DNA of 64,000 nt, taken from assembly GCA_026129405.1 (NCBI GenBank), contig JAHCID010000004.1, forward strand, positions 124,001-188,000. Reading direction: 5' to 3'. Below, piece after piece: positions 1 to 64,000 of the stretch. The position numbers and the translations under genes were made by a program. The DNA is from a bacterium (GTDB lineage: Bacteria; Desulfobacterota; Binatia; DP-6). A model generated the notes under the pieces. That model ran no database searches. It worked only from the letters and a program-made list of their open reading frames with translations, and was not told the origin of the DNA. The first letter of the stretch is position 1. Every line of letters begins with the position of its first letter.

Positions 1-286
1 GCTTTGCCCGACACGACGGCGTGGCAGACGTCGGTGAAGAAATCGCCATGCGGGCCGTTCCACGCGCCGGAACGGCCAGAGGTGCCCGGCGAGGAGGATC
101 GCGATTCGCCGCGGAGCCTTGCGAGACGACGAGGCCATGGGCGCGCCGAGGAGCGGCTCGAGCCCGAGCGCGGCGGGGAGCGCGCCACCGACGACGATGG
201 GGAAACACCAGCCATCCGGCGCGCGACACGCGGCGAGGGGCATGGCACCTTGTGCCCGCACCACTACCGATCACGGAGGATCGTTC
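1..286. other. leading edge with a possible gene end on the minus strand
   Basis: No complete gene is seen in this stretch. On the minus strand about bases 1-65 read NGPHGDFFTDVCHAVVSGK, which looks like real protein and runs off the window, but the sequence before it in that frame is not protein-like. It may be the 3-prime part of a decayed or frame-broken gene whose end lies outside. I cannot name the family. The remainder up to the DUF1428 start shows no convincing coding or promoter signal. Confidence 0.2.
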
Positions 287-646
287 ATGCCCAAGTACGT
301 CGACGGTTTCATCGTCCCCGTCCCGAAGAAGAACATCGACGTCTACCGGCGTCTCGCCCGCAAGGCCGGCAAGATATGGAAGGAGTACGGCGCGCTCGAG
401 TATCGCGAGTGCGTCGCCGACGACGTGAAACCCGGCAAGTGGACCTCGTTTCCGCAGAGCGTGAAGCTGAAGAAGGACGAGGTCGTGTGGTTCTCGTGGA
501 TCGTCTACGAGTCCAGGAAGCAGCGCGACGAGATCAACGCCGCCGTCATGAAGGACCCGCGCCTCGAAGCGATGACCAAAGACGCGGTCCCGTTCGACGG
601 CAAGCGCATGATCCTCGGCGGCTTCAAGATCGCCGTGGACCTGTGA
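287..646 (+). CDS. DUF1428 family protein (YbaA-like)
   Basis: This 119-residue protein starts MPKYVDGFIVPVPKKNID and matches the small DUF1428 family (E. coli YbaA), whose members are 115-120 residues and adopt a dimeric alpha/beta barrel-like fold. Family hallmarks visible are the YVDGFVxPVPKKN start, the YGALEYRECVADDVKP stretch near residues 35-50, and the C-terminal FDGKRMILGGFK. The start is set by a GGAGG ribosome site 6 bases upstream of ATG 287; in-frame sequence further upstream is not protein-like. The biochemical role of the family is not established. It is monocistronic here. Confidence 0.9.
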   Translation: MPKYVDGFIVPVPKKNIDVYRRLARKAGKIWKEYGALEYRECVADDVKPGKWTSFPQSVKLKKDEVVWFSWIVYESRKQRDEINAAVMKDPRLEAMTKDAVPFDGKRMILGGFKIAVDL

Positions 647-658
647 TCCTCACCGCAC

Positions 659-980
659 TCAGCCGAGCGCGCGCTCGAAAAGCGCCACCGTCGTGGCGCG
701 CAGCAAGTCGCCGGCCCCCTTCGGCGCCTGCCCCGCGAAGGCGTGTGCGTGCGTGCCTTCGCGGATGATGCCGAGCATGTAGCAGGCGAGCACCGCGTAC
801 CAGTCGACGTGCGAGAGATCACGCGTCGTCTGGGCGCGGTAGCGCGCGACGACCTCGCGGGCACGCGGGAAGCCGTCCACCCATGCCGCCCGACGCGCCG
901 CCGTCCGCAGGCCACGTCGTGAGCAGCCAGCCGAGATCGAGCAGCGGATCGCCGCGGACGGGGACCGCGGCTCAGCCCGC
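659..980 (-). pseudogene. decayed C-terminal end of a phosphotransferase-family protein
   Basis: Two pieces of an aminoglycoside-phosphotransferase-like (APH) protein lie in different frames. Around 913-953 the minus strand reads GDPLLDLGWLLTTW, the classical C-terminal lobe motif of acyl-CoA-associated phosphotransferases, and a stop sits just before it. From about 885 down to 659 another frame reads VDGFPRAREVVARYRAQ and ends LLRATTVALFERALG. The kinase core with the HGD and DxD residues is absent. This is a truncated and frame-broken remnant, unlike its intact neighbours. Confidence 0.6.
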
Positions 981-1104
981 GTACGAGCGGTAGCACGTCG
1001 GCGGCATCGCGGGGGGCGGCTCCATGCCTTGCGCACGAAGCGGACACGCGCACGGGATCGCGAGCGCCACCGCGGCGCTGCAACGTCGCATCGTCACCGC
1101 GTGC

Positions 1105-1937
1105 CTACTCGACGTCGCCGAGGAGGCCGACATGATGCCCGAGCCGCCGCTCCACGTCGCCGGGCTCGTGGAAGCCCCGCTCGAAGAGCGTCCGGATGCG
1201 CGCCTGCGCGGCGGGACGCCCGAGCGCCGCGAGGAACGTGTCCCACTCCGGCGCGATCTCCGCGTCGGCCGGCAGGCTGTTCGCGTCCACGAGCCGCTTG
1301 GTCTCGGCGAGCGCGTCCTTGTCGAACGACGCGATCCGCCCGGCGAGCCGGTCGACGAAGGCGTCCAGCTCGGCGTCGGGCAGCGCGCGGTTCACGTAGC
1401 CGTAGAGCTGCGCGACGTCGGAGGTGATGTCGTCGGCGCCGAGCAGGACCTCGAGCGCGCGGCCACGGCCGATGAGCCGCGGCAGCCGCGCCATCGGCCC
1501 GCCGCCGGGCACGAGCCCGGCACCGACCTCCCACTGCGAGAGGATGCCGTGCTCGCGGCTCGCGAACCGCATGTCGCACGCGAGCGCCAGCTCGCTGCCG
1601 ACCCCCGTCGCGCGCCCGCGGATGCAGGCGATCGAGACGACGCGCGCGCGACTGATCCACACGAAGAAGTCGGGCAGCTGCTGGAGGCCGGTGGTCCCGG
1701 CGGCAGCGTCGTCGACGCCTCGAGCGGCGCGACGAAGTCGTAGTGCGTGACGAACGAGCCCTCGACCGCGCTGTCGAAGACGACGACCTTCACCGCGTGG
1801 TCCTGCTCGAGCGCGGCCACGACCTCGCCGAGCTGCGGCAGCATGTCCGGGCCGAAGATGTTGAGCGGCGGGTGGTCGAACGTCACCCGCCAGTAGGCGG
1901 GCGACCGGCGCGTCAGCTTGATCTTCTGCGTCGTCAC
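1105..1937 (-). CDS. enoyl-CoA hydratase/isomerase family protein, one frame break
   Basis: A crotonase-fold protein of about 277 residues read in two frames. The first frame (GTG 1937 to about 1700) gives MTTQKIKLTRRSPAYWRVTF and ends near EASTTLPPGP. The second continues GLQQLPDFFVWISRARV, IRGRATGVGSELALACDMRF and the GGG oxyanion-region loop, ending at 1105. The total of 833 bases is one short of a whole number of codons, so a single missing base near 1695-1705 restores the reading frame. It follows the SDR gene by 12 bases, so the two likely share an operon and act on acyl-CoA substrates. The substrate is unknown. Confidence 0.8.
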
Positions 1938-1949
1938 GATGCGCTCCCG

Positions 1950-2747
1950 TCAGCGCTTGTGCGCCTGTGCGTCGGCGATCTGCCGAGCGATCTTGCCGCC
2001 GCCGACCAGGCGCTGGATCGACGCCACGAGCGGCGGGCTGATGCCGGCGAGGAGCGCGCCGAGGGACTGCTCGAAGGCGGCGACGGTGATCTCGGCCGGA
2101 TCGTCGCGGATGGCGCGCAGGACGGCGTCGGCGACCTGCTCGGGCGTGCGCGTCCCCGCGCCGCGCGGCAGCGTGACCTTCGTGTCGGCGAACATCCCGG
2201 CGTCGCTGATGAAGCCGGGGAAGATCGTCGTCACGCCGACGCCCGTGCCGTGCAGGTCCTCGCGCAGCCCGAGCGAGAAGCCGCGCAGCCCGAACTTCGT
2301 CGCCGAGTACATGCTCGTCCCGGGCCCCGCCACCTTCCCCGAGATCGACGAGATGAAGACGATCTGGCCGCGGCCGCGCTCGAGCATCCCGGGCGCCGCG
2401 TGGCGCGCCATGACGATCGGCGCGCGCAGGTTCACGTCGAGCGCGCGGTCGATCTGGTCGTCGTCGAAGCTCGTGAGCGGCCCGCTCGACGGCAGCGCGG
2501 CGTTGGCCACCAGCACGTCGATGGGTCCCGCCTCGTCCATGCAGCGCACCACATCGGCAGGCTGTGCGAGGTCGGCGACCACGACGTGCGCACCGATGGC
2601 GTCGGCGAGCGGCCGCAGGGCGTCGGCGCGCCGGCCCGTGACCACGATCGTGGCGCCCGCGGCGTGCAGCGCGCGCGCGATCGCGGTACCGATCCCGCCG
2701 TTCGCCCCGGTGACGAGCGCGCGGGTCTCCTTCCCGATCTGCATCAT
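1950..2747 (-). CDS. short-chain dehydrogenase/reductase
   Basis: A 265-residue classical SDR. Visible elements are the nucleotide-binding TGANGGIG at residues 13-20, ANAA near 81-84 in place of the usual NNAG, a catalytic Ser near 133-134 (FISSIS), and YSATK with Tyr147 and Lys151. ATG 2747 overlaps the TGA of the upstream small secreted protein as ATGA and has a strong AAGGAGG site. The enoyl-CoA hydratase follows 12 bases later. It probably interconverts an alcohol and a ketone with NAD(P)H; context suggests an acyl or hydroxyacyl substrate. DLAQ after strand 3 does not settle cofactor preference. Confidence 0.88.
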   Translation of the reverse strand: MMQIGKETRALVTGANGGIGTAIARALHAAGATIVVTGRRADALRPLADAIGAHVVVADLAQPADVVRCMDEAGPIDVLVANAALPSSGPLTSFDDDQIDRALDVNLRAPIVMARHAAPGMLERGRGQIVFISSISGKVAGPGTSMYSATKFGLRGFSLGLREDLHGTGVGVTTIFPGFISDAGMFADTKVTLPRGAGTRTPEQVADAVLRAIRDDPAEITVAAFEQSLGALLAGISPPLVASIQRLVGGGKIARQIADAQAHKR

Positions 2748-3124
2748 TGACCGACCTCCTTCGCGAGTTGGGCTTCGACGGCCGTCTTCATCGCGTCCTT
2801 CCCGCTCTCGTACGTCGACCACTGGTCGCTCGTGAGCAGTGCCTTCAGCTCGCCGTCCTTCGCGTCTTGGAGCGCGCGGATCTCCGACGCCTTCTTCATC
2901 GCCCACTCCGAGCCCTTCAGCACGGGCTCCGCCTTCTCGGCGTAGCGCAGATTCAGCGCCGCCACCTGCGTGGTCTGGTCCGGCGTCAGCACGAGTGCGG
3001 TCTTCAAGTAGGCCGTCTGCGCGGCGGCGCGCTGCGCGGGCGTGGTCTTCGCGAGCACGTCGAGCTGCGCGGCGGCGGGCGCGACCGCGACGAGGAGCGC
3101 GAGGCAGGCGAGAAGGCGACGCAT
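2744..3124 (-). CDS. small exported helical protein (Spy/CpxP-like size)
   Basis: A 126-residue protein with a signal peptide (MRRLLACLALLVAVAPAAA, cleavage before QLDVLAK), then an all-helical mature part rich in Ala, Lys and Gln. TPAQRAAAQTAYLK and LTPDQTTQVAALNLRYAEK resemble the LTxxQ-type repeats of Spy/CpxP periplasmic proteins, but no full signature is seen. ATG 3124 is chosen because the signal peptide starts there. Its stop overlaps the next SDR start by four bases, so translation is coupled. Role unknown; periplasmic location is inferred from the signal peptide. Confidence 0.65.
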   Translation of the reverse strand: MRRLLACLALLVAVAPAAAQLDVLAKTTPAQRAAAQTAYLKTALVLTPDQTTQVAALNLRYAEKAEPVLKGSEWAMKKASEIRALQDAKDGELKALLTSDQWSTYESGKDAMKTAVEAQLAKEVGQ

Positions 3125-3169
3125 GCCGCGTTTTCGCACGGCCCCCGACCCCAGGCGAGGCGGGGCGCT

Positions 3170-3703
3170 CTATTTCGCGTGCGTGCGGAGGAACTCGAGC
3201 GTGAGCGGCCACGCCCGCTCGGTCGCGCGTAGGTTGGCCCCTTCCTGCCCGCTCTGCTGGCGCAGGAAGCCGTGCCCCGCACCCTCGAACACGTGCGGGG
3301 CGTAGCGCGCACCGAGGGCTTCGCTCGCGGGCTCGATCGTCGCGTTCACGCGCGCGTCCTCACTGCCGTAGAGGCCGAGGATGGACGCCGTGCCGCCCGA
3401 CGGCGTCTCCGGCGCCGTCCCGTAGTAGATGAAGCCGTCGGCGGCGAGCTGATCGGCGACGGCGCGGAGCCAGTCGGTGAGGCCGAAGATCTCGTGGACG
3501 ACGATCACCACCGGCGCCTTGTCCTTGCGCTCGGGGTAGACGACCCACGTCTTCACCGGCGTGCCCGCGACGTCGACCGACACGAGCTCGCCGTGGCGCG
3601 GCGACGTCGCGAGCCGCTGCTTCGCGGTCTCCTCCGACGGCGGCAGCGTCGGTGCGGCGGCGCGGGCGACGGTGGTGGCGGGTGGCCAGGGAACAACCGA
3701 CAT
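3170..3703 (-). pseudogene. dienelactone hydrolase with internal deletion and fused start
   Basis: The first part reads PSEETAKQRLATSPRHGE and VVIVVHEIFGLTDWLRAV, the N-terminal half of exported dienelactone-hydrolase proteins. After AADGFI the sequence jumps directly to YYGTAPETPSGG and LGLYGSEDARVNATI, ending with the catalytic-histidine region EGAGHGFLRQQ. The block that normally lies between, including the nucleophile elbow (GFCWGG type), is missing while the frame is kept. The leader is also abnormal and runs into the neighbouring broken gene. At 177 residues instead of about 260-290 with no nucleophile, hydrolase activity is unlikely. It could be a true deletion allele or an assembly collapse. 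Confidence 0.7.
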
Positions 3704-4434
3704 CGCCTGTGTCGAAGGTCGTCCTCTCCGCCGTGCCGCAGGCGCGGTCGTTCGTCTGCGCGAGCGAGATGTTGGCGTTGTCGTCGAAGGTGAGGATGGC
3801 GAAGGCGTTCAGCAGGCTTCCCTGCTGGAGCAGCACGACCTGATCGAGGCCGGGGTCGAGCCAGTCGAACCGACCGGTGGTGACCTGGATCAGCTTCCCC
3901 TCCTGCCCCAGGTCGAAGCTGTCGGCCTGCGTGGGCGCGAGCGTCGCGCTCACCGTGTAGCTGACGAGCGTTCCGACGTTCACCGCCAGCAGGATTTCCG
4001 TCGTATCCGGGGTATTGTCGTAGTTGCCCGTGGTGAGCGACGCGCCGGTGATCGTCTGGGTGAGGCCGGTCGTGTAGGTGGTCGCTTGGTTGATCACCTG
4101 CGTCGTGCCGTCGACGGTGTAGAACTGCAGCACGAACGCGGTCGTGTTGTTGGGCAGGGTCGTATAGAGCGCGGCGACCAGCTCGTAGGCGCTGGTCGCC
4201 GGTGCTGGGACACGCTCCACCCGCGGCGACCGCCTTCGCCTCCAGCCTCGGCCACTTGGCGTCGTACTTCGTCAGGCACTTCTGGAGCGCGGTCGCGCGC
4301 GCCGCCACATCGGCCGTCAGGGCGAACTTCGCCTCCGCCTTCTGCCGGCAGGAGGCGTACTTCGCAGCCTCGTCGGGTGACGTGGCAACGGTGACGCTGC
4401 CGGCCATCCACTGGAGCGCGCTCGGCAAGAACAC
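3690..4434 (-). pseudogene. broken exported protein with a KC-KY-KW segment
   Basis: Two frames carry clear protein. From 4434, residues include AAKYASCRQKAEAKFALTAD and LQKCLTKYDAKWPRLEAKA, then GGACPSTGD. From about 4215 a different frame gives ELVAALYTTLPNNTTAFVLQ, a Thr/Asn-rich beta-type segment ending CGTAERTTFDTGDVGCSLAT near 3700, where it meets the dienelactone hydrolase remnant. The Cys-spaced first segment is typical of secreted proteins, but no N-terminal signal peptide is left. The two halves may come from one gene or from two fused fragments. No function can be assigned. Confidence 0.45.
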
Positions 4435-4559
4435 GCTCGTGGGCGGCCAGGCACCTTCAAGGGCGCGCGCAGCTCGCCCGCGCCGGCGGAGTGTCCGGGG
4501 ATGCCGGACGGCGGTTCGCCGAGCGGCGCGTTCCTGAGCGCACGCTGAGTCGGCTGGCC

Positions 4560-4589
4560 ATGCGTTGCTAATGCGACAAAATATGCGTT
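4560..4589 (+). promoter_or_regulatory. three ATGCG repeats upstream of a tetR-family gene
   Basis: ATGCGTT at 4560, ATGCGAC at 4571 and ATGCGTT at 4583 are spaced 11 and 12 bases, about one helical turn, in an AT-richer patch directly before the ATG at 4602. They could be an operator for the TetR-type protein that follows. An AAGGA ribosome site lies at 4589-4593. The -35/-10 elements are not clear. Confidence 0.35.
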
Positions 4590-4601
4590 AAGGAAACCCC
4601 C

Positions 4602-5180
4602 ATGCCCGAGAAAGTTCGTCGCCCGGGCGGGCGAACCGCCGACGTCAGCGGCCGTGTCGCCGATGCGACCCTCGCCCTCCTCGCGCAGGGCGGCTTCCAC
4701 GCGTGCACGTTCCAGGCGGTCGCCGCCGCAGCGGGCGTGAACCGCTCCACGCTCTACCGCCGCTGGCCCACGGAGGCGGCGATGGTGCTCGATGCGATCG
4801 CAGCGATCGTCGACGCCGAGATCGTCGTTGCCGACACCGGCTCGCTCGCGGGCGATCTCCGAGCCGCGCTCCGCCGGCTCGCCGCCTTCCTCGACTCGCC
4901 GGTAGGGCGCGCGTCGATCAGTGCGGCGCTGCATCTCGAGGCCGACGCCGCGACGCTCGCCCAGCGCCGGCGGCTCTGGGCACGTCGCTGGACGGCGATC
5001 GCACCCGTCTTCGCCCGTGCGCGGGCACGCGGCGAGCTGGCCGCCGGCGTCGACGAGGCAGCGCTGCTCGCCGCCGGCGCGGGCGCGCTCTACTTCCGCG
5101 TCATCGTCTCGGCGGAGCCGCTCGACGCGAGGTGGATCCGAACCGTCGCCGGGTTGGTCGCGCGCGCGGCGGGCGGGTGA
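4602..5180 (+). CDS. TetR/AcrR family transcriptional regulator
   Basis: A 192-residue one-component regulator. The N-terminal DNA-binding domain (about residues 14-62) contains the helix-turn-helix TFQAVAAAAGVNRSTLYRRW; the C-terminal part (about 75-190) is the variable all-helical ligand and dimer domain, ending LDARWIRTVAGLVARAAGG as in TetR_C domains. ATG 4602 follows an AAGGA site by 8 bases. The target cannot be deduced: the gene downstream is decayed and the upstream divergent gene is broken. Three ATGCG repeats just upstream may be its own operator. Confidence 0.88.
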   Translation: MPEKVRRPGGRTADVSGRVADATLALLAQGGFHACTFQAVAAAAGVNRSTLYRRWPTEAAMVLDAIAAIVDAEIVVADTGSLAGDLRAALRRLAAFLDSPVGRASISAALHLEADAATLAQRRRLWARRWTAIAPVFARARARGELAAGVDEAALLAAGAGALYFRVIVSAEPLDARWIRTVAGLVARAAGG

Positions 5181-5218
5181 TGGACCCTGCCTGACGGGAC
5201 GATCCACGGCTTCGTGCG

Positions 5219-5600
5219 ATGGCAACGGGGCGCATGGCCGCTCGACTGCCCACCATCGGCGAGGCGCTGGTACCCGTCGTCGCGCGCACCCACCCGAGCA
5301 CCAGCCGCTCCTCGTGGCGATGGCCGAGCGCCTCGCGGCGGCGCGCTATCGCGAGTGGGCCGCGGCCGACGCGAATCACGCCGCCGTGCTGCGGGCGTGC
5401 GCCGATCGGGAGGAGGACATCGCCGCCCGCCGGATCGCGCCCGCCAGGCGGCAGCGGTGGCCGAGGCGCTCCGCGGGGGCCCCCGCTACGACATCGAGTA
5501 TCGCGGCATTCGTCCGGACGGCGAGCTGCGCTTCCTCCACGGCCACGTCCTCTGGTCGACGGCGACGATCACGGCCGACGGCGGCGTCGCGCCCTGCAAA
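5219..5600 (+). pseudogene. gene remnants including a PAS-domain fragment
   Basis: No frame stays open as real protein here. About 5290-5435 reads LLVAMAERLAAARYREWAA and ADANHAAVLRACADREEDIA in one frame. From about 5440 another frame reads EALRGGPRYDIEYRGIRPDG, ELRFLHGHVLWST and ITADGGV, which is the second half of a PAS_3-type sensor domain (YxIEYRxxRPDGxxRxxHG). No kinase or output domain follows. This is the residue of a sensory protein in a decaying stretch. Confidence 0.4.
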
Positions 5601-5626
5601 CGGCACCTTCTAATCCCGACGACGAC

Positions 5627-5890
5627 ATGGGCCGGATCGATCCCGCGGCGCCCGCGGAGAGCCTCCTCGCCGTCTGGAACGGCCCACGCTATCGCGCTGC
5701 GCGCCGCTTCTTCCAGGCGCGCACCGGCACACCGGCGGAACGCACGCAGGTCTGCTTCGACTGTCCGAACACACGGGGGTGGGAGGACTGGCAGCGCCAC
5801 CGCACGGCCGGCGGCACCGCCGGCTCCTACCGCAGCCCGTTCTCGACGAACGACGTCTGGAGCTACTTCTGGCAGCGCACGCCCGGCGCC
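5627..5890 (+). pseudogene. possible radical SAM SPASM-domain C-terminal remnant
   Basis: The frame starting at ATG 5627 reads ESLLAVWNGPRYRAARRFFQ, then ERTQVCFDCPNTRGWEDWQ and NDVWSYFWQRTP before losing protein character. The WNGPxxRxxRRxF plus CxxCP arrangement resembles the C-terminal SPASM segment of radical SAM proteins that bind an auxiliary iron-sulfur cluster. No radical SAM core (CxxxCxxC) is present, and the upstream sequence belongs to a different frame. It is called a remnant at low confidence. Confidence 0.3.
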
Positions 5891-6191
5891 CGACGTGCGC
5901 ACGGGCGACCGGACGGCGCGGGCAGCCGTCCGCGCTTCCTGAGCGCGGCGAGACAGCCGTCCGTTCCCGCACCGTGTAGCCGCCAGTCGAGTGGGCTGGT
6001 CGGTATCCGGCGAGGTCGGTCCGTTGCCATCGTCTCCCCCGGAGCGGTAGCCGACACCCGCGCCGATGATCGAGTGCAGCGCCTCGGTATGCTCTAGGCT
6101 GGCTGCGTACACCTCGATCGCGTAGCCGGCTCGACAGATCTCTCGACGAGCTCGCCTTCTGCACATCGTCTCTACCGACGGAGGCCACCCG

Positions 6192-6593
6192 ATGAACGCC
6201 GACGAGCGCGATATCCGCGACCTGCACTCCACCTGGATCGCCGCGGTCAACGCGGGCGATCTCGCCCCATTGCTCGGCCTGATGACCGGCGACGTCGTGT
6301 TGCTGAATCCGGGGGAGGAGCCGCTCGGCCGGGAGGGGTTCTCCGCCAACTTCTCGGCCGCTCACAGACAGGTGCTGATCCGTTGCACCAGCGAGCTGGA
6401 AGACGTCGCGATCGTTGGCGCGGTCGCGTACGCGTGGAGCCGGGACGCATTGTCCGTGACGCCGCGCACCGGCGGAGAAGCGACGCGTCTCGCCGGCCAT
6501 CGCCTGACGATCTATAGAAAGCAGGCCGACGGCCGCTGGCTCCTCGCCCGCGATGCCCACACCTTGGCTCCAGTCACGGAGCCGAGATCGTAG
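6192..6593 (+). CDS. SgcJ/EcaC-like DUF4440 (SnoaL-fold) protein
   Basis: A 133-residue cone-fold protein of the NTF2/SnoaL superfamily. The sequence follows the DUF4440/SgcJ pattern: DERDIRDLHSTWIAAVNAGD at the start, LMTGDVVLLNPGEEPLGREG in the pocket region, LIRCTSELEDVAIVGAVAYA in the beta-sheet, and GHRLTIYRKQADGRWLLARD at the end. GGAGG 7 bases before ATG 6192 fixes the start. Members are small-molecule-binding enzymes or accessory proteins; no substrate can be predicted. It stands alone and is followed by a perfect GC palindrome that may end transcription. Confidence 0.85.
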   Translation: MNADERDIRDLHSTWIAAVNAGDLAPLLGLMTGDVVLLNPGEEPLGREGFSANFSAAHRQVLIRCTSELEDVAIVGAVAYAWSRDALSVTPRTGGEATRLAGHRLTIYRKQADGRWLLARDAHTLAPVTEPRS

Positions 6594-6616
6594 CGGCGCG
6601 CTTCGGCCGACGCCGT

Positions 6617-6638
6617 CGTGCCGCGCCGGCGCGGCACG
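6617..6638 (+). terminator. GC-rich perfect palindrome after the DUF4440 gene
   Basis: A 22-base perfect palindrome with arms CGTGCCGCG and CGCGGCACG around CCGG lies 24 bases after the stop at 6593. No T-run follows. It would form a very stable hairpin and is the best candidate for the 3-prime end of the transcript. Confidence 0.45.
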
Positions 6639-6760
6639 TGCCGCCCCCCGAGTCATCCCGCACCTGGGGAGCATTGACAGTCCCCGGCGCGGCGCCTAGC
6701 CGTGAGGCATCGGCGCGAGCAATGAACGGGACTCGCCCTGGCCACGGTATCGCATCGATC

Positions 6761-6778
6761 GCTGCGCATGCGCGCAGC
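6761..6778 (-). terminator. possible hairpin downstream of the metallophosphoesterase gene
   Basis: GCTGCGC ATGC GCGCAGC gives a 7-bp stem with a 4-base loop about 80 bases beyond the stop of the minus-strand metallophosphoesterase gene (6860). It lacks a T-run, so the call is weak. Confidence 0.25.
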
Positions 6779-6859
6779 CCGCCCGGCGGTCGGCGCGCGC
6801 AGTGACCGCCGCGGAATCCCGACGACTCGGGTGCGCGCGGCGTCTCGGCACCCCGCGGC

Positions 6860-8350
6860 TCAACGCATCTTCGCGCCCGGCACCGGCGTCAGCCCGGACA
6901 GGTCCCGCGCCACGACCGTGTTGCGATCCGACACGCTCGCCCCGAGCGAGAACTGCGGCCACAAGCCGAGGATCTCCTGCCGGCTGCGCTCGCTCCACCG
7001 TCGCGCGAGGCGGCTGCGCGTCTTGTGGAAGTTCATGGCAAAGCCGCCGGTGTAGAGCCGCAGCAGCGAGAAGCCTCCCGGGTACTCCTTGCACGCCGCC
7101 ACCTCCTGCATGGTGACGTTCGGCGCCGCGGCGCTGATCGTGCGCTTGTTGCGATGCGTGTGGCCGGCATGGTGCAGGAAGAGTCCGGGCGTGCCGGCGT
7201 AGTCGGAGAGGAGCGTGGCCACCTGCGCCGGCTCGAGCGTGTTGCTCGCCGAGGTGGGGAACGGCGACTGCTCCACGATGAGCGGGTGGTGGCCGAAGAC
7301 GATCGTCGGCTGGTCGCGCGCCCGTCCGAGCTCGTCGCGGAACCAGGCGAGCTGTTCGCCCGAGAGCGCGCCCGCGTCGTTGCCCCGGCCGGGCTTGTCG
7401 TAGGTGTCGAGCCCGAGGATGCGGAGCCCCTGGAGCTCGCGGGCGAAGTACCCGGGCTCGCCGGCGGGGAAGAACCGGTCCTGGAAGCAGTCGTGACCCT
7501 GCCACCGGCCGATGCGGCAGGCCGCATACTCCTCGCCGTCGTGCGCGCGGTCGTGGTTGCCGCGCGTGACGAACCAGTGGCGGCGGTAGCGGCCGAAGCG
7601 CCGGAGAAGCTTGCCGGCACGGCTGAGATCGACCGGGGCGGCCTCGGCGGTGATGTCGCCCGCCGCGAGCAGGAACGACGCGCCGAGACGGGTGGCGTCG
7701 TGGACCAGGGCCCGGAGCATGACCTCGGGATAGGGCGGCAGCCCTGGCTCCTGCTGGATGCCGGTGATCGGCGTGCCGCCGACGAGCCCCGCGGTCGTCT
7801 CGCCGACGTGCAGGTCGTTGCAGAGCGCGACGGAGAAGAGGAAGCGCCCGGGCGGCGGCTGCGGCGCGGTGAAGGCGTACGGGCCGCCCGTCGTGAGTCC
7901 GTAGCCGGACGTGCCGACCGCGTTGCCGGCGATCAGCGTGAAGGGCGTCGGCGTCGCGGGGAGATCGTTGGAGCGCGCCTGATAGTAGTAGGTCTCGCCC
8001 GGCTCGAGCCCACGGAGCTCGACGTAGTGGTACGGCGTGTCGCGCCAGCGATCGACGGCGATGCGCGTCAGCCGCTGCGGATCGGTGCCCCAGTAGACGA
8101 CCCCGTCGGCCGGCGCGGGCTCCATGCGCCCGAGCCCGTCGTCGGTGCCGGTGTAGCCGGTGTACCAGGTGATGATCGCCCGCTGCTCGGTGAGGGTGAC
8201 GAGCTCGAGGTTGACCGCCGAGATGGGCCCGCGCCGGCTGCGCGCGGCGGCGACGCCGTTGTCGAAGAGGCGGCGCGTGAAGAGCGGCGACGCGGCCGCG
8301 ACGGCGGTCCAGCGCAGGAAGTGGCGGCGGGTGAAGTCACAGCCCGGCAT
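6860..8350 (-). CDS. Tat-exported metallophosphoesterase (purple-acid-phosphatase-like)
   Basis: A 496-residue exported calcineurin-like phosphoesterase. Residues 7-14 (TRRHFLRW) are a twin-arginine signal. A fibronectin-like N-terminal domain (about 45-160, with YHYVELRGLEPGETYYYQAR) precedes the catalytic domain, as in purple acid phosphatases and PhoD relatives. Metal-site motifs appear in order: NDLHVG, AAGDITAEA, RGNHDRAHDG, FGHHPLIVEQ and HHAGHTHRN. It should hydrolyse phosphomonoesters or diesters in the periplasm with a binuclear metal centre; the exact substrate is unknown. It is monocistronic on the minus strand, and ATG 8350 gives a complete Tat leader. Confidence 0.85.
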   Translation of the reverse strand: MPGCDFTRRHFLRWTAVAAASPLFTRRLFDNGVAAARSRRGPISAVNLELVTLTEQRAIITWYTGYTGTDDGLGRMEPAPADGVVYWGTDPQRLTRIAVDRWRDTPYHYVELRGLEPGETYYYQARSNDLPATPTPFTLIAGNAVGTSGYGLTTGGPYAFTAPQPPPGRFLFSVALCNDLHVGETTAGLVGGTPITGIQQEPGLPPYPEVMLRALVHDATRLGASFLLAAGDITAEAAPVDLSRAGKLLRRFGRYRRHWFVTRGNHDRAHDGEEYAACRIGRWQGHDCFQDRFFPAGEPGYFARELQGLRILGLDTYDKPGRGNDAGALSGEQLAWFRDELGRARDQPTIVFGHHPLIVEQSPFPTSASNTLEPAQVATLLSDYAGTPGLFLHHAGHTHRNKRTISAAAPNVTMQEVAACKEYPGGFSLLRLYTGGFAMNFHKTRSRLARRWSERSRQEILGLWPQFSLGASVSDRNTVVARDLSGLTPVPGAKMR

Positions 8351-9040
8351 CGCGGTGACCTCCGGGGCGCCGATCGGGCGTCGTGGCGTGGGCGGCGTGT
8401 GGGGCTACGGCGTGCATGGGCCGCATGGAGTGCCCCGGCCATCCCCAAGGGGTCAATGCGCCCGCGCGCGATTCGGTGATTCTTCACGCCGGTGTCGCGG
8501 AGGCGTCGCCTGGCGGCCCACGCGACGCTCACCCGAGGGCGTCGACACGGGGTGGGGGCGCGAGTCCATCCGCGTGCTCGACGCGGGGACGGTCGGCCGG
8601 AGCGTCACGCTCGACCTCGGAGACCGGCGGATCGGTCAACGCCTTCGAGCGCATCGGTCGCCCCAGAAGCTCGAGTGCTGCCGGCGGTCGTCTCAGCCCG
8701 ACTCGTCTCGGCGAGGCTTCCGCGATGGGGCGTCGGCGCGCGCGCGGGTGATCGTCCGCACGGCGATCCCTGTGCGCTTCTCGCACCAGCCGTGCCGCGT
8801 CGTCCCTGCGGTTACCTGTGACGCCCGACGCGAGGTCTTTCGCAGCCGCAGACCTGTCGAGCGGTGCAGGCAAAAGGCGGTGCCAGCCACACATCAAGCT
8901 TGGCCGCAGGCTCGCTCTCGTGGTAGCGGCATGGCCGGCCGGAAACGGCCTGGGTCGATCGGCGGTCCCTCTCCGGTCCTCTCCGGGCCGCCCGGGCGGC
9001 CCGTCCCACGTCAGCCACCAGGAAGGAACGAAAGAGTCCC
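8351..9040. other. intergenic stretch without a recognisable gene
   Basis: Both strands were read. The open frames here are low-complexity Arg/Ala/Pro translations with no family resemblance. The stretch separates the minus-strand phosphoesterase from the plus-strand small secreted protein, so it should contain both promoters, but no clear -35/-10 pair stands out. Its one notable element is the 20-base palindrome at 8984-9003. Confidence 0.5.
8984..9003 (+). promoter_or_regulatory. 20-base perfect palindrome upstream of a small secreted protein
   Basis: CGGGCCGCCC followed by GGGCGGCCCG forms a perfect inverted repeat with no spacer, 37 bases before the ATG at 9041. A dimeric regulator site or a 5-prime-UTR hairpin are both possible; chance in very G+C-rich DNA cannot be excluded. 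Confidence 0.3.
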
Positions 9041-9400
9041 ATGCGCATCCTCCCCACCCTCGTCCTCTCGCTCGCGCTCGGCACCACCGCCCACGCCGCG
9101 GCTCTCCTCGGCTCGGGCCCCATGGGTATGGTCAACGGCACCACCGACTCGTGCCTCGTCGCCAACATCAACCCCAAGGACCTCGCCGAGGTGACCGTCT
9201 CCATCATGAAGAGCGGCTCGTCCTTCCCCGAGGTCAGTACGACCTGCGCCCCGCTGGCGCCGAACACCCACTGCGGATTCCAGAGCAACGCCGTCGGCGG
9301 CGGCGTGCGGTTCTGCACCGTCACCGTGAAGGGGAGCCCGAAGGCGATCCGCGGCGAGTTCTGCGACGTGACGGCCGGGCGCTGCACGTCGATCCGCTGA
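9041..9400 (+). CDS. small secreted Cys-containing protein
   Basis: A 119-residue protein with a signal peptide (MRILPTLVLSLALGTTAHAA). The mature part is beta-rich with paired cysteines in STTCAPLAPNTHCGFQSN and RFCTVTVKGSP, plus a C-terminal FCDVTAGRCTSIR, consistent with disulfide bonds in the periplasm or outside. No known family is recognised. ATG 9041 is preceded by a purine-rich GGAAGGA tract about 13 bases upstream. It is convergent with the RND operon, whose pump gene ends at 9477 on the opposite strand. Confidence 0.7.
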   Translation: MRILPTLVLSLALGTTAHAAALLGSGPMGMVNGTTDSCLVANINPKDLAEVTVSIMKSGSSFPEVSTTCAPLAPNTHCGFQSNAVGGGVRFCTVTVKGSPKAIRGEFCDVTAGRCTSIR

Positions 9401-9476
9401 GGTTCGAAGCCCCGCGGTCGACGATGTGGAGTCGCGAACCGCTGCAAGCGGCGGCGTGCTGCTGCGCGCCGCGCGC

Positions 9477-12400
9477 CTACGCGGCGGGCGCCGGATCGCC
9501 TCCGGCCGCGCGCGCCGCCTTGCGCGCCGCCCAGCGCTCGCTGGCGTTCTGGCAGACGACGTAGAACACCGGCACGAACACCACCGACAGCAGCGTCGAC
9601 GTGATCATGCCGCCGAACACGGCCGTGCCGAGCGCCCGGCGGCTGGCTGCGCCCGCCCCCGACGCGATCACCAGCGGATAGACGCCGAGGATGAACGCGA
9701 ACGACGTCATCAGGATGGGGCGGAAGCGCAGACGCGCCGCCTCGATCGTCGCCTCGACCACCGACAGCCCCTTGGCGCGGTGCTCGCGCGCGAACTCGAC
9801 GATGAGGATGGCGTTCTTGCTCGCCAGCGCGATCAGGAGGACGACGCCGATCTGCGTGTAGACGTTGTTGTCCATGCCGCGCAGCGCAACCGCGATGACC
9901 GTGCCGAGGAGCGCGAGCGGCACGACCAGCACGACCGCGGCGGGGCTGGTCCAGCTCTCGTACTGGGCCGCCAGCACGAGGAAGACGAGCAGGACGGCGA
10001 GGGCGAAGATCATCGTCGCCTCGCCGCCGACGCGCTTCTCCTGGAACGAGATGCCCGTCCACTCGATGCCCATCTCCCTGGGCAGCTTCGCGGCAGCCAT
10101 CTCCTCCATCAGCTCGAGCGCCTGGCCCGAGCTGTAGCCCGGCGCCGCCTCGCCGGTGATCGCCGCCGAAGGGTAGAGGTTGTAGCGGGTGAGGATCTGC
10201 GGGCCGACCGTGTCGCGCACGTCGACCAGCGTGCCGAGCGGCAGCATCTGGCCGGTGTCGTTGCGGACCTCGAGACGACGGATGTCCCCGGCGTGCAGGC
10301 GGTACTGCGGCGCCGCCTGCACGCGCACCTGATAGGTGCGGTCGTAGAGGTTGAAGTCGTTGACGTACGCCGAGCCGAGATAGGTCTGGAGCGTGTTGAA
10401 CACCGACGTCAGCGGTACGCCGATCGACTTGGCCTTCACGCGGTCGACGTCGGCGAAGATCTGCGGCACGGCGGCGCGGAAGGTCGAGTTGAGCGCCGCC
10501 AGGCTGGTCTGCGTATGCCCGTCGCGGACCATCTCGTCGGTCATCTGCTGCAGCGCCATGAGGCCGACGCCGCCGCGATCCTCGAGCTGGAGCTGGAAGC
10601 CGCCCGCCGTGCCGAGGCCGCGGATCGAAGGCGGCGGGAACACGAACGTGATGCCGTCCTCGATCTTGGCGAACTCGTGGCGCAGGTGGCCCACGATCGC
10701 GTCCTGGCTCAGCGCGGGGTCGGTCCGCTCCTCCCAGGGGGCGAAGACGATGTAGATGGCGGCCGCGTTGGACGCCGTGGCGTTGTCGAGGATCGAGCGG
10801 CCGCCGACGATGTTCCAGTTCACGACGCCCTTCGTGTTGGCGAGGATGTCGTTCATCTTGCGCGTCGCGGCGTGCGTGCGCGCCTGGGAGGCGGCGTCGG
10901 GGAGCTGGATGCCCGAGATGACGTAGCCCTGGTCTTCGACCGGCAGGAACCCGGTCGGCAGCCCGCGGAAGCCCCACAGCGTGACGCCGAGCAGGACGAG
11001 AAACGCGAGCATCACCAGCCGCGTGTGCGCGACGAGGTACTCGACGAGCCGCACGTAGCGATCCTCGACGCGCGCGTAGACGCGGTTGAAGGCGCGGAAA
11101 AACGCGTTCTTCTTCTTGCCGGCGGTCGGGCGCAGGTAGACGGCGCACTGCGCGGGTTTCAGCGTGAGGGCGTTGACGGCGCTGATGATCGCGGTGATTG
11201 CGATCGTCATGGCGAACTGCCGGTAGAGCTGCCCGGTGATGCCGCCGAGGAACGTCGCGGGCAGGAACACTGCCATCAGCACGAAGGTGATGCCCATGAC
11301 CGGGCCGGTCACCTCGTCCATGGCGCGGATGGTGGCCTCGCGCGGCGACACGCCGTCGGCCTCGATGTGGTGCGACGCGTTCTCGACGATGACGATGGCG
11401 TCGTCGACGACGATGCCGATGGCGAGGACCAGCCCGAACAGCGTCAGCAGGTTCACCGTGAAGCCGAAGGCGGCGAGGCCGGCGAACGCGCCGATGATGG
11501 TGACCGGGACGGTCGTCGCCGGCACCAGCACCGCGCGCCAGTCCTGGAGGAAGATGAGGATGACGATCAGGACGAGGATGCCGGCCTCGACCAGCGTCCG
11601 GTACACCTCGTGGATCGCCTGCGAGACGAAGAGCGTGGTGTCGAACGGGATGTCGTAGACGAGGCCGTCGGGGAAGCTCTTCTGCATGTCGGCCATCGCG
11701 GCGCGGATGCGCGTGGCGACGTCGAGCGCGTTGGCGCCCGGGAGCTGGAAGATGGCGATGCCGGCGGCGGGCTTGCCGTTCTTCTCGAAGAACGTGTCGT
11801 ACGTCTGGCCGCCCAGCTCGACCCGGGCGATGTCGCGCAGGCGCGTGATGCGGTCGCCGTCCGTCTTCACGATGATGTCCTCGAACTGCTTCGTGCTCTC
11901 GAGGCGGCCGAGGACGTTGACGACGAACTGGAAGGTCTGCGTGTCCGGGGCGGGCGGCGCGCCGACCTGGCCGGCAGGCACCTGGACGTTCTGCTCCTGG
12001 ATGGCGGCGATGACGTCGCCGGTGGTGAGCGTGCGCGACTTCAGCTGCTGCGGGTCGAGCCAGACGCGCATGCTGTACTGCGCCGCGCCGAAGACGTTGA
12101 CCGCGCCGACGCCGGGCACGCGCGAGAGCACGTCGCGCACGCGCAGCGTCGCGAAGTTCGACAGGAAGAGCGCGTCGTAGCGGTCGTCGGGCGAGGTCAG
12201 CACGACGAACTGGATGATGTTCGTCGACTGCTTCTGCGTGACGATGCCCTGGCGCTGCACGTCGTCGGGCAGCAGCGGCTCGGCGATGGCGACGCGGTTC
12301 TGGACCAGCACCTGGGCGATGTCGAGGTCGACGCCGACGTCGAACGTGACCGTCAGATTGTACGAGCCGTCGCTGGCGCTGACCGAGGACATGTAGAGCA

Positions 12401-12626
12401 TGCCCTCGACGCCGTTCACCTGCTGCTCGATCGGCGCGGCGACCGTGTCGGCGACGACCTGGGCGTTGGCGCCGGGATACGTCGTCGACACCTGCACCGT
12501 GGGCGGCGTGATCTCCGGGTACTGCTCGATCGGCAGCGTGCGCAGCGTCACGAGGCCGAAGATGATCGTCACGATCGCGATGACGTTCGCGAAGATCGGA
12601 CGGTCGATGAAGAAGCGGGAGATCAT
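9477..12626 (-). CDS. RND efflux pump inner-membrane subunit (AcrB/HAE1 type)
   Basis: A 1049-residue hydrophobe/amphiphile-efflux RND permease, full family length. It begins ISRFFIDRPIFANVIAIVTI as AcrB-type pumps do. The TM4 proton-relay Asp pair is in LAIGIVVDDAIVIVENASH, and the TM10 lysine is in LIALASKNAILIVEFAREH. The large periplasmic loops include GVEGMLYMSSVSASDGSYNL. ATG 12626 overlaps the adaptor stop as ATGA, so the other start possibilities upstream are adaptor sequence. It exports hydrophobic compounds or drugs using the proton gradient, together with the adaptor and channel encoded just upstream. Confidence 0.95.
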   Translation of the reverse strand: MISRFFIDRPIFANVIAIVTIIFGLVTLRTLPIEQYPEITPPTVQVSTTYPGANAQVVADTVAAPIEQQVNGVEGMLYMSSVSASDGSYNLTVTFDVGVDLDIAQVLVQNRVAIAEPLLPDDVQRQGIVTQKQSTNIIQFVVLTSPDDRYDALFLSNFATLRVRDVLSRVPGVGAVNVFGAAQYSMRVWLDPQQLKSRTLTTGDVIAAIQEQNVQVPAGQVGAPPAPDTQTFQFVVNVLGRLESTKQFEDIIVKTDGDRITRLRDIARVELGGQTYDTFFEKNGKPAAGIAIFQLPGANALDVATRIRAAMADMQKSFPDGLVYDIPFDTTLFVSQAIHEVYRTLVEAGILVLIVILIFLQDWRAVLVPATTVPVTIIGAFAGLAAFGFTVNLLTLFGLVLAIGIVVDDAIVIVENASHHIEADGVSPREATIRAMDEVTGPVMGITFVLMAVFLPATFLGGITGQLYRQFAMTIAITAIISAVNALTLKPAQCAVYLRPTAGKKKNAFFRAFNRVYARVEDRYVRLVEYLVAHTRLVMLAFLVLLGVTLWGFRGLPTGFLPVEDQGYVISGIQLPDAASQARTHAATRKMNDILANTKGVVNWNIVGGRSILDNATASNAAAIYIVFAPWEERTDPALSQDAIVGHLRHEFAKIEDGITFVFPPPSIRGLGTAGGFQLQLEDRGGVGLMALQQMTDEMVRDGHTQTSLAALNSTFRAAVPQIFADVDRVKAKSIGVPLTSVFNTLQTYLGSAYVNDFNLYDRTYQVRVQAAPQYRLHAGDIRRLEVRNDTGQMLPLGTLVDVRDTVGPQILTRYNLYPSAAITGEAAPGYSSGQALELMEEMAAAKLPREMGIEWTGISFQEKRVGGEATMIFALAVLLVFLVLAAQYESWTSPAAVVLVVPLALLGTVIAVALRGMDNNVYTQIGVVLLIALASKNAILIVEFAREHRAKGLSVVEATIEAARLRFRPILMTSFAFILGVYPLVIASGAGAASRRALGTAVFGGMITSTLLSVVFVPVFYVVCQNASERWAARKAARAAGGDPAPAA

Positions 12627-13774
12627 CGTGTGGCTTGGGTCGGGTCGACCGGCGGCGGCGCCTCGATGGCGACCAGCTTCGGCTTCACCGGCGCGCCGGC
12701 GCGGGCGCGCTGGAGGCCGTTCACGACCACGCGGTCGGTGGGCTCGATGCCCTCCTCGATGATGCGCAGCTGGCCGACGAGCGTGCCGGTGCGGACGCGC
12801 TTGAACTGCACGATGTCCTCGCCGTCGACCGTGAGGAGGAAGGGGCCGCCCAGATCGGCGCCGAGCGCGGCGTCGGGCACGAGCAGGGCGTGGGCCCGGG
12901 TCCGCGGCAGGCGGACGCGCACGAAGAGGCCGGGGACGATCTGCCGGTTCGGGTTCGGGAAGACGGCGCGCAGCTCGAACGTGCCGGTGCTCGGATCGAC
13001 GCGGTTCGAGCTGTAGTCGAGCGTGCCCTGGTGCGGGAAGCCGTCGTCGGTGAGGAGGCCGAGGTAGGCCGGGTTGCGCGTGCCTTCGGGAACGGCGGTG
13101 AGGCCGCGGCGCTCGAGGTCGCGGTACTCGAGGAGGTCGCGCTCGCTCACCTCGAAGTAGGCGTAGATCGGGTCCTGCGTCACGATGGTCGCGAGGGCGG
13201 TGGCCTCGCCGGCGCCGACGAGGTTGGCGACGTCGACGTAGTTGCGGTCGATGAGCCCGCCGATGGGCGCGTGGACGTGGGTGTAGTCGAGGTTCAGCTG
13301 CGCGGCGGCGAGCGTCGCCTTGGCCTGGGCGGCGTTGGCGACGGCGAGGTCGCGCGCCTGCGTCTTCTGGACGAGGTCGGTCCGGCTGCCGGCGTTGCGC
13401 TCGAAGATATTCTGGGTGATGTCGAGCTGCTCCTGCGCCGCCTTCGCCTGCGCCTCCATGCCGGCGAGGACGGCGCGCGCTTCGGCGACCCGCGCCTCGT
13501 AGAGCTGGGGCTCGATGACGAAGAGGAGGTCGCCCTTCTTCACCTCGGTGCCGGGCGTGAAGTTGATGCTGTCGAGGAAGCCGGCGACGCGCGCGCGCAG
13601 CTCGACCGAGGCGATCGCGACCGTGTGGCCGGTGAACTCGGACCACGTCGTCACCTCCTGGGCGACGGGCAGGCCGACCTCGACCTCCGGCGGGGGCGGG
13701 GGCGCGTACTGGTTGCCGCCGCCGCACGCCGCCGCGAGCAGCAGCACGAGCGCGACGAGCCCGCGCGCTACCAC
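12623..13774 (-). CDS. RND efflux adaptor (membrane fusion protein, AcrA-like)
   Basis: A 383-residue periplasmic adaptor. The GTG start at 13774 overlaps the outer-membrane-factor stop by a few bases and gives a hydrophobic leader ending LVALVLLLAAACGGG, a plausible lipoprotein signal (Cys near residue 17). The order is beta-barrel/lipoyl halves (VELRARVAGFLDSINFTPG, GDLLFVIEPQLYEARVAEA), a helical hairpin of Ala/Gln heptads, then LDYTHVHAPIGGLIDRNYVD, and a C-terminal membrane-proximal domain with VVVNGLQRARAGAPVKPKL. It bridges pump and channel. An in-frame upstream start would only extend into the neighbouring gene. Confidence 0.93.
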   Translation of the reverse strand: MVARGLVALVLLLAAACGGGNQYAPPPPPEVEVGLPVAQEVTTWSEFTGHTVAIASVELRARVAGFLDSINFTPGTEVKKGDLLFVIEPQLYEARVAEARAVLAGMEAQAKAAQEQLDITQNIFERNAGSRTDLVQKTQARDLAVANAAQAKATLAAAQLNLDYTHVHAPIGGLIDRNYVDVANLVGAGEATALATIVTQDPIYAYFEVSERDLLEYRDLERRGLTAVPEGTRNPAYLGLLTDDGFPHQGTLDYSSNRVDPSTGTFELRAVFPNPNRQIVPGLFVRVRLPRTRAHALLVPDAALGADLGGPFLLTVDGEDIVQFKRVRTGTLVGQLRIIEEGIEPTDRVVVNGLQRARAGAPVKPKLVAIEAPPPVDPTQATR

Positions 13775-15378
13775 TGCGGCCACCACCACCGGAAGTCGGA
13801 CCAGGGGCGGTCGGGCTCGAGGTCGCGCTCCGCCTGGTCGACGTCCGCCTCCTGCTCCGCGGGGTCGAGCATGCTCCCGTACCACGTGCGTGCGCGCATG
13901 GCGTCCTTCGTCTCCTCCGGGATCAGCGGGCGGCCTTCACGCTGCTGCCAGCCGCCGCCCAGCGCCTTGTACAGATTGACCACCGCGAGCGTCAGGGTGC
14001 CGCGCTGGTTGGCCAGGCGATCGTCGGACGTCAGTTTCGCCTGCTGCGTGTCGAGGACGCGCGTGTAGTCCGTGGCGCCCTCGCGATACTGGATGATCGA
14101 CAGCTCGACGGCGCGGTTCGCCGCCGTGACGCTGCGCTCGAGGATCGCCACCGCGGCGGCGCCGCGCACGTAGCCGATGAGCGCGTCCTCGACCTCCTGC
14201 TGCGCGCGCAGCACCGTGTCCTCGTACACCGCGACCAGCGCCTGGAACGCCGCGTCCTGGGCGCGGACGTTGTTGATCAGGCGGCCGTAGTTGAAGATCG
14301 GCCACTCGAACGTCGGGCCGCCCACGGCCGCGAACGAGCGGCCGGCGAACAGCTCGGCCGCCTGCTCGGCGCTGAGGCCGACGCTGCCGCTCAGCGAGAG
14401 GCGTGGGAACAGGTCGGCCTTGGCGACGCCGATGTTCGCGCTCGCGGCGGCGAGCTGGCGCTCGGCTCGGCGGATGTCCGGCCGGCGCTGGAGCAGCTCG
14501 CTCGGGATGCCGACCGCGATCGTCGGCGGCACGCTCGGGATCGGGCCGGGCTCGAGGATGTCGGCGAGCTCGCCGGGCGGAAGGCCGACGAGCGCGCAGA
14601 GCGCATCCTCGGCCTGGCGGCGGAGCACCTGGAACTGCGGGATCGTGGCCTCGGTGTCGCGCAGGAGGTTCGTCGCCTGCTGGACGTCGAGCTCCGAGGT
14701 GCCGCCGGCCTCGAAGCGGATGCGCGCGATGTCGAGCGCGTCCTGCTGCACGGCCACGTTGGCGCGCGCGATGGCGAGGCGGTCGTCGGCGAGGCGCAGC
14801 TGCACGTAGGTGGCGGCGACGTCGCCGAGGAGGCTCACGAGGGCGTCGTCGTAGTCGGCGAGGGTCGCGAGCAGCTCGGCGTCGGCGGCCTCGATGCCGC
14901 GGCGGAACCGGCCCCACAGGTCCACCTCCCAGGCCGCGTCGAAGCCGAGGTTCCAGACGTCGATGTTGTTGTCGATGCCGGGCGTGCTGCCGAACCCGAA
15001 GGCGTTGCGGCTGAGGACCTGGCGTTGATAGCCGCCGTTCAGCTCCTGCGTCTGTGGATAGAGGCCGCCGATGGCGATGCCGCGCTGGGCCTGCGACTGG
15101 ACCACGCGGAGCGCGGCGGCGCGCAACGAGCGGTTGTTGGCGACGGCGCGGACGATCAGGTCGTTCAGGATCGGGTCCTGGAAGACCTCCCACCACAGCT
15201 CCGCCCGCGTGGGATCGTGGCGAACGGCGGGGCCGTCGTCGATCCAGTCGTCGGCCACCGGGGCCGTCGGGCGGAGGTAGTCCGGTCCGACCATGCAGCC
15301 CGAGACTCCCATCGTCGCGAGCGCCATGGCGACGGCCGTGAGCACCGTTCCGCGTGCTCTTCGCTGCCCGCCTCGCAT
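13768..15378 (-). CDS. RND efflux outer-membrane factor, NodT/OprM-type lipoprotein
   Basis: A 536-residue TolC-superfamily lipoprotein. The leader ends MALATMGVSGC with a lipobox VSGC near residue 28, followed by MVGPDYLRPTAPVADDW, the conserved OprM-type start. Two outer-membrane-efflux repeats follow, for example WEVDLWGRFRRGIEAADAEL in the first half and ELLQRRPDIRRAERQLAAA in the second. A C-terminal extension of about 45 residues (ETKDAMRARTWYGSMLDPAE, ending DFRWWWPQW) is longer than in OprM. The gene leads the three-gene efflux operon, so the channel is made first. Confidence 0.94.
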   Translation of the reverse strand: MRGGQRRARGTVLTAVAMALATMGVSGCMVGPDYLRPTAPVADDWIDDGPAVRHDPTRAELWWEVFQDPILNDLIVRAVANNRSLRAAALRVVQSQAQRGIAIGGLYPQTQELNGGYQRQVLSRNAFGFGSTPGIDNNIDVWNLGFDAAWEVDLWGRFRRGIEAADAELLATLADYDDALVSLLGDVAATYVQLRLADDRLAIARANVAVQQDALDIARIRFEAGGTSELDVQQATNLLRDTEATIPQFQVLRRQAEDALCALVGLPPGELADILEPGPIPSVPPTIAVGIPSELLQRRPDIRRAERQLAAASANIGVAKADLFPRLSLSGSVGLSAEQAAELFAGRSFAAVGGPTFEWPIFNYGRLINNVRAQDAAFQALVAVYEDTVLRAQQEVEDALIGYVRGAAAVAILERSVTAANRAVELSIIQYREGATDYTRVLDTQQAKLTSDDRLANQRGTLTLAVVNLYKALGGGWQQREGRPLIPEETKDAMRARTWYGSMLDPAEQEADVDQAERDLEPDRPWSDFRWWWPQW

Positions 15379-15423
15379 GCGCCGAGGCCGGACATATGGG
15401 ACGGTCAGGGTGAAGGGAAGGGG

Positions 15424-16434
15424 CTACTCGCGGAGGACGACGTCGAGGGCGAACCGCAGTCGCTTCAGCTGCCGGCCGAGCGCGTTGTGGTGGATGTTCC
15501 GCCGCAGCGCCACCAGCACCTTGCGCTCCATGCGGTAGCGGAGCGGCGCCTTGGCGCGCACCGGCGCCGGCGAGCCGGCGGCAGCGGCCAGCTGCGCGAC
15601 GATCTTCTCGCGCGCATAGCCGAGCGTCTCGAGATCGACCGGATCGAGCTGCTCGAGCACCTGCGAGACCAGCGCCAGCGTCTGCGGGTTGGAGGCGATC
15701 TCGGCCGCCCACTTCGATACCGAGGACGTCACTGGACGCGAGTGCTGCTGCACGCCGACGGGGTCGCCGAGGCCTTTGAACGCCTCGCCGCTCTCGCCGT
15801 AGCTGATCGCCTTCTCCTCGAACGGCACGCCCAGGTAGTCGCAGACGCGGCGGAAGTGGGTCTCGGGGTCCTTCACCAGCTCCTCGTACTTCACCCACAC
15901 GAGCGGCACGGGCTGGTCGCGTACGAAGGCGGCGAGCGCCGGCACGTAGCGCTGGAGGATCGGGTTGTGCGCGAGCGCGGCGTGATAGTCGCCGTCGAAG
16001 AACGACTCGACGTACGAGGACAGAACCGCGAGCGGGTGGCGCGTCAGGACGACGTACTTCGCGTGCGGGTAGAGCTTCGCGAGGAAGGGCAGGACGAGGC
16101 CGTAGGCCGGTGTCTTGTCGAGGAAGAAGCGCTTACCGGCCGGCGCCGTCTCCATCATCTGTGCATACAGCGAGTCGGTGTAGGCCCGTAGGGCGTCGAG
16201 GTAGCCCTGCTCGCCGCGGGGGATCTCGTCGACGATCTCCTTGATGGCCTGCTCGGCGTTGAAGGGATCGTACGGCGCCTTCTGCACGTTGCCGTAGAAG
16301 CCGAGGTGCGCGATCGGCGTGATGAGGTGGGGCTCGGCCCGCCCGTAGATCAGCGAATGGGCCGAGAGCATGCGCGCGAGCAGCGTCGTCCCCGAACGGG
16401 GGGCGCCGATCAGGAAGATGAGCCGGTCCTGCAT
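15424..16434 (-). CDS. sulfotransferase family protein
   Basis: A 336-residue PAPS-dependent sulfotransferase. The 5-prime phosphosulfate loop is IFLIGAPRSGTTLLARML at residues 4-21, and the 3-prime phosphate site is KYVVLTRHPLAVLSSYVES. DKTPAYGLVLPFLAKLYPHA lies between, as in Sulfotransfer_3 proteins. It should move a sulfate group to a hydroxyl or amine of a lipid, polysaccharide or metabolite; the acceptor is unknown. It ends 45 bases upstream of the outer-membrane-factor start in the same orientation, so it may be transcribed into the efflux operon. ATG 16434 is chosen because the PAPS loop must be near the N-terminus. Confidence 0.85.
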   Translation of the reverse strand: MQDRLIFLIGAPRSGTTLLARMLSAHSLIYGRAEPHLITPIAHLGFYGNVQKAPYDPFNAEQAIKEIVDEIPRGEQGYLDALRAYTDSLYAQMMETAPAGKRFFLDKTPAYGLVLPFLAKLYPHAKYVVLTRHPLAVLSSYVESFFDGDYHAALAHNPILQRYVPALAAFVRDQPVPLVWVKYEELVKDPETHFRRVCDYLGVPFEEKAISYGESGEAFKGLGDPVGVQQHSRPVTSSVSKWAAEIASNPQTLALVSQVLEQLDPVDLETLGYAREKIVAQLAAAAGSPAPVRAKAPLRYRMERKVLVALRRNIHHNALGRQLKRLRFALDVVLRE

Positions 16435-16540
16435 GGCAGGTGCCAATGTGCCGGGGGGGCGGCTGGGTGTCCACCAGCAGGGCGCGGGGGCTGCCGTCAT
16501 TGCGATTCGACTTGCACGCATGGCGTCGATCTGTGGATGC

Positions 16541-18183
16541 ATGGCCATGTATTGGCCCACCCCACTCGGGTTCTTCGTGGTGGTGATGTTGCTCGTTGTC
16601 CGTCCGGCCGGCGCGCGCGAGATCGTCGTCGGCGATCCGAGTGACGCCCTGGGCGAGGCCGTCGACGCCTGCCGCGAGGGGGCCTCGACGCGCTGTACCC
16701 TGCGGGCGGTGGTCACGGTCGCCAACGAGGATCCCGACGTCGTGGTGCTCCGTGTGGTCGGCGCGAGGTTGGAGCGGACCGGCGCGGCCGAGGATGGCAA
16801 CGAGGTCGGCGATCTCGACGTCGCCCACGACCTCACGATCCGTGCAGGCCTCCCCGGCGCGACCATCGACGGCGGCGACCGGATGCGGCTCCTGGAGGTG
16901 TTGTCGGGAACGCTACGCATCGAGAACGTCGTACTGCGCAACGGTCTCACGGAGACCCAGGCGGGGAGCCCGTGCAGCGGTGAGGGGGCGCGGTCTGTAC
17001 GCGTGCGGGGACCCGCCTCGAGCTGATCGGCGTGCTCGTCGAGTCCAACGCGGCAGCCACCTCCAGCAGCGGCGGCATCGGCCTCGACGGCGGTGCGCTG
17101 CTGCTGGTCGACGGCACGGTCGAGGCCAACGTCGCCGCGGGGTCGGTCGGCGGTGGTATCGGCACGAGCCGGGAGGCGACGGTCCAGCTGGAACGCAGCG
17201 CGGTCGTCGGCAACGAGGCCGCGGTCGACGGCGGCGGCATCTTCGTCACCGGCCGAGGGATCGTCGCGCGGAACACGACGATCAGCGGCAACGAGGCGAC
17301 CGCGGGACGCGGAGGCGGCATCGCTCTCGACGGGCCCCGCCGGCGCGTCTCAACAACGTCACCATCACCCGCAACAAGGCCCCGGCCGGCACGGGCGGCG
17401 GGCTCTTCGCCGCCGCGACGGCCACCGGCGTCGCCGTCGGCAACACGCTGCTCGTCGACAACCAGCCCGACGATTGTGCAGGCACGCTCACGGCATTCGC
17501 GCCCAACCTGGTGCAGACGCGCGGCACATGCACCGTCCTCGGCGTGAAGGCCGCCGACGGCGGCACGAAGCTCGCCGATCTCGCCGGCCGGCCGCCGGCG
17601 CATCCGCTGGTCGACGATCCGGCCGTGCCGGCGAACAAGAGGCCGGCGATCGGCCGCGGCGACCCCGCCTCCTGCGAGGTGCTGGATCAGCGCAAAGGCA
17701 CCCGGGTGCACGAGGCCAGCGGCGACACCGCGTGCGATCTGGGCGCGCTCGAGTTCCTGCTCGACGGCGACGGCGTGCCGGACCGCGACGATTCGTGCCC
17801 GGAGGTGAAGAACCTCGGTCGCGACGACGACCCGCTCGACCCGACCGATCCCGAGAGCCCGACCGTGGGCGACGGCATCGACGACGCCTGCGACCCGATC
17901 CGCGGGTCCGCGCCATCGGCGGTTCGTTCGGCGACGACGACGACGGCGACGGCTTCGTCAATTGGCGCGATCGCTGTGCGGACACCCTCGATTCCCGGGA
18001 AGTGCCCGAGTGCGTGGTGGTGGAACGCGTGGTCGATGCCAAGGCTGCTCTCCGCAGCAGTCCTGCGACTGCCACTTCCTCGTGAAGCCGACGGCGGACG
18101 ATCCCGACGGGCTGCCGCGGAAGGGCCGCCGGCACTGGCGCCGCTGCGTGCGCAAGGCGCTGCACCAGGCGCCATGCCGTTGA
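16541..18183 (+). CDS. exported parallel beta-helix protein with calcium-type repeats, four frame breaks
   Basis: The gene starts with a signal peptide (YWPTPLGFFVVVMLLVVRPAGA) and a CSLP-like segment (GDPSDALGEAVDACREGAST). A right-handed beta-helix follows (DLTIRAGLPGATIDGGDR, GIVARNTTISGNEATAG, NNVTITRNKAPAGTGGG), then a thrombospondin type 3-like calcium region (LDGDGVPDRDDSCPEVKNL, DDDDGDGFVNWRDRCAD) and a basic Cys end. The pieces lie in successive frames with breaks near 16985, 17330, 17910 and 18050. Each is a minus-one step, and adding four bases makes the total length divisible by three. It is either a decayed gene or an intact surface protein with four missing bases. Role unknown. 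Confidence 0.6.
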
Positions 18184-18204
18184 CGCCTACGATCGAGCGT
18201 TCGC

Positions 18205-18233
18205 TTGACCGTCGAAACGAGCCCGTGTTAGCC
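18205..18233 (+). promoter_or_regulatory. possible sigma-70 promoter before the SDR gene
   Basis: TTGACC at 18205-18210 is followed after 17 bases by TTAGCC at 18228-18233, 38 bases before the ATG at 18272. The -35 is good and the -10 poor. The ribosome site CGGAGGG lies between this element and the start codon. Confidence 0.35.
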
Positions 18234-18271
18234 GCCGGACCTTCACACTCGAACGTTCTCGGAGGGTCCGG

Positions 18272-19225
18272 ATGAGCAAGCTTCTCGAAGGCAAGGTCGC
18301 GGTCGTTACGGGTGCGGGACGCGGCATCGGCCGCGGCATCGCGCTGGCGCTGGCGCGCGAAGGCGCGAAGGTGGTCGTGAACGACATCGGCTGCGGCACC
18401 GACGGCCGTGGCACCGACGCCGATCCGGCGGCCGTCGTCTGCAAGGAGATCGCGGAGCTCGGCAGCGAGGCGGCCCCGAACTACGACAGCGTCGCCGAGT
18501 ACGAGAGCGCCGGGAACATCGTCAAGACGGCGCTCGACAAGTGGGGCCGCTGCGACATCCTCGTCAACAACGCCGGCATCCTGCGCGACAAGCAGCTCGT
18601 CAACATGAGCTGGGAGGACTTCGACGACGTCCTCAAGGTGCACCTCTACGGCGGCTTCAACTGCTGCCGGCACGCGCTGCCGGTGATGCGTGAGCAGAAG
18701 TACGGGCGCATCATCAACATCGTCTCCAGCGCCGGCCTGCGCGGCAACTTCGGCCAGGCGAACTACGGCGCCGCCAAGGCCGGTCTCATGGGGCTCACGT
18801 TCGTGATCGCGGTCGAGCACATGAAGGGCAACGCCGAGGGCAAGTACTCGATCACCGCCAACGCGATGGCGCCCGCGGGCATGACCCGCATGGTCGGCCA
18901 GATCCCCGGCATGGAGGGCCGTCCGGTCCCGCCGGAGATGAACCCCGATCTCAACGGGCCGATCGTCGCGTACCTCGGGTCGGAACAGGCGAAGCACGTG
19001 AACGGCCAGGTCTTCGGCCGCCGCGGCTTCGCCTACACGCTCTTCCAGACGCCGAAGCCGCTCGCCGCCATGTTCAAGGAAGGCGGTTGGGAGGCCGGCG
19101 AGATCGCGAAGAACTTCGACGCCGCGTTCTTCGACCACCTGAACGTGCCCGGCATCCCGATGTCGCCCGCGATGAAGGAGGCGGCCGCCAAGGCCGCCGC
19201 CGCGAAGGCGGAGAAGAAGGGATAG
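18272..19225 (+). CDS. short-chain dehydrogenase (multifunctional-enzyme hydroxyacyl-CoA type)
   Basis: A 317-residue SDR with TGAGRGIG at residues 13-20, NNAG at 99-102, Ser152/153, Tyr165 and Lys169 in ANYGAAKAG. The segments VVVNDIGCGTDGRG and LRDKQLVNMSWEDFDDVLK resemble the dehydrogenase domain of peroxisomal multifunctional enzyme 2 and bacterial relatives that act on 3-hydroxyacyl-CoA or steroids. The C-terminal 70 residues beyond the SDR core end in an Ala/Lys-rich tail (EAAAKAAAAKAEKKG). ATG 18272 has a CGGAGGG site. A VOC-family gene begins 5 bases after its stop, so the two are probably co-transcribed. Confidence 0.88.
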   Translation: MSKLLEGKVAVVTGAGRGIGRGIALALAREGAKVVVNDIGCGTDGRGTDADPAAVVCKEIAELGSEAAPNYDSVAEYESAGNIVKTALDKWGRCDILVNNAGILRDKQLVNMSWEDFDDVLKVHLYGGFNCCRHALPVMREQKYGRIINIVSSAGLRGNFGQANYGAAKAGLMGLTFVIAVEHMKGNAEGKYSITANAMAPAGMTRMVGQIPGMEGRPVPPEMNPDLNGPIVAYLGSEQAKHVNGQVFGRRGFAYTLFQTPKPLAAMFKEGGWEAGEIAKNFDAAFFDHLNVPGIPMSPAMKEAAAKAAAAKAEKKG

Positions 19226-19230
19226 GGGCC

Positions 19231-19746
19231 GTGGCGGCGCGCGGGTTCTCCCACGTCGGGCTCTCCACCCTCGACCTGGACGCCACGCGCGCCTTCTACG
19301 AGGGGGTCCTCGGATTCCGCGCCGTCCGCTGCGATACGATGGAGTTCGAGGAGGGCGGCCGCATCCGGCACGTCTTCTTCGACCTCGGCGACGGCCAGCT
19401 GATCGCCTTCATGGAGCCCGGGGGCATCCCCGGGTTCCCCGAGTACGACCCGGGCATCAACCGCGGTCTCGGCGTGCCGGAGGCGTTCTACCACTTCGCG
19501 TTCGAGGTCGAGTCCGAGGCCGCGCTGCTCGCCAGGCGCGCCCACCTGCTGTCGAAGGGCGTCAAGGTCACGCCCGTCGTCGACCACGAGTGGATGCAGT
19601 CGATCTACTTCAAGGACCCGAACGGCCTCATGCTCGAGTACGCATGGACGTCGCGCGCGCTGACGGCCGACGACGCGGTGATGCAGGTCCGCGAGCGCCT
19701 GTCGCTGCGGCAGCGCTCCCCGGTCACCGACTTCCGCGACAGGTAA
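19231..19746 (+). CDS. VOC family (glyoxalase/dioxygenase-fold) protein
   Basis: A 171-residue vicinal-oxygen-chelate protein. One module begins FSHVGLSTLDLDATRAFYEG and the second half contains YHFAFEVESEAALLARRAHL and SIYFKDPNGLMLEYAW. Candidate metal ligands are His in SHVGL, His in YHFAF and Glu in GLMLEY, the usual positions. The GTG start at 19231, 5 bases after the SDR stop, is preceded by a purine-rich stretch; no in-frame ATG lies before the fold. It may be a lyase, isomerase or ring-cleaving enzyme. Pairing with the SDR suggests the same catabolic pathway, but the substrate is unknown. Confidence 0.85.
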   Translation: MAARGFSHVGLSTLDLDATRAFYEGVLGFRAVRCDTMEFEEGGRIRHVFFDLGDGQLIAFMEPGGIPGFPEYDPGINRGLGVPEAFYHFAFEVESEAALLARRAHLLSKGVKVTPVVDHEWMQSIYFKDPNGLMLEYAWTSRALTADDAVMQVRERLSLRQRSPVTDFRDR

Positions 19747-19839
19747 CGCGCCGTTGCGGCGCCGCGTTGCGCCGCCCGCGTCGGCGCGTGATGCGGCGGC
19801 CACGGCGCGACGGCGCGCGGCTTGCTGCGGCGGGCAGGC

Positions 19840-20550
19840 ATGTGGCCTGCGCTGCACGTTCACGTCGGGGGTGCGCACGTCGTCCTCTCCACCCATCCGC
19901 TCGCCGTCTGCGTCGCGGTGCTGGCGGGGAGCGTCCTCGCCGCGCGGCGCGCTGCCCGGCCGGGGCTCGTTCTCGCGCTGACGCCGCTCGTGGTCGTGGC
20001 CGGGCTCGGCGGCTCGCGCGCGCTCTTCTGGCTCCTGCGCGGCGGCAGCGCGGACCCGCTCGGCGGCGGGCTCGCGTCGATGGGCGGCCTCGCCGCGGGA
20101 CTCGCGACGATCGTCGCGGCGGCGCGCGCGACGCACGCCGCGCCGGCGGCGCTGCTCGACGCCTTCGCGCCCGCCGCCGTGCTGGCGCTCGGTATCGGCC
20201 GGCTCGGCTGCTTCCTCGCAGGTTGCTGCTACGGCGCGCCGAGCGACGCCCCGTGGGCGCTGGTGTTTCCCGGCGTCGACGCGCAGCCGCGCCATCCATT
20301 GCAGCTCTACTCGGCGTTCGCCGACTTCGCGCTCGTGGCCGTCGCGCTGCGCACCTCCGGTCCGCCCGGCCGGGTGGCGGCCCGCTGCGCGCTCGGGCTC
20401 GGCGTCGTACGCGCCGCGCTCGAGCTGCTGCGCGACGCCGGCACGACGAACCCGCTCGCGCACGGCTGGGTGACGCTGCCGCAGGTGGGCGCGCTCGTGC
20501 TCGTCGCAGGGGCGGCGTGGGCGCTGCGGCGTCGCGACGCCGCGTCATGA
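19840..20550 (+). CDS. Lgt paralogue (prolipoprotein diacylglyceryl transferase family)
   Basis: A 236-residue multi-pass membrane protein with two Lgt signatures: GRLGCFLAGCCYGAP at about 120-134, equivalent to the GRIGNFINGE region, and RHPLQLYSAF at about 151-160. At the position of the catalytic histidine loop of Lgt (SFHGG) it reads ASMGG, so the histidine appears to be replaced by Met81. It therefore may not act as a housekeeping lipoprotein transferase; another transfer reaction or loss of activity is possible. ATG 19840 is preferred over an upstream TTG at 19822. The neighbours are a VOC gene and the RegB-like kinase, with no lipoprotein-processing genes. Confidence 0.75.
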   Translation: MWPALHVHVGGAHVVLSTHPLAVCVAVLAGSVLAARRAARPGLVLALTPLVVVAGLGGSRALFWLLRGGSADPLGGGLASMGGLAAGLATIVAAARATHAAPAALLDAFAPAAVLALGIGRLGCFLAGCCYGAPSDAPWALVFPGVDAQPRHPLQLYSAFADFALVAVALRTSGPPGRVAARCALGLGVVRAALELLRDAGTTNPLAHGWVTLPQVGALVLVAGAAWALRRRDAAS

Positions 20551-20831
20551 CGCGCGGCGGGGGATGGCTTCGGGGCCGTCGGCGGCGGCAGCTGCGGCAG
20601 CCCGCAGCGCGTCGTCTTCGCCGGCAGCCGGGCGATCATCGCGAGCGGCATCCGTGCGGGCGGCGACTCGGCACCGCAGGCCACCGGCGTCGCGGGGTGC
20701 GACCATGTGCCGCATTGTTCCGCTGCCCGCGCGCGACTACCCCCGCGGGGCATGCATCGGGCGCCCTTGCAGGTCCGCCGCGCGCGTGGCCAGAACCGGG
20801 CGTGTCCCGCGTCGCTCCGAGTCCGGACGCC
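20551..20831. other. intergenic region before the RegB-like kinase
   Basis: About 280 bases with no supported gene. One frame reads CGSPQRVVFAGSRAIIASG, which looks protein-like for a short stretch but has no start, stop or partner. An in-frame GTG at 20802 could extend the kinase by ten residues. No convincing promoter was found. Confidence 0.4.
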
Positions 20832-22160
20832 GTGAGCCCGCGTGCGCCGTTGCCGGCGCGGGCCGAGGTCAGCCCGCCGTGGCTGGCGCGGCTGCGCTGG
20901 GGCACCGTCGGGGGCCAGGTCCTGACGGTGCTCGTCGGGCGGCTGGCGATGGGCGCCGAGCTGTCGATGCGCGGGGTGCTGACGCTCCTCGCGGTCACGG
21001 TGGCGACGAACCTCGCGCTGGTCCATGCGGTGCGCAACGGACGTCCGGTGGGGCCTGCCGTCTGCGGCGCGCTGCTGGTGCTCGACACGCTCGTGCTGAC
21101 GGCGCTGCTCCAGCTGACGGGCGGGCCCTACAACCCGTTCAGCGTCCTCTATCTGGTGCAGATCACGCTCGCGGCGGTCGTGCTGGGGGCACGCTGGACG
21201 ACCGGTCTCGCCGTGCTCTCGGTCGCCTCCTATGCCGCGCTGTTCCTCATCTCCACCCCGGACGTGCACGCGATGCACGGGCATGGCGGCGCGTTCTCGG
21301 TGCATCTCCAGGGGATGCTGGTCGCCTTCATCGTCGCGGCGGCGCTGATCGCGACCTTCGTCGTGCGGCTGTCGGCGGCGATCGAGGCGCGCGATCACGA
21401 GATCGCCGCCATGCGCGAGCAAGCGGTGCGCACCGAGCGGCTCGCGGCGCTGACGACGCTGGCCGCCGGCGCGGCGCACGAGCTGGGGACGCCGCTCGGC
21501 ACCATCGCCATCGTCGCCACCGAGCTGCAGCGCGCGCTCGAGCGTGTGCCCGACGTCGACGGCGCGATGCTGCGCGAGGACGCGCGGCTGATCCGTGCCG
21601 AGGTCGAGCGCTGCCGTGCCATCCTCGATCAGCTCGCCACGGACGCGGGCGAGGTCACGGGCGAGGCGCCGGTGCGCGTGTCGGTGGACGAGCTGGTGCG
21701 CGACGTCCTCGGGCAGCTGCCCGCCGCCGCCACGGGGCGCGTGTCCGTCGACGGCCTGCCGCTGGCGCGCGCCGCCTCCGTCCCGCGGCGGGCGCTCGTC
21801 GGCGCCATCACCTCGCTCCTGCGCAACGCGCTCGACGCCACCGCAGCGGGCGGCGACGTACGTCTCGAGGTCGGTCTCGCCTCCGGCGACGGGCCGGCCG
21901 CCCGCGACGATCGCCTGCGCGTCGTCGTGCGCGACGGCGGCGTCGGCATGCCGCCCGACGTGCTCGCGCGCGCGAGCGAGCCGTTCTTCACCACCAAGCC
22001 GGCCGGGCGTGGCATGGGGCTCGGTCTCTTCCTCGCGCGCACGCTCGTCGAGGGGCTCGGCGGCCGGCTCGCGCTCGACTCGATGCCTGGCCGTGGCACG
22101 ACGGCGACGCTCGACCTCCCGCTCGCCGGCGCGACGGCCGGAGGATCCCATGGCGCCTGA
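20832..22160 (+). CDS. RegB/PrrB-type redox sensor histidine kinase
   Basis: A 442-residue membrane kinase. Six hydrophobic segments fill residues 25-180; the quinone-binding heptapeptide GGPYNPF of RegB kinases sits at 97-103. The H-box is AAGAAHELGTPLGTIAI with His216; Cys261 in VERCRAIL probably corresponds to the redox-active Cys of RegB. N-box LLRNALDATA and G-boxes GGVGMPPDV and GRGMGLGLFLA follow. RegB kinases are inhibited by oxidised quinone and phosphorylate RegA when electron carriers are reduced. The GTG start at 20832 is a choice; GTG 20802 is an alternative. It overlaps the regulator gene by 11 bases. Confidence 0.88.
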   Translation: MSPRAPLPARAEVSPPWLARLRWGTVGGQVLTVLVGRLAMGAELSMRGVLTLLAVTVATNLALVHAVRNGRPVGPAVCGALLVLDTLVLTALLQLTGGPYNPFSVLYLVQITLAAVVLGARWTTGLAVLSVASYAALFLISTPDVHAMHGHGGAFSVHLQGMLVAFIVAAALIATFVVRLSAAIEARDHEIAAMREQAVRTERLAALTTLAAGAAHELGTPLGTIAIVATELQRALERVPDVDGAMLREDARLIRAEVERCRAILDQLATDAGEVTGEAPVRVSVDELVRDVLGQLPAAATGRVSVDGLPLARAASVPRRALVGAITSLLRNALDATAAGGDVRLEVGLASGDGPAARDDRLRVVVRDGGVGMPPDVLARASEPFFTTKPAGRGMGLGLFLARTLVEGLGGRLALDSMPGRGTTATLDLPLAGATAGGSHGA

Positions 22161-22710
22161 CCTCGCCCGCTCGATCCTGGTCGTCGACGACGACCGCGTC
22201 TACCGCGAGCGCCTGGTGCGCGCGTTCCGCGATCGCGGCTGGGACGTACGCGCCGCCGAGGACGCGGGCGGCGCGGTGGCGGCGATCGAGGCCGACCCGC
22301 CCGAGTTCGCCGTCGTCGACATGCGCCTGCCCGACGGCACGGGGCTGGAGCTCGTGCGCAAGCTGCGCAGCGTCGACGCGGCCACCAACGTCGTCGTGCT
22401 GACCGGGTACGGGAGCATCGCGACCGCGCTCGACGCGCTCCGCCTCGGCGCGACGCACTACCTCACGAAGCCCGCCGACGTGGACGACATCCTCGCCGCG
22501 TTCGCCCGCGCCGGATCCTCCCCGGGCGACGCGCCGATCTCCGCGCCGGCCGAGGACTGGGAGGTGCCGTCGCTCGCCCGCGTCGAATGGGAGCACATCA
22601 ACCGCGTGCTCGCCGACTCGGGCGGCAACATCTCCGAGGCCGCGCGTCGCCTCGGCCTGCATCGCCGCTCCCTCCAGCGCAAGCTCGGTAAGTACCCGAC
22701 GCGGCGCTGA
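22150..22710 (+). CDS. RegA/PrrA-type response regulator
   Basis: A 186-residue two-domain regulator. The receiver has the acidic pocket at Asp13-14 (ILVVDDDRV), phospho-acceptor Asp57 (VVDMRLPDG), VLTGYGS and TKPAD with the conserved Lys. After a linker come residues 145-186, WEHINRVLADSGGNISEAAR and RLGLHRRSLQRKLGKYPTRR, the very conserved Fis-type helix-turn-helix of RegA/PrrA/ActR. ATG 22150 overlaps the kinase end. Known family members globally control respiration, electron-carrier synthesis and carbon fixation; here the nearby cytochrome and copper-oxidase-like genes are plausible targets. Confidence 0.9.
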   Translation: MAPDLARSILVVDDDRVYRERLVRAFRDRGWDVRAAEDAGGAVAAIEADPPEFAVVDMRLPDGTGLELVRKLRSVDAATNVVVLTGYGSIATALDALRLGATHYLTKPADVDDILAAFARAGSSPGDAPISAPAEDWEVPSLARVEWEHINRVLADSGGNISEAARRLGLHRRSLQRKLGKYPTRR

Positions 22711-22717
22711 CGCCGGC

Positions 22718-23818
22718 TCAGAAGCGCCAGGTGAGGCCGCCGCGGAGGCGGAACGACGGCACGATCTGCACCGCCGTGACGTGCTGGACCACGGGCAGGT
22801 CGAGGGCCAGATCCGCGCCGAGCGACGTGCCCCAGGTGAAGGCTACGCCCGGTCCGACGAAGAGCGCGGTGAGGGCGGTATCGTCGAGCGTGCGACCCTG
22901 CTGCGTGTCCTTGCCCTTGGTCTCGCCGGTGAGCAGCACCTGGAGGCCGAGCGTGTACTCGTGCTCGAGCAGCGCGTACCAGCCGGGTCCGCCCGTCCAG
23001 GTGAGGTCGTCGGCGTAGCGATAGTCGAAGGCGCCCTCGGTGCGGATCGCATACTGCACGCCGGCGGTGGCGAAGACGCGGCCGTGGTCCCAATAGCCGA
23101 GCGCGCCGACGATGCCGTCGAACGAGCCCGAGCCGAGCGCGAGGTCGTGGCCGTGGACGCCGCTCGGGATCGCCCCGGGCTCGTGGTGCGACGGACCGAC
23201 GTCGTGGTGCGTCTCGCCGCGCAGCGCCCGCGCGGCCGGCAGTGCGCTGGCCGGCTCGCCTCGCTCCTCCGCGAGCAGGTCCGGGTCGCCGGTCGGGAGC
23301 TTGATCCCGCCCAGCACGGAGAAGCGCAGCACGCTCGCGTCGGTGACGCGGCTGTACGCGAGGACGTTGCCTATGAGGGTCATGTCGCCGAGGCCGGTCG
23401 CGTCGCCGTGCACGATGCGGTCGCCGTCCTCGACGCGGCGATAGACGCGGGAGATGAAGGGCAGGGCGAGCTGCACGCCGACGCGGTCGGTGATCTGCCA
23501 GCCGAGCAGGAACTGGGTGATCGAGCTGTGGATGTACTCGCCCGCCCCGGTGGACAGCGCGTCGCCGTCGTCGAGCAGGCGGTCGAAGCGCGAGTACTGC
23601 TCGGCGACGCCGAGCCGCAGGCCGGTGCGGCCCTCGGCCACCTCGGTGGCGATGTAGACCGCGCAGATGTCGCAGGCCCCGGCAGGGCGGATGCGGCCGA
23701 CGAGCGTGGCGAGGGCGAGGATCCCGCCGGCGACGATCCGTCGCAGCCGCTCGGGCTGCCGCGCGCGCCGCTCGGTCGAACGCTTCGCCCGATGGAGCCG
23801 GGGCAGCGAGGCCGACAC
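22718..23818 (-). CDS. outer-membrane beta-barrel protein with a CDICA segment
   Basis: A 366-residue protein from GTG 23818: a basic leader, a hydrophobic signal (IVAGGILALATLVGRI), then GACDICAVYIATEVAEG right after the presumed cleavage site, then alternating beta strands such as GLRLGVAEQYSRFDRLLDD and ITQFLLGWQITDRVGVQLAL, ending in Phe (GGLTWRF), as outer-membrane barrels do. The two Cys in CDIC could bind a metal or form a disulfide. A His-rich loop (GETHHDVGPSHHEPG, with HGH after it) could bind metal. No known porin family is matched. The gene converges with regA and diverges from the copper-oxidase-like gene across a 44-base gap. The start is uncertain. Confidence 0.65.
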   Translation of the reverse strand: MSASLPRLHRAKRSTERRARQPERLRRIVAGGILALATLVGRIRPAGACDICAVYIATEVAEGRTGLRLGVAEQYSRFDRLLDDGDALSTGAGEYIHSSITQFLLGWQITDRVGVQLALPFISRVYRRVEDGDRIVHGDATGLGDMTLIGNVLAYSRVTDASVLRFSVLGGIKLPTGDPDLLAEERGEPASALPAARALRGETHHDVGPSHHEPGAIPSGVHGHDLALGSGSFDGIVGALGYWDHGRVFATAGVQYAIRTEGAFDYRYADDLTWTGGPGWYALLEHEYTLGLQVLLTGETKGKDTQQGRTLDDTALTALFVGPGVAFTWGTSLGADLALDLPVVQHVTAVQIVPSFRLRGGLTWRF

Positions 23819-23862
23819 CTCGACAGCATTTCGTGCACGTGCTTCGCTGTCGATGCGTCCGA

Positions 23863-25074
23863 ATGCCGCACCGTGCCCGCCTGCTCCTGGCCGCCTCCGT
23901 CGCAGCCCTGCTCGCTTTCGCACCGGCGCCCGCCGGCGCGAAGCGCGCTCCCAAGCAGCTGAAGGTGTCGCTGCCGGCGGTGCGCGTGCCGGCGAACGCC
24001 AACGTGGAGGAGTGCTGGTTCGTGCGCCTCCCCGTCACGCAGGTCTTCGACGTGGGCGAGTGGTCGATCCGGGTGAAGGGCAGCCGCGGCACCGGCTACG
24101 TGCAGCACTTCCTCGTCTATCAGTACCAGGGCCAGCACCTGTCCGAGTTTGCGACGCAGGCGAAGCGGCTGGTCTCGAGCCGGGCGTGCCTCGATCTCGG
24201 CCCGGTCGACCGCGACGATCGCCAGCTGATCGCCGCCGGCTCGGCGCCCAACGTCCGCGGCATGTATCCGCCCGGCGTCGCGCTCGCGCTGGCGCCCACG
24301 CCGGCGGCGCCCGACGGCATCGGCATCCTGCTCAGCGCCAACCTCGTGAACCAGGGGGCGCGGCCGAAGAAGATGTCGGCGAAGGTGATCTTCAAGCGCG
24401 CGAAGCCGGGTACCGTACGCGCACGTCTGCGGCCGATCCTCGACCGCAGCGCCGAGGCCGGCCTGCGCGTGCCGCCGGTGGCGCAGGCCGCCACCGAGGA
24501 TCTCGTCGACGCGCGCTGGCGTCCCGCGGCCGACGCGTGCGTGCTCGAGGTCACCGCGAACTTCCATCGCCGCGGCCTCTTCATGGGCGTCGACCACGTC
24601 GACGCCGAGGGCTCGGTGCTGGCGGTCGACGGCGGCACGCCGAACCCGTACGTCGAGGGCCGGACGCATCTGTTCGGCACGTTCGACTACACCGATCCCG
24701 GCACGCGGCGCTTCGCGCGCGGCTTGCTCGTACGTGCCGGCGAAGGGCTGCGTTTCGGGTGCTGGCACGAGAACGGCCTCACGACGCCGGTCCGACTCGG
24801 CTGCGAAGAGGCCCTGGGCGCGGCGCCGGGCACGATCGCGGGCGGCCCGGCGAAGCCGTGCATCGCCTTCGGGCCCAGCCCGGCCGAGTGCCCGGCCGCC
24901 GACCCGGCGTGGCCGGGACGCACGTTCACCGGCGCCTGCGTCGCGGCGAACGTCGTCGCCGGCCCCACGGCCGACGACGAGCGCTGCGCGCTCGTCGGCT
25001 TCTACTGGGACGCCGTGCCGGGTGTCGCGCCGGAAGCCGCGTGCGACGCGAGCGCGCTCCCGCCCCTGGAGTGA
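23863..25074 (+). CDS. exported protein resembling copper type II monooxygenases (PHM/DBM fold)
   Basis: A 403-residue protein with a signal peptide (MPHRARLLLAASVAALLAFA). The mature part resembles the two-domain PHM/DBM fold: VEECWFVRLPVTQVFDVGEW and RGTGYVQHFLVYQYQGQHLS at the N-terminal domain, NFHRRGLFMGVDHVDAEGS and RFGCWHENGLTTPVRLGC at the second, and the family-like end ADDERCALVGFYWDAVPG. Typical copper ligands look incomplete (QHFLVY instead of HH; a single FH in place of HxH), so it may bind copper weakly or be a non-catalytic relative. Family assignment is by eye. It is followed 6 bases later by the next exported gene. Confidence 0.5.
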   Translation: MPHRARLLLAASVAALLAFAPAPAGAKRAPKQLKVSLPAVRVPANANVEECWFVRLPVTQVFDVGEWSIRVKGSRGTGYVQHFLVYQYQGQHLSEFATQAKRLVSSRACLDLGPVDRDDRQLIAAGSAPNVRGMYPPGVALALAPTPAAPDGIGILLSANLVNQGARPKKMSAKVIFKRAKPGTVRARLRPILDRSAEAGLRVPPVAQAATEDLVDARWRPAADACVLEVTANFHRRGLFMGVDHVDAEGSVLAVDGGTPNPYVEGRTHLFGTFDYTDPGTRRFARGLLVRAGEGLRFGCWHENGLTTPVRLGCEEALGAAPGTIAGGPAKPCIAFGPSPAECPAADPAWPGRTFTGACVAANVVAGPTADDERCALVGFYWDAVPGVAPEAACDASALPPLE

Positions 25075-25080
25075 AGTGAC

Positions 25081-26055
25081 ATGACCGCGACGCGATCGGC
25101 TGCGTTCCTCACCTGTCTGCTGCTCACGCTGGGCCGCGCCGCCGCGCACGACGTGCCGGTGGCGCCGAACGACTGCACCTTCGAGCCGATCGAGATCGCG
25201 ACGCCGCTCGGCGTCGCCACGGTCGCGGTGCCGGGCGCCGGCGCCGCGGTGCGGATCGTCTACTCGGCGGCGACCCGGACGGCGCAGTTCCAGGCGGCCA
25301 CGGTGCCCCCGCGCGCGTTCGCCGTCGGCGGCGTCGACGGCGCGCTCGGCCTGCCGGCGGTCTTCGCGACGACGCTGAGCGACCGGGGCGATCTCGTGTT
25401 CCCGCCGGTGCCGCTCACGCTGCGCGTCGATGGTGTCGACACCGTGGTGCCGGTGCCGCTGACGACCGGCCTCGTCGCCGGCGCCGAGGCGCTCGTCGCC
25501 GGCGCGCCGGTGAACGCGGGCGGCAGCGGCGGCGTCACGCTCGTCGGCGTCGTGCCGGCCGGCGTCCTGCCGGCGCCGCTCGACGTCGGTCCGACGACGC
25601 TCCGCCTCCAGTGCGCCCTCGTGGCTTCGGCGCCCGACCTCGATCAGTTCGCGGCGACGCCGACGCCGGCGAAGCTGAAGGGAAACGTCACGAGCGCGGG
25701 CGGCAGGATGCAGCTCGTCGTGCGCGGCTCCGCCGAGGTCGCGGCCGATCCCGCAGCGGGTCCGGCGGCGGTTCTGCTCACCGCGGGCGGCGCGCCGTTC
25801 GCGAGCCTGCAGGTCCCCGGCGGTCTCGTGGCGAGCGGGAAGGAGCTCGTCGGAACGACGAGCGACGGCGCGCGCATCCGCGTCCGTGCCCGCGGCCGGC
25901 TGCCGAAGTGGACGGTGAAGCTCGAGCTCGCGACCGCGACCGTGCCGGCGGCGAGCGGCCCGGTGTCGGTGGAGGCGACGCTCCAGCTCGGTACGCTGCT
26001 CGTGCGCCAGCAGCGACCCTTCAAGGCGAAGAACGGACGCCTGCGCGCGCGCTGA
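25081..26055 (+). CDS. exported protein with C-terminal beta-rich module A
   Basis: A 324-residue protein with a signal peptide ending LTLGRAAA before HDVPVAPNDCTF. Residues 30-190 are Val/Pro/Thr-rich beta structure with no recognised family. Residues about 200-324 (KLKGNVTSAGG, ADPAAGPAAVLLTAGGAPFA, ELVGTTSDGARIRVRARGR) closely parallel the C-terminal part of the large cytochrome encoded downstream, including DPAAG, a DG-R-R strand and a W-x-x-x-L strand. It ends in a basic tail (KNGRLRAR). It starts 6 bases after the copper-oxidase-like gene, so the two are likely one operon. Function unknown. Confidence 0.65.
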   Translation: MTATRSAAFLTCLLLTLGRAAAHDVPVAPNDCTFEPIEIATPLGVATVAVPGAGAAVRIVYSAATRTAQFQAATVPPRAFAVGGVDGALGLPAVFATTLSDRGDLVFPPVPLTLRVDGVDTVVPVPLTTGLVAGAEALVAGAPVNAGGSGGVTLVGVVPAGVLPAPLDVGPTTLRLQCALVASAPDLDQFAATPTPAKLKGNVTSAGGRMQLVVRGSAEVAADPAAGPAAVLLTAGGAPFASLQVPGGLVASGKELVGTTSDGARIRVRARGRLPKWTVKLELATATVPAASGPVSVEATLQLGTLLVRQQRPFKAKNGRLRAR

Positions 26056-26103
26056 CGAATGCGCCATTGCCGAGATCGGGGAGCGATGCCTAGAGTGCCG
26101 TCG

Positions 26104-26664
26104 ATGTCGCGTCCGATGACGGCCCTCGTGGCCTTCTTCGCCCTCGCCGGCAGCGCCGCCGCCCAGCTGCCGCCCGTCTACCACGGCCTCCTGACGATCC
26201 GTCCCGCCCAGGGGCGCATCGATCCCGTCAGCGGTCAGAGCTCGATCACGGTGAAGCGTTGGGACTTCCTCGCGTCGCCCGACTCGAACGGCATGAATCC
26301 CGCGACCGAGCCGGTGCAGATCGCGATGGGCGAGCTCGACCGCTTCACGATCCCCGTGGGCGCGATCAAGGTGGCGAAGAACGGGCGCGTGTTCACGTTC
26401 CGCGACAAGTCGATCAAGCGCGGCATCCGCTCGCTGCGGCTCCAGCAGACGAAGAGCGGCATCTGGCGCGTGCGCTTCCAGGCCGTCGGCATCGAGCTCT
26501 CGCGCCTGACGCTCGAGTATCCGTTCTGCCATCCGCTCGCGCTCATCGTCGGCGACGACGACGGCTTCTCCGGCATCGAGCTCGATCGCCCCGGCGGCTT
26601 CTCCGGCAAGCGGGTGCGCGTGGTCGGCTTCTGCACCGACCTCTCCGAGTGGCCCTGGCTGTAG
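26104..26664 (+). CDS. exported protein made mostly of beta-rich module A
   Basis: A 186-residue protein; ATG 26104 gives a signal peptide (MSRPMTALVAFFALAGSAAA) better than the upstream in-frame ATG at 26059. The mature part QLPPVYHGLLTIRPAQGRID is followed by VAKNGRVFTFRDKSIKRGIR and SLRLQQTKSGIWRVRFQAVG, the same strand order as the module in the neighbouring proteins. A single pair of Cys (PFCHPL, VGFCTDL) may form a disulfide. It lies 48 bases after the preceding stop and ends 40 bases before the promoter of the TetR operon. No known family. Confidence 0.65.
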   Translation: MSRPMTALVAFFALAGSAAAQLPPVYHGLLTIRPAQGRIDPVSGQSSITVKRWDFLASPDSNGMNPATEPVQIAMGELDRFTIPVGAIKVAKNGRVFTFRDKSIKRGIRSLRLQQTKSGIWRVRFQAVGIELSRLTLEYPFCHPLALIVGDDDGFSGIELDRPGGFSGKRVRVVGFCTDLSEWPWL

Positions 26665-26704
26665 CGTAGCCAGACCCGCGGCGCGCCGCGTCGGGGGAAA
26701 TTCC

Positions 26705-26755
26705 TTGACGACGCGGACTTCGGAAGACTACACCGCGGCTCGTACCGATCGGTAC
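26705..26755 (+). promoter_or_regulatory. promoter with a perfect TetR-type operator
   Basis: TTGACG at 26705-26710 and TACACC at 26729-26734 (18-base spacer) form a sigma-70-like promoter. Just downstream, at 26742-26755, is the perfect 14-base palindrome GTACCGATCGGTAC, typical of TetR-family operators and placed at the expected transcription start. The TetR gene begins at 26765, so autorepression of the whole three-gene operon is the natural reading. Confidence 0.7.
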
Positions 26756-26764
26756 ACATCCGCC

Positions 26765-27415
26765 ATGCAGGTCGCGCAGACGTCGCCGAAGCCCGCCAAC
26801 GCCGACGAGGTCCGGCGGCGCATCCTCGATGCCGCCGAAGAGGTGTTCGCGGCGCGCGGCTACGGCGCCGCGACGACGCGCGAGATCGCGGAGCGCGCCG
26901 GCATCGGCAAGCGGATGCTGTTCTACTGGTTCACCAACAAGGACGCCGTCTATCGCGCCGTCCTGGAGCGCGTGGTGACCGGCATGGTCGGCATCCACGA
27001 GCAGTTCCGTCTCGACCCCGGCCCCATCGGGCTCGGCGAGTCGATGGAAGGCATCACCCACTTCGCCGCCGCGAACCTGAACGCGCTGAAGATCCTCACT
27101 CGCGAGATCATGGACGGCGGCGCGCACGTGAAGGACCTCGTTCAGGAGCACCTCGGGCCGCTGTTCGCGCGCGGCGGCGAGGAGGTGCAGCGCAACATGG
27201 ACGAGCAGGTGTTCCGCAGCGGCGATCCGCTCCAGGTGCTCGTGAGCGTCGCCGGCCTCACGCTGTACTACTTCCAGATGCTGCCGCTCCTGGAGTTGCT
27301 CCGGGGGCAGGACCCACTCGAGCCCAGGGCGATCGCCGAACGCGCGGCAGCCGCCCGGGACCACCTGATGCACGGCTTGCTGGGCCCGAAGGCCCAGGGG
27401 AGGGGAACGCCGTGA
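26765..27415 (+). CDS. TetR family regulator of the cytochrome operon
   Basis: A 216-residue TetR protein. The DNA-binding domain has ILDAAEEVFAARGYGAAT and the helix-turn-helix TREIAERAGIGKRMLFYWF (about residues 38-56). The C-terminal ligand domain (about 75-210) includes GITHFAAANLNALKILTREI and resembles TetR_C proteins that sense hydrophobic ligands. ATG 26765 is preferred over the in-frame TTG at 26705, which is the -35 box. Its TGA overlaps the GTG of the cytochrome gene (GTGA), so regulator and cytochrome are translationally coupled. The inducer is unknown. Confidence 0.9.
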   Translation: MQVAQTSPKPANADEVRRRILDAAEEVFAARGYGAATTREIAERAGIGKRMLFYWFTNKDAVYRAVLERVVTGMVGIHEQFRLDPGPIGLGESMEGITHFAAANLNALKILTREIMDGGAHVKDLVQEHLGPLFARGGEEVQRNMDEQVFRSGDPLQVLVSVAGLTLYYFQMLPLLELLRGQDPLEPRAIAERAAAARDHLMHGLLGPKAQGRGTP

Positions 27416-30400
27416 GCACCGTTCGGAAGCTCGTCAAGCTCGTCCCGATGCTGGTCCTGATCGTCGCCGCCGGCGGCGCCGACGCGGCGCCGACGCGCTC
27501 GAGTCCCGTCGCCGTCGGTCCGGACGGGACCGTGTTCGTCGTCAACCCGGATCAGAACAGCGTCGCCCGCATCGTCTACGATCCGTCCGCGGTCGGTACG
27601 CTGACGCACGAGAGCAGCGTCGGGGCGTATCCGCGCACGCTCGCCGTCGCCGGCTCCTGGGTCTACACCGCCGACCAGAACGGCGACGGCGTCTCGCGGC
27701 GCGATCAGGCCGACCTCGGCAACCTCCAGCAGGTTGCGCTCGGCCAGGGCTGCAACCCCTTCGGCATCGCGCCGACGCCGGGCGGCGATCAGCTGCTCGT
27801 CACCTGTCAGGGCAGCAGCGAGGTCGTCTTCCTGTCGCCCGATCTCGCCGTGCTCGCGCGCGTCGAGCTCGAGTGGCCGGGGGCGCGCGCCATCGCCGTG
27901 TCCGACGACGGCCGCGCCTTCGTGGCCCACTACCTCACCGAGGAGCCGGGCCACGATGCGCACGTCTCGGTTCTCGACGTCGGCCAGCGTGTGGTGTCGA
28001 CGGTCTGGAACATCCCGCCCGACCTCGCGACCTGCGAGACGCAGAACTCGGGGCAGGGCGTGCTGAACCTGCTCAACACGATCGCCATCGTCCCCGCCGG
28101 GCTCCAGGGAGGGCAGGTGTGGGTCGGCGGCACGCAGGAGAACACGATCTCCAAGGGCCTTTTCAAGCGCTACACGCCGTTCCTCGAGCAGGCCGGCCAC
28201 GACATGTTCCCGGGTGTCGACTACCTCCCGCGGCCGATGGCCGAGTCGTCCGCCGGCAAGAAGAAGGGCAAGAAGGGCGGCAAGCCGACGCTGCCCGCGT
28301 TCCCGAGCAGCGCCGCCGCCCGCAACAAGTACAAGGCGTCGTTCCACGACATCACGCGCTTCGGCATCGTGAAGCTCGACGGCGTGACCGGCGCCGTCGT
28401 TGGCAAGATCGACGTCGACGAGGCGAATCACGCCACCGACCTCGAGTTCTCCGCGGACGGCGACGTGGCCTACGTGGTCGACCAGATGTTCCACAGCTAC
28501 CACGTGTTCAACACGGCGCGCGGGCAGGGCGGGGATCCGACGACGCTCTTCGCCGGCGTCGCCGCGAACGGCCCCGGCGGCGCGGACCCGGCCGCGAACT
28601 GCATCCCCGACGCGCTGAACCAGATCCGCAACGAGCGCCCGTACCGCATGGCGCCGCAGGCGCAGATCACGCCGATCGACGGCTACGATCCGGTGAAGAT
28701 CGGCGACTACTCGAAGGTCGAGACCGGCGTCGACTTCGACGCCGCGACCTACATGTCGACGGTGCCGCCGATCGAGAAGATGCGGCTCGTCCCCGACGCG
28801 ATCGGCACTGCGCCGATCGGCGTCCGGCTCTCGGCCGACGGCTCGCGGGCCTACGTCGCGAACTACCTGGCGCGCAACATCGTCGTCGCGGCGACGGCGC
28901 AGCCGACGGGCGGCGACGGCAAGCCGGCGCAGCTGCGCTGTGCGGCCCAGATCGAGCTCACCTGCGGTACGAACAACGACTGTCCGGCGGGCGCCGGCGT
29001 CTGCAATCACCCGGGCGGCCCGTCCTGCAGCACGGACGCCGACTGCGGCGACAGCGGTCCCTGCATCCGCAGCCAGGACTGCGTCCCGCTGATCCTGGGC
29101 GACCCCGTCGGTACGCTCGCCGGCGGGTTGGAGAGCGACGCCCTCCATCCGGCCATCCTCGACGGCAAGATCCTGTTCAACACCGCCGGCCGCGACTCCA
29201 GCACGCCGAACAACATCGGGCTCGGCGCGGCGGCGCCCCTCTTCAATGACCCGGCGAAGACGGGACGCCTCCCCGGCAGCGTCGTCAGTACGGCGCACGA
29301 CGCCTCCTACGTCACCTGCTCGACCTGTCACGCCGACTACGGCGGGCAGGACGGCCGTTCCTGGGACTTCTCGCAGTTCGGCGCCTCGCTGCGGAACTCG
29401 ATGGACCTGCGTGGTCGCTCGGCGTTCGCCCCGGGCACGTGCAGCAACGACGCGAGCCAGCAGTGCTTCTTCGACGCCGCCTGCGGCGCCGGGAACTTCT
29501 GCCGCGCGCAGCCGCAGATGATCCCGCCGAACGTCGCCCCGGCCGACCGCGAGCGTTGGTTCAACCCGATGCTCACCGTGCACTGGAACGGCGACCGCGA
29601 CGAGGTCGAGGACTTCGAGTTCACCTATCGCTCGCTGCTCGGGGCCGGCGACTGCGACGGCTTCGAGGACGTCGGCACCGGCGACGTCGCCACCGGCTGC
29701 ATGGGCGCGCTCATCCAGCGCAACAGCTTGACGACGACCGATCCGGTCGACGTCAACCCGGACCTCGGGGCGCCGAACCGCAACCTGCGCGGCATCGTCG
29801 ATCCGTCGAAGATCGTCGGCATCCGCCTTTCGCACATGGCCGACTTCGTCTACTCGCTGACCGAGTTCCCGCGGAACCCGAACCAGCCCGACGAGGCCGC
29901 CGAGCGCGGCCGTCGCATCTTCAACGACCCGCAGACGCGCTGCGCGCAGTGCCACGCGTCGAACCAGGGCGTCGGCCGCGAGTTCTTCACCGACAAGAAG
30001 CCGAGCACCAGCTTCGATCCGACCCAGCCCGGTCGCGCCGACCGCAACAACCCGTTCCTGCGCCACGACGTCGGCACCGCGAACCTCTTCGACAAGGCCG
30101 ACCCGCACGCGGTGGCGATGCATACGCAGAGCTTCCACAACGAGCGTACGCAGCAGCCGGGCCCACGCGACGTGCTCGGCGAGTACGTCACGCCGGTGTT
30201 GAACGACCTCTGGAACACGGCGCCGTACCTGCACGACGGCAGCGCGCATACGCTGCTCGACGTCGTTCGCCCGTGCGACACGACGCTGGACGCCTGCCTC
30301 GCCGCCGGCCGCGGTCGCAACCTCGACGAGAAGCACGGCGGCACGGCTTTCCTGACGCCGCAGCAGATGAACGACCTCACCCGGTTCCAGGAAACGCTCA

Positions 30401-30921
30401 GCGTCGACACCATCGTCGGGCAGGGCGATCGCGCGGTGCACGCGGGACGACTGCGGATGTCCCGCCTGCAGGTCGCGACCAGCAAGAAGGGGGCAACGAC
30501 GGTCGCGATCACGGGGCAGCTGACCGACGTGCCGGGGGCACTCGACCCGGCCGCCGGTCTGCTGCTGTCCTTCGCCATGCCGGGCGGCAAGCGCATGACC
30601 ATCGTCGAGCGCCCGATGGCGATGAAGGCCAAGGGCGGCAGCTTCGTCGGCGAAGCGGCCGACGGCAGCAGGCTGAAGCTCAGGATGAAGTCGGCGGGCG
30701 GCGGCTGGCGTTTCACGCTCTCGGGCAAGAAGCTCGACCTCGCCGCGCTCGACTTCGGTACGCCCGACGGCACCGTCCGCCGGCGCGACCTCACGGTCGC
30801 GTTCGAGATCGCGTCGGGAAGCGGCACCGTCCCGGCGACGTTCGCGCAGGGACGCGTCCTCGAGGGCAAGAAGCGAAAGCTCGCGCTCGCCAAGCCGGGC
30901 AAGAACGGGAGGAAGGGCTGA
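27412..30921 (+). CDS. exported YVTN beta-propeller/di-haem cytochrome c fusion protein
   Basis: A 1169-residue protein with signal peptide (LVKLVPMLVLIVAAGGADA). Residues 30-500 are YVTN-type propeller repeats (VAVGPDGTVFVVNPDQNSV, LSADGSRAYVANYLARNIVV). A Cys-rich insert (CGTNNDCPAGAGVC, CSTDADCGDSGPC) lies near 520-560. Two haem c sites follow, C636STCH and C844AQCH, in a region like di-haem cytochrome peroxidase/MauG-type proteins. Residues 1020-1169 are beta-rich module A with a basic tail. A Lys/Gly-rich loop (KKKGKKGGK) interrupts the propeller. It probably transfers electrons outside the cytoplasm; the substrate is unknown. The GTG start is coupled to the TetR gene. Confidence 0.85.
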   Translation: MSTVRKLVKLVPMLVLIVAAGGADAAPTRSSPVAVGPDGTVFVVNPDQNSVARIVYDPSAVGTLTHESSVGAYPRTLAVAGSWVYTADQNGDGVSRRDQADLGNLQQVALGQGCNPFGIAPTPGGDQLLVTCQGSSEVVFLSPDLAVLARVELEWPGARAIAVSDDGRAFVAHYLTEEPGHDAHVSVLDVGQRVVSTVWNIPPDLATCETQNSGQGVLNLLNTIAIVPAGLQGGQVWVGGTQENTISKGLFKRYTPFLEQAGHDMFPGVDYLPRPMAESSAGKKKGKKGGKPTLPAFPSSAAARNKYKASFHDITRFGIVKLDGVTGAVVGKIDVDEANHATDLEFSADGDVAYVVDQMFHSYHVFNTARGQGGDPTTLFAGVAANGPGGADPAANCIPDALNQIRNERPYRMAPQAQITPIDGYDPVKIGDYSKVETGVDFDAATYMSTVPPIEKMRLVPDAIGTAPIGVRLSADGSRAYVANYLARNIVVAATAQPTGGDGKPAQLRCAAQIELTCGTNNDCPAGAGVCNHPGGPSCSTDADCGDSGPCIRSQDCVPLILGDPVGTLAGGLESDALHPAILDGKILFNTAGRDSSTPNNIGLGAAAPLFNDPAKTGRLPGSVVSTAHDASYVTCSTCHADYGGQDGRSWDFSQFGASLRNSMDLRGRSAFAPGTCSNDASQQCFFDAACGAGNFCRAQPQMIPPNVAPADRERWFNPMLTVHWNGDRDEVEDFEFTYRSLLGAGDCDGFEDVGTGDVATGCMGALIQRNSLTTTDPVDVNPDLGAPNRNLRGIVDPSKIVGIRLSHMADFVYSLTEFPRNPNQPDEAAERGRRIFNDPQTRCAQCHASNQGVGREFFTDKKPSTSFDPTQPGRADRNNPFLRHDVGTANLFDKADPHAVAMHTQSFHNERTQQPGPRDVLGEYVTPVLNDLWNTAPYLHDGSAHTLLDVVRPCDTTLDACLAAGRGRNLDEKHGGTAFLTPQQMNDLTRFQETLSVDTIVGQGDRAVHAGRLRMSRLQVATSKKGATTVAITGQLTDVPGALDPAAGLLLSFAMPGGKRMTIVERPMAMKAKGGSFVGEAADGSRLKLRMKSAGGGWRFTLSGKKLDLAALDFGTPDGTVRRRDLTVAFEIASGSGTVPATFAQGRVLEGKKRKLALAKPGKNGRKG

Positions 30922-31970
30922 TGAACGCACGTCACGGCACCGTCGCCACGCTCGCCCTGGCTCTCGCCGCCGGCGGCGTCCACGCAGGCACCTGCACGAT
31001 CGAAGGCGCGGGCCTGCGCAGCATCAATCACATCGGCTCGGTGGGCGATCTGCTCTCCCCCGTGCCGTCCGCGAACGGCTACGACATCGAGGTCGACGTC
31101 GACGAAGCCGCGGGCACGTTCATCGTGCGACGCGAGGCGATGCCGCCGTTCGAGTTCGGCTCGCCGGGCGGCAACGTCGCGCTCCGGCTCGCCGGTCCCG
31201 TCGTCGCGGGGCGGATCGACGCCAAGGGCCACGTGCGTCTCGGGCCCTGGAGCCTCGAAGCCGACTTCGCGGGCATCCCGCTGCCGCAGAGCCCCGTGTT
31301 CTCGACGGGGATCAAGTCGAACCAGCAGTTCGACAAGGAGTTCCCGAGCGTCGGCGCCGCGCTCGACTTCACGACGGGGATCCTGACGCTCGACGGCAAT
31401 GCCAAGATCGCGAGCGCGCCGATCATCTCGGAGCCGGTGGCGACCAACTACAAGATCACCTGCCGGCTGGCCCCGATCCCGAACGCCGCCGCGCTCCCGG
31501 CCGGCGCCTCGCTCGTGAAGCCGCGCGGCACCGCGAAGGTGAAGGGCGCCCCGGAGGGCGATTCGCTGGTCCTCACCGCGAAGCTCGTGCCGCCGGCCGA
31601 GGGTCTGGATATCGCGGGCCGGGACGTCGTCGTGCAGATCGGCGATACGCCCGAGACCGCGCTGCTCTTCAGCGTCGCCCACGCCGACGTGCTCGGCGCG
31701 AAAGGAAAGAAGCGTCTCGTGAAGGACGCCGGCGGCGCGTCGCTGCGTGTGCTGAAGGGGCGCAAGGGCACGGACGAAACGCCCGTTCCCACGAGCGGGT
31801 CGCTGGTCGTGACCCCGGGCAAGAAGAGCATCGCCCTGAAGCTCACGCTGAAGGGCCTCGACCTCGCGGCGCTGTCGGGCACCCAGCAGGTGACCGTCGG
31901 CATCGGCGACGTTTCGGCGAGCGCCCCGGTCACCGTCGCGGGCAGCGGCAAGAAGCGCAAGCTCAAGTAG
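30921..31970 (+). CDS. exported protein with C-terminal beta-rich module A
   Basis: A 349-residue protein. ATG 30921 shares its A with the cytochrome TGA (TGATG) and has a GGGAGGAAGG site. The signal peptide (GTVATLALALAAGGVHA) is followed by GTCTIEGAGLRSINHIGSVG. The middle part is beta-rich (GPWSLEADFAGIPLPQSPV) and ends CRLAPIPNAAALPAGAS. The last 150 residues (DIAGRDVVVQIGDTPETA, VVTPGKKSIALKLTLKGLDL) match the module shared by its neighbours, with the basic tail GSGKKRKLK. It is the last gene of the TetR-controlled operon and is followed by a 30-base GC palindrome. Function unknown; probably a partner of the cytochrome. Confidence 0.7.
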   Translation: MNARHGTVATLALALAAGGVHAGTCTIEGAGLRSINHIGSVGDLLSPVPSANGYDIEVDVDEAAGTFIVRREAMPPFEFGSPGGNVALRLAGPVVAGRIDAKGHVRLGPWSLEADFAGIPLPQSPVFSTGIKSNQQFDKEFPSVGAALDFTTGILTLDGNAKIASAPIISEPVATNYKITCRLAPIPNAAALPAGASLVKPRGTAKVKGAPEGDSLVLTAKLVPPAEGLDIAGRDVVVQIGDTPETALLFSVAHADVLGAKGKKRLVKDAGGASLRVLKGRKGTDETPVPTSGSLVVTPGKKSIALKLTLKGLDLAALSGTQQVTVGIGDVSASAPVTVAGSGKKRKLK

Positions 31971-31975
31971 CGACC

Positions 31976-32005
31976 GCGGGCTCGCGCGGCGCCGCGCGAG
32001 CCCGC
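31976..32005 (+). terminator. 30-base perfect GC palindrome ending the cytochrome operon
   Basis: Arms GCGGGCTCGCGCGGC and GCCGCGCGAGCCCGC meet with no spacer five bases after the stop at 31970. The expected hairpin is extremely stable. No T-run follows, so termination may depend on Rho or on the hairpin alone. Confidence 0.6.
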
Positions 32006-32063
32006 CCCGGTCCCGGCGCCGCGCACCGGCGAGCCGTCTCCTGAACCCGCCTGCGGCGCTGGT

Positions 32064-32092
32064 TTGACGCTCGCGGACGAAGCGGCTAACAC
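32064..32092 (+). promoter_or_regulatory. tRNA-Phe promoter
   Basis: TTGACG at 32064-32069 and TAACAC at 32087-32092 with a 17-base spacer. The tRNA begins 14 bases after the -10, the same distance as at the other tRNA gene of the window. Confidence 0.6.
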
Positions 32093-32106
32093 TCGCCCTC
32101 CGCTGC

Positions 32107-32179
32107 GGCCAGGTAGCTCAGTTGGTAGAGCACACGACTGAAAATCGTGGTGTCGGCGGTTCAACCCCGCCCCTGGCCA
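32107..32179 (+). tRNA. tRNA-Phe (GAA)
   Basis: A 73-base cloverleaf. The acceptor GGCCAGG pairs with CCTGGCC at 32172-32178 with discriminator A. The anticodon stem CACGA/TCGTG encloses the loop CTGAAAA with anticodon GAA. The T arm is GGCGG TTCAACC CCGCC. CCA is not encoded and must be added by the CCA-adding enzyme, unlike the second tRNA of this window. It has its own promoter and is convergent with the SDR gene that ends at 32253. Confidence 0.95.
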
Positions 32180-32252
32180 TTCCGCGCTGACCTCGTGTCA
32201 GCCCGTCGCCGCTGGCCGGGGCCGTGCTCGGCCCCCGGCCCGGCGGTGCGGC

Positions 32253-33020
32253 TCACAGCGTCGCCACCGTGTGTCCGCCGTCCACGACGACGAGGCTGCC
32301 GGTCATGAAGCGCGACGCGTCCGACGCGAGCAGGAGCAACGCGCCGTCGAGGTCGGCGGGCCGTCCCACACGCCGCTGCGGGATGCGGTCGACGAGGCGC
32401 CTGCCGGCCGGCGTCGACCAGAAGTCGCGGTTCATCTCGGTCTCGATGTAGCCGGGCGCGATCGCGTTCACGCGGACGTCGTGCCGGGCCCATTCCATGG
32501 CGAGCACGCGGGTCAGGTGGATGAGCCCGGCCTTGGCCGCGGCGTAGGCGGGCAGGTGGCCGACCGGGCGCAGGCCCGTGATCGACGCCACGTTGACGAT
32601 GCTGCCGCCGCGCCCGGCGGCGACCAGCGTCCGCGCGACGGCCTGTGCGACGAGCCAGGCGCCGCGGAGGTCGGTGTTCATGACCCGGTCCCAATCAGCC
32701 TCCGCGACATCGAGCGCCGGCGTCGTGATCGCCAGCCCGGCGTTGTTCACGAGGACGTCGATCGGGCCCATCTCGTCCGTCGCCGCGGCGACGGCCGCGC
32801 GCACGCTGGCGCCGTCCTCGACGTCCAGCGGCACCGCCAGCGCGCGGCCGCCGGCCGCGGTGATGGTCCCGACCAGCGCCGCCAGGCGCTCGCGACGCCG
32901 TGCCGCCACCGCGACGCTGGCGCCGTGCGCCGCGAGCGTGCGGGCGAAGTGAAGACCGAGGCCGGAGGACGCGCCGGTGACGAGCGCGACCCGCCCGGAG
33001 AGGTCGAAGGGATGCGGCAT
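32253..33020 (-). CDS. short-chain dehydrogenase/reductase (FabG-like)
   Basis: A 255-residue classical SDR with TGASSGLG at 15-22, AARRRERL after strand 2 (Arg cluster suggesting NADPH), NNAG at 92-95, Ser146 in VASIT, Tyr159 and Lys163 in YAAAKAG, and the C-terminal MTGSLVVVDGGHTVATL typical of FabG-like and 2-deoxy-D-gluconate dehydrogenase-like members. ATG 33020 is the first plausible start. It is alone on the minus strand between tRNA-Phe and the divergent HTH gene, so context gives no substrate. Confidence 0.88.
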   Translation of the reverse strand: MPHPFDLSGRVALVTGASSGLGLHFARTLAAHGASVAVAARRRERLAALVGTITAAGGRALAVPLDVEDGASVRAAVAAATDEMGPIDVLVNNAGLAITTPALDVAEADWDRVMNTDLRGAWLVAQAVARTLVAAGRGGSIVNVASITGLRPVGHLPAYAAAKAGLIHLTRVLAMEWARHDVRVNAIAPGYIETEMNRDFWSTPAGRRLVDRIPQRRVGRPADLDGALLLLASDASRFMTGSLVVVDGGHTVATL

Positions 33021-33186
33021 GCGCGCCGCATACACGATGCGCCCGACCCGGTGCACCTGGCGAAAAACGCGCCGGATGAATTGCGCCCGACCGGATGCGC
33101 TGCTAAGGCCAGCCCCGGCGGGCGGGGCCCGTCGGCGACGGCGCGGGCCGCGCGGAGCGGGGCCGCGCCGTGCGGGGAGGTGAGGC

Positions 33187-33552
33187 ATGGGACGCGGTCG
33201 CGACGAGCATCCGATGGACACGCCGCCGGCACCGAGGCCGGCGCGGCGTCATGAGTCTCCGATTCCGCTCGATCCGGTGAGCGTGCTCGCCGGCATCGCG
33301 CCGGGGGTCGAGCTGACGGTCGATCCCCTGCCCGCCGGTGTGGCGGGTGCGCTGGAGGATACGAGGGTCACGGTGTCGGTCGAAGAGGTCGGCCGCCTGC
33401 TGCGCTGCGGCGAGGGCACCGTGCGGCGCCTGATCCGCACCGCCGTGCTGCGCCCCGTGCGCGTCGATGGTGCGATCCACGTGCGGCGCAGCGACGTCGA
33501 CACCTACCTGAAGCACGCGGCATCGCGGGTGCGCGGAAAGCCCGGCGAGTGA
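33187..33552 (+). CDS. excisionase-type helix-turn-helix DNA-binding protein
   Basis: A 121-residue protein. Residues 60-108 read RVTVSVEEVGRLLRCGEGTV and RRLIRTAVLRPVRVDGAIHV, then RRSDVDTYL, which is the MerR-like HTH_17/excisionase winged helix (EVAxLLxVxxxTVxRLIxxGxLxAxxxGxxxRIxxxDLxxYL). The N-terminal 60 residues are Pro/Arg-rich and probably disordered. A strong GGGAGGTGAGG site precedes ATG 33187. No integrase, transposase or attachment repeat is nearby, so this is more likely a free-standing regulator than part of a mobile element. Target unknown. Confidence 0.75.
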   Translation: MGRGRDEHPMDTPPAPRPARRHESPIPLDPVSVLAGIAPGVELTVDPLPAGVAGALEDTRVTVSVEEVGRLLRCGEGTVRRLIRTAVLRPVRVDGAIHVRRSDVDTYLKHAASRVRGKPGE

Positions 33553-33572
33553 CTGCTCAGCATTGAAGGTCC

Positions 33573-33612
33573 TCGCTGTCCGACAGCGACACACGGCGCG
33601 CGCACGCGCCGT
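33573..33612 (+). terminator. two tandem hairpins after the HTH gene
   Basis: TCGCTGT CCG ACAGCGA (33573-33589) and ACGGCGCG CGCA CGCGCCGT (33593-33612) follow the stop at 33552. No T-run is present. They separate the HTH gene from the strong promoter of the next gene. Confidence 0.45.
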
Positions 33613-33620
33613 CCGACTTC

Positions 33621-33650
33621 TTGACAACTTTCGGACCTCACCCGAATAGG
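33621..33650 (+). promoter_or_regulatory. promoter of the poly-Thr secreted protein
   Basis: A consensus -35 TTGACA at 33621-33626 is followed after 18 bases by AATAGG at 33645-33650. The start codon at 33719 leaves a leader of about 60 bases. This is one of the two perfect TTGACA boxes I found in the window; the other precedes mraZ. Confidence 0.6.
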
Positions 33651-33718
33651 AAGAGACCACGACTCGCCAGCGCCGCAGTGGCCGCAGGCGCAGTGCCCAG
33701 AGGGGAAAAGGAGTGCCC

Positions 33719-35215
33719 ATGAGACTACTCGTTGCTAGCTCGCTCGCCGTGCTGGCGCTGGCGGCGGCTGCACCTCGAACGGTGCAGGCGCAGTGTGCCG
33801 ACGTCACGGCGATCCGCACCGTCGTCGAGGCGACCTGTGCCTCGCAGTGCGCCGGTACGAAGAAGAAGCCGTTCAACAAGTGCCTGAACAAGTCCCTGAA
33901 GGATCAGGGCCTGAACGGCAAGTGTAAGAAGCAGATCAAAAAGATATACAACGCCTCCCTCTGCGGCCAGAAGGACACGGCGGTCGTCTGCTGTCAGCAG
34001 AAGGGCAGGAAGATCGGCACCATCAAGAAGAAGCCGACGCAGTGCAAGACCAACAAGGGTGCGTCGCTCTGTACCGGCGCCGTGCGCGGTAGCGTCGCGG
34101 GCGCGTTCTTCGACAGCGTGACGGACGTCTGCAGCGCCGCGGGCGCCTGCAACCCGACGCCGACGACGACCACGACGACCACGACGACGACCACGACCAC
34201 GACGATCCCCCTCGGGTCCTGCAACCTCAACGTTCCGTCTCTCCAGTTCACGACCGGGACGCCGACGGGCACCTGCGGTCAGTTCCTCGATGGGTCCGAC
34301 GACAAGCTCGGCGATCTCAACTGCGGCGGCCTGAACATCGGCGGCGGCAGCGGCACCGTGCTGGAAGGCCCCACCCCGGATGGCGCTGCGAACCGCTTCC
34401 TCGCCGACTGTCAGGGCGACGTCTGTACGCTCACCGCGACCGAGCTCGCGTCGGAGTGCTGGGACTGCTCGGCCGAGGGCTGCAACTTCGGCACCCCGCT
34501 CCCGATCGTGAACTCCGGCCTGTCGACGTGCGTGCTCAACACGTTCAAGACGCCGGTGAGCGGCACCATCGACCTCTCCACCGGTGTCACCACCGACCTC
34601 TCGATCAACCTCAACTCGCAGGTCTTCCTGACCGGCCTCCAGCGCTACCAGCCGGACGGCGGTCCCTGCCCGGTGTGCTCGGTGGCCATCGGTGGTCCGG
34701 CCATCTCCGGCACGCCGGAGAGCCCTGCGACGGGCGTGTGTGACGGCGGCCCGAACGCCGGCGAGCCGTGCCGTACGACCAACTCGCAGGGCCTGTCGTC
34801 GAACTGCCTGCCCGGTGGCGCGACCGAGGAGGAGCCCTGCAACCCCGATCCGCCGGTCGGTAACGGCAACTGCGCCGACGGCTCGGCGAACCTGGGTGCT
34901 ATTCCCGTCAACCTGACGCCGCTGTCGACGGGCGTTCTGTCGCAGACGGCGGATGGTGACGGGAAGTTCTGCAACGGTCAGGCGAACGCCGGCTGCTTCG
35001 GTCGCAACGACGCCCCGGTCGGTAGCCTGTGCCGCAAGATCGAGACGGAGGGCGCCGCCGCGGGCCCCATCGCCCCGAACACCCCCGTCGCCGTCACCAT
35101 GGCCAGCATCTTCTGCATCCCGGCGACGTCGAACGGCATCATCAACCTCTCGGCCGACCTACCGGGACCTGGGCAGATCAGCTTGCCGGGTACGTTCGAG
35201 CTGATCGTCCCGTAA
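33719..35215 (+). CDS. secreted Cys-rich protein with a poly-threonine linker
   Basis: A 498-residue protein. ATG 33719, 5 bases after AAGGAG, is chosen over the GTG at 33713 that lies inside the ribosome site. A signal peptide (LLVASSLAVLALAAAAPRTV) leads to a basic Cys-rich domain of about 120 residues (VEATCASQCAGTKKKPFNKC, QKDTAVVCCQQKGRKIG). A PTP-Thr14 linker near 147-162 follows, then a beta-rich domain with further Cys pairs (CWDCSAEGCNF, CPVCSVAIGG) ending PGTFELIVP. The two-domain plan with a Thr linker suggests a surface or extracellular protein. It has its own strong promoter and terminator. No known family; binding or structural roles are conceivable. Confidence 0.7.
   Translation: MRLLVASSLAVLALAAAAPRTVQAQCADVTAIRTVVEATCASQCAGTKKKPFNKCLNKSLKDQGLNGKCKKQIKKIYNASLCGQKDTAVVCCQQKGRKIGTIKKKPTQCKTNKGASLCTGAVRGSVAGAFFDSVTDVCSAAGACNPTPTTTTTTTTTTTTTTIPLGSCNLNVPSLQFTTGTPTGTCGQFLDGSDDKLGDLNCGGLNIGGGSGTVLEGPTPDGAANRFLADCQGDVCTLTATELASECWDCSAEGCNFGTPLPIVNSGLSTCVLNTFKTPVSGTIDLSTGVTTDLSINLNSQVFLTGLQRYQPDGGPCPVCSVAIGGPAISGTPESPATGVCDGGPNAGEPCRTTNSQGLSSNCLPGGATEEEPCNPDPPVGNGNCADGSANLGAIPVNLTPLSTGVLSQTADGDGKFCNGQANAGCFGRNDAPVGSLCRKIETEGAAAGPIAPNTPVAVTMASIFCIPATSNGIINLSADLPGPGQISLPGTFELIVP
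34163..34204 (+). repeat. ACG/ACC codon run encoding 14 threonines
   Basis: Fourteen consecutive Thr codons, alternating ACG and ACC, encode the linker of the secreted protein. Mixed codons show selection for the amino acid rather than simple slippage, though replication slippage could still change the length between strains. Confidence 0.85.
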
Positions 35216-35227
35216 ACCCGTAACCCC

Positions 35228-35288
35228 GACGCCGCACGGCGTCCGAACCACGACGCCCCCGGGCCTGCATGGGTCCGGGGGCGTCGTG
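35228..35288 (+). terminator. tandem hairpins with a 14-bp perfect stem
   Basis: A small hairpin (GACGCCG/CGGCGTC, 35228-35243) is followed by a 14-bp perfect stem, CACGACGCCCCCGG at 35249-35262 and CCGGGGGCGTCGTG at 35275-35288, with a 12-base loop. CGTTTCGGG follows, only a weak T tract. It ends the transcript of the poly-Thr protein, whose stop is at 35215. Confidence 0.7.
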
Positions 35289-35360
35289 CGTTTCGGGCTT
35301 GGCGATCGCGGCCGCACGGCACCCGCCAACGCACATTCCCGTGCGCCGCGCGCCGGGCTT

Positions 35361-35376
35361 CGTTCAGGCCTGAACG
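35361..35376 (+). promoter_or_regulatory. 16-base perfect palindrome upstream of the small basic gene
   Basis: CGTTCAGG followed by CCTGAACG is a perfect palindrome about 100 bases before the small gene at 35463. It has the size of a dimeric repressor site. The GTTC/GAAC halves recall LexA-type boxes, but the spacing and orientation do not match a box I can name. Confidence 0.4.
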
Positions 35377-35436
35377 GCGTGCCGACAGAAAATGCCCGTC
35401 GTTGCTGGAGTCCGGATGCGGCATGCATCTCGCTCT

Positions 35437-35458
35437 ATGCCCCTCCTCAGGAGGGCAT
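35437..35458 (+). promoter_or_regulatory. hairpin that would sequester the ribosome binding site of the 46-residue gene
   Basis: ATGCCC(C)TCC at 35437-35446 can pair with GGAGGGCAT at 35450-35458 around the loop TCA, a 9-bp stem with one bulged C. The right arm covers the AGGAGGG ribosome site and the first ATG (35457). Opening the stem would be needed to start at ATG 35463. This is the layout of a translational switch or thermosensor, but fortuitous self-complementarity of CCTCC with GGAGG is possible. Confidence 0.4.
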
Positions 35459-35462
35459 GGAC

Positions 35463-35603
35463 ATGGACGTCAAGACGAGCCGCAACGAGAAGAACGGAGC
35501 GCCGCGCCGGCGCGTGATCGCCGTGGGCAAGAAGCAGGGTGGACGCTGGCAGGTGCGGATGAGCCTGTGGCGCTACCTCGCCGCGACCGCGATCTCGCAG
35601 TGA
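35463..35603 (+). CDS. 46-residue basic protein of unknown function
   Basis: MDVKTSRNEKNGAPRRRVIA, then VGKKQGGRWQVRMSLWRYL and an AATAISQ end. The net charge is strongly positive, with a Lys/Arg-rich first half and two Trp in the second; no signal peptide or transmembrane segment is seen. ATG 35463 lies 7 bases after AGGAGGG; ATG 35457 is too close to it. The gene sits between a terminator upstream and a GC palindrome directly after its stop, so it is a stand-alone unit. A nucleic-acid or membrane-binding role is conceivable, but no family is recognised. Confidence 0.5.
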   Translation: MDVKTSRNEKNGAPRRRVIAVGKKQGGRWQVRMSLWRYLAATAISQ

Positions 35604-35621
35604 GCGCCGCGATCGCGGCGC
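35604..35621. terminator. bidirectional GC palindrome between convergent genes
   Basis: GCGCCGCGA followed by TCGCGGCGC, a perfect 18-base palindrome, fills the space between the stop of the 46-residue gene (35601-35603) and the stop of gshB on the other strand (35623-35625). It could end both transcripts. Confidence 0.55.
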
Positions 35622-35622
35622 G

Positions 35623-36591
35623 CTAGCCGCGATCGAGTCCCGCGGCGCGGGTGTCGATCCAGTCGAGCACCCGCGCCTCCAGCGAGACGCCGTCGAGACG
35701 GTCGATCTCCTGGATGCCGGTGGGACTCGTGACGTTCACCTCGGTCACGAGCCCGCCGATGATGTCGAGCCCGACGAACCAGAGGCCGTCGGCTTTCAGG
35801 CGCGGCGCCATGCGCGCGCAGATCTCGCGGTCGCGCGCATCGACCGGGGAGCGCTCGACGCGGCCGCCGACGTGGATGTTGCCGCGGTGCTCGTCCTCGC
35901 GCGGTACGCGCAGGACGGCGCCGAGCGGCTCGCCGTCGAGGACGATGAGCCGCTTGTCGCCCTGACGCGCGGCCGGCAGGTAGCGCTGCGCCATCACCAG
36001 GCGCTGGCCTTCGAGCGTCGACAGCTCGAGCAGCGCGTTCAGGTTGCGGTCGGCGCGATGGACGTGCAGCACGCCGGCGCCGCCGCAGCCGTCGAGCGGC
36101 TTCACGATCATCTCGCCGCCCATCGCCTCGCAGAACGCCTTCAGGCGCTCGTGGCTGCCGGTGACGATGCTCTCGGGGATCAGGTCGGGGAAGTTGAGCG
36201 CGTAGAGCTTCTCGTTCGCCTCGCGCAGCCCGCGCGGCGCGTTCATCACCAGCGTGCGCCGCTCGTCGACGAGCCCGAGCAGATGGGTCGTGAAGAAGAA
36301 CGCCATGTCGAAGGGCGGGTCCTTGCGCATGAGGACGACGTCGAACGCGGTGAGCGGCTCGATCGAGGTCTCGCCGAGGCGATATGGGACCGGGGCGCGC
36401 TCGACGTGGAGGCGGCGCACCATCGCGTGCGGCACGCCGCGCTCGACGAACAGATCCTGCGGCTCGCAGTGCCATTGCCCGTGCCCGCGGCGCTGCCCCT
36501 CGAGCTGGAAGACGAAGGTCGTGTCCTTGTCGGGGTGGATCTTCGCCATCGGGTCCATGACGTAGAGCAGCCGGCGCGGTGCGCTTCCCAT
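35623..36591 (-). CDS. gshB: glutathione synthetase
   Basis: A 322-residue ATP-grasp ligase joining gamma-glutamylcysteine and glycine. The N-terminal domain starts RRLLYVMDPMAKIHPDKDTT, the GshB-typical VMDPxxxIxxxKDTTF motif. FDVVLMRKDPPFDMAFFFTT, then MIVKPLDGCGGAGVLHVHR (ATP lid and glycine-rich loop), GDKRLIVLDGEPLGAVLRVP and LVTEVNVTSPTGIQEIDRLD follow in family order. ATG 36591 fits the known N-terminus. It converges with the small basic gene; rsmE ends 48 bases upstream, so it may share the prmA-rsmE transcript. The presence of gshB supports a proteobacterial-type thiol metabolism. Confidence 0.95.
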   Translation of the reverse strand: MGSAPRRLLYVMDPMAKIHPDKDTTFVFQLEGQRRGHGQWHCEPQDLFVERGVPHAMVRRLHVERAPVPYRLGETSIEPLTAFDVVLMRKDPPFDMAFFFTTHLLGLVDERRTLVMNAPRGLREANEKLYALNFPDLIPESIVTGSHERLKAFCEAMGGEMIVKPLDGCGGAGVLHVHRADRNLNALLELSTLEGQRLVMAQRYLPAARQGDKRLIVLDGEPLGAVLRVPREDEHRGNIHVGGRVERSPVDARDREICARMAPRLKADGLWFVGLDIIGGLVTEVNVTSPTGIQEIDRLDGVSLEARVLDWIDTRAAGLDRG

Positions 36592-36638
36592 GGGCGCGAA
36601 CGTAGCCTGTGCGCCCGGGTGGAGCCACGACCGGCGGA

Positions 36639-37343
36639 TCAGCCGTCGCCGTAGCGCGCCTGGAGCAGGGCGGCCGCCGTGATCGCCGCCGTCTCGGCGC
36701 GCAGGATGCGCGGGCCGAGCGTCATCGTCGTGAACCCGTACGTCCGCGCCAGCGCCACCTCGTCCGCGGTGAAGCCGCCCTCGGGCCCGGTGACGGCGAC
36801 GATCGCCGCGGCCGCCGCCGGCAGGTCGCGCAGCCGGACGCCGTGCTCGTCCTCCCAGGGGAGGAGGCGGAGGCCCGCCCACGGCGTCGCGAGCACCGCG
36901 GCCAGCGGCTGCGGCTCGTCGACGACGGGGACGTGCGGGCGGCCGGACTGCTCGGCGGCCGCCCGTGCGACGCGGCGCAGGCGCGCGGCGTCGATCCGGT
37001 CGCGCACCGTACGCGCCGTATGGACGGGCGCGATCCGTCGTACGCCGAGCTCGGTCGCCTTCTCGACCACGAGCGCCATGCGGTCGCCCTTCACGAGCGC
37101 CGGCGCCAGCACGAGATCGAGCGGCGACTCGCGGGCCGGTCGTGCCGTGCCGAGCACGCGCGCCACCGCGCTCCGTGTGTCCACCTGCTCGAGGCGCACG
37201 CGATGCTCGGCGCCCGCCCCGTCGAGCACGGTGCACTCGTCGCCCGGGCCGAGGCGCAGGACGCGCAGGTGGCGCAGGGCGGCGCCGTCGAGCGCCAGAC
37301 AGCCGTCGGTCGGCGTCGCGCCGGGCACGAGCAGGCGCGCCAT
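36639..37343 (-). CDS. rsmE: 16S rRNA (uracil1498-N3)-methyltransferase
   Basis: A 234-residue SPOUT methyltransferase. An N-terminal PUA-like domain (ALDGAALRHLRVLRLGPGDE) precedes the knotted catalytic domain with LAPALVKGDRMALVVEKATE, ELGVRRIAPVHTARTV, AAAEQSGRPHVPVVDEP, AVTGPEGGFTADEVALA and TLGPRILRAETAAITA, all RsmE signatures. ATG 37343 shares one base with the prmA stop (TGATG), so the two translation-related methyltransferases are coupled, a common bacterial gene pair. Confidence 0.94.
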   Translation of the reverse strand: MARLLVPGATPTDGCLALDGAALRHLRVLRLGPGDECTVLDGAGAEHRVRLEQVDTRSAVARVLGTARPARESPLDLVLAPALVKGDRMALVVEKATELGVRRIAPVHTARTVRDRIDAARLRRVARAAAEQSGRPHVPVVDEPQPLAAVLATPWAGLRLLPWEDEHGVRLRDLPAAAAAIVAVTGPEGGFTADEVALARTYGFTTMTLGPRILRAETAAITAAALLQARYGDG

Positions 37344-38254
37344 CAGGCGGGCCGCTCGAGGCGCAACGTCCGCCACGGGTCGTCGGCGCGTACGTGGCGC
37401 AGCGTGAACCCGGGATAGGCCGCGGCGACGCGGTCGACCTGCTCGGCGAGGATGCCCGAGACGACGAGCCGCCCGCACGGCGCCGTTACGGCCGCGAGCA
37501 CCGGCGCCTCGCCGACCAGCACGTCGGCGAGGAGGTTCGCGACCACGAGGTCGAAACGCCCGCGCAGCGCCGCCGGCCGCCCGCCGAAGAGGCGGACGCG
37601 GGCGGCGTGGTTCCGGACGAGCGTGGCGCGCGCCAGCGTGAGCACGCCCGCGTCGTCGTCGAGCGCGACGACGCGCGGCACGCCGAGCCGCGCGAGCGCC
37701 GCTGCCAGGATGCCGGAGCCGGTGCCGACGTCGAGCGCCGACGCGACGCCGCCCGCGGCGACGGCGTCCTCGATCTCCTCGAGGCAGGTGCGGGTCGTCG
37801 CATGCTGGCCGGTGCCGAACGCCATGCCCGGCTCGACGACGAGGACCTCGCGGCCCGGCGCGTCGGGCACGTCCCAGGGCGGCGCGACGAGCAGGCGCGC
37901 GCCGATGGCGAGCGGACGGTGATGGGCGCGGAAGACGGCGTCCCAGTCGACCGCGGGCACCGGCGCCAGGCGCACCGTGCCGCCGCTCCAGGCGGGATCG
38001 AGCGTCGCGAGGGAGTCGAGATAGGTGCGCACCACCGCGGCCAGCCGGGCCGCGCCGCTCTCCGGCACGTGGGCCTCGAGGCGCGCGCAGCCGGGCGTCG
38101 CCGGCGGCGCGTCGACGCCGCTTTCGCCGGTCATGACGCCGGGCGCGCCCTCGTCGAGGAGCAGGCTGGCGACGGCGTCGGCGGCGGGCTCGGCACACTC
38201 GACGATCACCGCCATCCACGCGGGCTCGGCACGCGCGTCGTCCGGACGTGTCAC
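37343..38254 (-). CDS. prmA: ribosomal protein L11 methyltransferase
   Basis: About 303 residues from GTG 38254. The N-terminal substrate-recognition domain starts near AWMAVIVECAEPAADAVASL; the catalytic Rossmann domain contains EPGMAFGTGQHATTRTCLE, SALDVGTGSGILAAALARLG (SAM loop) and FDLVVANLLADVLV. These are PrmA motifs, for trimethylation of ribosomal protein L11. The start is uncertain: an in-frame TTG at 38290 would add 12 residues, and a GGAGGT lies 20 bases before the GTG. rsmE follows with a one-base overlap. Confidence 0.9.
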   Translation of the reverse strand: MTRPDDARAEPAWMAVIVECAEPAADAVASLLLDEGAPGVMTGESGVDAPPATPGCARLEAHVPESGAARLAAVVRTYLDSLATLDPAWSGGTVRLAPVPAVDWDAVFRAHHRPLAIGARLLVAPPWDVPDAPGREVLVVEPGMAFGTGQHATTRTCLEEIEDAVAAGGVASALDVGTGSGILAAALARLGVPRVVALDDDAGVLTLARATLVRNHAARVRLFGGRPAALRGRFDLVVANLLADVLVGEAPVLAAVTAPCGRLVVSGILAEQVDRVAAAYPGFTLRHVRADDPWRTLRLERPA

Positions 38255-38357
38255 GCGCGCGACCTTGGGCGCCGGACCTCCGGCTGTCAACGGCGCAGCG
38301 AGCCGCGCCTGCGGGGACGCGGTTGACCGCAGAGCAGGGGGCTCCTAGGAGGGCGCC

Positions 38358-39071
38358 ATGTCGCTCGAGATCATCGCCCACCGCGGCGCGAGCGGCACCC
38401 GACCCGAGAACACCCTGCCCGCCTTCCTGCGGGCCGTGGAGCTCGACGCGCACATGATCGAGCTGGACGTGCAGCTGTCCGCGGACGGTGCGGTGATCGT
38501 CCTCCACGACGACACGCTCGATCGCACGACGAGCGGCCTCGGCCCCGCCTGCGCGCGGACCGCGGAGGTCATCGCGGGGCTCGATGCCGGCGCCTGGTTC
38601 GCGCCGGCCTTCGCGGGGACGCGCGTGCCGACGCTGGCGCAGGTGCTGGCGGCGGTGCCGATCCCGCTCAACGTCGAGCTGAAGCCGGGGTCCGACGACG
38701 GCCTCGAGGCCCGCACGCTCGCCGTCGTGCGCGAGGCCGGGGCCCTGGGCCGCGTCGTCTTCTCCTCGTTCGACGGCGCCCGGCTCGGGCGGCTGCGCGC
38801 GCTGGCGCCGGACGCCGAGCTCGCCGTGCTGTGGTCACGGACGGACGTCTCGGGCGCGATTGCCCGGGCACGGGGCGTTGGTGCGAGAGCATTGCACATC
38901 CGCAATGGGTCACGGGCGCCCATCGGGGTGACAGCAGGGCGCGCAGCGGGCCTCGCCGTGCGCGTCTGGACCGTGAACGATCCGAGGGATCTTCCGCCTT
39001 TGGCGCGCGCCGGCGTCGCCGGAATCTTCACGGACTTCCCGGAGCGCTTCTTGCACCAGGGCCAGACCTGA
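38358..39071 (+). CDS. glycerophosphodiester phosphodiesterase
   Basis: A 237-residue GDPD TIM barrel of the cytoplasmic UgpQ type (no signal peptide). The signature IIAHRGASGTRPENTLPAF carries the catalytic His and Arg-Gly, followed by MIELDVQLSADGAVIVLHDD with the metal-binding Glu, Asp and second catalytic His. NVELKPGSDDG and VRVWTVNDPRDL complete the barrel. It hydrolyses glycerophosphodiesters to glycerol 3-phosphate and an alcohol. AGGAGGG precedes ATG 38358. It is divergent from prmA and upstream of rpsU, with a 100-base gap. Confidence 0.92.
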   Translation: MSLEIIAHRGASGTRPENTLPAFLRAVELDAHMIELDVQLSADGAVIVLHDDTLDRTTSGLGPACARTAEVIAGLDAGAWFAPAFAGTRVPTLAQVLAAVPIPLNVELKPGSDDGLEARTLAVVREAGALGRVVFSSFDGARLGRLRALAPDAELAVLWSRTDVSGAIARARGVGARALHIRNGSRAPIGVTAGRAAGLAVRVWTVNDPRDLPPLARAGVAGIFTDFPERFLHQGQT

Positions 39072-39173
39072 CCGCGTCGGAGCCGCTGCGACGAGACGGG
39101 ACCCGAGCTTGACTGCCACCACCGTTTCCGCGAACGTTGCCCCCTTTCGTCCGGGAGGGGGTGAACACAAAAC

Positions 39174-39374
39174 ATGGCAGGGGTTCGGGTCAAGGATAAC
39201 GAGCCCATCGACAGCGCCATCCGCCGGTTCAAGAAGCAGTGTGAGAAAGCTGGCATTCTCGCAGAGCTCCGCAAGCGCGAGCACTACGAGAAGCCCAGCG
39301 TCCGGCGCAAGAAAAAGGCCATGGCCGCGCGCAAGCGCGCCATCCGCCGTACGGCGCGCAACCAGGTGGCCTGA
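39174..39374 (+). CDS. rpsU: 30S ribosomal protein S21
   Basis: A 66-residue basic protein: [38 protein letters not shown] and [18 protein letters not shown] are the canonical S21 sequence. S21 binds the 30S platform and helps mRNA base-pairing at initiation. A possible -35 TTGACT lies at 39109, and a G-rich GGGAGGGGG about 12 bases before ATG 39174 can serve as ribosome site. It heads the macromolecular-synthesis run with cvpA, dnaG and rpoD. Confidence 0.96.
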
Positions 39375-39419
39375 AGGCACCTCCCAACCCGACGCGGCAC
39401 CCGAGTGGGTCCGGGGACG

Positions 39420-39920
39420 ATGAGCATCCTCGATATCGTCCTGATCGGTCTGCTCGTGGTGGCCGCCGTCCGGGGCTTCTTCCGCGGCCTCCTGCGCGAG
39501 GTCTTCGGGCTCGGCGGTCTGGTCGGCGGCCTCTACCTGGCGGGCCGCCACGCCGAAGAGCTCGCGCCGCAGGTGGCCGCGGCCCTCGACATCTCGGTCA
39601 TCCTCGCGAAGCTCGTCGCCGGAACCGGCATCGTGCTGGTCGCCTGGATCGTCGGCGGGCTGCTCGGCCGCATCGCCGATCGGCTGGCGCGCGCCGTGCT
39701 TCTCGGGCCGCTCAACCGCGTGGCCGGCATCGCCGCCGGCGTCGCCAAGGGCGCCGCGGCCCTGGGTTTGGCGCTGGTCTTCGTGCAGCGCGCCGCGCCC
39801 GAGAGCGAGGTGAAGGTCGAGATCGACCGCTCGCCGGTGGCGCGACCGCTCGTGGAGCTGGCCGAGCATCTGATCGAGGCCGGCCGGCCGTACGCCGAGG
39901 AGGCCGCGCAGGCGGCCTGA
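39420..39920 (+). CDS. CvpA family membrane protein
   Basis: A 166-residue protein with four predicted membrane segments: [54 protein letters not shown] and [19 protein letters not shown]. The start [20 protein letters not shown] is the CvpA signature. A polar C-terminal tail ([20 protein letters not shown]) is cytoplasmic or periplasmic. CvpA is linked to colicin V production and envelope integrity in E. coli. ATG 39420 follows GGGGACG. Its place between rpsU and dnaG is unusual; dnaG starts 7 bases after its stop. Confidence 0.85.
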
Positions 39921-39927
39921 CCATCCC

Positions 39928-41701
39928 ATGGCCCGTATCGACGACGCCGCGATCCGCGACATCCGTGACCGCGCCAGCCTCTTCGAGGTGGTGTCGGACG
40001 TCGTCGCGCTGCGCCGGCGCGGGCGGAGCGCGCTCGGCTTGTGTCCGTTCCACGGCGAGAAGACGCCGTCGTTCACGGTCAGCGAGGAGCGCGGCTTCTA
40101 TCACTGCTTCGGCTGCGGCGAGCACGGCGACGTCTTCGCGTTCGTCATGAAGACCCAGGCGCTCGCCTTCCCCGAAGCCGTGCGCTGGGTGGCGCAGCGC
40201 TTCGGCCTGCCGGTGCCGGAGACGGTCGCCGGGAACCTCCGGCGAACCGAGCCGCTGGCCGCCGCCACCGCGGCGGCGGAGGCGTTCTTCCGCAATACGC
40301 TGCGCGGCCCGCAGGGCGCCCGCGCCCGCGCCTATCTCGACGAGCGCGGCGTCGGCGCCGGGTCGATCGAGCGCTTCGGCCTCGGCTGGGCGCCGGGCGG
40401 CGACGCGCTGGCGCGCCACCTGCGCACGCAGGACGTCCACATGGACGACGCGGTCACCGCGGGCCTCGTCCTGCGGCGCGACAACGGCAGCTTCCTCGAT
40501 CGCTTCCGCGAGCGCGTCATGTTCCCGATCCAGGACCTCACCGGCAAGGTGGTCGCCTTCGGCGGCCGCATCATGCCGGGCGCGACCGGGCCGGGCGGCG
40601 ATCCGCCGCCGAAGTACCTGAACAGCCCCGAGTCGCCGCTCTTCCACAAGGGCCGCACGCTCTACGGCCTCGGCCTCGCGCGCGACGCCGTCCGCCAGAA
40701 GGGACGGGTCGTCGTCGTCGAGGGCTATCTCGACGTGATCGCACTGGCCCAGGCCGGCATCGGCGAGGTCGTGGCACCGCTCGGCACCGCGCTCACCGTC
40801 GAGCAGCTGCGCGTCGTGCGGCGCTTCAGCGAGCAGATCGTCGCCTGCTTCGACGGCGACGCCGCCGGCCGCCGCGCCGCCGCGCGCAGCTTTCCGGTCT
40901 TCGTCGAGGCCGGGCTGTGGGGTCGCGGCGTCTTCCTGCCCGCCGGCGACGATCCCGACACCTTCGTGCGCCGCGAGGGAGCCGCGGCGTTGAGCGCGCT
41001 CCTCGACGGGGCGGTGCCGCTCGTCGACGCGTATCTCGACGAGCTCGCCGGACCGCGGCGCGACGCCGTCGCGCGCCGCGCCGAGGCCGCCCGCGAGGTC
41101 GCCCGCGTCCTGCGCAGCGTGGAGAACCCGCTCGAGCGCGACGTGCTCGCGCGTCTCGCCGCCGACCGGCTCGGCGTCGGCGAGAATCGCTGCGCGCCGA
41201 GGCGCGGGCCGCGAAGCCGCCGGCGGAGCACCGACCGCCCGTCCGCCCCGCCGCCGCCGCGGCGCGTCCGGCGGGCGCGGGCGGGCGTCGCCGATCGCCG
41301 CCGTCGCCGAGCTCGAGCTGGTCGAGCTGCTCGTGCTCGATCCGTCGCTCGCGACGGCCGTGCGCGAGAGCGGCATCGTCGCCGAGTTCGAGAACGCCGC
41401 CCTGCGCGAGATCGCCGAGCGCCTGCTCGCCACCACCGACACCCCGGACCAATCCGCGGTGATCGACGAGCTGCCGGCTGCCCTGCGCGACCGCATCGCC
41501 CGCAAGCTGCTCGCCGACGAGCAGGAGATCGACCGCGAGCTCGCGCTGCGCGACTACGTCCACGTCATCCGCGAGCGCCGCCGGCGCCGACAGACCGGCC
41601 ACCTCCTCGAAGAGCTCCGCGCCGCCGACGCGCAGGGACGCGTCCTGCCCGAGGCGACGCACGCCATGCAGCAGCACCTGACGGAGAAGACCCGCACGTG
41701 A
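39928..41701 (+). CDS. dnaG: DNA primase, two frame breaks in the linker
   Basis: DnaG synthesises RNA primers for replication. The zinc-binding domain has C39-x2-H42 and C60-x2-C63 ([23 protein letters not shown]). The catalytic core includes [20 protein letters not shown], the TOPRIM motif [17 protein letters not shown] and [16 protein letters not shown]. After GVGEN the frame is lost at about 41187, continues in a second frame ([17 protein letters not shown]) and again switches at about 41290 to the third, which holds the DnaB-interacting C-terminus and ends at 41701. Both are minus-one steps in the G+C-rich linker; two added bases give a 591-residue enzyme. Probably consensus errors in an essential gene. 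Confidence 0.9.
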
Positions 41702-41718
41702 GGACCCCCGCCGTGAGA

Positions 41719-43308
<1,590 letters not shown>

Positions 43309-43320
43309 CCCCGCTCGCCC

Positions 43321-43349
43321 TTGCAGAGCACCGTCCGGGGTGGTTCACT
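43321..43349 (+). promoter_or_regulatory. promoter of tRNA (CAU)
   Basis: TTGCAG at 43321-43326 and TTCACT at 43344-43349 with a 17-base spacer; the tRNA starts 14 bases downstream, exactly as at tRNA-Phe. Confidence 0.5.
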
Positions 43350-43362
43350 GCGTCGCGCACGC

Positions 43363-43439
43363 GGGCCCATAGCTCAGGTGGTAAGAGCGGCCGGCTCATA
43401 ACCGGCTGGTCGTGTGTTCGAGTCACACTGGGCCCACCA
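43363..43439 (+). tRNA. tRNA with CAU anticodon (elongator Met or Ile2)
   Basis: A 77-base tRNA with encoded CCA. The acceptor GGGCCCA pairs with TGGGCCC at 43429-43435, then ACCA. The anticodon stem GCCGG/CCGGC encloses CTCATAA, anticodon CAU. The T arm is GTGTG TTCGAGT CACAC. It is not an initiator tRNA: the acceptor is fully paired and the stem lacks the three G-C pairs in initiator order. Whether it decodes AUG or, after lysidine modification, AUA cannot be settled from the sequence alone. Confidence 0.9.
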
Positions 43440-43481
43440 TTCCGGCGACGGACCGCGGCGCGATCGAGGAGGCCGACGACA

Positions 43482-44216
43482 TTGCCCTCACAAAGCGAGG
43501 CGCTCGCAAAGCTCGCCGAACTACAGCGGGTCGATCAGGGACTGAAGGAGAATACGGAGGCGGTCGCCGCGGGTGAGCGTCGCGTCGCCGAGCTCGAGGA
43601 GACGCTCCAGCGCCAGGAAGCCGCGACGGCTGCCGCGCGCAGCGCCCTCGCCGACCTGAACACGCGTCAGAAGGGGCTCGAAGAGCGGCTTGCCAGCGCC
43701 GAGACCCGCATGAAGGACAAGCGGATGCGCATCACCCGCATTCGCAACGACAAGGAGCTCGGGCTCGCCAAGCGCGAGGTCGAGCTGCTGAAGGAAGAGA
43801 CGAGCCAGGTCGAGACCGAGCTCGTCGGCGTCCTCGAGCAGGTCGACGCCGCCCAGAAGCAGCTCGAGGCGGCCGAAGCCGCGCTGGCGGAGATCACGAC
43901 CGCGCGCGACACCGAGGCGGGCGAGCTGCGCGAGACCGTCGCGCGGCTGAGCTCCGACATCGAGCGCGACAAGGCCCGGCGCGACGAGCTGGTCGGCGGC
44001 GTCGACGGCGATCTGCGCCGCAAGTACGAGCTGATCTTCTCGCGGCGGGGCGGCGTCGCGGTGGTGGCCGTGCGCGGCGGGACCTGCCTCGGCTGCCACA
44101 TGCACGTGCCGCCGCAGCTCTTCATCCAGATCCAGCGCAACGAGCAGGTGATCGCGTGCCCGAATTGCCAGCGCATCCTGTTCTGGCAACCTGAACAAGA
44201 CGCGGCGAACAGCTGA
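43482..44216 (+). CDS. coiled-coil protein with C4-type zinc ribbon
   Basis: A 244-residue protein; TTG 43482 lies 9 bases after a perfect GAGGAGG, which decides the start. Residues 5-185 form a long coiled coil (LAKLAELQRVDQGLKENTEA, ELGLAKREVELLKEETSQ). The C-terminus is a C4 zinc ribbon: TCLGCHMHVPPQLF and IACPNCQRILFW, Cys-x2-Cys twice. The family (zf-RING_7, DUF164-like) is widespread in deltaproteobacteria next to rnpB, often beside a Nif3 protein; a role in RNA or nucleotide metabolism is suspected but unproven. It stands between tRNA(CAU) and rnpB. Confidence 0.88.
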   Translation: MPSQSEALAKLAELQRVDQGLKENTEAVAAGERRVAELEETLQRQEAATAAARSALADLNTRQKGLEERLASAETRMKDKRMRITRIRNDKELGLAKREVELLKEETSQVETELVGVLEQVDAAQKQLEAAEAALAEITTARDTEAGELRETVARLSSDIERDKARRDELVGGVDGDLRRKYELIFSRRGGVAVVAVRGGTCLGCHMHVPPQLFIQIQRNEQVIACPNCQRILFWQPEQDAANS

Positions 44217-44231
44217 GCGTCGCGCGCCGTG

Positions 44232-44619
44232 CGCCGGAGGAGGTCGAGCAGCCGCTCGCCTCACGGCGGGAGGAAAGTCCGGACTCCACAGGGCAGGGTG
44301 GCCGCTAACGGCGGCCCCGGGCGACCGGGGGAAAGTGCAACAGAAAGCAGACCGCCCCGGGCCGCGAGGCCCGGAGCAAGGGTGAAACGGCGAGGTAAGA
44401 GCTCGCCAGATCCGCCGGTGACGGCGGATGCTCGGTAAACCCCACCCGGAGCAAGACCGTGTAGGAGGGAGCCCGGCGGCGACGTCGGGCACGGGTGGCC
44501 CGCCCGCTCCCTCGGGTCGGTCGCACGAACCCGCGGGCAACCGCGGGACCAGAGGAATGGCTGCTGGGTCCGCTTATTGGGCGGATCGACAGAATCCGGC
44601 TTACAGACCTCCTCCGGCG
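44232..44619 (+). ncRNA. rnpB: RNase P RNA, bacterial type A
   Basis: About 388 bases. The ends pair as P1 (CGCCGGAGGAGGTC at 44232 with GACCTCCTCCGGCG at 44606-44619). Conserved regions in order are GAGGAAAGTCCGGACTCCAC, ACAGAAAGCAGACCGCC near 44340, GGTAAGAGCTCGCC near 44393, TGCTCGGTAAACCCC near 44430, and the closing GACAGAATCCGGCTTACAGA (positions 44588-44607). It is the catalytic RNA that matures tRNA 5-prime ends. It lies immediately after the zinc-ribbon gene and before mraZ. Confidence 0.96.
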
Positions 44620-44720
44620 GACGGCGCGCGCCGCAGGGCCATGCGGCGCAACGCTTTCCGCTTCGCATGCGCACGAAAGCCGCAGCCCGCGCGGCTTTGC
44701 GCCCCGGCTACAACAATAGG

Positions 44721-44750
44721 TTGACAGCGGGGGCGGCGGGGGAGTAATGA
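44721..44750 (+). promoter_or_regulatory. main promoter of the dcw cluster (Pmra)
   Basis: A perfect -35 TTGACA at 44721-44726 and a poorer TAATGA at 44745-44750 with an 18-base spacer, located just upstream of the MraZ boxes. It is the only clear promoter before mraZ and probably drives much of the cluster, whose genes mostly overlap. Confidence 0.55.
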
Positions 44751-44763
44751 GCCCGCCGTCGGG

Positions 44764-44809
44764 TGGGGAATCGTGGTGGTAGATGGGGAGCCGGTGGGCG
44801 TGAGTGGTG
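44764..44809 (+). promoter_or_regulatory. five MraZ-type TGGNN repeats
   Basis: TGGGG at 44764, TGGTG at 44774, TGGGG at 44784, TGGGC at 44795 and TGGTG at 44805 recur with spacings of 10, 10, 11 and 10 bases. Known MraZ operators are three or four TGGGN repeats separated by 5 bases, located between the mra promoter and mraZ, exactly as here. The set ends 20 bases before the mraZ start, so MraZ binding would repress its own operon. Confidence 0.7.
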
Positions 44810-44828
44810 AAGATTCCCGTCGGATGTC

Positions 44829-45281
44829 ATGTTCCGCGGCCATTTCGAGCATGCAGTCGATCAGAAGGGGCGGGTCGCCGTTCCCGCTCCCTTCCGCGAG
44901 GCGCTCTCCGCGCTCCCGGACGAGCGTCTCGTGGTCACGAAGTTCATGTTGGGTGGGAAGCGGTGTCTCGACGCCTACCCGCTCGCGTCCTGGCGGACGC
45001 TCGAAGAGAAGGTTCTCGCAAAGGAGCGTTTCGACCCCAAGATGATGGCCTTCCGGAACGTCTACATCTCCGGCGCGGCCGAGGTCGCGTGCGACGGTCA
45101 GGGCCGCATCCTGCTGCCGCCGACGCTGCGGCAGTACGCGGGCATCGCGGAGGCGGCCACCATCGTCGGCGACGTCGACAAGTTCCGCATCTGGGATCGG
45201 CAGAGCTGGCACGGACTCTTCGAGGAGCAGGAGCGGCTCGTCTTCGACGACCCGCACTTCCTCGCCGATCTGGACATCTGA
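44829..45281 (+). CDS. mraZ: transcriptional regulator MraZ
   Basis: A 150-residue protein with two AbrB-like swapped-hairpin repeats. The first reads FRGHFEHAVDQKGRVAVPAP, the second AAEVACDGQGRILLPPTLRQ; both carry the DxKGR/DxQGR core that binds TGGGN repeats. MraZ forms ring-shaped octamers and represses the dcw operon. The ATG at 44829 follows the operator by 20 bases; an ATG at 44824 is out of frame. No strong ribosome site is seen. Confidence 0.95.
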   Translation: MFRGHFEHAVDQKGRVAVPAPFREALSALPDERLVVTKFMLGGKRCLDAYPLASWRTLEEKVLAKERFDPKMMAFRNVYISGAAEVACDGQGRILLPPTLRQYAGIAEAATIVGDVDKFRIWDRQSWHGLFEEQERLVFDDPHFLADLDI

Positions 45282-45342
45282 GCAGAGCAACCACGTAATC
45301 GCGCGCGCCGCAGGGGTGCGGCGGAGGAGGAGGGGCGGTACG

Positions 45343-46362
45343 GTGACGGCGGACAGCGCTGCGGTACGACGTGGCGACGAGCCGCCGATGACGATCGACG
45401 AGACGGACGCCGGGCCGGGGGGCACAGCCCATGTATCGGTGCTGGAGGGGCAGGTGGTGGGGGGGCTGCGCCCCCGGCCGGGCGCCCGTCTCGTGGATGC
45501 GACGCTGGGAGCGGGCGGACATGCCGCCGCGCTCCTCGCCGCGGCGCCGGGCAGCGAGCTGCTCGGTCTCGATCGCGACCCCGACGCCCTCGAGCGAGCC
45601 CGGACGCGGCTCGCGCCGTTCGGCGCCCGCGTCCGCCTCCGCCACGGCTCCTTCGCCGACCTGGCCGTGCATCTCGCCGCGGTCGGCTGGGACGCCGTCG
45701 ACGGCATCCTGCTCGACCTCGGCGTCAGCTCGATGCAGCTCGACGATCCCGCCCGCGGCTTCAGCTTCCGCGGCGCCGGCCCCCTCGACATGCGCATGGA
45801 TCCGACGACGGGCGCGACCGCGGCCGACGTCGTCAACGCGTGGGACGAGGCCGCGCTGGCCGACGTCGTCGCCCGCTTCGGCGAGGAGCCGCGAGCCCGC
45901 GCCGTCGCCCGCGCCATCGTGCGCGCGCGACCCATCCGCGACACGGCGCACCTCGCCGAGGTGGTCGCGCGCGTCGTTGGCCAGAGGCGCCCCGGCCATC
46001 ATCCGGCGACGCGAACGTTCCAGGGCATCCGCATCGCCGTGAACGGCGAGCTCGACGCGCTCGAGCGGGTGCTCGCCGCGGCGGTCGGGCTCCTGCGTCC
46101 AGGCGGCCGCCTCGCCGTGCTCGCCTACCACTCGCTGGAGGATCGTCTCGTGAAGGACGCGTTCCGTCGCTGGTCGACGGCCTGCACGTGCCCGCCGGGC
46201 CTGCCGCGCTGCGTGTGCGGCGGTCGCGCGACGGTGCGCCTCGTCGGCGCGCGGCCGATCCGGCCCGACGCGGCGGAGATCGCACGCAACCCGCGCGCCC
46301 GCAGCGCCCGGCTGCGCCTTGCCGAGCGCCTCGCGGGCGATCCCGGGGAGACCGCCCCGTGA
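45343..46362 (+). CDS. rsmH: 16S rRNA (cytosine1402-N4)-methyltransferase
   Basis: A 339-residue MraW/RsmH methyltransferase. HVSVLEGQVVGGLRPRPGAR is the family start; the SAM loop is DATLGAGGHAAALL. DGILLDLGVSSMQLDDPARG, FSFRGAGPLDMRMDP, RTFQGIRIAVNGEL and LAVLAYHSLEDRLVKDAFR complete the signatures. GTG 45343 follows GAGGAGGAGGGG; an internal ATG at 45388 is possible and would drop 15 residues without loss of motifs. The TGA overlaps ftsL as GTGA. Confidence 0.95.
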   Translation: MTADSAAVRRGDEPPMTIDETDAGPGGTAHVSVLEGQVVGGLRPRPGARLVDATLGAGGHAAALLAAAPGSELLGLDRDPDALERARTRLAPFGARVRLRHGSFADLAVHLAAVGWDAVDGILLDLGVSSMQLDDPARGFSFRGAGPLDMRMDPTTGATAADVVNAWDEAALADVVARFGEEPRARAVARAIVRARPIRDTAHLAEVVARVVGQRRPGHHPATRTFQGIRIAVNGELDALERVLAAAVGLLRPGGRLAVLAYHSLEDRLVKDAFRRWSTACTCPPGLPRCVCGGRATVRLVGARPIRPDAAEIARNPRARSARLRLAERLAGDPGETAP

Positions 46363-46733
46363 GCGCGAGCGCCGCCCGCTCCACCGCCGGCGCGCCGCGC
46401 GTGCTCGCGGTGCGCCGGCCGCTCGTGCGTCCGGTCGGCGATCCGCGCCGCCTGCTGCGCATCATGCGCAGCCGGCTCGTGCGCCGCATGCTGCTGCTCG
46501 GCGGCGTGCTGATCGCGCTCTGCATGACGCAGGTCTGGCTCCAGCTCCAGGTCGTGCGCATCGGCTACGAGCTCCAGGCCGCGCGCCAGATGGCGCAGCG
46601 CCTCGACCAGGAGCACCGCGAGCTCCAGGCCGAGCTGGCGATGCTGCGCGACCCGGCGAAGCTGTCCGAGGTGGCGCGCACCCGGCTCGGTCTCGTCGAT
46701 CCGCAGCGTGGTCAGGTGGTGCCGCTGCCATGA
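46359..46733 (+). CDS. ftsL: cell division protein FtsL
   Basis: A 124-residue bitopic membrane protein. A basic cytoplasmic tail (about 1-45) is followed by one transmembrane segment (MLLLGGVLIALCMTQVWL) and a periplasmic leucine-zipper-like coil (ELQAARQMAQRLDQEHRELQ), then LSEVARTRLGLVDPQRGQVV, the usual FtsL end. It bridges FtsQ/FtsB and FtsW/FtsI at the septum. It overlaps rsmH (GTGA) and ftsI (ATGA). Confidence 0.88.
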   Translation: MSASAARSTAGAPRVLAVRRPLVRPVGDPRRLLRIMRSRLVRRMLLLGGVLIALCMTQVWLQLQVVRIGYELQAARQMAQRLDQEHRELQAELAMLRDPAKLSEVARTRLGLVDPQRGQVVPLP

Positions 46734-48753
46734 GCGGCGGCGCACTCAGCCGCGGGCGCCTGATCGCGGTCGGCGGCGTCTTCGCGCTCTTTCTCGGGCT
46801 GCTGCTCGCGCGCGCCGTCGACCTGACAGTGGTGCGCGGGCCCGAGTTCGCGCGCCGCGCCGCCCGCCAGCACACGAAGCGCATGGCGCTCGTTCCCCAT
46901 CGCGGCGAGATCGTCGACCGCAACGGCGACATGCTCGCCCTGTCGCTCAACGTGCCGTCGATCTACGTCCGTCCGCGCGAGCTCGGGGCCGAAGGGCGCG
47001 CGCGGTTGCCGGAGGTGGCGCACGCGCTCGGGCTGTCGCCGAAATGGGCCTTGGAGCAGATCGACAAGGGCCAGCCGTTCGTCTGGCTGAAGCGCCAGGC
47101 GCTGCCGCGCGAGCTCGAGGCGGTGCGCGCGCTCGGCGTCCCCGGCGTCGACTACTTCGACGAGGCCCGGCGCGTGTATCCGCACGGTGCGCTCGCGGCG
47201 CACGTCCTCGGCTTCGTCGGCACCGACGCGCAGGGCCTCGGCGGCCTCGAGCGCCGCTTCGATCGCGAGATCCGCGGCGAGGTGCAGACCATCGACGTCG
47301 CGCGCGACGCCCACGGGCGCGCCTTCCTGCGCACCGACGGCGCGCAGGCGCAGGCCGGGCCGCCGCGCGGCAGCCGCGTCGAGCTGACGATCGACGCGAC
47401 CATCCAGGCGGCCGTCGAGCGCGAGCTCGCGGCCGGCGTCGCCAACGCGAAGGCGGCGGCCGGCATCGCCATCGTCCTCGACCCGTGGACCGGCGAGGTG
47501 ATGGCGCTGGCGAACGTGCCGACGTTCAACCCGAACGATCGCGCCCAGTGGGGCGACCACCGCAACAAGGACCGTCTCCGCAACCGGGCGGTGACGGATC
47601 CGTTCGAGCCCGGCTCGACGTTCAAGGCGTTCCTCGCCGCCGCGGCGCTCGACCTCGGCGCGGTGACCCCGAGCGAGCGCTTCTTCGCCGAGAACGGCGC
47701 CTACAAGGTCGGCAAGTGGACCATCAACGACGCCCACCCGCACGGCTGGCTGTCGTTCTCCGAGGTGATCCAGGTTTCGAGCAACATCGGCTGCACGAAG
47801 GTCGGCCTGCGCCTCGGCAGCGAGCGCTACCACGACTATCTCCGCCGCTTCGGCTTCGGCGAGCCGACGGGCATCGAGCTGCCGTCGGAGAGCGGCGGCA
47901 TCATGCGGCCGCTGTCGCGGTGGACGCGCATCGACCTCACGGTGCAGAGCTTCGGGCAGGGCATCTCGGTGACGCCGCTGCAGATGGCGGCCGCATACGG
48001 TGCGATCGCGAACGGCGGCACCCTCATGCGGGCGCACCTCGTGCGCCGCATCGTCGCTCCGGACGGCCGCGTGACCTACGAGAACGGCCCGCGCCCCGTG
48101 CGCCGGGTGCTGGGTGAGGACGCGGCGCACACGACGACCGAGCTGCTCCGCCGCGTGGTCGAGGAGAAGGGCGGCACCGGCGGGCGCGCCAGGCTCGAGG
48201 ACTTCTCGGTTGCAGGGAAGACGGGGACGGCGCAGAAGGTGTCGCCAGGCTCCCGTGGCTACAGCTCGAAACGCATCGGTTCCTTCGTCGGCTTCGTGCC
48301 GGCCGACCACCCGCGGGCGGTGATCGTGGTGTCGATCGACGAGCCGACGACGGCGACCTACGGGGGCGTCGTCGCCGCCCCCGTCTTCAAGGCCATCGCG
48401 CTCCAGACGCTGAAGGTGCTGGGCGTCAGCGCGCCCGCGCATCCCGAGCCGGCGCCGGCACCGGCGCCGCCCGCGGGCCGGCCGTCGCGCCCGAGCCGTG
48501 TCGTGCAGGTCGCCGACGTCGCTCCGGTGCCGTCCGCCGCCGAGCTGCTCGACGCCGGCGAGCCGCGCACGCCGAGCTTCCTCGGCCTCTCCCTGCGCGA
48601 GGCCCTCACCCGTGCCCACGCCCAAGGCTGGGCCGTCGAGATCCGCGGCAGCGGCTGGGTCGCCGGACAGCAGCCGCCGCCGGGCGCTCCGCTCGCGGAC
48701 GATCGGCGCCTGGCCCTCGAGCTCCGTCCCGATCGTCCCCTCGCGCAGCCGTG

Positions 48754-48754
<1 letters not shown>
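46730..48754 (+). CDS. ftsI: septal peptidoglycan transpeptidase FtsI (PBP3) with a PASTA-like end
   Basis: A 674-residue class B penicillin-binding protein. One N-terminal membrane anchor (GRLIAVGGVFALFLGLLLA) leads to a pedestal domain with VPHRGEIVDRNGDMLALSLN. The transpeptidase motifs are S296-TFK (EPGSTFKAF), S350-SN (QVSSNIGC) and K497-TGT (AGKTGTAQKV). A Pro/Ala linker near 565-590 connects to a C-terminal PASTA-type domain (SFLGLSLREALTRAHAQGW). It crosslinks septal peptidoglycan with FtsW. Its coding sequence overlaps ftsL and murE. Confidence 0.96.
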
Positions 48755-50262
<1,508 letters not shown>

Positions 50263-50272
50263 GGCCGGCCCG

Positions 50273-51691
50273 ATGAGCGCCTCCACCGAGCGCCTGGCGG
50301 CCGTGCTGCCGCTGACCCTCGCCGAGGTCCTCGCCGCCACCGGGGGGGAGCTGACGCGCCTCGGGGTACGCACGGTCTTCACCGGCGTCGCCACCGACAC
50401 GCGCGTGCTCGAGCCGGGCGAGCTCTTCGTCGCCATCCGGGGCGACACGCACGACGGCCATACCCACCTCGCCGAGGCGGCGCGGCGCGGGGCGGGCGCG
50501 GTGATCGTCGAGCGGGCGCACGCCGACGCCGACCTGCCGTGCGGCGTGGTCGCCGTGCGCGAGAGCCTCGCCGCCCTGGGCGATCTCGCCGCCCACCATC
50601 GTCGCCGGCTGCGCGCCCGGGTGCTGGCCGTGGCCGGGAGCAACGGCAAGACGACCACCAAGGAGATGCTGGCCGCGATCCTGCGTCACGCGTTCGGCCC
50701 CGATGCGGTCGTCCACACGCGCGGCTCGCAGAACAACCTCGTCGGCCTGCCGCTGACGCTGCTGCGCGCGCGCGACGAGCGCGTCGTCGTGCTCGAGCTC
50801 GGCATGAACGGGCCGGGCGAGGTGTGGCGGCTGGCCGAGATCGCCGTGCCCGACGCGGGCGTGATCACCTGCGTCGCCGCCGAGCACCTGGAGGGCGTCG
50901 GCTCGCTGCACGGCGCCGCCGAGGCCGAGGCCGAGCTGTTCCGGCGCCTGCGGCCGTCCGCCACCGCCGTCGTCAACGCCGACGATCCGCTCGTCGAGCG
51001 TGCCGCCGCAGCGGCGCCGGGCCCGACGTTGCGCTTCGGCCGGCGCGGCGAGGTCCACGCCGAGGACACGATCGATCACGGCCTCGACGGCACGAGCTTC
51101 CGCCTCGTGACGCCGCACGGCGCCGCCGACGTGCGCCTGCGCGTGCCCGGCCGGCACAACGTCTCCAACGCGCTCGCCGCCGCCGCGATGGCGCACCTCG
51201 CGGGTGTCGAGCCCGTCGCCGTCGCCGAGGCGCTGGCAGCCTTCGAGCCGCCCAGCATGCGCATGCAGGTGGTGCGGCTGGCGTCGGGCGTGACCGTCAT
51301 CAACGACGCCTACAACGCCAACCCGGGCTCGATGGCCGCCGCCCTCGAGACGCTGGCACGCAGCCGCGCGACGCGCCGTCTCGCCGCGCTCGGCGAGATG
51401 CTCGAGCTGGGGGACGCGGCCGAGGCGGCGCACGCGGCGCTCGGCGAGGCGGCGGCCGCGGCCGACGTCGACGGTCTCTGGCTCATCGGCACGCATGCCG
51501 CGCTGGTGCGGGCGGGTGCCGAGGCGGCCGGCCTGCCGCCGGAGCGCATCACCGTCGCCGCCACGCACGAGGAGCTGGCCGAGCGCCTGCGCACGGCGTG
51601 CGCGCCCGGCGACCTCCTCCTTCTCAAGGGCTCGCGAGGCGCCGCGCTCGAGCGCGTCCTCGCCCATCTCGCCGCGGAGACCGCCCGGTGA
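50273..51691 (+). CDS. murF: UDP-MurNAc-tripeptide--D-Ala-D-Ala ligase
   Basis: A 472-residue Mur ligase that adds D-Ala-D-Ala. Motifs: VFTGVATDTRVLEPGELFVA in the N-terminal domain, AVAGSNGKTTTKEMLAAIL (ATP loop), SQNNLVGLPLTLLRARDER, LGMNGPGEVWRLAEIA, and NDAYNANPGSMAAALETLA in the C-terminal domain, all MurF-specific. It starts 10 bases after murE and its TGA overlaps the mraY ATG. The D-Ala-D-Ala ligase that feeds it is not encoded in this window. Confidence 0.95.
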   Translation: MSASTERLAAVLPLTLAEVLAATGGELTRLGVRTVFTGVATDTRVLEPGELFVAIRGDTHDGHTHLAEAARRGAGAVIVERAHADADLPCGVVAVRESLAALGDLAAHHRRRLRARVLAVAGSNGKTTTKEMLAAILRHAFGPDAVVHTRGSQNNLVGLPLTLLRARDERVVVLELGMNGPGEVWRLAEIAVPDAGVITCVAAEHLEGVGSLHGAAEAEAELFRRLRPSATAVVNADDPLVERAAAAAPGPTLRFGRRGEVHAEDTIDHGLDGTSFRLVTPHGAADVRLRVPGRHNVSNALAAAAMAHLAGVEPVAVAEALAAFEPPSMRMQVVRLASGVTVINDAYNANPGSMAAALETLARSRATRRLAALGEMLELGDAAEAAHAALGEAAAAADVDGLWLIGTHAALVRAGAEAAGLPPERITVAATHEELAERLRTACAPGDLLLLKGSRGAALERVLAHLAAETAR

Positions 51692-52767
51692 TGCTCTACG
51701 TCCTGCTCTTCGACCTGCACACACGCTGGCCGCCGCTGAACGTGTTCAAGTACATCACGTTCCGCACGCTGCTGGCGGCGCTGACGGCGCTGACGCTGTC
51801 GCTGCTGCTCGGGCCCGTGCTCATCCGCCGCCTCCAGGCGATGCAGATCGGCCAGTCGATCCGCGACGACGGCCCCGCGGCCCACGCCACCAAGGCCGGG
51901 ACGCCGACCATGGGCGGCACGCTGATCCTCTTCACGCTCGTGCTCTCGACGCTGCTGCTCGCCGATCCGTCGGCGCACTACGTGTGGGTGGCGGTGCTGG
52001 TGACGCTCGGCCACGGCCTGATCGGCTTCTTCGACGACTTCGCCAAGGTCCGCAAGCGCAACTCCGCCGGCCTCTCGGGTCGCGTGCGGCTCGCCTGCGA
52101 GCTCGTGATCGGCGCCGCCGCGGCGGCCGTGATCTACGCCTGGTCGGAGCAGGGCGGGCAGATCACGATGCCGTTCTTCAAGGACGTCCGTCCCGATCTC
52201 GGGCTCTGGTACATCCCGTTCGGCGCCCTCGTGATCGCCGGCGCCGCCAACGCGGTGAACCTCACCGACGGCCTCGACGGGCTCGCCATCGGCCCCGTCA
52301 TGGTCGCGGGCACCACGTACATGATCTTCGCCTACGTGGCCGGCAACGCGCGCATCGCCGAGTACCTCCAGATCCCGTACGTCGCCGGCGCCGGCGAGCT
52401 GGCCGTCTTCTGCGGCGCGCTCGCGGCCGCCGGCATGGGCTTCCTGTGGTACAACGCCTATCCGGCGCAGATGTTCATGGGCGACGTCGGCTCGCTGGCG
52501 CTCGGCGCCGCGCTCGGCGTCGTGGCCCTCATCACCCGCCAGGAGATCGTGCTGCTGCTGGTCGGCGGCGTGTTCGTGATCGAGACGCTGTCGGTGATCG
52601 GCCAGGTCGCCTCGTTCAAGCTGCGGCGCAAGCGCATCTTCCGCATGGCGCCGATCCACCACCACTTCGAGCTCCTCGGCTGGCCCGAGCCGCAGATCAT
52701 CGTCCGTGCCTGGATCGTCGCGATCATCTGCGCGCTGCTCGCCCTGTCGACGCTGAAGCTGCGCTGA
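51691..52767 (+). CDS. mraY: phospho-MurNAc-pentapeptide transferase
   Basis: A 358-residue, ten-helix membrane enzyme that makes lipid I on undecaprenyl phosphate. Conserved cytoplasmic loops are HATKAGTPTMGGTLIL, GHGLIGFFDDFAKVRKRNS (Asp pair), NAVNLTDGLDGLAIGP, AYPAQMFMGDVGSLALGAAL (catalytic Asp) and MAPIHHHFELLGWPEPQ. Length and motif order are standard. TGATG overlap with murF; murD starts 2 bases after its stop. Confidence 0.96.
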   Translation: MLYVLLFDLHTRWPPLNVFKYITFRTLLAALTALTLSLLLGPVLIRRLQAMQIGQSIRDDGPAAHATKAGTPTMGGTLILFTLVLSTLLLADPSAHYVWVAVLVTLGHGLIGFFDDFAKVRKRNSAGLSGRVRLACELVIGAAAAAVIYAWSEQGGQITMPFFKDVRPDLGLWYIPFGALVIAGAANAVNLTDGLDGLAIGPVMVAGTTYMIFAYVAGNARIAEYLQIPYVAGAGELAVFCGALAAAGMGFLWYNAYPAQMFMGDVGSLALGAALGVVALITRQEIVLLLVGGVFVIETLSVIGQVASFKLRRKRIFRMAPIHHHFELLGWPEPQIIVRAWIVAIICALLALSTLKLR

Positions 52768-52769
52768 CC

Positions 52770-54104
52770 ATGCCCTCGCTGCCGCGCCGCGCCCTCGTCG
52801 TGGGCTTCCGTCGCACCGGCCAGGCGGTGGCGCGGGTGCTGCGCGACCACGGCGTCGCCGTGCGCGTCGCCGACGCCCGGGACGCGACGGCGCTGGGCGT
52901 CGAGCCGGCGGCGTGGCCCGACGTGGAGCTGCGGCTCGGCACCGACGTCGCCGACGCGCTCGGCGACGCCGAGCTGGTCGTGCCGAGCCCGGGCGTGCCG
53001 CGCGGTGCGCCGGTGCTCGCGGCTGCATGCGCAGCCGGCGTGCCGGTGTGGAGCGAGATCGAGCTGGCCGCCCGGCTGCTCGCGTGCCCGATCGTCGGCA
53101 TCACCGGCACGAACGGCAAGAGCACGACGACGACGCTCGTCGGCGCCGCGCTGGCCGCCGACCGCCCGACCTTCACCGGCGGCAACCTCGGCACGCCGCT
53201 CGCCCTCGCGGTCGCCGCCGCGCCCGCGATCGCGGTGGCGGAGATCTCGACCTTCCAGCTGGAGTGGACCGAGCGCTTCCGCCCCGCGGTGGGCGCGCTG
53301 CTCAACGTCACGCCCGACCACCTCGATCGGCACGCCGACTTCGCCGAGTACCGCGACCTGAAGGCCCGGCTGTTCGTCGCGCAGACGGCCGGCGACCACG
53401 CGGTGCTGAACCGCGACGATCCCGAGACCTGGGCGCTGCGCGAGCGGCTCGCCGCGCGCGTGACGTCGTTCGGGTGGAGCGCGGTGGCGGCCGGCGCCTT
53501 CGTCGACGGCGACGCCGTCGTCTGGCGCGTCCCGGGCGCGGCGGAGGAGCGCTACGGCCTCGGCCGCACGCGGCTGCGCGGCCGGCACAACGTCGAGAAC
53601 GTCTGCGCTGCGGTCGCCATCGCCCGCCTCGCCGGCGCGCCGCCCGCCGGCGTGCAGGCCGCGATCGACGGCATCGAGCCGCTGCCGCACCGCCTGGCGT
53701 TGGTCGCCGAGCGGGGTGGGGTGGCGTGGTGGGACGATTCCAAGGCCACCAACGTCGGCGCGGCGGTGAAGAGCCTCGAGTCGTTCGACGGGCCCGTGCT
53801 GCTCCTCGCGGGCGGCGTCGACAAGGGCGGCGACTATGCGCCGCTGGCCGCCGCCGCGCGCCGCTCCGTGCGCCAGGCGCTCGTCTTCGGCGCGGCGCGC
53901 GAGCGCATCGCCGCCGCGCTCGGGGCCGCCTCGGTGCCCGTGCGGATGGTCGCGTCGCTGCCCGTCGCGGTGGAGGCGGCGGCCGCCGCCGCGCGTCCCG
54001 GCGACAGCGTGCTGCTGGCGCCGGCGTGCGCCAGCTTCGACATGTTCGCGGACTATGCGGCGCGGGGCCGGGCGTTCCGCGCCGCCGTGGAGGCCCTGCC
54101 ATGA
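52770..54104 (+). CDS. murD: UDP-MurNAc-L-Ala--D-Glu ligase
   Basis: A 444-residue Mur ligase adding D-glutamate. A Rossmann-type N-terminal domain (RALVVGFRRTGQAVARVLRD) and LVVPSPGVPRGAPVLAAAC precede the ATPase (GITGTNGKSTTTTLVG, FTGGNLGTPLALAV, LLNVTPDHLDRHADFAEYRD). The C-terminal domain has WWDDSKATNVGAAVKSLESF and LLAGGVDKGGDYAPLA. Standard size. The stop overlaps the ftsW ATG by four bases. Confidence 0.95.
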   Translation: MPSLPRRALVVGFRRTGQAVARVLRDHGVAVRVADARDATALGVEPAAWPDVELRLGTDVADALGDAELVVPSPGVPRGAPVLAAACAAGVPVWSEIELAARLLACPIVGITGTNGKSTTTTLVGAALAADRPTFTGGNLGTPLALAVAAAPAIAVAEISTFQLEWTERFRPAVGALLNVTPDHLDRHADFAEYRDLKARLFVAQTAGDHAVLNRDDPETWALRERLAARVTSFGWSAVAAGAFVDGDAVVWRVPGAAEERYGLGRTRLRGRHNVENVCAAVAIARLAGAPPAGVQAAIDGIEPLPHRLALVAERGGVAWWDDSKATNVGAAVKSLESFDGPVLLLAGGVDKGGDYAPLAAAARRSVRQALVFGAARERIAAALGAASVPVRMVASLPVAVEAAAAAARPGDSVLLAPACASFDMFADYAARGRAFRAAVEALP

Positions 54105-55324
54105 CGAATCCCTCGCGCGCTCCGCAGCTCGCCCACGCCGCCGCCGGGACCGGCACCGCCCATGCCCTCGGCACCGGCCTCGAGGCCGCGCCGCTCTTCC
54201 GCGGCCCGCTCGAGAACCAACGGCCGCGCATCGTGATGACGATGGCGGGCGATCCCTGGCTGCTGCTCGCCGTCGCCGGCCTCGTCGGCATCGGCCTCGT
54301 CATGGTGTTCAACGTCAGCTGGTTTCCGGGCGACGACGACTTCCGCGACCCGCTGCACTTCTTCAAGAAGCACTTCGTCTCGATCCTGCTCGGCACGACG
54401 CTCGGCTTCGTCGCGTCGCGCGTCCGCTCCGACGCCTACCGGCGCCTGGCCTATCCGCTCCTCGGCGTGGCGCTCGTCGGGCTCGTCCTCGTGCTGATCC
54501 CGGGCATCGGCGTCGAGCGCAGCGGCGCGCGGCGCTGGCTGCCGCTCGGGCCGCTCGCGTTCCAGCCGTCGGAGCTGGCGAAGCTCGCGCTGGTGATCTA
54601 CCTGGCGGCGTCGCTCGCCCGGAAGGGGCCGCGCATCCGTGAGCTGGGCTTCGGCGTCCTGCCCCACTGCATGGTGGTCGGGCTCGTCGCCGGGCTGTGT
54701 CTGCTCGAGCCGGACTTCGGGACCGCGGCGCTGTCGACGGGCATCCTCGTCGCCATGCTGTGGGCGGCGGGCGCGCGTCTCATGCACCTCGGGCTCTTCG
54801 CGGCGGCGGCGCTGCCCGGGCTCGCCTTCCTCGTCATCATGGAGCCGTACCGCATGCGGCGGCTCGCCTCGTTCCTCGACTATACGAAGGACCCCCAGGG
54901 GATGGGCTACCAGCTCCTCCAGTCGCTCATCGCCTTCGCCTCGGGCGAGCTCACGGGGGCGGGGCTCGGCATGGGGCAGCAGAAGATGCACTTCCTGCCC
55001 GCCGCCCACACCGACTTCATCTTCGCGGTGATCGGCGAGGAGCTGGGGCTGCTCGGCGCCTTCACGGTCATGGCGCTCTTCACCGTGCTGCTCGTGCGCG
55101 GGCTGCGCATCGCGATGCGCCACCCCGACGCGTTCGCAGGTCTGCTCGCGTTCGGGCTGACGGTGCATCTCGTCCTCCAGGGCATGCTCAACATCGGCGT
55201 CGCCCTCGGCTGCCTGCCGACCAAGGGCCTGACGCTGCCGTTCGTCTCCTACGGCGGCTCGGCGATGATGCTCGCGCTGCTCGAGGCGGGCGTGCTGGTC
55301 GGCCTCGCCCGCGAGGCGGGGTGA
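54101..55324 (+). CDS. ftsW: peptidoglycan glycosyltransferase FtsW
   Basis: A 407-residue SEDS-family polymerase. After an unusually long, about 45-residue cytoplasmic tail, ten membrane segments begin with [23 protein letters not shown] signatures include [39 protein letters not shown] (catalytic Asp), [38 protein letters not shown] and [19 protein letters not shown]. It polymerises glycan strands from lipid II at the septum with FtsI. It overlaps murD (ATGA) and murG (GTGA). Confidence 0.95.
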
Positions 55325-56420
55325 GCCCGCAGGCCCAGGCGCGGCCCGACGTGGTGGTGGCCGGCGGCGGTACGGGCGGCCACGTCTTCCCGGGGCTGGC
55401 GCTGGCGCGGGCGCTCGCCGGCCGCGGTCTGCGCGTGCACTTCGTCGGCACCGCCGCGGGCCTGGAGGCGCGCGCCGTGCCCGCCGCGGGCTTCCGCTCG
55501 CGCTGGTGCCGGGGCGCGCGGTGCGCGGCGGCGGCGCCGGCGGCGCCGTCCGCGGCGCGGCGGCGCTCGGGGCCGGTATCGCCACCGCGCTCGGGCTGGT
55601 CGGCCGGCTGCGCCCGCGGCTCGTGGTCGGCGTCGGCGGCTACGCCTCGGCGGCGATGGTCGTCGCCGCCTGGCTGCGGCGGGTGCCGGTCGTGCTCCAG
55701 GAGCAGAACGCGATTCCCGGTGCGACGAACCGCAGCCTCGCCCGCCTGGCGCGGGTCGTGTGCGTCGGCTTCGCGGAGGCGTCGCGGTATCTGCCGGCGG
55801 GGCGGGCGGTCCACACCGGCAACCCGTTGCGGCCCGAGGTGCTCGCGGCGCCGCCCGCGCCGCCGGCCCCGGGGACGGGCCTCCTCGTCTTCGGCGGCAG
55901 CCAGGGTGCCCAGCGCATCAACGCCGCGACGCTGGCCGCCATGGAGCGCCTCGGGCCGGCGGCCGCCGGGCTGCGCATCGTGCACCAGACCGGCGCGGCC
56001 GAGCGCGAGCAGGTGGCGGCGGGCTACGCGCGGCTCGGCCTCGCGGCGCGGGTCGAGGCCTTCATCCAGGACATGGGTGCAGCCTATCGCGCCGCCGACC
56101 TCGTGGTCGCACGCGCCGGCGCCATGAGCTGCTCGGAGATCGCCGCGATGGGCCTGCCGGCGATCCTCGTGCCGTACCCCTTCGCCGTCGACGACCACCA
56201 GCGCGCCAACGCCGAGGTCCTGGTGCACGCCGGCGCCGCGCGCATGATCCTCGACCGCGAGCTCGACGGCGCGACGCTCGGCGCCGCGCTCGCCGCGCTC
56301 GCCGGCGACGCCGACGTGCGCCGCGCGATGGCGGCCCGCGCGCGTGCGGTCGCACGCCCCGAGGCCGCGGAAGCTGCGGCCGACGTGTGTTGCCGCGTCA
56401 TGCGCCCTGCATCCCCTTGA
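55321..56420 (+). CDS. murG: UDP-GlcNAc--lipid I N-acetylglucosaminyltransferase, one frame break
   Basis: MurG turns lipid I into lipid II. GTG 55321 overlaps the ftsW stop. The first frame gives [20 protein letters not shown] (the GGTGGH lipid I-binding loop) and [10 protein letters not shown]. Near 55494 the frame is lost; the next frame continues [54 protein letters not shown] and [20 protein letters not shown]. The total of 1100 bases is one short of full codons; adding one C in GGCTTCCGCTCG restores GFPLALVP and a 366-residue protein. Most likely a consensus error in an essential gene. Confidence 0.92.
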
Positions 56421-56513
56421 AGATGGCGATGGCGCTCTGTAAACCTCCGCCTCGTGGCCGGGCAGGTCGGGTGGGCGGGGTGGCCGCTGCGGGCGCTCCA
56501 CGGAGTGACGGCG

Positions 56514-57914
56514 ATGAACGGGCCGAGACGTCGGGTACACTTCGTCGGGATCGGCGGTATCGGCATGAGCGGCATCGCCGAGGTCCTGCTGACGCTCGGC
56601 TACGCGGTCTCCGGCTCCGACCTCGCCGAGAGCGAGACCACCCGCCGCCTCGAGCGGCTCGGCGCGCGCATCCATCTCGGCCCGCACGCGGCGGAGCACG
56701 TCGACGAGGACGTCGACGTCCTCGTCATCTCGTCGGCGGTGAAGTTCGCCAACCCCGAGGTCGTCCGCGCGCGCGAGCTGAAGGTGCCGGTGATCCCGCG
56801 CGCCGAGATGCTGGGCGAGCTGATGCGGATGAAGAACGGCATCGCGATCGCCGGCACCCACGGCAAGACGACCACCACGTCGCTCGTCGGAGCCGTGCTG
56901 CGCGAGGCCGGACGCGACCCGACGATCGTCGTCGGCGGCAAGCTGCTCGGGCTCGGGACGAACGCCCGCCTCGGGCAGGGCGAGTTCCTCGTCGCCGAGG
57001 CCGACGAGAGCGACGGCTCGTTCCTTCTCCTCTCACCCGTGGTCGCCGTGGTCACCAACATCGACCCCGAGCACCTCGACCACTTCGGCGACATGGACCG
57101 GGTCCGCGCCGCGTACCTCGAGTTCGTGAACCGCGTGCCGTTCTACGGCCTCGCCGTGTTGTGCATCGACAACGTCAACGTTCGTGGCATGCTGCCGCAC
57201 GTGCGTAAGCGCTTCGTCACCTACGGCGAGTCGCCCGACGCCGACTGGCAGGCGCGCGACCTGCGCGTCGTCGGCCTCGAGACGCACTTCGACGTCTGGC
57301 GCGGCGGCGAGCGCCTCGGCCCGGTGCGCCTGCGCATGCCCGGCCGGCACTACGCGCTCAACGCCGTCGCCGCGCTCGCGGTGGCGCACGACCTCGGCAT
57401 CCCCTGGCGCATCGCCGCGCACGCGCTCGAGGAGTTCGGCGGCGTCCATCGCCGCTTCGAGGTGCGGGGCGAGGAGCGCGGCATCCTCGTCATCGACGAC
57501 TACGGCCATCACCCCGAGGAGATCCGGGTGACCCTGCGCGCGGCGCGTGAGGGCTTCGACCGCCGCCTGGTCGTCGTCTTCCAGCCGCACCGCTACTCGC
57601 GCACGCGCGACCTCTTCGACGACTTCCTGACCCCGTTCGACGACGCCGACCTGCTGCTCCTGACGGAGGTCTACGCCGCCGGGGAGGAGCGCATCGAGGG
57701 CGTCGGCGGCGAGGCGCTCTACCAGGCGCTCAAGAAGCGCGGCCACCTCGACGTCCGCTGGGTGCCGGCGCGCGAGCGGCTGGCCGACACCCTGGCCACG
57801 GTGCTGCGCGAGGGCGACCTCGTGCTCGTGCTCGGCGCCGGCGACGTCTACCGCACCGCCGACGAGCTGCTCGCGCTCCTGCGCAGCGGCGTGCCGATCT
57901 CGCAGATCCACTGA
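56514..57914 (+). CDS. murC: UDP-MurNAc--L-alanine ligase
   Basis: A 466-residue Mur ligase that adds the first amino acid. The N-terminal [20 protein letters not shown] and [20 protein letters not shown] bind UDP-MurNAc. The ATP loop is [18 protein letters not shown], followed by [19 protein letters not shown] and [20 protein letters not shown]. The C-terminal domain has [18 protein letters not shown] and [20 protein letters not shown] 56514 has GGAG 8 bases upstream; the 93-base gap after murG is the longest within the cluster. murB begins 2 bases after its stop. Confidence 0.95.
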
Positions 57915-57916
57915 CC

Positions 57917-58819
57917 ATGATGGCGCCGTCCAACGATCTGGCCCGCGTGCTCGACGGCAAGGTGCGGCGGCACGAGTCGCTCGCCCGCCACACGTCGTAC
58001 CGCATCGGCGGACCGGCCGACTGGTTCGCGCAGCCGGAGACCACGGCGGAGCTGGGGGCGCTGCTCGTCGCCGCGCGCGCGGCCGGCGTCGGCGTGACGC
58101 TGCTCGGCGGCGGCTCGAACATGCTGGTCGGCGACGGCGGCGTGCGCGGCCTCGTGGTCAAGCTCGGGCGCGGCTTCCGGCGCGCGACCTGGCGCCCGGA
58201 CGGCGTGCGCGCCGGCGCCGCGGTACAGCTCGGACGCCTCGCGCGCGACAGCGCGACCCGGGGCCTCGCTGGTCTCGAGCACGCCGAGGGCATCCCCGGC
58301 ACGGTCGGCGGCGCGCTGTTCATGAACGCGGGCGCCTACGGCGGCGACGTCGCGACGGTCGTGCGTGCGATCGAAGGCATCGGCCCCGACGGCGTGTCGC
58401 GCGAGCTGCCGGCGGTGGACGTCCCGTTCCGCTACCGGCGGGCGGATCTCCCCGAGGGCTTCGTGGTGACGGCGGTCGACTTCGCGCTGCGCCCGGACGA
58501 CGCGGCGGCGGTGCGGGTGCGCATGGAGGCGGTGCGGGCGCGGCGGGTCGCGAGCCAGCCCCACGGCGAGCCCAACTCGGGCTCGGTCTTCAAGAACCCG
58601 CACGGTGATCACGCCGGGCGGCTGATCGAGGCGGCCGGGCTGAAGGGGTGGCGCGTCGGCGGGGCGCGCATCTCCGAGCGGCACGCGAACTTCATCGTGA
58701 ACGGTGGCGGCGCGCAGGCGTCCGACGTGCAGACCTTGATGGCGATCGCCCAGCGGGCGGTGTGGGAGCGGAGTGGGGTATGGCTGGAGCCCGAGGTTCG
58801 GCTCGTCGGTCGTTGGTGA
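57917..58819 (+). CDS. murB: UDP-N-acetylenolpyruvoylglucosamine reductase
   Basis: A 300-residue FAD enzyme that makes UDP-MurNAc. FAD-binding motifs are ARHTSYRIGGPADWFAQPE, LLGGGSNMLVGDGGVRGLVV and AEGIPGTVGGALFMNAGAYG. The catalytic Ser is in PNSGSVFKNPHGDHAGRLIE, and SERHANFIVNGGGAQASDV follows. ATG 57917 is followed by a second ATG. Its TGA overlaps the ftsQ GTG. No ddl gene lies between murB and ftsQ, unlike the E. coli order. Confidence 0.95.
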   Translation: MMAPSNDLARVLDGKVRRHESLARHTSYRIGGPADWFAQPETTAELGALLVAARAAGVGVTLLGGGSNMLVGDGGVRGLVVKLGRGFRRATWRPDGVRAGAAVQLGRLARDSATRGLAGLEHAEGIPGTVGGALFMNAGAYGGDVATVVRAIEGIGPDGVSRELPAVDVPFRYRRADLPEGFVVTAVDFALRPDDAAAVRVRMEAVRARRVASQPHGEPNSGSVFKNPHGDHAGRLIEAAGLKGWRVGGARISERHANFIVNGGGAQASDVQTLMAIAQRAVWERSGVWLEPEVRLVGRW

Positions 58820-59688
58820 GCGGGCGCCTGCTGCGACGCCTCCTCCGGCGACGGGGCAACCGGCATCGGCCCGGCCGGCACGAGCGCGGCGGCGCCGCAG
58901 CGCTGCCGCCGACGGTGACGCGCGTGCTGCGCACCGTCGTGCCGCTCGCGCTGCTCGCGGCCGTGACCCCGGCGGCGCTCGAGGCCGCGCGCGCGCACTC
59001 GTACTTCGCCGTGCACGAGGTCGCGCTCCAGCACCGCGGCCGCCTCGCGCCCGAGGCGCTGCGCGAGGCCGTCGCGATCGCCCCCGGCACCAGCATCTGG
59101 GACGTCGACCGCGAAGCCATCGTGGCGCGCGTGCAGGCGCTGCCGTGGGTGCGCACGGTGCGCGTGCGGCGGCAGCTGCCCGACCGCGTCGTGGTGCGCG
59201 TGCGCGAGCACCGTCCCGCGGCGATCGTCGCGCTCGACGGCGACGCGGTCGAGCTGTTCTACGTCGCGGCCAACGGGCGCATCTTCGCGGCCGTCGGCGG
59301 CACCGACGGCCGCGATCTGCCCTACGTCACCGGCATTCGCCGTGACGACCTCGACGGTCGCCGCGGCTTCGGGCCGCGCGCGGTGCACCGCGCGCTCGGG
59401 CTCCTGCGGCTCGTGGCGCGCGACGCGACCGGGCTCGGGCCGGTGTCGGAGGTGCACGTCGACGCGGCGACGGGGCTGACGCTGCATCCCATGCAGCCGG
59501 CGGTGCCGATCGTGCTCGGCTGGGGCGGGTACGGAGAGAAGATCGCGCGGGTGCAGCGCGTCCTGCCGCTGTGGCAGGGGCGCTTCGCGGAGCTGCGCGA
59601 GGTCACGTGCGAGTTCGAGGACGAGGTGATCGTCCGCCTCCGGGAGCCGCGCAAGCCGGCGGCGCCCGCGCGGACGACGGGGGCCTAG
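58816..59688 (+). CDS. ftsQ: cell division protein FtsQ
   Basis: A 290-residue bitopic protein. A basic cytoplasmic tail (RLLRRLLRRRGNRHRPGRHE) and one membrane segment (VLRTVVPLALLAAVTPAALE) precede the POTRA domain (FAVHEVALQHRGRLAPEALR, GTSIWDVDREAIVARVQAL, PWVRTVRVRRQLPDRVVVRV), then the beta domain (PAAIVALDGDAVELFYVAAN, DLPYVTGIRRDDLDG). It recruits FtsL/FtsB to the septum. GTG 58816 overlaps murB (GTGA). ftsA starts one base after its stop. Confidence 0.9.
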   Translation: MSGRLLRRLLRRRGNRHRPGRHERGGAAALPPTVTRVLRTVVPLALLAAVTPAALEAARAHSYFAVHEVALQHRGRLAPEALREAVAIAPGTSIWDVDREAIVARVQALPWVRTVRVRRQLPDRVVVRVREHRPAAIVALDGDAVELFYVAANGRIFAAVGGTDGRDLPYVTGIRRDDLDGRRGFGPRAVHRALGLLRLVARDATGLGPVSEVHVDAATGLTLHPMQPAVPIVLGWGGYGEKIARVQRVLPLWQGRFAELREVTCEFEDEVIVRLREPRKPAAPARTTGA

Positions 59689-59689
59689 G

Positions 59690-60922
59690 ATGGGGAAGCG
59701 CAATCCGCTCGTGGTGGGGCTCGACGTCGGCACCTACAAGGTGGGCGTCGTCGTGGCCGAGGTGCAGGAGACGGGGGTCGAGATCGTCGGCATCGGCACC
59801 CACGCGTCCACGGGGCTCAAGAAGGGCACCGTCGTGAACATCGACGCCACCGTCGACGCCATCCGCAAGGCCGTCGACGAGGCCGAGCTGATGGCCGGCT
59901 GCGAGATCCGCACGGTCGTGGCGGGCTCGGCTGGCAGCCACATCAAGGGGTTCAACAGCCACGGCGTCGTGGCCGTGAAGAACCGCGAGGTGGCGTCCGG
60001 CGACGTCGAGCGCGTGCTCGAGGCGGCGCGCGCGCTGCCGCTGCCGATGGACCGCGAGGTCCTGCACGTGCTGCCGCAGGAGTTCGTGGTCGACGACCAG
60101 GACGACATCAAGATGCCGGTCGGCATGGCCGGCGTCCGGCTCGAGGCCCGGGTGCACATCGTCACCGGGACGATCAGCTCGGGGCAGAACCTGGTGAAGT
60201 GCTGCAATCGCGCCGGGCTGCACGTCGAGGACGTGCTCGCGAGCCCGCTCGCGGCCGGCGGCGCGGTGCTCACCCCCGAGGAGCGCGAGCTCGGCGTCGC
60301 GCTGATCGACGTGGGGGCGGGGACGACGTCGACCGTCGTCTGGCACGGCGGCGCCATCCACCACACGGCGGTGCTGCCGGTGGGCGGCGGGCACGTGACC
60401 AGCGATCTCGCCGCCGCGCTGCGGACGCCGTTCGCCGACGCCGAGCGCCTGAAGAAGCTGAGCGGCGCGGCCGACGCGCTCGGCGCGTCGCCCGATCTCA
60501 GCGTCGAGGTCGCGGGGCTCGGCGGGCGCCCGGCGCACAAGCTCTCGCAACGCCAGCTCGCGGAGTTCATCGAGCCACGCGCCGAAGAGATCCTCGCGCT
60601 CGTGCGCAGCGAGATCGAGCGTGCGGGTTGCGCAGGTCTGCTCACGTCGGGCGTCGTGCTCACGGGCGGCGGTGCGGTGCTCGCGGGCATGACCGATCTC
60701 GCGGAGCGCGTCTTCCGCACGCCGACGCGACTCGGAACGCCGCTACATCTGCATGGTTTGGTTGACGTCGTCGCGAGCCCGATGTATGCGACCGCCGTCG
60801 GCCTCGTACTGCACGGACTCGAACGACACGCGCGAGTCGGCAGCGGCGATGACGATTCGATGCTCGCGCCACTCAAGCGCGCGCGACATCGAGTGACGAG
60901 CTGGTTACGGGAATTCTTCTAG
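59690..60922 (+). CDS. ftsA: cell division protein FtsA
   Basis: A 410-residue actin-like ATPase that anchors FtsZ to the membrane. LVVGLDVGTYKVGVVVAEVQ is phosphate 1; the FtsA-specific 1C domain includes REVLHVLPQEFVVDDQDDIK; LGVALIDVGAGTTSTVVWHG is phosphate 2; LTSGVVLTGGGAVLAGMTDL is the adenosine motif. The C-terminal amphipathic helix is HRVTSWLREFF. Codon use changes in the last 60 codons, with CGA, CTA and TTA codons rare elsewhere in the cluster. An inverted repeat overlaps its stop codon. Confidence 0.95.
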   Translation: MGKRNPLVVGLDVGTYKVGVVVAEVQETGVEIVGIGTHASTGLKKGTVVNIDATVDAIRKAVDEAELMAGCEIRTVVAGSAGSHIKGFNSHGVVAVKNREVASGDVERVLEAARALPLPMDREVLHVLPQEFVVDDQDDIKMPVGMAGVRLEARVHIVTGTISSGQNLVKCCNRAGLHVEDVLASPLAAGGAVLTPEERELGVALIDVGAGTTSTVVWHGGAIHHTAVLPVGGGHVTSDLAAALRTPFADAERLKKLSGAADALGASPDLSVEVAGLGGRPAHKLSQRQLAEFIEPRAEEILALVRSEIERAGCAGLLTSGVVLTGGGAVLAGMTDLAERVFRTPTRLGTPLHLHGLVDVVASPMYATAVGLVLHGLERHARVGSGDDDSMLAPLKRARHRVTSWLREFF

Positions 60923-60933
60923 AGGTCTAGAAG
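60916..60933. repeat. inverted repeat at the ftsA-ftsZ junction
   Basis: CTTCTAGA GG TCTAGAAG spans the ftsA stop codon, 34 bases before the ftsZ ATG. Eight-base perfect arms in an AT-richer patch of an otherwise very G+C-rich cluster suggest a protein-binding site or an mRNA hairpin that could set the FtsZ/FtsA ratio. Confidence 0.45.
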
Positions 60934-60966
60934 GCGGCGTGGGGCGGACGCCGGGAGGTCGTGGTG

Positions 60967-62223
<1,257 letters not shown>

Positions 62224-62823
62224 TCAGACGTCGTCGTCGGCCGGTCTGCCGGGCAGCAGGTCGGCGACGGCGATGGCCACGTCGGGGAGCGCGACGAGCG
62301 ACAGGGTCTCGTCTTCTGCCGCGACACGGATGTCGCGGTAGAGCCCTGCGGCCGCGTCGGGCCGGCGGTAGACCTCGACGCGCCCGTGCCGCAGGTTGAC
62401 GATCCAGTACTCGGGGACCTCGTTGCGCGCGTAGAGTGCGGCCTTGGTGAGGCGGTCGGTCGCGAGCGAGGTGTCGGCGACCTCGACGACGAGCAGCGCC
62501 GCATTCGGGTGGCGCTTCCAGTAGTCGTCGGAGCTGCCCGTGACGACCGCGACGTCGGGCTCGGGCGCCGAGCGGAGGCTTGCCACGTAGGTGGATTGCC
62601 CGCGCACGATCGCCCGTCCTCCGACGGCGAGGATCAGTCGTTGCATGAGGATGGAGACCGCATTCGCGTGCGGCGGGTTCGCCGGCGGCATGGGGACGAT
62701 CACCCCCTCGAGCAGCTCCACGCGATCGTCCGGTCCGAGCACACCGTCCTCGACGAGACGGAAGTACTCCTCGACCGTGTATGGCCCGGGTCGGCTCGGC
62801 AGGCTGGGGGCGGGCGTCGACAT
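62224..62823 (-). CDS. Uma2 family (DUF820) putative endonuclease-fold protein
   Basis: A 199-residue protein: PGPYTVEEYFRLVEDGVLGP, DRVELLEGVIVPMPPANPPH, SLRSAPEPDVAVVTGSSDDY and NAALLVVEVADTSLATDR carry the PD-(D/E)XK-like residues of Uma2 proteins (Glu in ELLEG, Asp in EPDV, Glu in VVEV), then KAALYARNEVPEYWIVNL. ATG 62823 fits the family start. Uma2 proteins are common in cyanobacteria, actinobacteria and deltaproteobacteria, often near mobile elements; their targets are unknown. It is convergent with ftsZ. Confidence 0.88.
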   Translation of the reverse strand: MSTPAPSLPSRPGPYTVEEYFRLVEDGVLGPDDRVELLEGVIVPMPPANPPHANAVSILMQRLILAVGGRAIVRGQSTYVASLRSAPEPDVAVVTGSSDDYWKRHPNAALLVVEVADTSLATDRLTKAALYARNEVPEYWIVNLRHGRVEVYRRPDAAAGLYRDIRVAAEDETLSLVALPDVAIAVADLLPGRPADDDV

Positions 62824-62963
62824 GCGGCGACCGTAGTCCCGCCACCCGGCGGCGACAATCCCTGGATGCGGACGTCCCGGCGCACCCGGTTCCGGCACGA
62901 CGCCGGAGCGCAGCCGCGTGGTTGAGGCACCGCGGGGCCGGGGTTAAGGTCCCGCCCCTGGCG

Positions 62964-64000
62964 ATGCCGCGTCCCACCGTGCCCGACCGTGCCGTGCGTC
63001 TCGCCGCCGAGCGCCGGCGCTTCGCTCCAGGCCCGCGCGGACCGCTCTCGATCTGCCTCGCCTATCCGAACGTCTATCCGGTGGCGATGGCGAACCTGGG
63101 CTTCCAGGCGGTCCACCGCATCCTGAACGACGACCCGCGGGTCACGGTCGACCGCGCCTTCCTGCCCGACGGCCCGCGCGCGCAGTGGCCGCGGCCGCTG
63201 CGCTCGTTCGAGGACGCGCGCCCGGTCGCCGACTTCGACCTGATCGCGCTCTCGGTCTCGTTCGAGACCGACTACCTCCACGTCCTCGACCTGCTCGAGC
63301 TCGCCGGCCTCGCCAAGCGTCGCCGCGACCGCGGCGAGCAGGCGCCCCTGGTCCTCGCGGGCGGCCCGGCGACGTTCCTGAACCCCGAGCCGCTGGCCGA
63401 GTTCGTCGATCTGTTCCTCGTCGGCGAGGCGGAGGAGATGCTGCCGGAGTTCCTCGCGCTGGCCGCCGGCGGCCCGCGCACGCGCGCCGCGCTCCTCGCC
63501 CGCACCGAAACCGTCGACGGCGCCTATCGTCCGGACCGCTTCACGCCCCGCTGGGACGAGGCCGGCCGCCTGGTCGCCTTCGACTACGACGGGCCGGCGA
63601 AGCCGCGCGTCACGCGACGCTACCTCGCGCGCCTCGACCCGGTCACGACCGGCACCGAGATCCTCACCGACGAGGCGGTCTTCGGCGACATGGTCGTGGT
63701 CGAGGCGAGCCGCGGCTGCGAGTGGGGCTGCCGCTTCTGCGCCGCCGGCTACATGTACCGCCCCGTGCGCTATCGCAGCCCGGACGCGCTGCGGCCGCAG
63801 ATCGCGCGCGGGCTCGCCGAGCGCCGCACGATCGGGCTGGTCGGCGCCGAGATGGCGACGCAGCCGGGCATCGCCGCCATGTGCCAGGAGATCGCGGCCG
63901 CCGGCGGGCGCGCGTCGCCCTCGTCGCTGAAGGCCGACCTCATCACCCCGAAGCTGGCCGCCGCGCTCGGGGCGGGCGGCGCGCGCTCGGTGACCGTCGC
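62964..64000 (+). CDS. TIGR03960-like radical SAM protein with B12-binding-type N-terminus (5-prime part)
   Basis: A frame open from ATG 62964 to the window end, 345 codons. It begins with GPLSICLAYPNVYPVAMANL and FDLIALSVSFETDYLHVLDL, the B12-binding-like domain of the TIGR03960/DUF2344-linked family; PLVLAGGPATFLNPEPLAEF and VDLFLVGEAEEMLPEFLAL follow. The radical SAM motif is SRGCEWGCRFCAAGYMYRP, Cys-x3-Cys-x2-Cys, at about residues 249-267. In many bacteria this gene precedes a TIGR03936 protein and rne/rng or rplU-rpmA, so ribosomal or tRNA metabolism is likely. The 3-prime part lies outside. Confidence 0.9.
   Translation, partial: MPRPTVPDRAVRLAAERRRFAPGPRGPLSICLAYPNVYPVAMANLGFQAVHRILNDDPRVTVDRAFLPDGPRAQWPRPLRSFEDARPVADFDLIALSVSFETDYLHVLDLLELAGLAKRRRDRGEQAPLVLAGGPATFLNPEPLAEFVDLFLVGEAEEMLPEFLALAAGGPRTRAALLARTETVDGAYRPDRFTPRWDEAGRLVAFDYDGPAKPRVTRRYLARLDPVTTGTEILTDEAVFGDMVVVEASRGCEWGCRFCAAGYMYRPVRYRSPDALRPQIARGLAERRTIGLVGAEMATQPGIAAMCQEIAAAGGRASPSSLKADLITPKLAAALGAGGARSVTV

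Follow-up and report, generated by a model that had tools for sequence, protein, structure and literature searches.

An apparently TetR-autoregulated operon for an exported propeller/di-haem protein resembling hydrazine synthase beta-gamma in a member of the Binatia

Introduction

Fused homologues of hydrazine synthase (HZS) beta-gamma, members of the MauG/bCCP superfamily, are known from several phyla (PMC12758564). Those found outside the anammox bacteria were reported in 2025 as clades I-IV (PMC12758564), and the open-access papers that we found assign no function to them. In HZS gamma, the ligands of haem II are His229 and His332 (PMC12607021), and the haem ligation of RoxA is also bis-His (PMC6311187). 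A distal triad of Gln, Pro and Glu is common to MauG, bCCP and BthA (PMC6405878).

The locus described here lies in a 64,000-nucleotide stretch of DNA (the window; contig JAHCID010000004.1, positions 124,001 to 188,000) from a member of the Binatia. Its large protein has in common with the fused HZS beta-gamma of the Scalindua type, and with the non-anammox homologues, an exported chain of propeller and MauG-type di-haem domain, and it resembles HZS gamma in its predicted bis-His haem II. A Trp stands at the position of gamma-His144, as in non-anammox clades I-III (PMC12758564). In contrast to HZS beta-gamma, there are Cys-rich inserts, a C-terminal beta module and TetR control, and an alpha subunit was not detected. 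RoxA/RoxB and the FadCcp oleate enzymes are likewise exported di-haem proteins with a bis-His C-terminal haem and PY-x-H-(D/N)-G, and RoxA also has the inter-haem Trp, but these enzymes have no propeller, the similarity covers only a short stretch (RoxB 2e-3, RoxA 0.011), and the equivalent of RoxA F317 was not aligned in the large protein. BthA, MauG and MbnH belong to the same superfamily and carry the motif TP-x-L..APY-x-HDG, but haem II is Tyr/His in MauG and BthA, and their distal Gln/Pro/Glu set is apparently not conserved here. With TetR-family autorepressors that have a TetR_C_29-type C-terminal domain, the locus shares a helix-turn-helix (HTH) and a palindromic operator at the repressor's own promoter, although the operator sequence is its own. 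A sequence-only reading of the window had known of no described system with this layout; that was half right, since the core is the known fused HZS beta-gamma architecture and the locally regulated variant is new.

Gene Order and Promoter

The operon was confirmed as observed. A TetR gene, a gene for an exported 1169-residue protein and a gene for an exported partner (gene 3), all backed by codon-usage gene calling, overlap tightly in the order described (Table 1). The first two share 4 nt (GTGA, with the GTG start inside the TetR stop), and the propeller gene and gene 3 share 1 nt (TGATG). Also present as described were the perfect 14-bp palindrome before TetR and, in the large protein, the propeller, the Cys-rich insert, both CxxCH sites and the C-terminal beta module. 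The TTG at 26705, which had been listed as the open reading frame start for TetR, is the -35 box and an unlikely start codon.

Two further claims stood in part. The -35 box of the proposed promoter (TTGACG, 26705-26710) is kept as CTTGAC[A/G] in the G003 orthologue, 35 bp from the operator compared with 37 bp here, but the -10 box that follows the 18-nt spacer (TACACC, 26729-26734) is weak, with 3/6 matches, and a strict sigma-70 scan reported no promoter at the TetR operon. Gene 3 does encode an exported protein, but a copy in it of the large protein's C-terminal module is tentative, since BLASTP between the two modules was not significant and a profile-profile comparison was suggestive (E = 1.8e-4, probability 49%). 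For TetR, the operator and the haems, the observation is firm.

Table 1. Features of the operon and of the large protein, in window coordinates.
Feature	Position	Strand	Remarks
Small exported protein P6	26059-26664	+	5' of TetR; tentative stand-alone copy of C-terminal beta module
Putative promoter TTGACG-18-TACACC	26705-26734	+	strong -35, weak -10; read from sequence
Predicted TetR operator GTACCGATCGGTAC	26742-26755	n/a	first base 23 bp 5' of TetR ATG
TetR-family repressor gene	26765-27415	+	216 aa; ATG 26765, TGA end 27415
Propeller/di-haem gene	27412-30921	+	1169 aa; GTG start 27412; exported, HZS beta-gamma-like
Putative Sec-type signal peptide	27412-27489	+	about residues 1-26, ADA-A; read by eye
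Beta-propeller	27490-28911	+	about residues 27-500; PDB 5c2v_B (HZS beta), 1l0q (YVTN S-layer)
Cys-rich insert	28939-29082	+	residues 510-557, 8 Cys
Haem I site CSTCH	29317-29331	+	residues 636-640; aligned with HZS gamma haem I; open distal side predicted
Trp725	29584-29586	+	inter-haem Trp position, HWNGDRDEVEDFE..R motif; invariant in 16/16 relatives
Haem II site CAQCH	29941-29955	+	residues 844-848; aligned with HZS gamma haem II, His229
MauG/RoxA motif PYLHDG	30223-30240	+	residues 938-943; PF21419 RoxA-like 2.9e-7
His975	30334-30336	+	predicted as the other axial ligand of haem II; HZS gamma His332 in the alignment
C-terminal beta module	30424-30840	+	25-38% identity among propeller relatives
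Partner gene (gene 3)	30921-31970	+	349 aa; ATG start 30921; exported; no Pfam or NCBIfam family

The Operator and the Reach of TetR Control

The TetR protein carries a TetR_N HTH domain (PF00440, 3.6e-17, 62.3 bits against a Pfam cut-off of 24) and a second domain match to PF17938 (1.3e-7). Orthologues with 56-62% identity were found in G003, G004 and G005. Among 148 genomes of the class, orthologues above 50% identity were confined to these three and G000, and beyond these four genomes the next-best matches had at most 36% identity. The closest full-length relatives include RutR, which senses a pyrimidine; such matches indicate that not every TetR inducer is hydrophobic.

Within the 5.6-Mb genome the exact palindrome is unique, and GTACCG-NN-CGGTAC was found at the promoters of two TetR orthologues. 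The search for the consensus GTACCGNNCGGTAC covered ten genomes, with a chance expectation of ~0.6 per genome and ~1e-5 per 120-bp promoter. The consensus lies at TetR promoters in three genomes (G000, G003, G005), the arrangement of a TetR autorepressor with a conserved palindrome before its own gene; in G003, a propeller-gene promoter carries it as well. Exact sites at TetR or propeller promoters numbered 1/1 in G000, 2/2 in G003 and 2/2 in G005, this count of 5/5 covering the three genomes with a readable TetR promoter; in G004, that promoter reads as N throughout, which leaves the operator unreadable. At the start codon of the G003 TetR orthologue (60% identity) stands TGTACCGGGCGGTACA, with a TTGACA 35 bp ahead of the site. 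The second exact site in this genome is on another contig, directly before an unlinked paralogous propeller/di-haem gene, and a TTGACA box starts 13 bp ahead of it. In G005, two exact sites and one variant lie ahead of the TetR orthologue (56%). As a control, the pattern was read backwards, and it gave about as many exact sites per genome; therefore, the evidence for the operator is carried by positions, not by counts. Sites with one mismatch were rejected as regulon members because they were at or below this background, and exact matches inside called coding genes (G001:C151 and G032:C28) were taken as chance.

The tandem of TetR and propeller genes is found in G000, G003 and G004, with an identical GTGA overlap in G003. 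In G004, P6, TetR and propeller follow in this order as far as the contig reaches, and a second contig begins inside a propeller gene with a gene-3 homologue adjoining downstream (33%, E 4.6e-29); we infer that the two contigs join. This recurrence of operator and overlapping gene order in relatives supports a TetR-autoregulated operon for an exported di-haem protein, and the operator that marks the second propeller/di-haem gene of G003 supports the regulation further. The sequence-only reading had held that homologues without TetR or operator in most genomes would speak against it, and this was found in part. Outside one family, propeller/di-haem homologues have neither TetR nor operator; both are missing beside the propeller gene in G005, G013, G032 and G036 and beside the second copy that this genome carries, and TetR is unlinked to the enzyme gene in G005 and outside family f1. 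TetR control is thus a lineage trait, belonging to part of family f1.

Family Placement

Two CxxCH sites and a C-terminal APY-x-HDG place the large protein in the bCCP/MauG superfamily, and the succession of propeller and MauG-type di-haem domain within a single chain places it with the fused HZS beta-gamma-like proteins. Pfam returned RoxA-like and cytochrome fragments, and the propeller scored 21.3 against Lactonase PF10282, below the cut-off of 21.7. Among NCBIfam models, HZS gamma gave the best match (2.3e-13) and the HZS beta-gamma fusion the next best, with 49.8 bits against a cut-off of 625 for NF052341 and 40.7 against 1250 for NF052342, and 16/16 aligned relatives matched the two models likewise. 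RoxB (16.6 of 900 bits) and RoxA (14.3 of 1000) also fell below their cut-offs, and the MbnH model TIGR04039 was matched in 15/16 relatives. Among solved structures, the profile matched HZS gamma best (1.2e-25) and then BthA, bCCPs and RoxA, and the N-terminal part matched HZS beta in the PDB.

Members of the Cys-rich clade were found in nine genomes of the class, namely six of the seven family-f1 genomes searched, G013, G032 and G036. A second clade, whose members carry PKD/Big_5 and CBM-like domains, is represented in six genomes. A scan of a plasmid collection gave one match, to the propeller only, and a scan of named genomes gave one relative, in a MAG labelled Deltaproteobacteria, on the same contig as that of G036.

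Haem Ligands and Residues between the Haems

Alignment with HZS gamma predicts a bis-His haem II (H848/H975) and an open haem I (H640); His975 is kept in 11/11 members of the Cys-rich clade. Comparison with MauG/bCCP and HZS gamma likewise places Trp725 at the predicted inter-haem position. An AlphaFold model of the whole protein, built from two input sequences, had a pLDDT of 27.5, so residues of the distal pocket were taken from sequence. At Trp+10, +14 and +20 (ungapped count from W725), where the Gln/Pro/Glu triad would fall by a spacing taken from residue numbers and aligned bCCP text rather than from a structure, the triad is absent and F735, Y739 and A745 are found, with E736 and R740 invariant in 16/16 aligned sequences. 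The missing triad, together with a bis-His haem II and an open haem I, suggests that ordinary peroxidase or MauG chemistry is unlikely.

Besides the Cys-rich insert, four further Cys lie between residues 677 and 697. C748 was considered as a third haem-Cys bond, comparable to that of HZS gamma-Cys165, and rejected because the alignment puts it out of register and it is conserved together with C763; the C748-C763 pair is more likely a disulfide.

Proposed Mechanism and Alternatives

In the reading that we favor, to which we give an even chance, the operon regulates itself, is inducible and encodes an exported oxidoreductase that oxidizes or oxygenates an organic compound at haem I. TetR would bind GTACCGNNCGGTAC at its own promoter and repress TetR, the propeller/di-haem enzyme and the partner until released by a small ligand, which may be the substrate or a derivative of it. 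The three proteins would then be made by coupled translation, followed by export and haem attachment. A small molecule (O2, peroxide, NO or an organic compound) would react at the open side of haem I, and haem II would trade electrons with a c-type cytochrome, with Trp725 placed between the two haems and the propeller shaping access or docking the partner. The most likely reaction, and the weakest step of the scheme, is an extracytoplasmic oxidation or oxygenation of a small organic compound; it is suggested by the missing triad, by a predicted bis-His haem II like those of RoxA and HZS gamma, and by TetR control, with the substrate class drawn by analogy. Against it, the protein resembles HZS gamma, which is reductive, more closely in sequence than it does oxygenases such as RoxA.

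The earlier interpretation of a ligand-induced extracytoplasmic electron-transfer protein was therefore partly supported: an exported, TetR-autoregulated di-haem protein and its operon regulation were upheld, but the novelty as stated was not, and "electron-transfer" was too narrow, since one bis-His and one open haem, as predicted, are the layout of an enzyme. A bolder form of the favored reading, in which a free-standing HZS beta-gamma-like enzyme without alpha is a TetR-inducible exported oxidase or oxygenase of one specific small compound, is doubtful. If true, this would be new chemistry for the propeller/di-haem architecture and would hint at a pre-anammox role of the hydrazine synthase ancestor. 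A dedicated repressor with a recognizable operator offers a way in, because the releasing ligand would strongly hint at the substrate or product, and GTACCGNNCGGTAC can be used to find further regulon members. In genomes without detectable alpha, the propeller/di-haem part is retained and controlled by itself, which also bears on the assembly of hydrazine synthase.

Nitrogen chemistry like that of HZS gamma, with haem I reducing NO or a related nitrogen oxide via haem II and TetR sensing nitrosative stress or a nitrogen compound, is unlikely. In its favor, every search put HZS gamma nearest by sequence; HZS gamma has the bis-His haem II, and its haem I binds NO (PMC12607021). However, the Trp that replaces gamma-His144 is shared with non-anammox homologues whose key residues are unconserved (PMC12758564), gamma-Cys165 and Asp168 have no aligned equivalent, and C748 is probably tied up with C763. 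HZS-alpha (PF18582) was found neither in this genome nor in family f1 or G013, yet the model matched in 8/14 related genomes (G025, G032, G036, G045, G063, G068, G069 and G080), which comprise 6/6 second-clade (PKD/CBM-type) genomes plus G032 and G036. Far below the HZS models and with no HZS-alpha detected in its genome, the large protein, judged on sequence, is not hydrazine synthase. The PF18582 proteins (L132-L135 and others) are open frames of ~800-1450 aa on other contigs than the propeller gene, and an unlinked alpha/beta-gamma pair is possible in those eight genomes.

A maturase like MauG or MbnH, oxidizing residues of the partner encoded by the adjacent gene, would fit the adjoining of that gene and the TIGR04039 matches of the relatives; it is very unlikely, as most relatives have no partner gene, a MauG-type Tyr ligand is not predicted, and the partner's single Trp is unaligned with any in the G004 homologue. 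We give very little credence to a pure electron conduit, a di-haem wire on a propeller scaffold without catalysis. A 665-aa cytochrome (L045, G003:C14, 4620-6617) that contains 5 CxxCH and gave weak matches of the ExtKL/MtrC/NapC-like kind lies directly downstream of the operator-bearing paralogue of G003, co-directional and with a gap of ~140 bp. This multihaem neighbor would suit a conduit, but a second protein ligand is predicted for one haem only and the superfamily is enzymatic; for the inducible oxidoreductase that we favor, the cytochrome supports an electron-transfer partner. A bCCP-type peroxidase of the periplasm, induced by stress and acting on hydrogen peroxide, has superfamily membership in its favor but is very unlikely given the unconserved triad, a haem II predicted to be bis-His and not Met/His, the very long extra domains and the dedicated TetR control.

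Neighboring Genes

The genes upstream of P6 (22718-26055) were left out of the system because they are not at the propeller loci of the relatives fetched. P3, P4 and P5 in this segment gave no family matches; P3 is an exported barrel-like protein with a CDICAVY motif, and P4 resembles, by eye, copper monooxygenases with lost ligands. Near the TetR orthologue of G005 (L093, G005:C224, 2761-6356) are genes for an outer-membrane efflux protein, a multicopper oxidase, a DUF5666 protein and a cytochrome c, ~1.4 kb from that gene and its 2-3 operators and with no clear gene between. In genus g2 (L039 and L041; G005 and G006), the propeller gene follows an apparent TonB C-terminal gene, not TetR. Finally, a ~1050-aa protein with CHRD and DUF4215 comes after the propeller/di-haem paralogues of this genome and G036 (L038, 11906-15100, and L048, 6542-9697).

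Follow-up and report, generated by a model that had tools for sequence, protein, structure and literature searches.

In a review of phage T4 (PMC3014915), the long early transcripts of gene e are described as forming an inhibitory helix over the ribosome site, and the transcripts from late promoters just 5' of the ribosome site, which lack the 5' part of the helix, are described as well translated. A comparable arrangement is predicted in a 64,000-nucleotide stretch of bacterial DNA (the window), in which an initial annotation had described a hairpin that buries the only ribosome site of a 46-residue basic protein. Our comparative sequence analysis indicated that the hairpin flags a genuine, unannotated gene for this protein. 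It also indicated that the feature common to relatives of the gene is an activator-dependent sigma-54 promoter and not the hairpin.

The predicted open reading frame was where it had been placed, on the forward strand at positions 35463 to 35603, with 46 codons at 35463 to 35600 followed by the stop codon. The Shine-Dalgarno sequence AGGAGG read from the DNA lies at 35449 to 35454. An alternative in-frame ATG is located at 35457; because this codon crowds AGGAGG and because the start codons of the relatives align with the second ATG, we assigned the start to 35463. We searched 58 genomes (our own and 57 relatives) and found strong homologues in all six of the other genomes of the same family (E 6e-13 to 1e-15); the 51 relatives that share only the class gave no match of similar strength. 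A profile made from the seven family sequences reached relatives in two further families, and profiles made from enlarged alignments reached three more. The class-wide profile matched 57 of 148 genomes at E <= 0.1. The 28 accepted genomes, a count that includes our own and spans six families, are all those at E <= 1.4e-5; the remaining 29, the best of which had an E of 1.3e-4, were left out, most of them without closer inspection, and four matches in f2 (G141, G053, G007, and G137) lay outside the examined set. Thus, the proviso that the protein might have no homologues anywhere no longer applied.

Several candidates were rejected. Loci L056 to L060 were attributed to chance, as composition-like matches or pieces of other frames, and the matches in G107, G194, and G081, which had no sigma-54 site, were also judged to be chance. 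Phylum-wide searches of 395 genomes each yielded no accepted member outside the class. Viral contigs and a first scan of genome contigs yielded no homologue, and a second scan of genome contigs returned three loci, all of them family members that were already known.

The reading frame appeared to be under purifying selection. As judged by substitution rates, dN was lower than dS in 21 of 21 pairs, and the variable columns at codon positions 1, 2, and 3 numbered 9, 6, and 26, respectively, over 32 core codons. Together with the extension of the protein profiles to six families, these results argue against the idea of a small regulatory RNA with an incidental reading frame. That idea would account for a short unit with a palindrome at its end, and we consider it highly improbable. 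In the own-family alignment, 23 of the 46 positions were invariant and the C-terminal part was almost fixed. With exceptions, the homologues shared the core [RK]-[LVI]-x3-G-[KR]-[RK]-[IV]-x-G-x-W in the alignments. In loci L112, L113, L115, and L116 (f4, f14, and f10), the invariant end of the small protein was VRTLH (9/9).

Structure prediction from four sequences was weak (mean pLDDT of 56.7), with strands at residues 22 to 25 and 28 to 31 and a helix at residues 35 to 44. Our guess from this model is that the protein, with its short helix and a basic, tryptophan-bearing beta-hairpin, might bind nucleic acid, the ribosome, or another protein. The protein and its relatives matched no family in Pfam or NCBIfam above the curated cut-off, and PHROGs gave just two matches for the small protein (E 0.014 and 0.045). 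The PDB contained no convincing solved relative, as the search returned only two designed-looking peptides (E 0.067 and 0.2). Among open-licence papers, none was recognised as describing the small-protein family.

Next to the micro-gene on the reverse strand is gshB (glutathione synthetase; 35623 to 36591; Pfam GSH-S_ATP, E 1.4e-66), which was convergent with it in all six family relatives. The micro-gene had been described as lying between two convergent units, and this held for gshB but not for the upstream side, where an open reading frame in the same direction (33713 to 35215, forward strand) is predicted to encode a 500-aa protein with a signal-like start, a long threonine run, and no Pfam family. 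In our genome, this frame separates the micro-gene from a gene for an HTH_17 (excisionase-like) protein (33187 to 33552, forward strand; E 1.1e-8). The HTH gene was upstream of the micro-gene in five of the six family relatives, as its direct neighbour, and was absent in G004. A strong terminator had been proposed upstream as well; the stem found there has 17-nt arms (35249 to 35265 and 35272 to 35288) but lacks a T run, and a scan for terminators gave no hit. The GC palindrome reported after the stop codon was located at 35604 to 35621. It is a possible transcript end, although a T run is missing here too and it was not called as a terminator. Elsewhere in the window, the forward strand carries tRNA-Phe (32107 to 32179), tRNA-Met (43363 to 43439), and bacterial RNase P class A RNA (44236 to 44619).

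Other family groups had other neighbours. When seven loci from f4, f10, and f14 were compared, an enoyl-CoA hydratase gene was upstream in five and a PmbA/TldD gene was downstream in four; the G009 pair was identified by Pfam and the genes at the other loci by their similarity to G009. The PmbA/TldD protein, a member of a peptide-maturing protease family, is encoded 1 to 2 kb downstream of the small-protein gene in f4, f14, and f10. In the f7 member G018, the micro-gene homologue neighbours MgtE, with similar open reading frames in G031 and G012, and a gene for a LuxR-type response regulator is convergent with the G018 homologue. Since neighbours were kept within family groups but differed between groups, the micro-gene seemed to be its own unit.

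Upstream of the gene, at 35419 to 35434 on the forward strand, is the putative -24/-12 promoter CGGCATGCATCTCGCT, with GG at 35420 to 35421 and GC at 35432 to 35433. We take GG-N10-GC in a TGGCACG-N4-TTGC-like context to be the signature of a sigma-54 promoter. Sites up to 90 nt from the start codon were scored with weights that we set ourselves on this consensus, and our site scored 18.5. This site was unconvincing alone because 24 sites on the two strands of the window scored at least as high. The homologues provided stronger evidence: an equivalent site scoring at least 18 was found in 27 of 28, at least 20 in 18 of 28, and at least 21 in 7 of 28, and the chance expectations per gene at these scores were 0.027, 0.0056, and 0.0014, based on 430,072 background positions from the same loci with the true sites included. 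The sole failure was G004, which lacks the -24 GG. A site was also present in all ten members that had been identified by protein profile before the upstream DNA was inspected (G056, G009, G035, G041, G113, G054, G015, G109, G111, and G021), and RpoN (PF04552) was found in all seven family genomes. The perfect consensus occurred at two other sites in our genome, both of them upstream of open reading frames, and the reversed control gave 0. By eye, these two sites (L077 and L078, C5 and C9 of G000) precede XRE-type-regulator-like and patatin-like reading frames.

Sigma-54 transcripts start about 12 nt past the -12 element. This standard spacing places the predicted transcription start at 35443 to 35450, nominally 35445. 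Two features of our locus count against the promoter model. The predicted +1 nucleotide is a C, with the nearest downstream purine at 35449, and the -11 to -1 region is GC-rich, which is unusual for a melting region.

The 16-base palindrome reported at 35361 was exact, and with no mismatches it occurred once in the 5.6-Mb genome. This sequence, CGTTCAGGCCTGAACG (35361 to 35376), matches the form GTTCA-N4-TGAAC and is centred at -76.5 from the predicted start, and we regard it as a putative enhancer-binding-protein site. In members of f4, f10, and f14, the region about 100 to 130 nt before the predicted start contains palindromic sites of the form GTWCA-N4-TGWAC, and neighbouring sites are often separated by about ten bases. 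We built a matrix from 11 training sites in these three families and tested it on the 18 regions that had not contributed to the training; the scoring covered 25 regions in total, with G116, G021, and G028 excluded as near-duplicates. The best matrix site at our locus was GTTCAGGCCTGAAC, the core of the palindrome (P = 0.001). Twelve of the 18 held-out regions had P < 0.05, in a test that was not fully blind because some of the regions had been viewed by eye before the matrix was built. The misses were G031 (0.07), G024 (0.09), G109 (0.06), G006 (0.08), G023 (0.13), and G056 (0.96), the last of which was clear. When the worst member of each genus was taken, 8 of 12 passed (Fisher's P of 1.4e-11). 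Many of the best sites were centred near -76, -86, -97, -108, and -118, which are about one helical turn apart; those of G004, G005, G006, and G017 did not fit this spacing.

The enhancer-like site followed by a 38- to 68-nt spacer and GGCAYG had a single joint occurrence in the genome, at the micro-gene. With two mismatches allowed, the palindrome was found at two further positions, neither of which has a sigma-54 site within 200 nt, and no wider regulon was found in the genome. In our reading, the palindrome would serve a single activator as its enhancer. The two f6 members G023 (L055) and G056 (L083), which missed the common enhancer test, share the inverted repeat TGTCAGAATCCCGAC ... GTCGGGAA-CCTG, which perhaps serves a different activator. 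In view of the conserved reading frame, the purifying selection, the conserved promoter, and the enhancer-like site, the initial view of an isolated and apparently regulated micro-gene was well founded.

The hairpin was also as described. Its arms at 35434 to 35446 and 35450 to 35461 on the forward strand form 12 pairs with one bulged C around a TCA loop, and it folds at -17.5 kcal/mol (z = -2.2 relative to dinucleotide shuffles). None of 33 comparison sites with a Shine-Dalgarno sequence, an ATG, and a reading frame, taken from the window and the loci of six relatives, was as stable. One interpretation of this stability is that the hairpin is a true cis-acting RNA switch on a longer transcript, in which opening by temperature, a ligand, or a protein turns the gene on. 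Some pairing in all seven family members also agrees with a switch. However, the left arm adjoins and partly coincides with the promoter that is conserved in six families, and this promoter places the arm upstream of +1. In addition, the hairpin retained -9.3 kcal/mol at 65°C, so the thermometer-like melting that folding at several temperatures might have revealed was not seen and an RNA thermometer is unlikely, and our locus had no match in Rfam.

The comparison of relatives likewise gave little reason to see the hairpin as a conserved regulatory element. In all seven members of our own family, a C-rich left side stands opposite a G-rich ribosome site (duplexes of -12.6 to -20.8 kcal/mol), so complementarity of the left arm held there. 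In eight f6 and f7 members with the same promoter, the pairing was largely weaker (0 to -13.4 kcal/mol), so the reservation about homologues with a non-complementary left arm applied in part. The z-scores of the folds in the family ranged from -2.6 to +1.4. The compensatory changes that a conserved helix should display were absent: arms exchanged between genera paired at -15.7 vs -16.3 kcal/mol, and 35 of 120 arm permutations paired equally well. Taken together with the position of the promoter, these results make an RNA switch a very unlikely explanation.

Because the arm-swap tests gave no covariation, the hairpin may be a by-product. In that case, the DNA is GC-rich and a pyrimidine-rich -11 to -1 region would simply lie beside a ribosome site rich in G. 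The hairpin would then be inert even in read-through RNA, with the promoter and gene as we propose. The nearly equal pairing of genus-swapped arms agrees with this explanation, as do the poor fold of G002 (z of +1.4) and the long-leader relatives G012, G031, G024, and G044, which are likewise pyrimidine-rich at -11 to -1. It accounts less well for z-scores of -2.1 to -2.6 in our genome, G006, G001, and G003, for the stability that no comparison site matched, and for f1 duplexes that are stronger than most of those in f6 and f7. On balance, we lean slightly toward an inert hairpin.

Whether the hairpin is inert or not, the arrangement of the sites points, in our judgment with good probability, to a stand-alone gene that is transcribed by sigma-54, with an activator on the palindrome, a start near 35445, and a hairpin that forms only in read-through RNA. 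In this model, the putative enhancer-binding protein on the palindrome would switch the gene on and sigma-54 RNA polymerase would transcribe it from the -24/-12 promoter. The RNA would begin just 5' of the Shine-Dalgarno sequence and have a short leader. What appears as a hairpin would be promoter-spanning DNA that reaches from -11 to beyond the start site. Since the left arm is almost wholly between -12 and +1, the expected transcript folds weakly, at only -3.4 kcal/mol vs -17.5 kcal/mol, and its ribosome site is nearly free. With the predicted start inside the hairpin, the left arm would be mostly untranscribed and would enter RNA only through read-through from upstream. We infer that read-through RNA with the full hairpin would be poorly translated, as we infer the start site, the activator, and any cellular role; if so, synthesis of the protein would require the activator to fire. 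The sequence itself shows the conservation of the gene and of its promoter, the enhancer-like site, and the fold energies. Most likely, regulation occurs at transcription, through sigma-54 and its activator, and the hairpin is a secondary latch or a by-product. A stricter version is a double lock, in which a start inside the ribosome-site hairpin makes only activator-driven transcripts translatable, keeps stray ones silent, and guards an unnamed small basic protein under one enhancer-binding protein across much of the class. We put this version forward tentatively and consider it doubtful.

One odd hairpin thus led to an unannotated small-protein family whose promoter and enhancer grammar appears to be conserved over six families of a largely uncultured class. 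Since sigma-54 genes need a dedicated activator, identification of the activator would tell when the protein is needed. The locus also offers a lesson, namely, that reading DNA as if it were RNA can make a promoter look like an RNA switch.

Like sigma-54 promoters with an upstream enhancer site, the micro-gene family has GG-N10-GC in a TGGCACG/TTGC-like context, a palindromic putative enhancer site 76 to 118 nt upstream, and RpoN in the genome. Unlike in usual sigma-54 genes, the ribosome site of the micro-gene begins a few bases past the expected start. The ribosome site is paired in the full-length fold, as in RNA thermometers and Shine-Dalgarno-sequestering riboswitches, but the hairpin remains folded at 65°C and its left arm is probably untranscribed. 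A further parallel is with T4 gene e (also soc, 49, and I-TevI), in which a ribosome-site hairpin forms in long transcripts and a promoter lies inside the hairpin. At the micro-gene, the predicted start at 35445 is likewise within the hairpin (35434 to 35461), and RNA from its own promoter would be without the left arm. The micro-gene differs in that its predicted promoter is of the sigma-54 type and lies on a bacterial chromosome, where gene e has a T4 late promoter; the hairpin of the micro-gene shows no covariation, and a translation block there is suggested by analogy with gene e. We use the gene e layout as a model for a read-through latch at this locus. If transcription truly starts inside the hairpin, then the micro-gene would represent the T4 lysozyme latch in a chromosomal form and would offer a simple route to strict dependence on one promoter.
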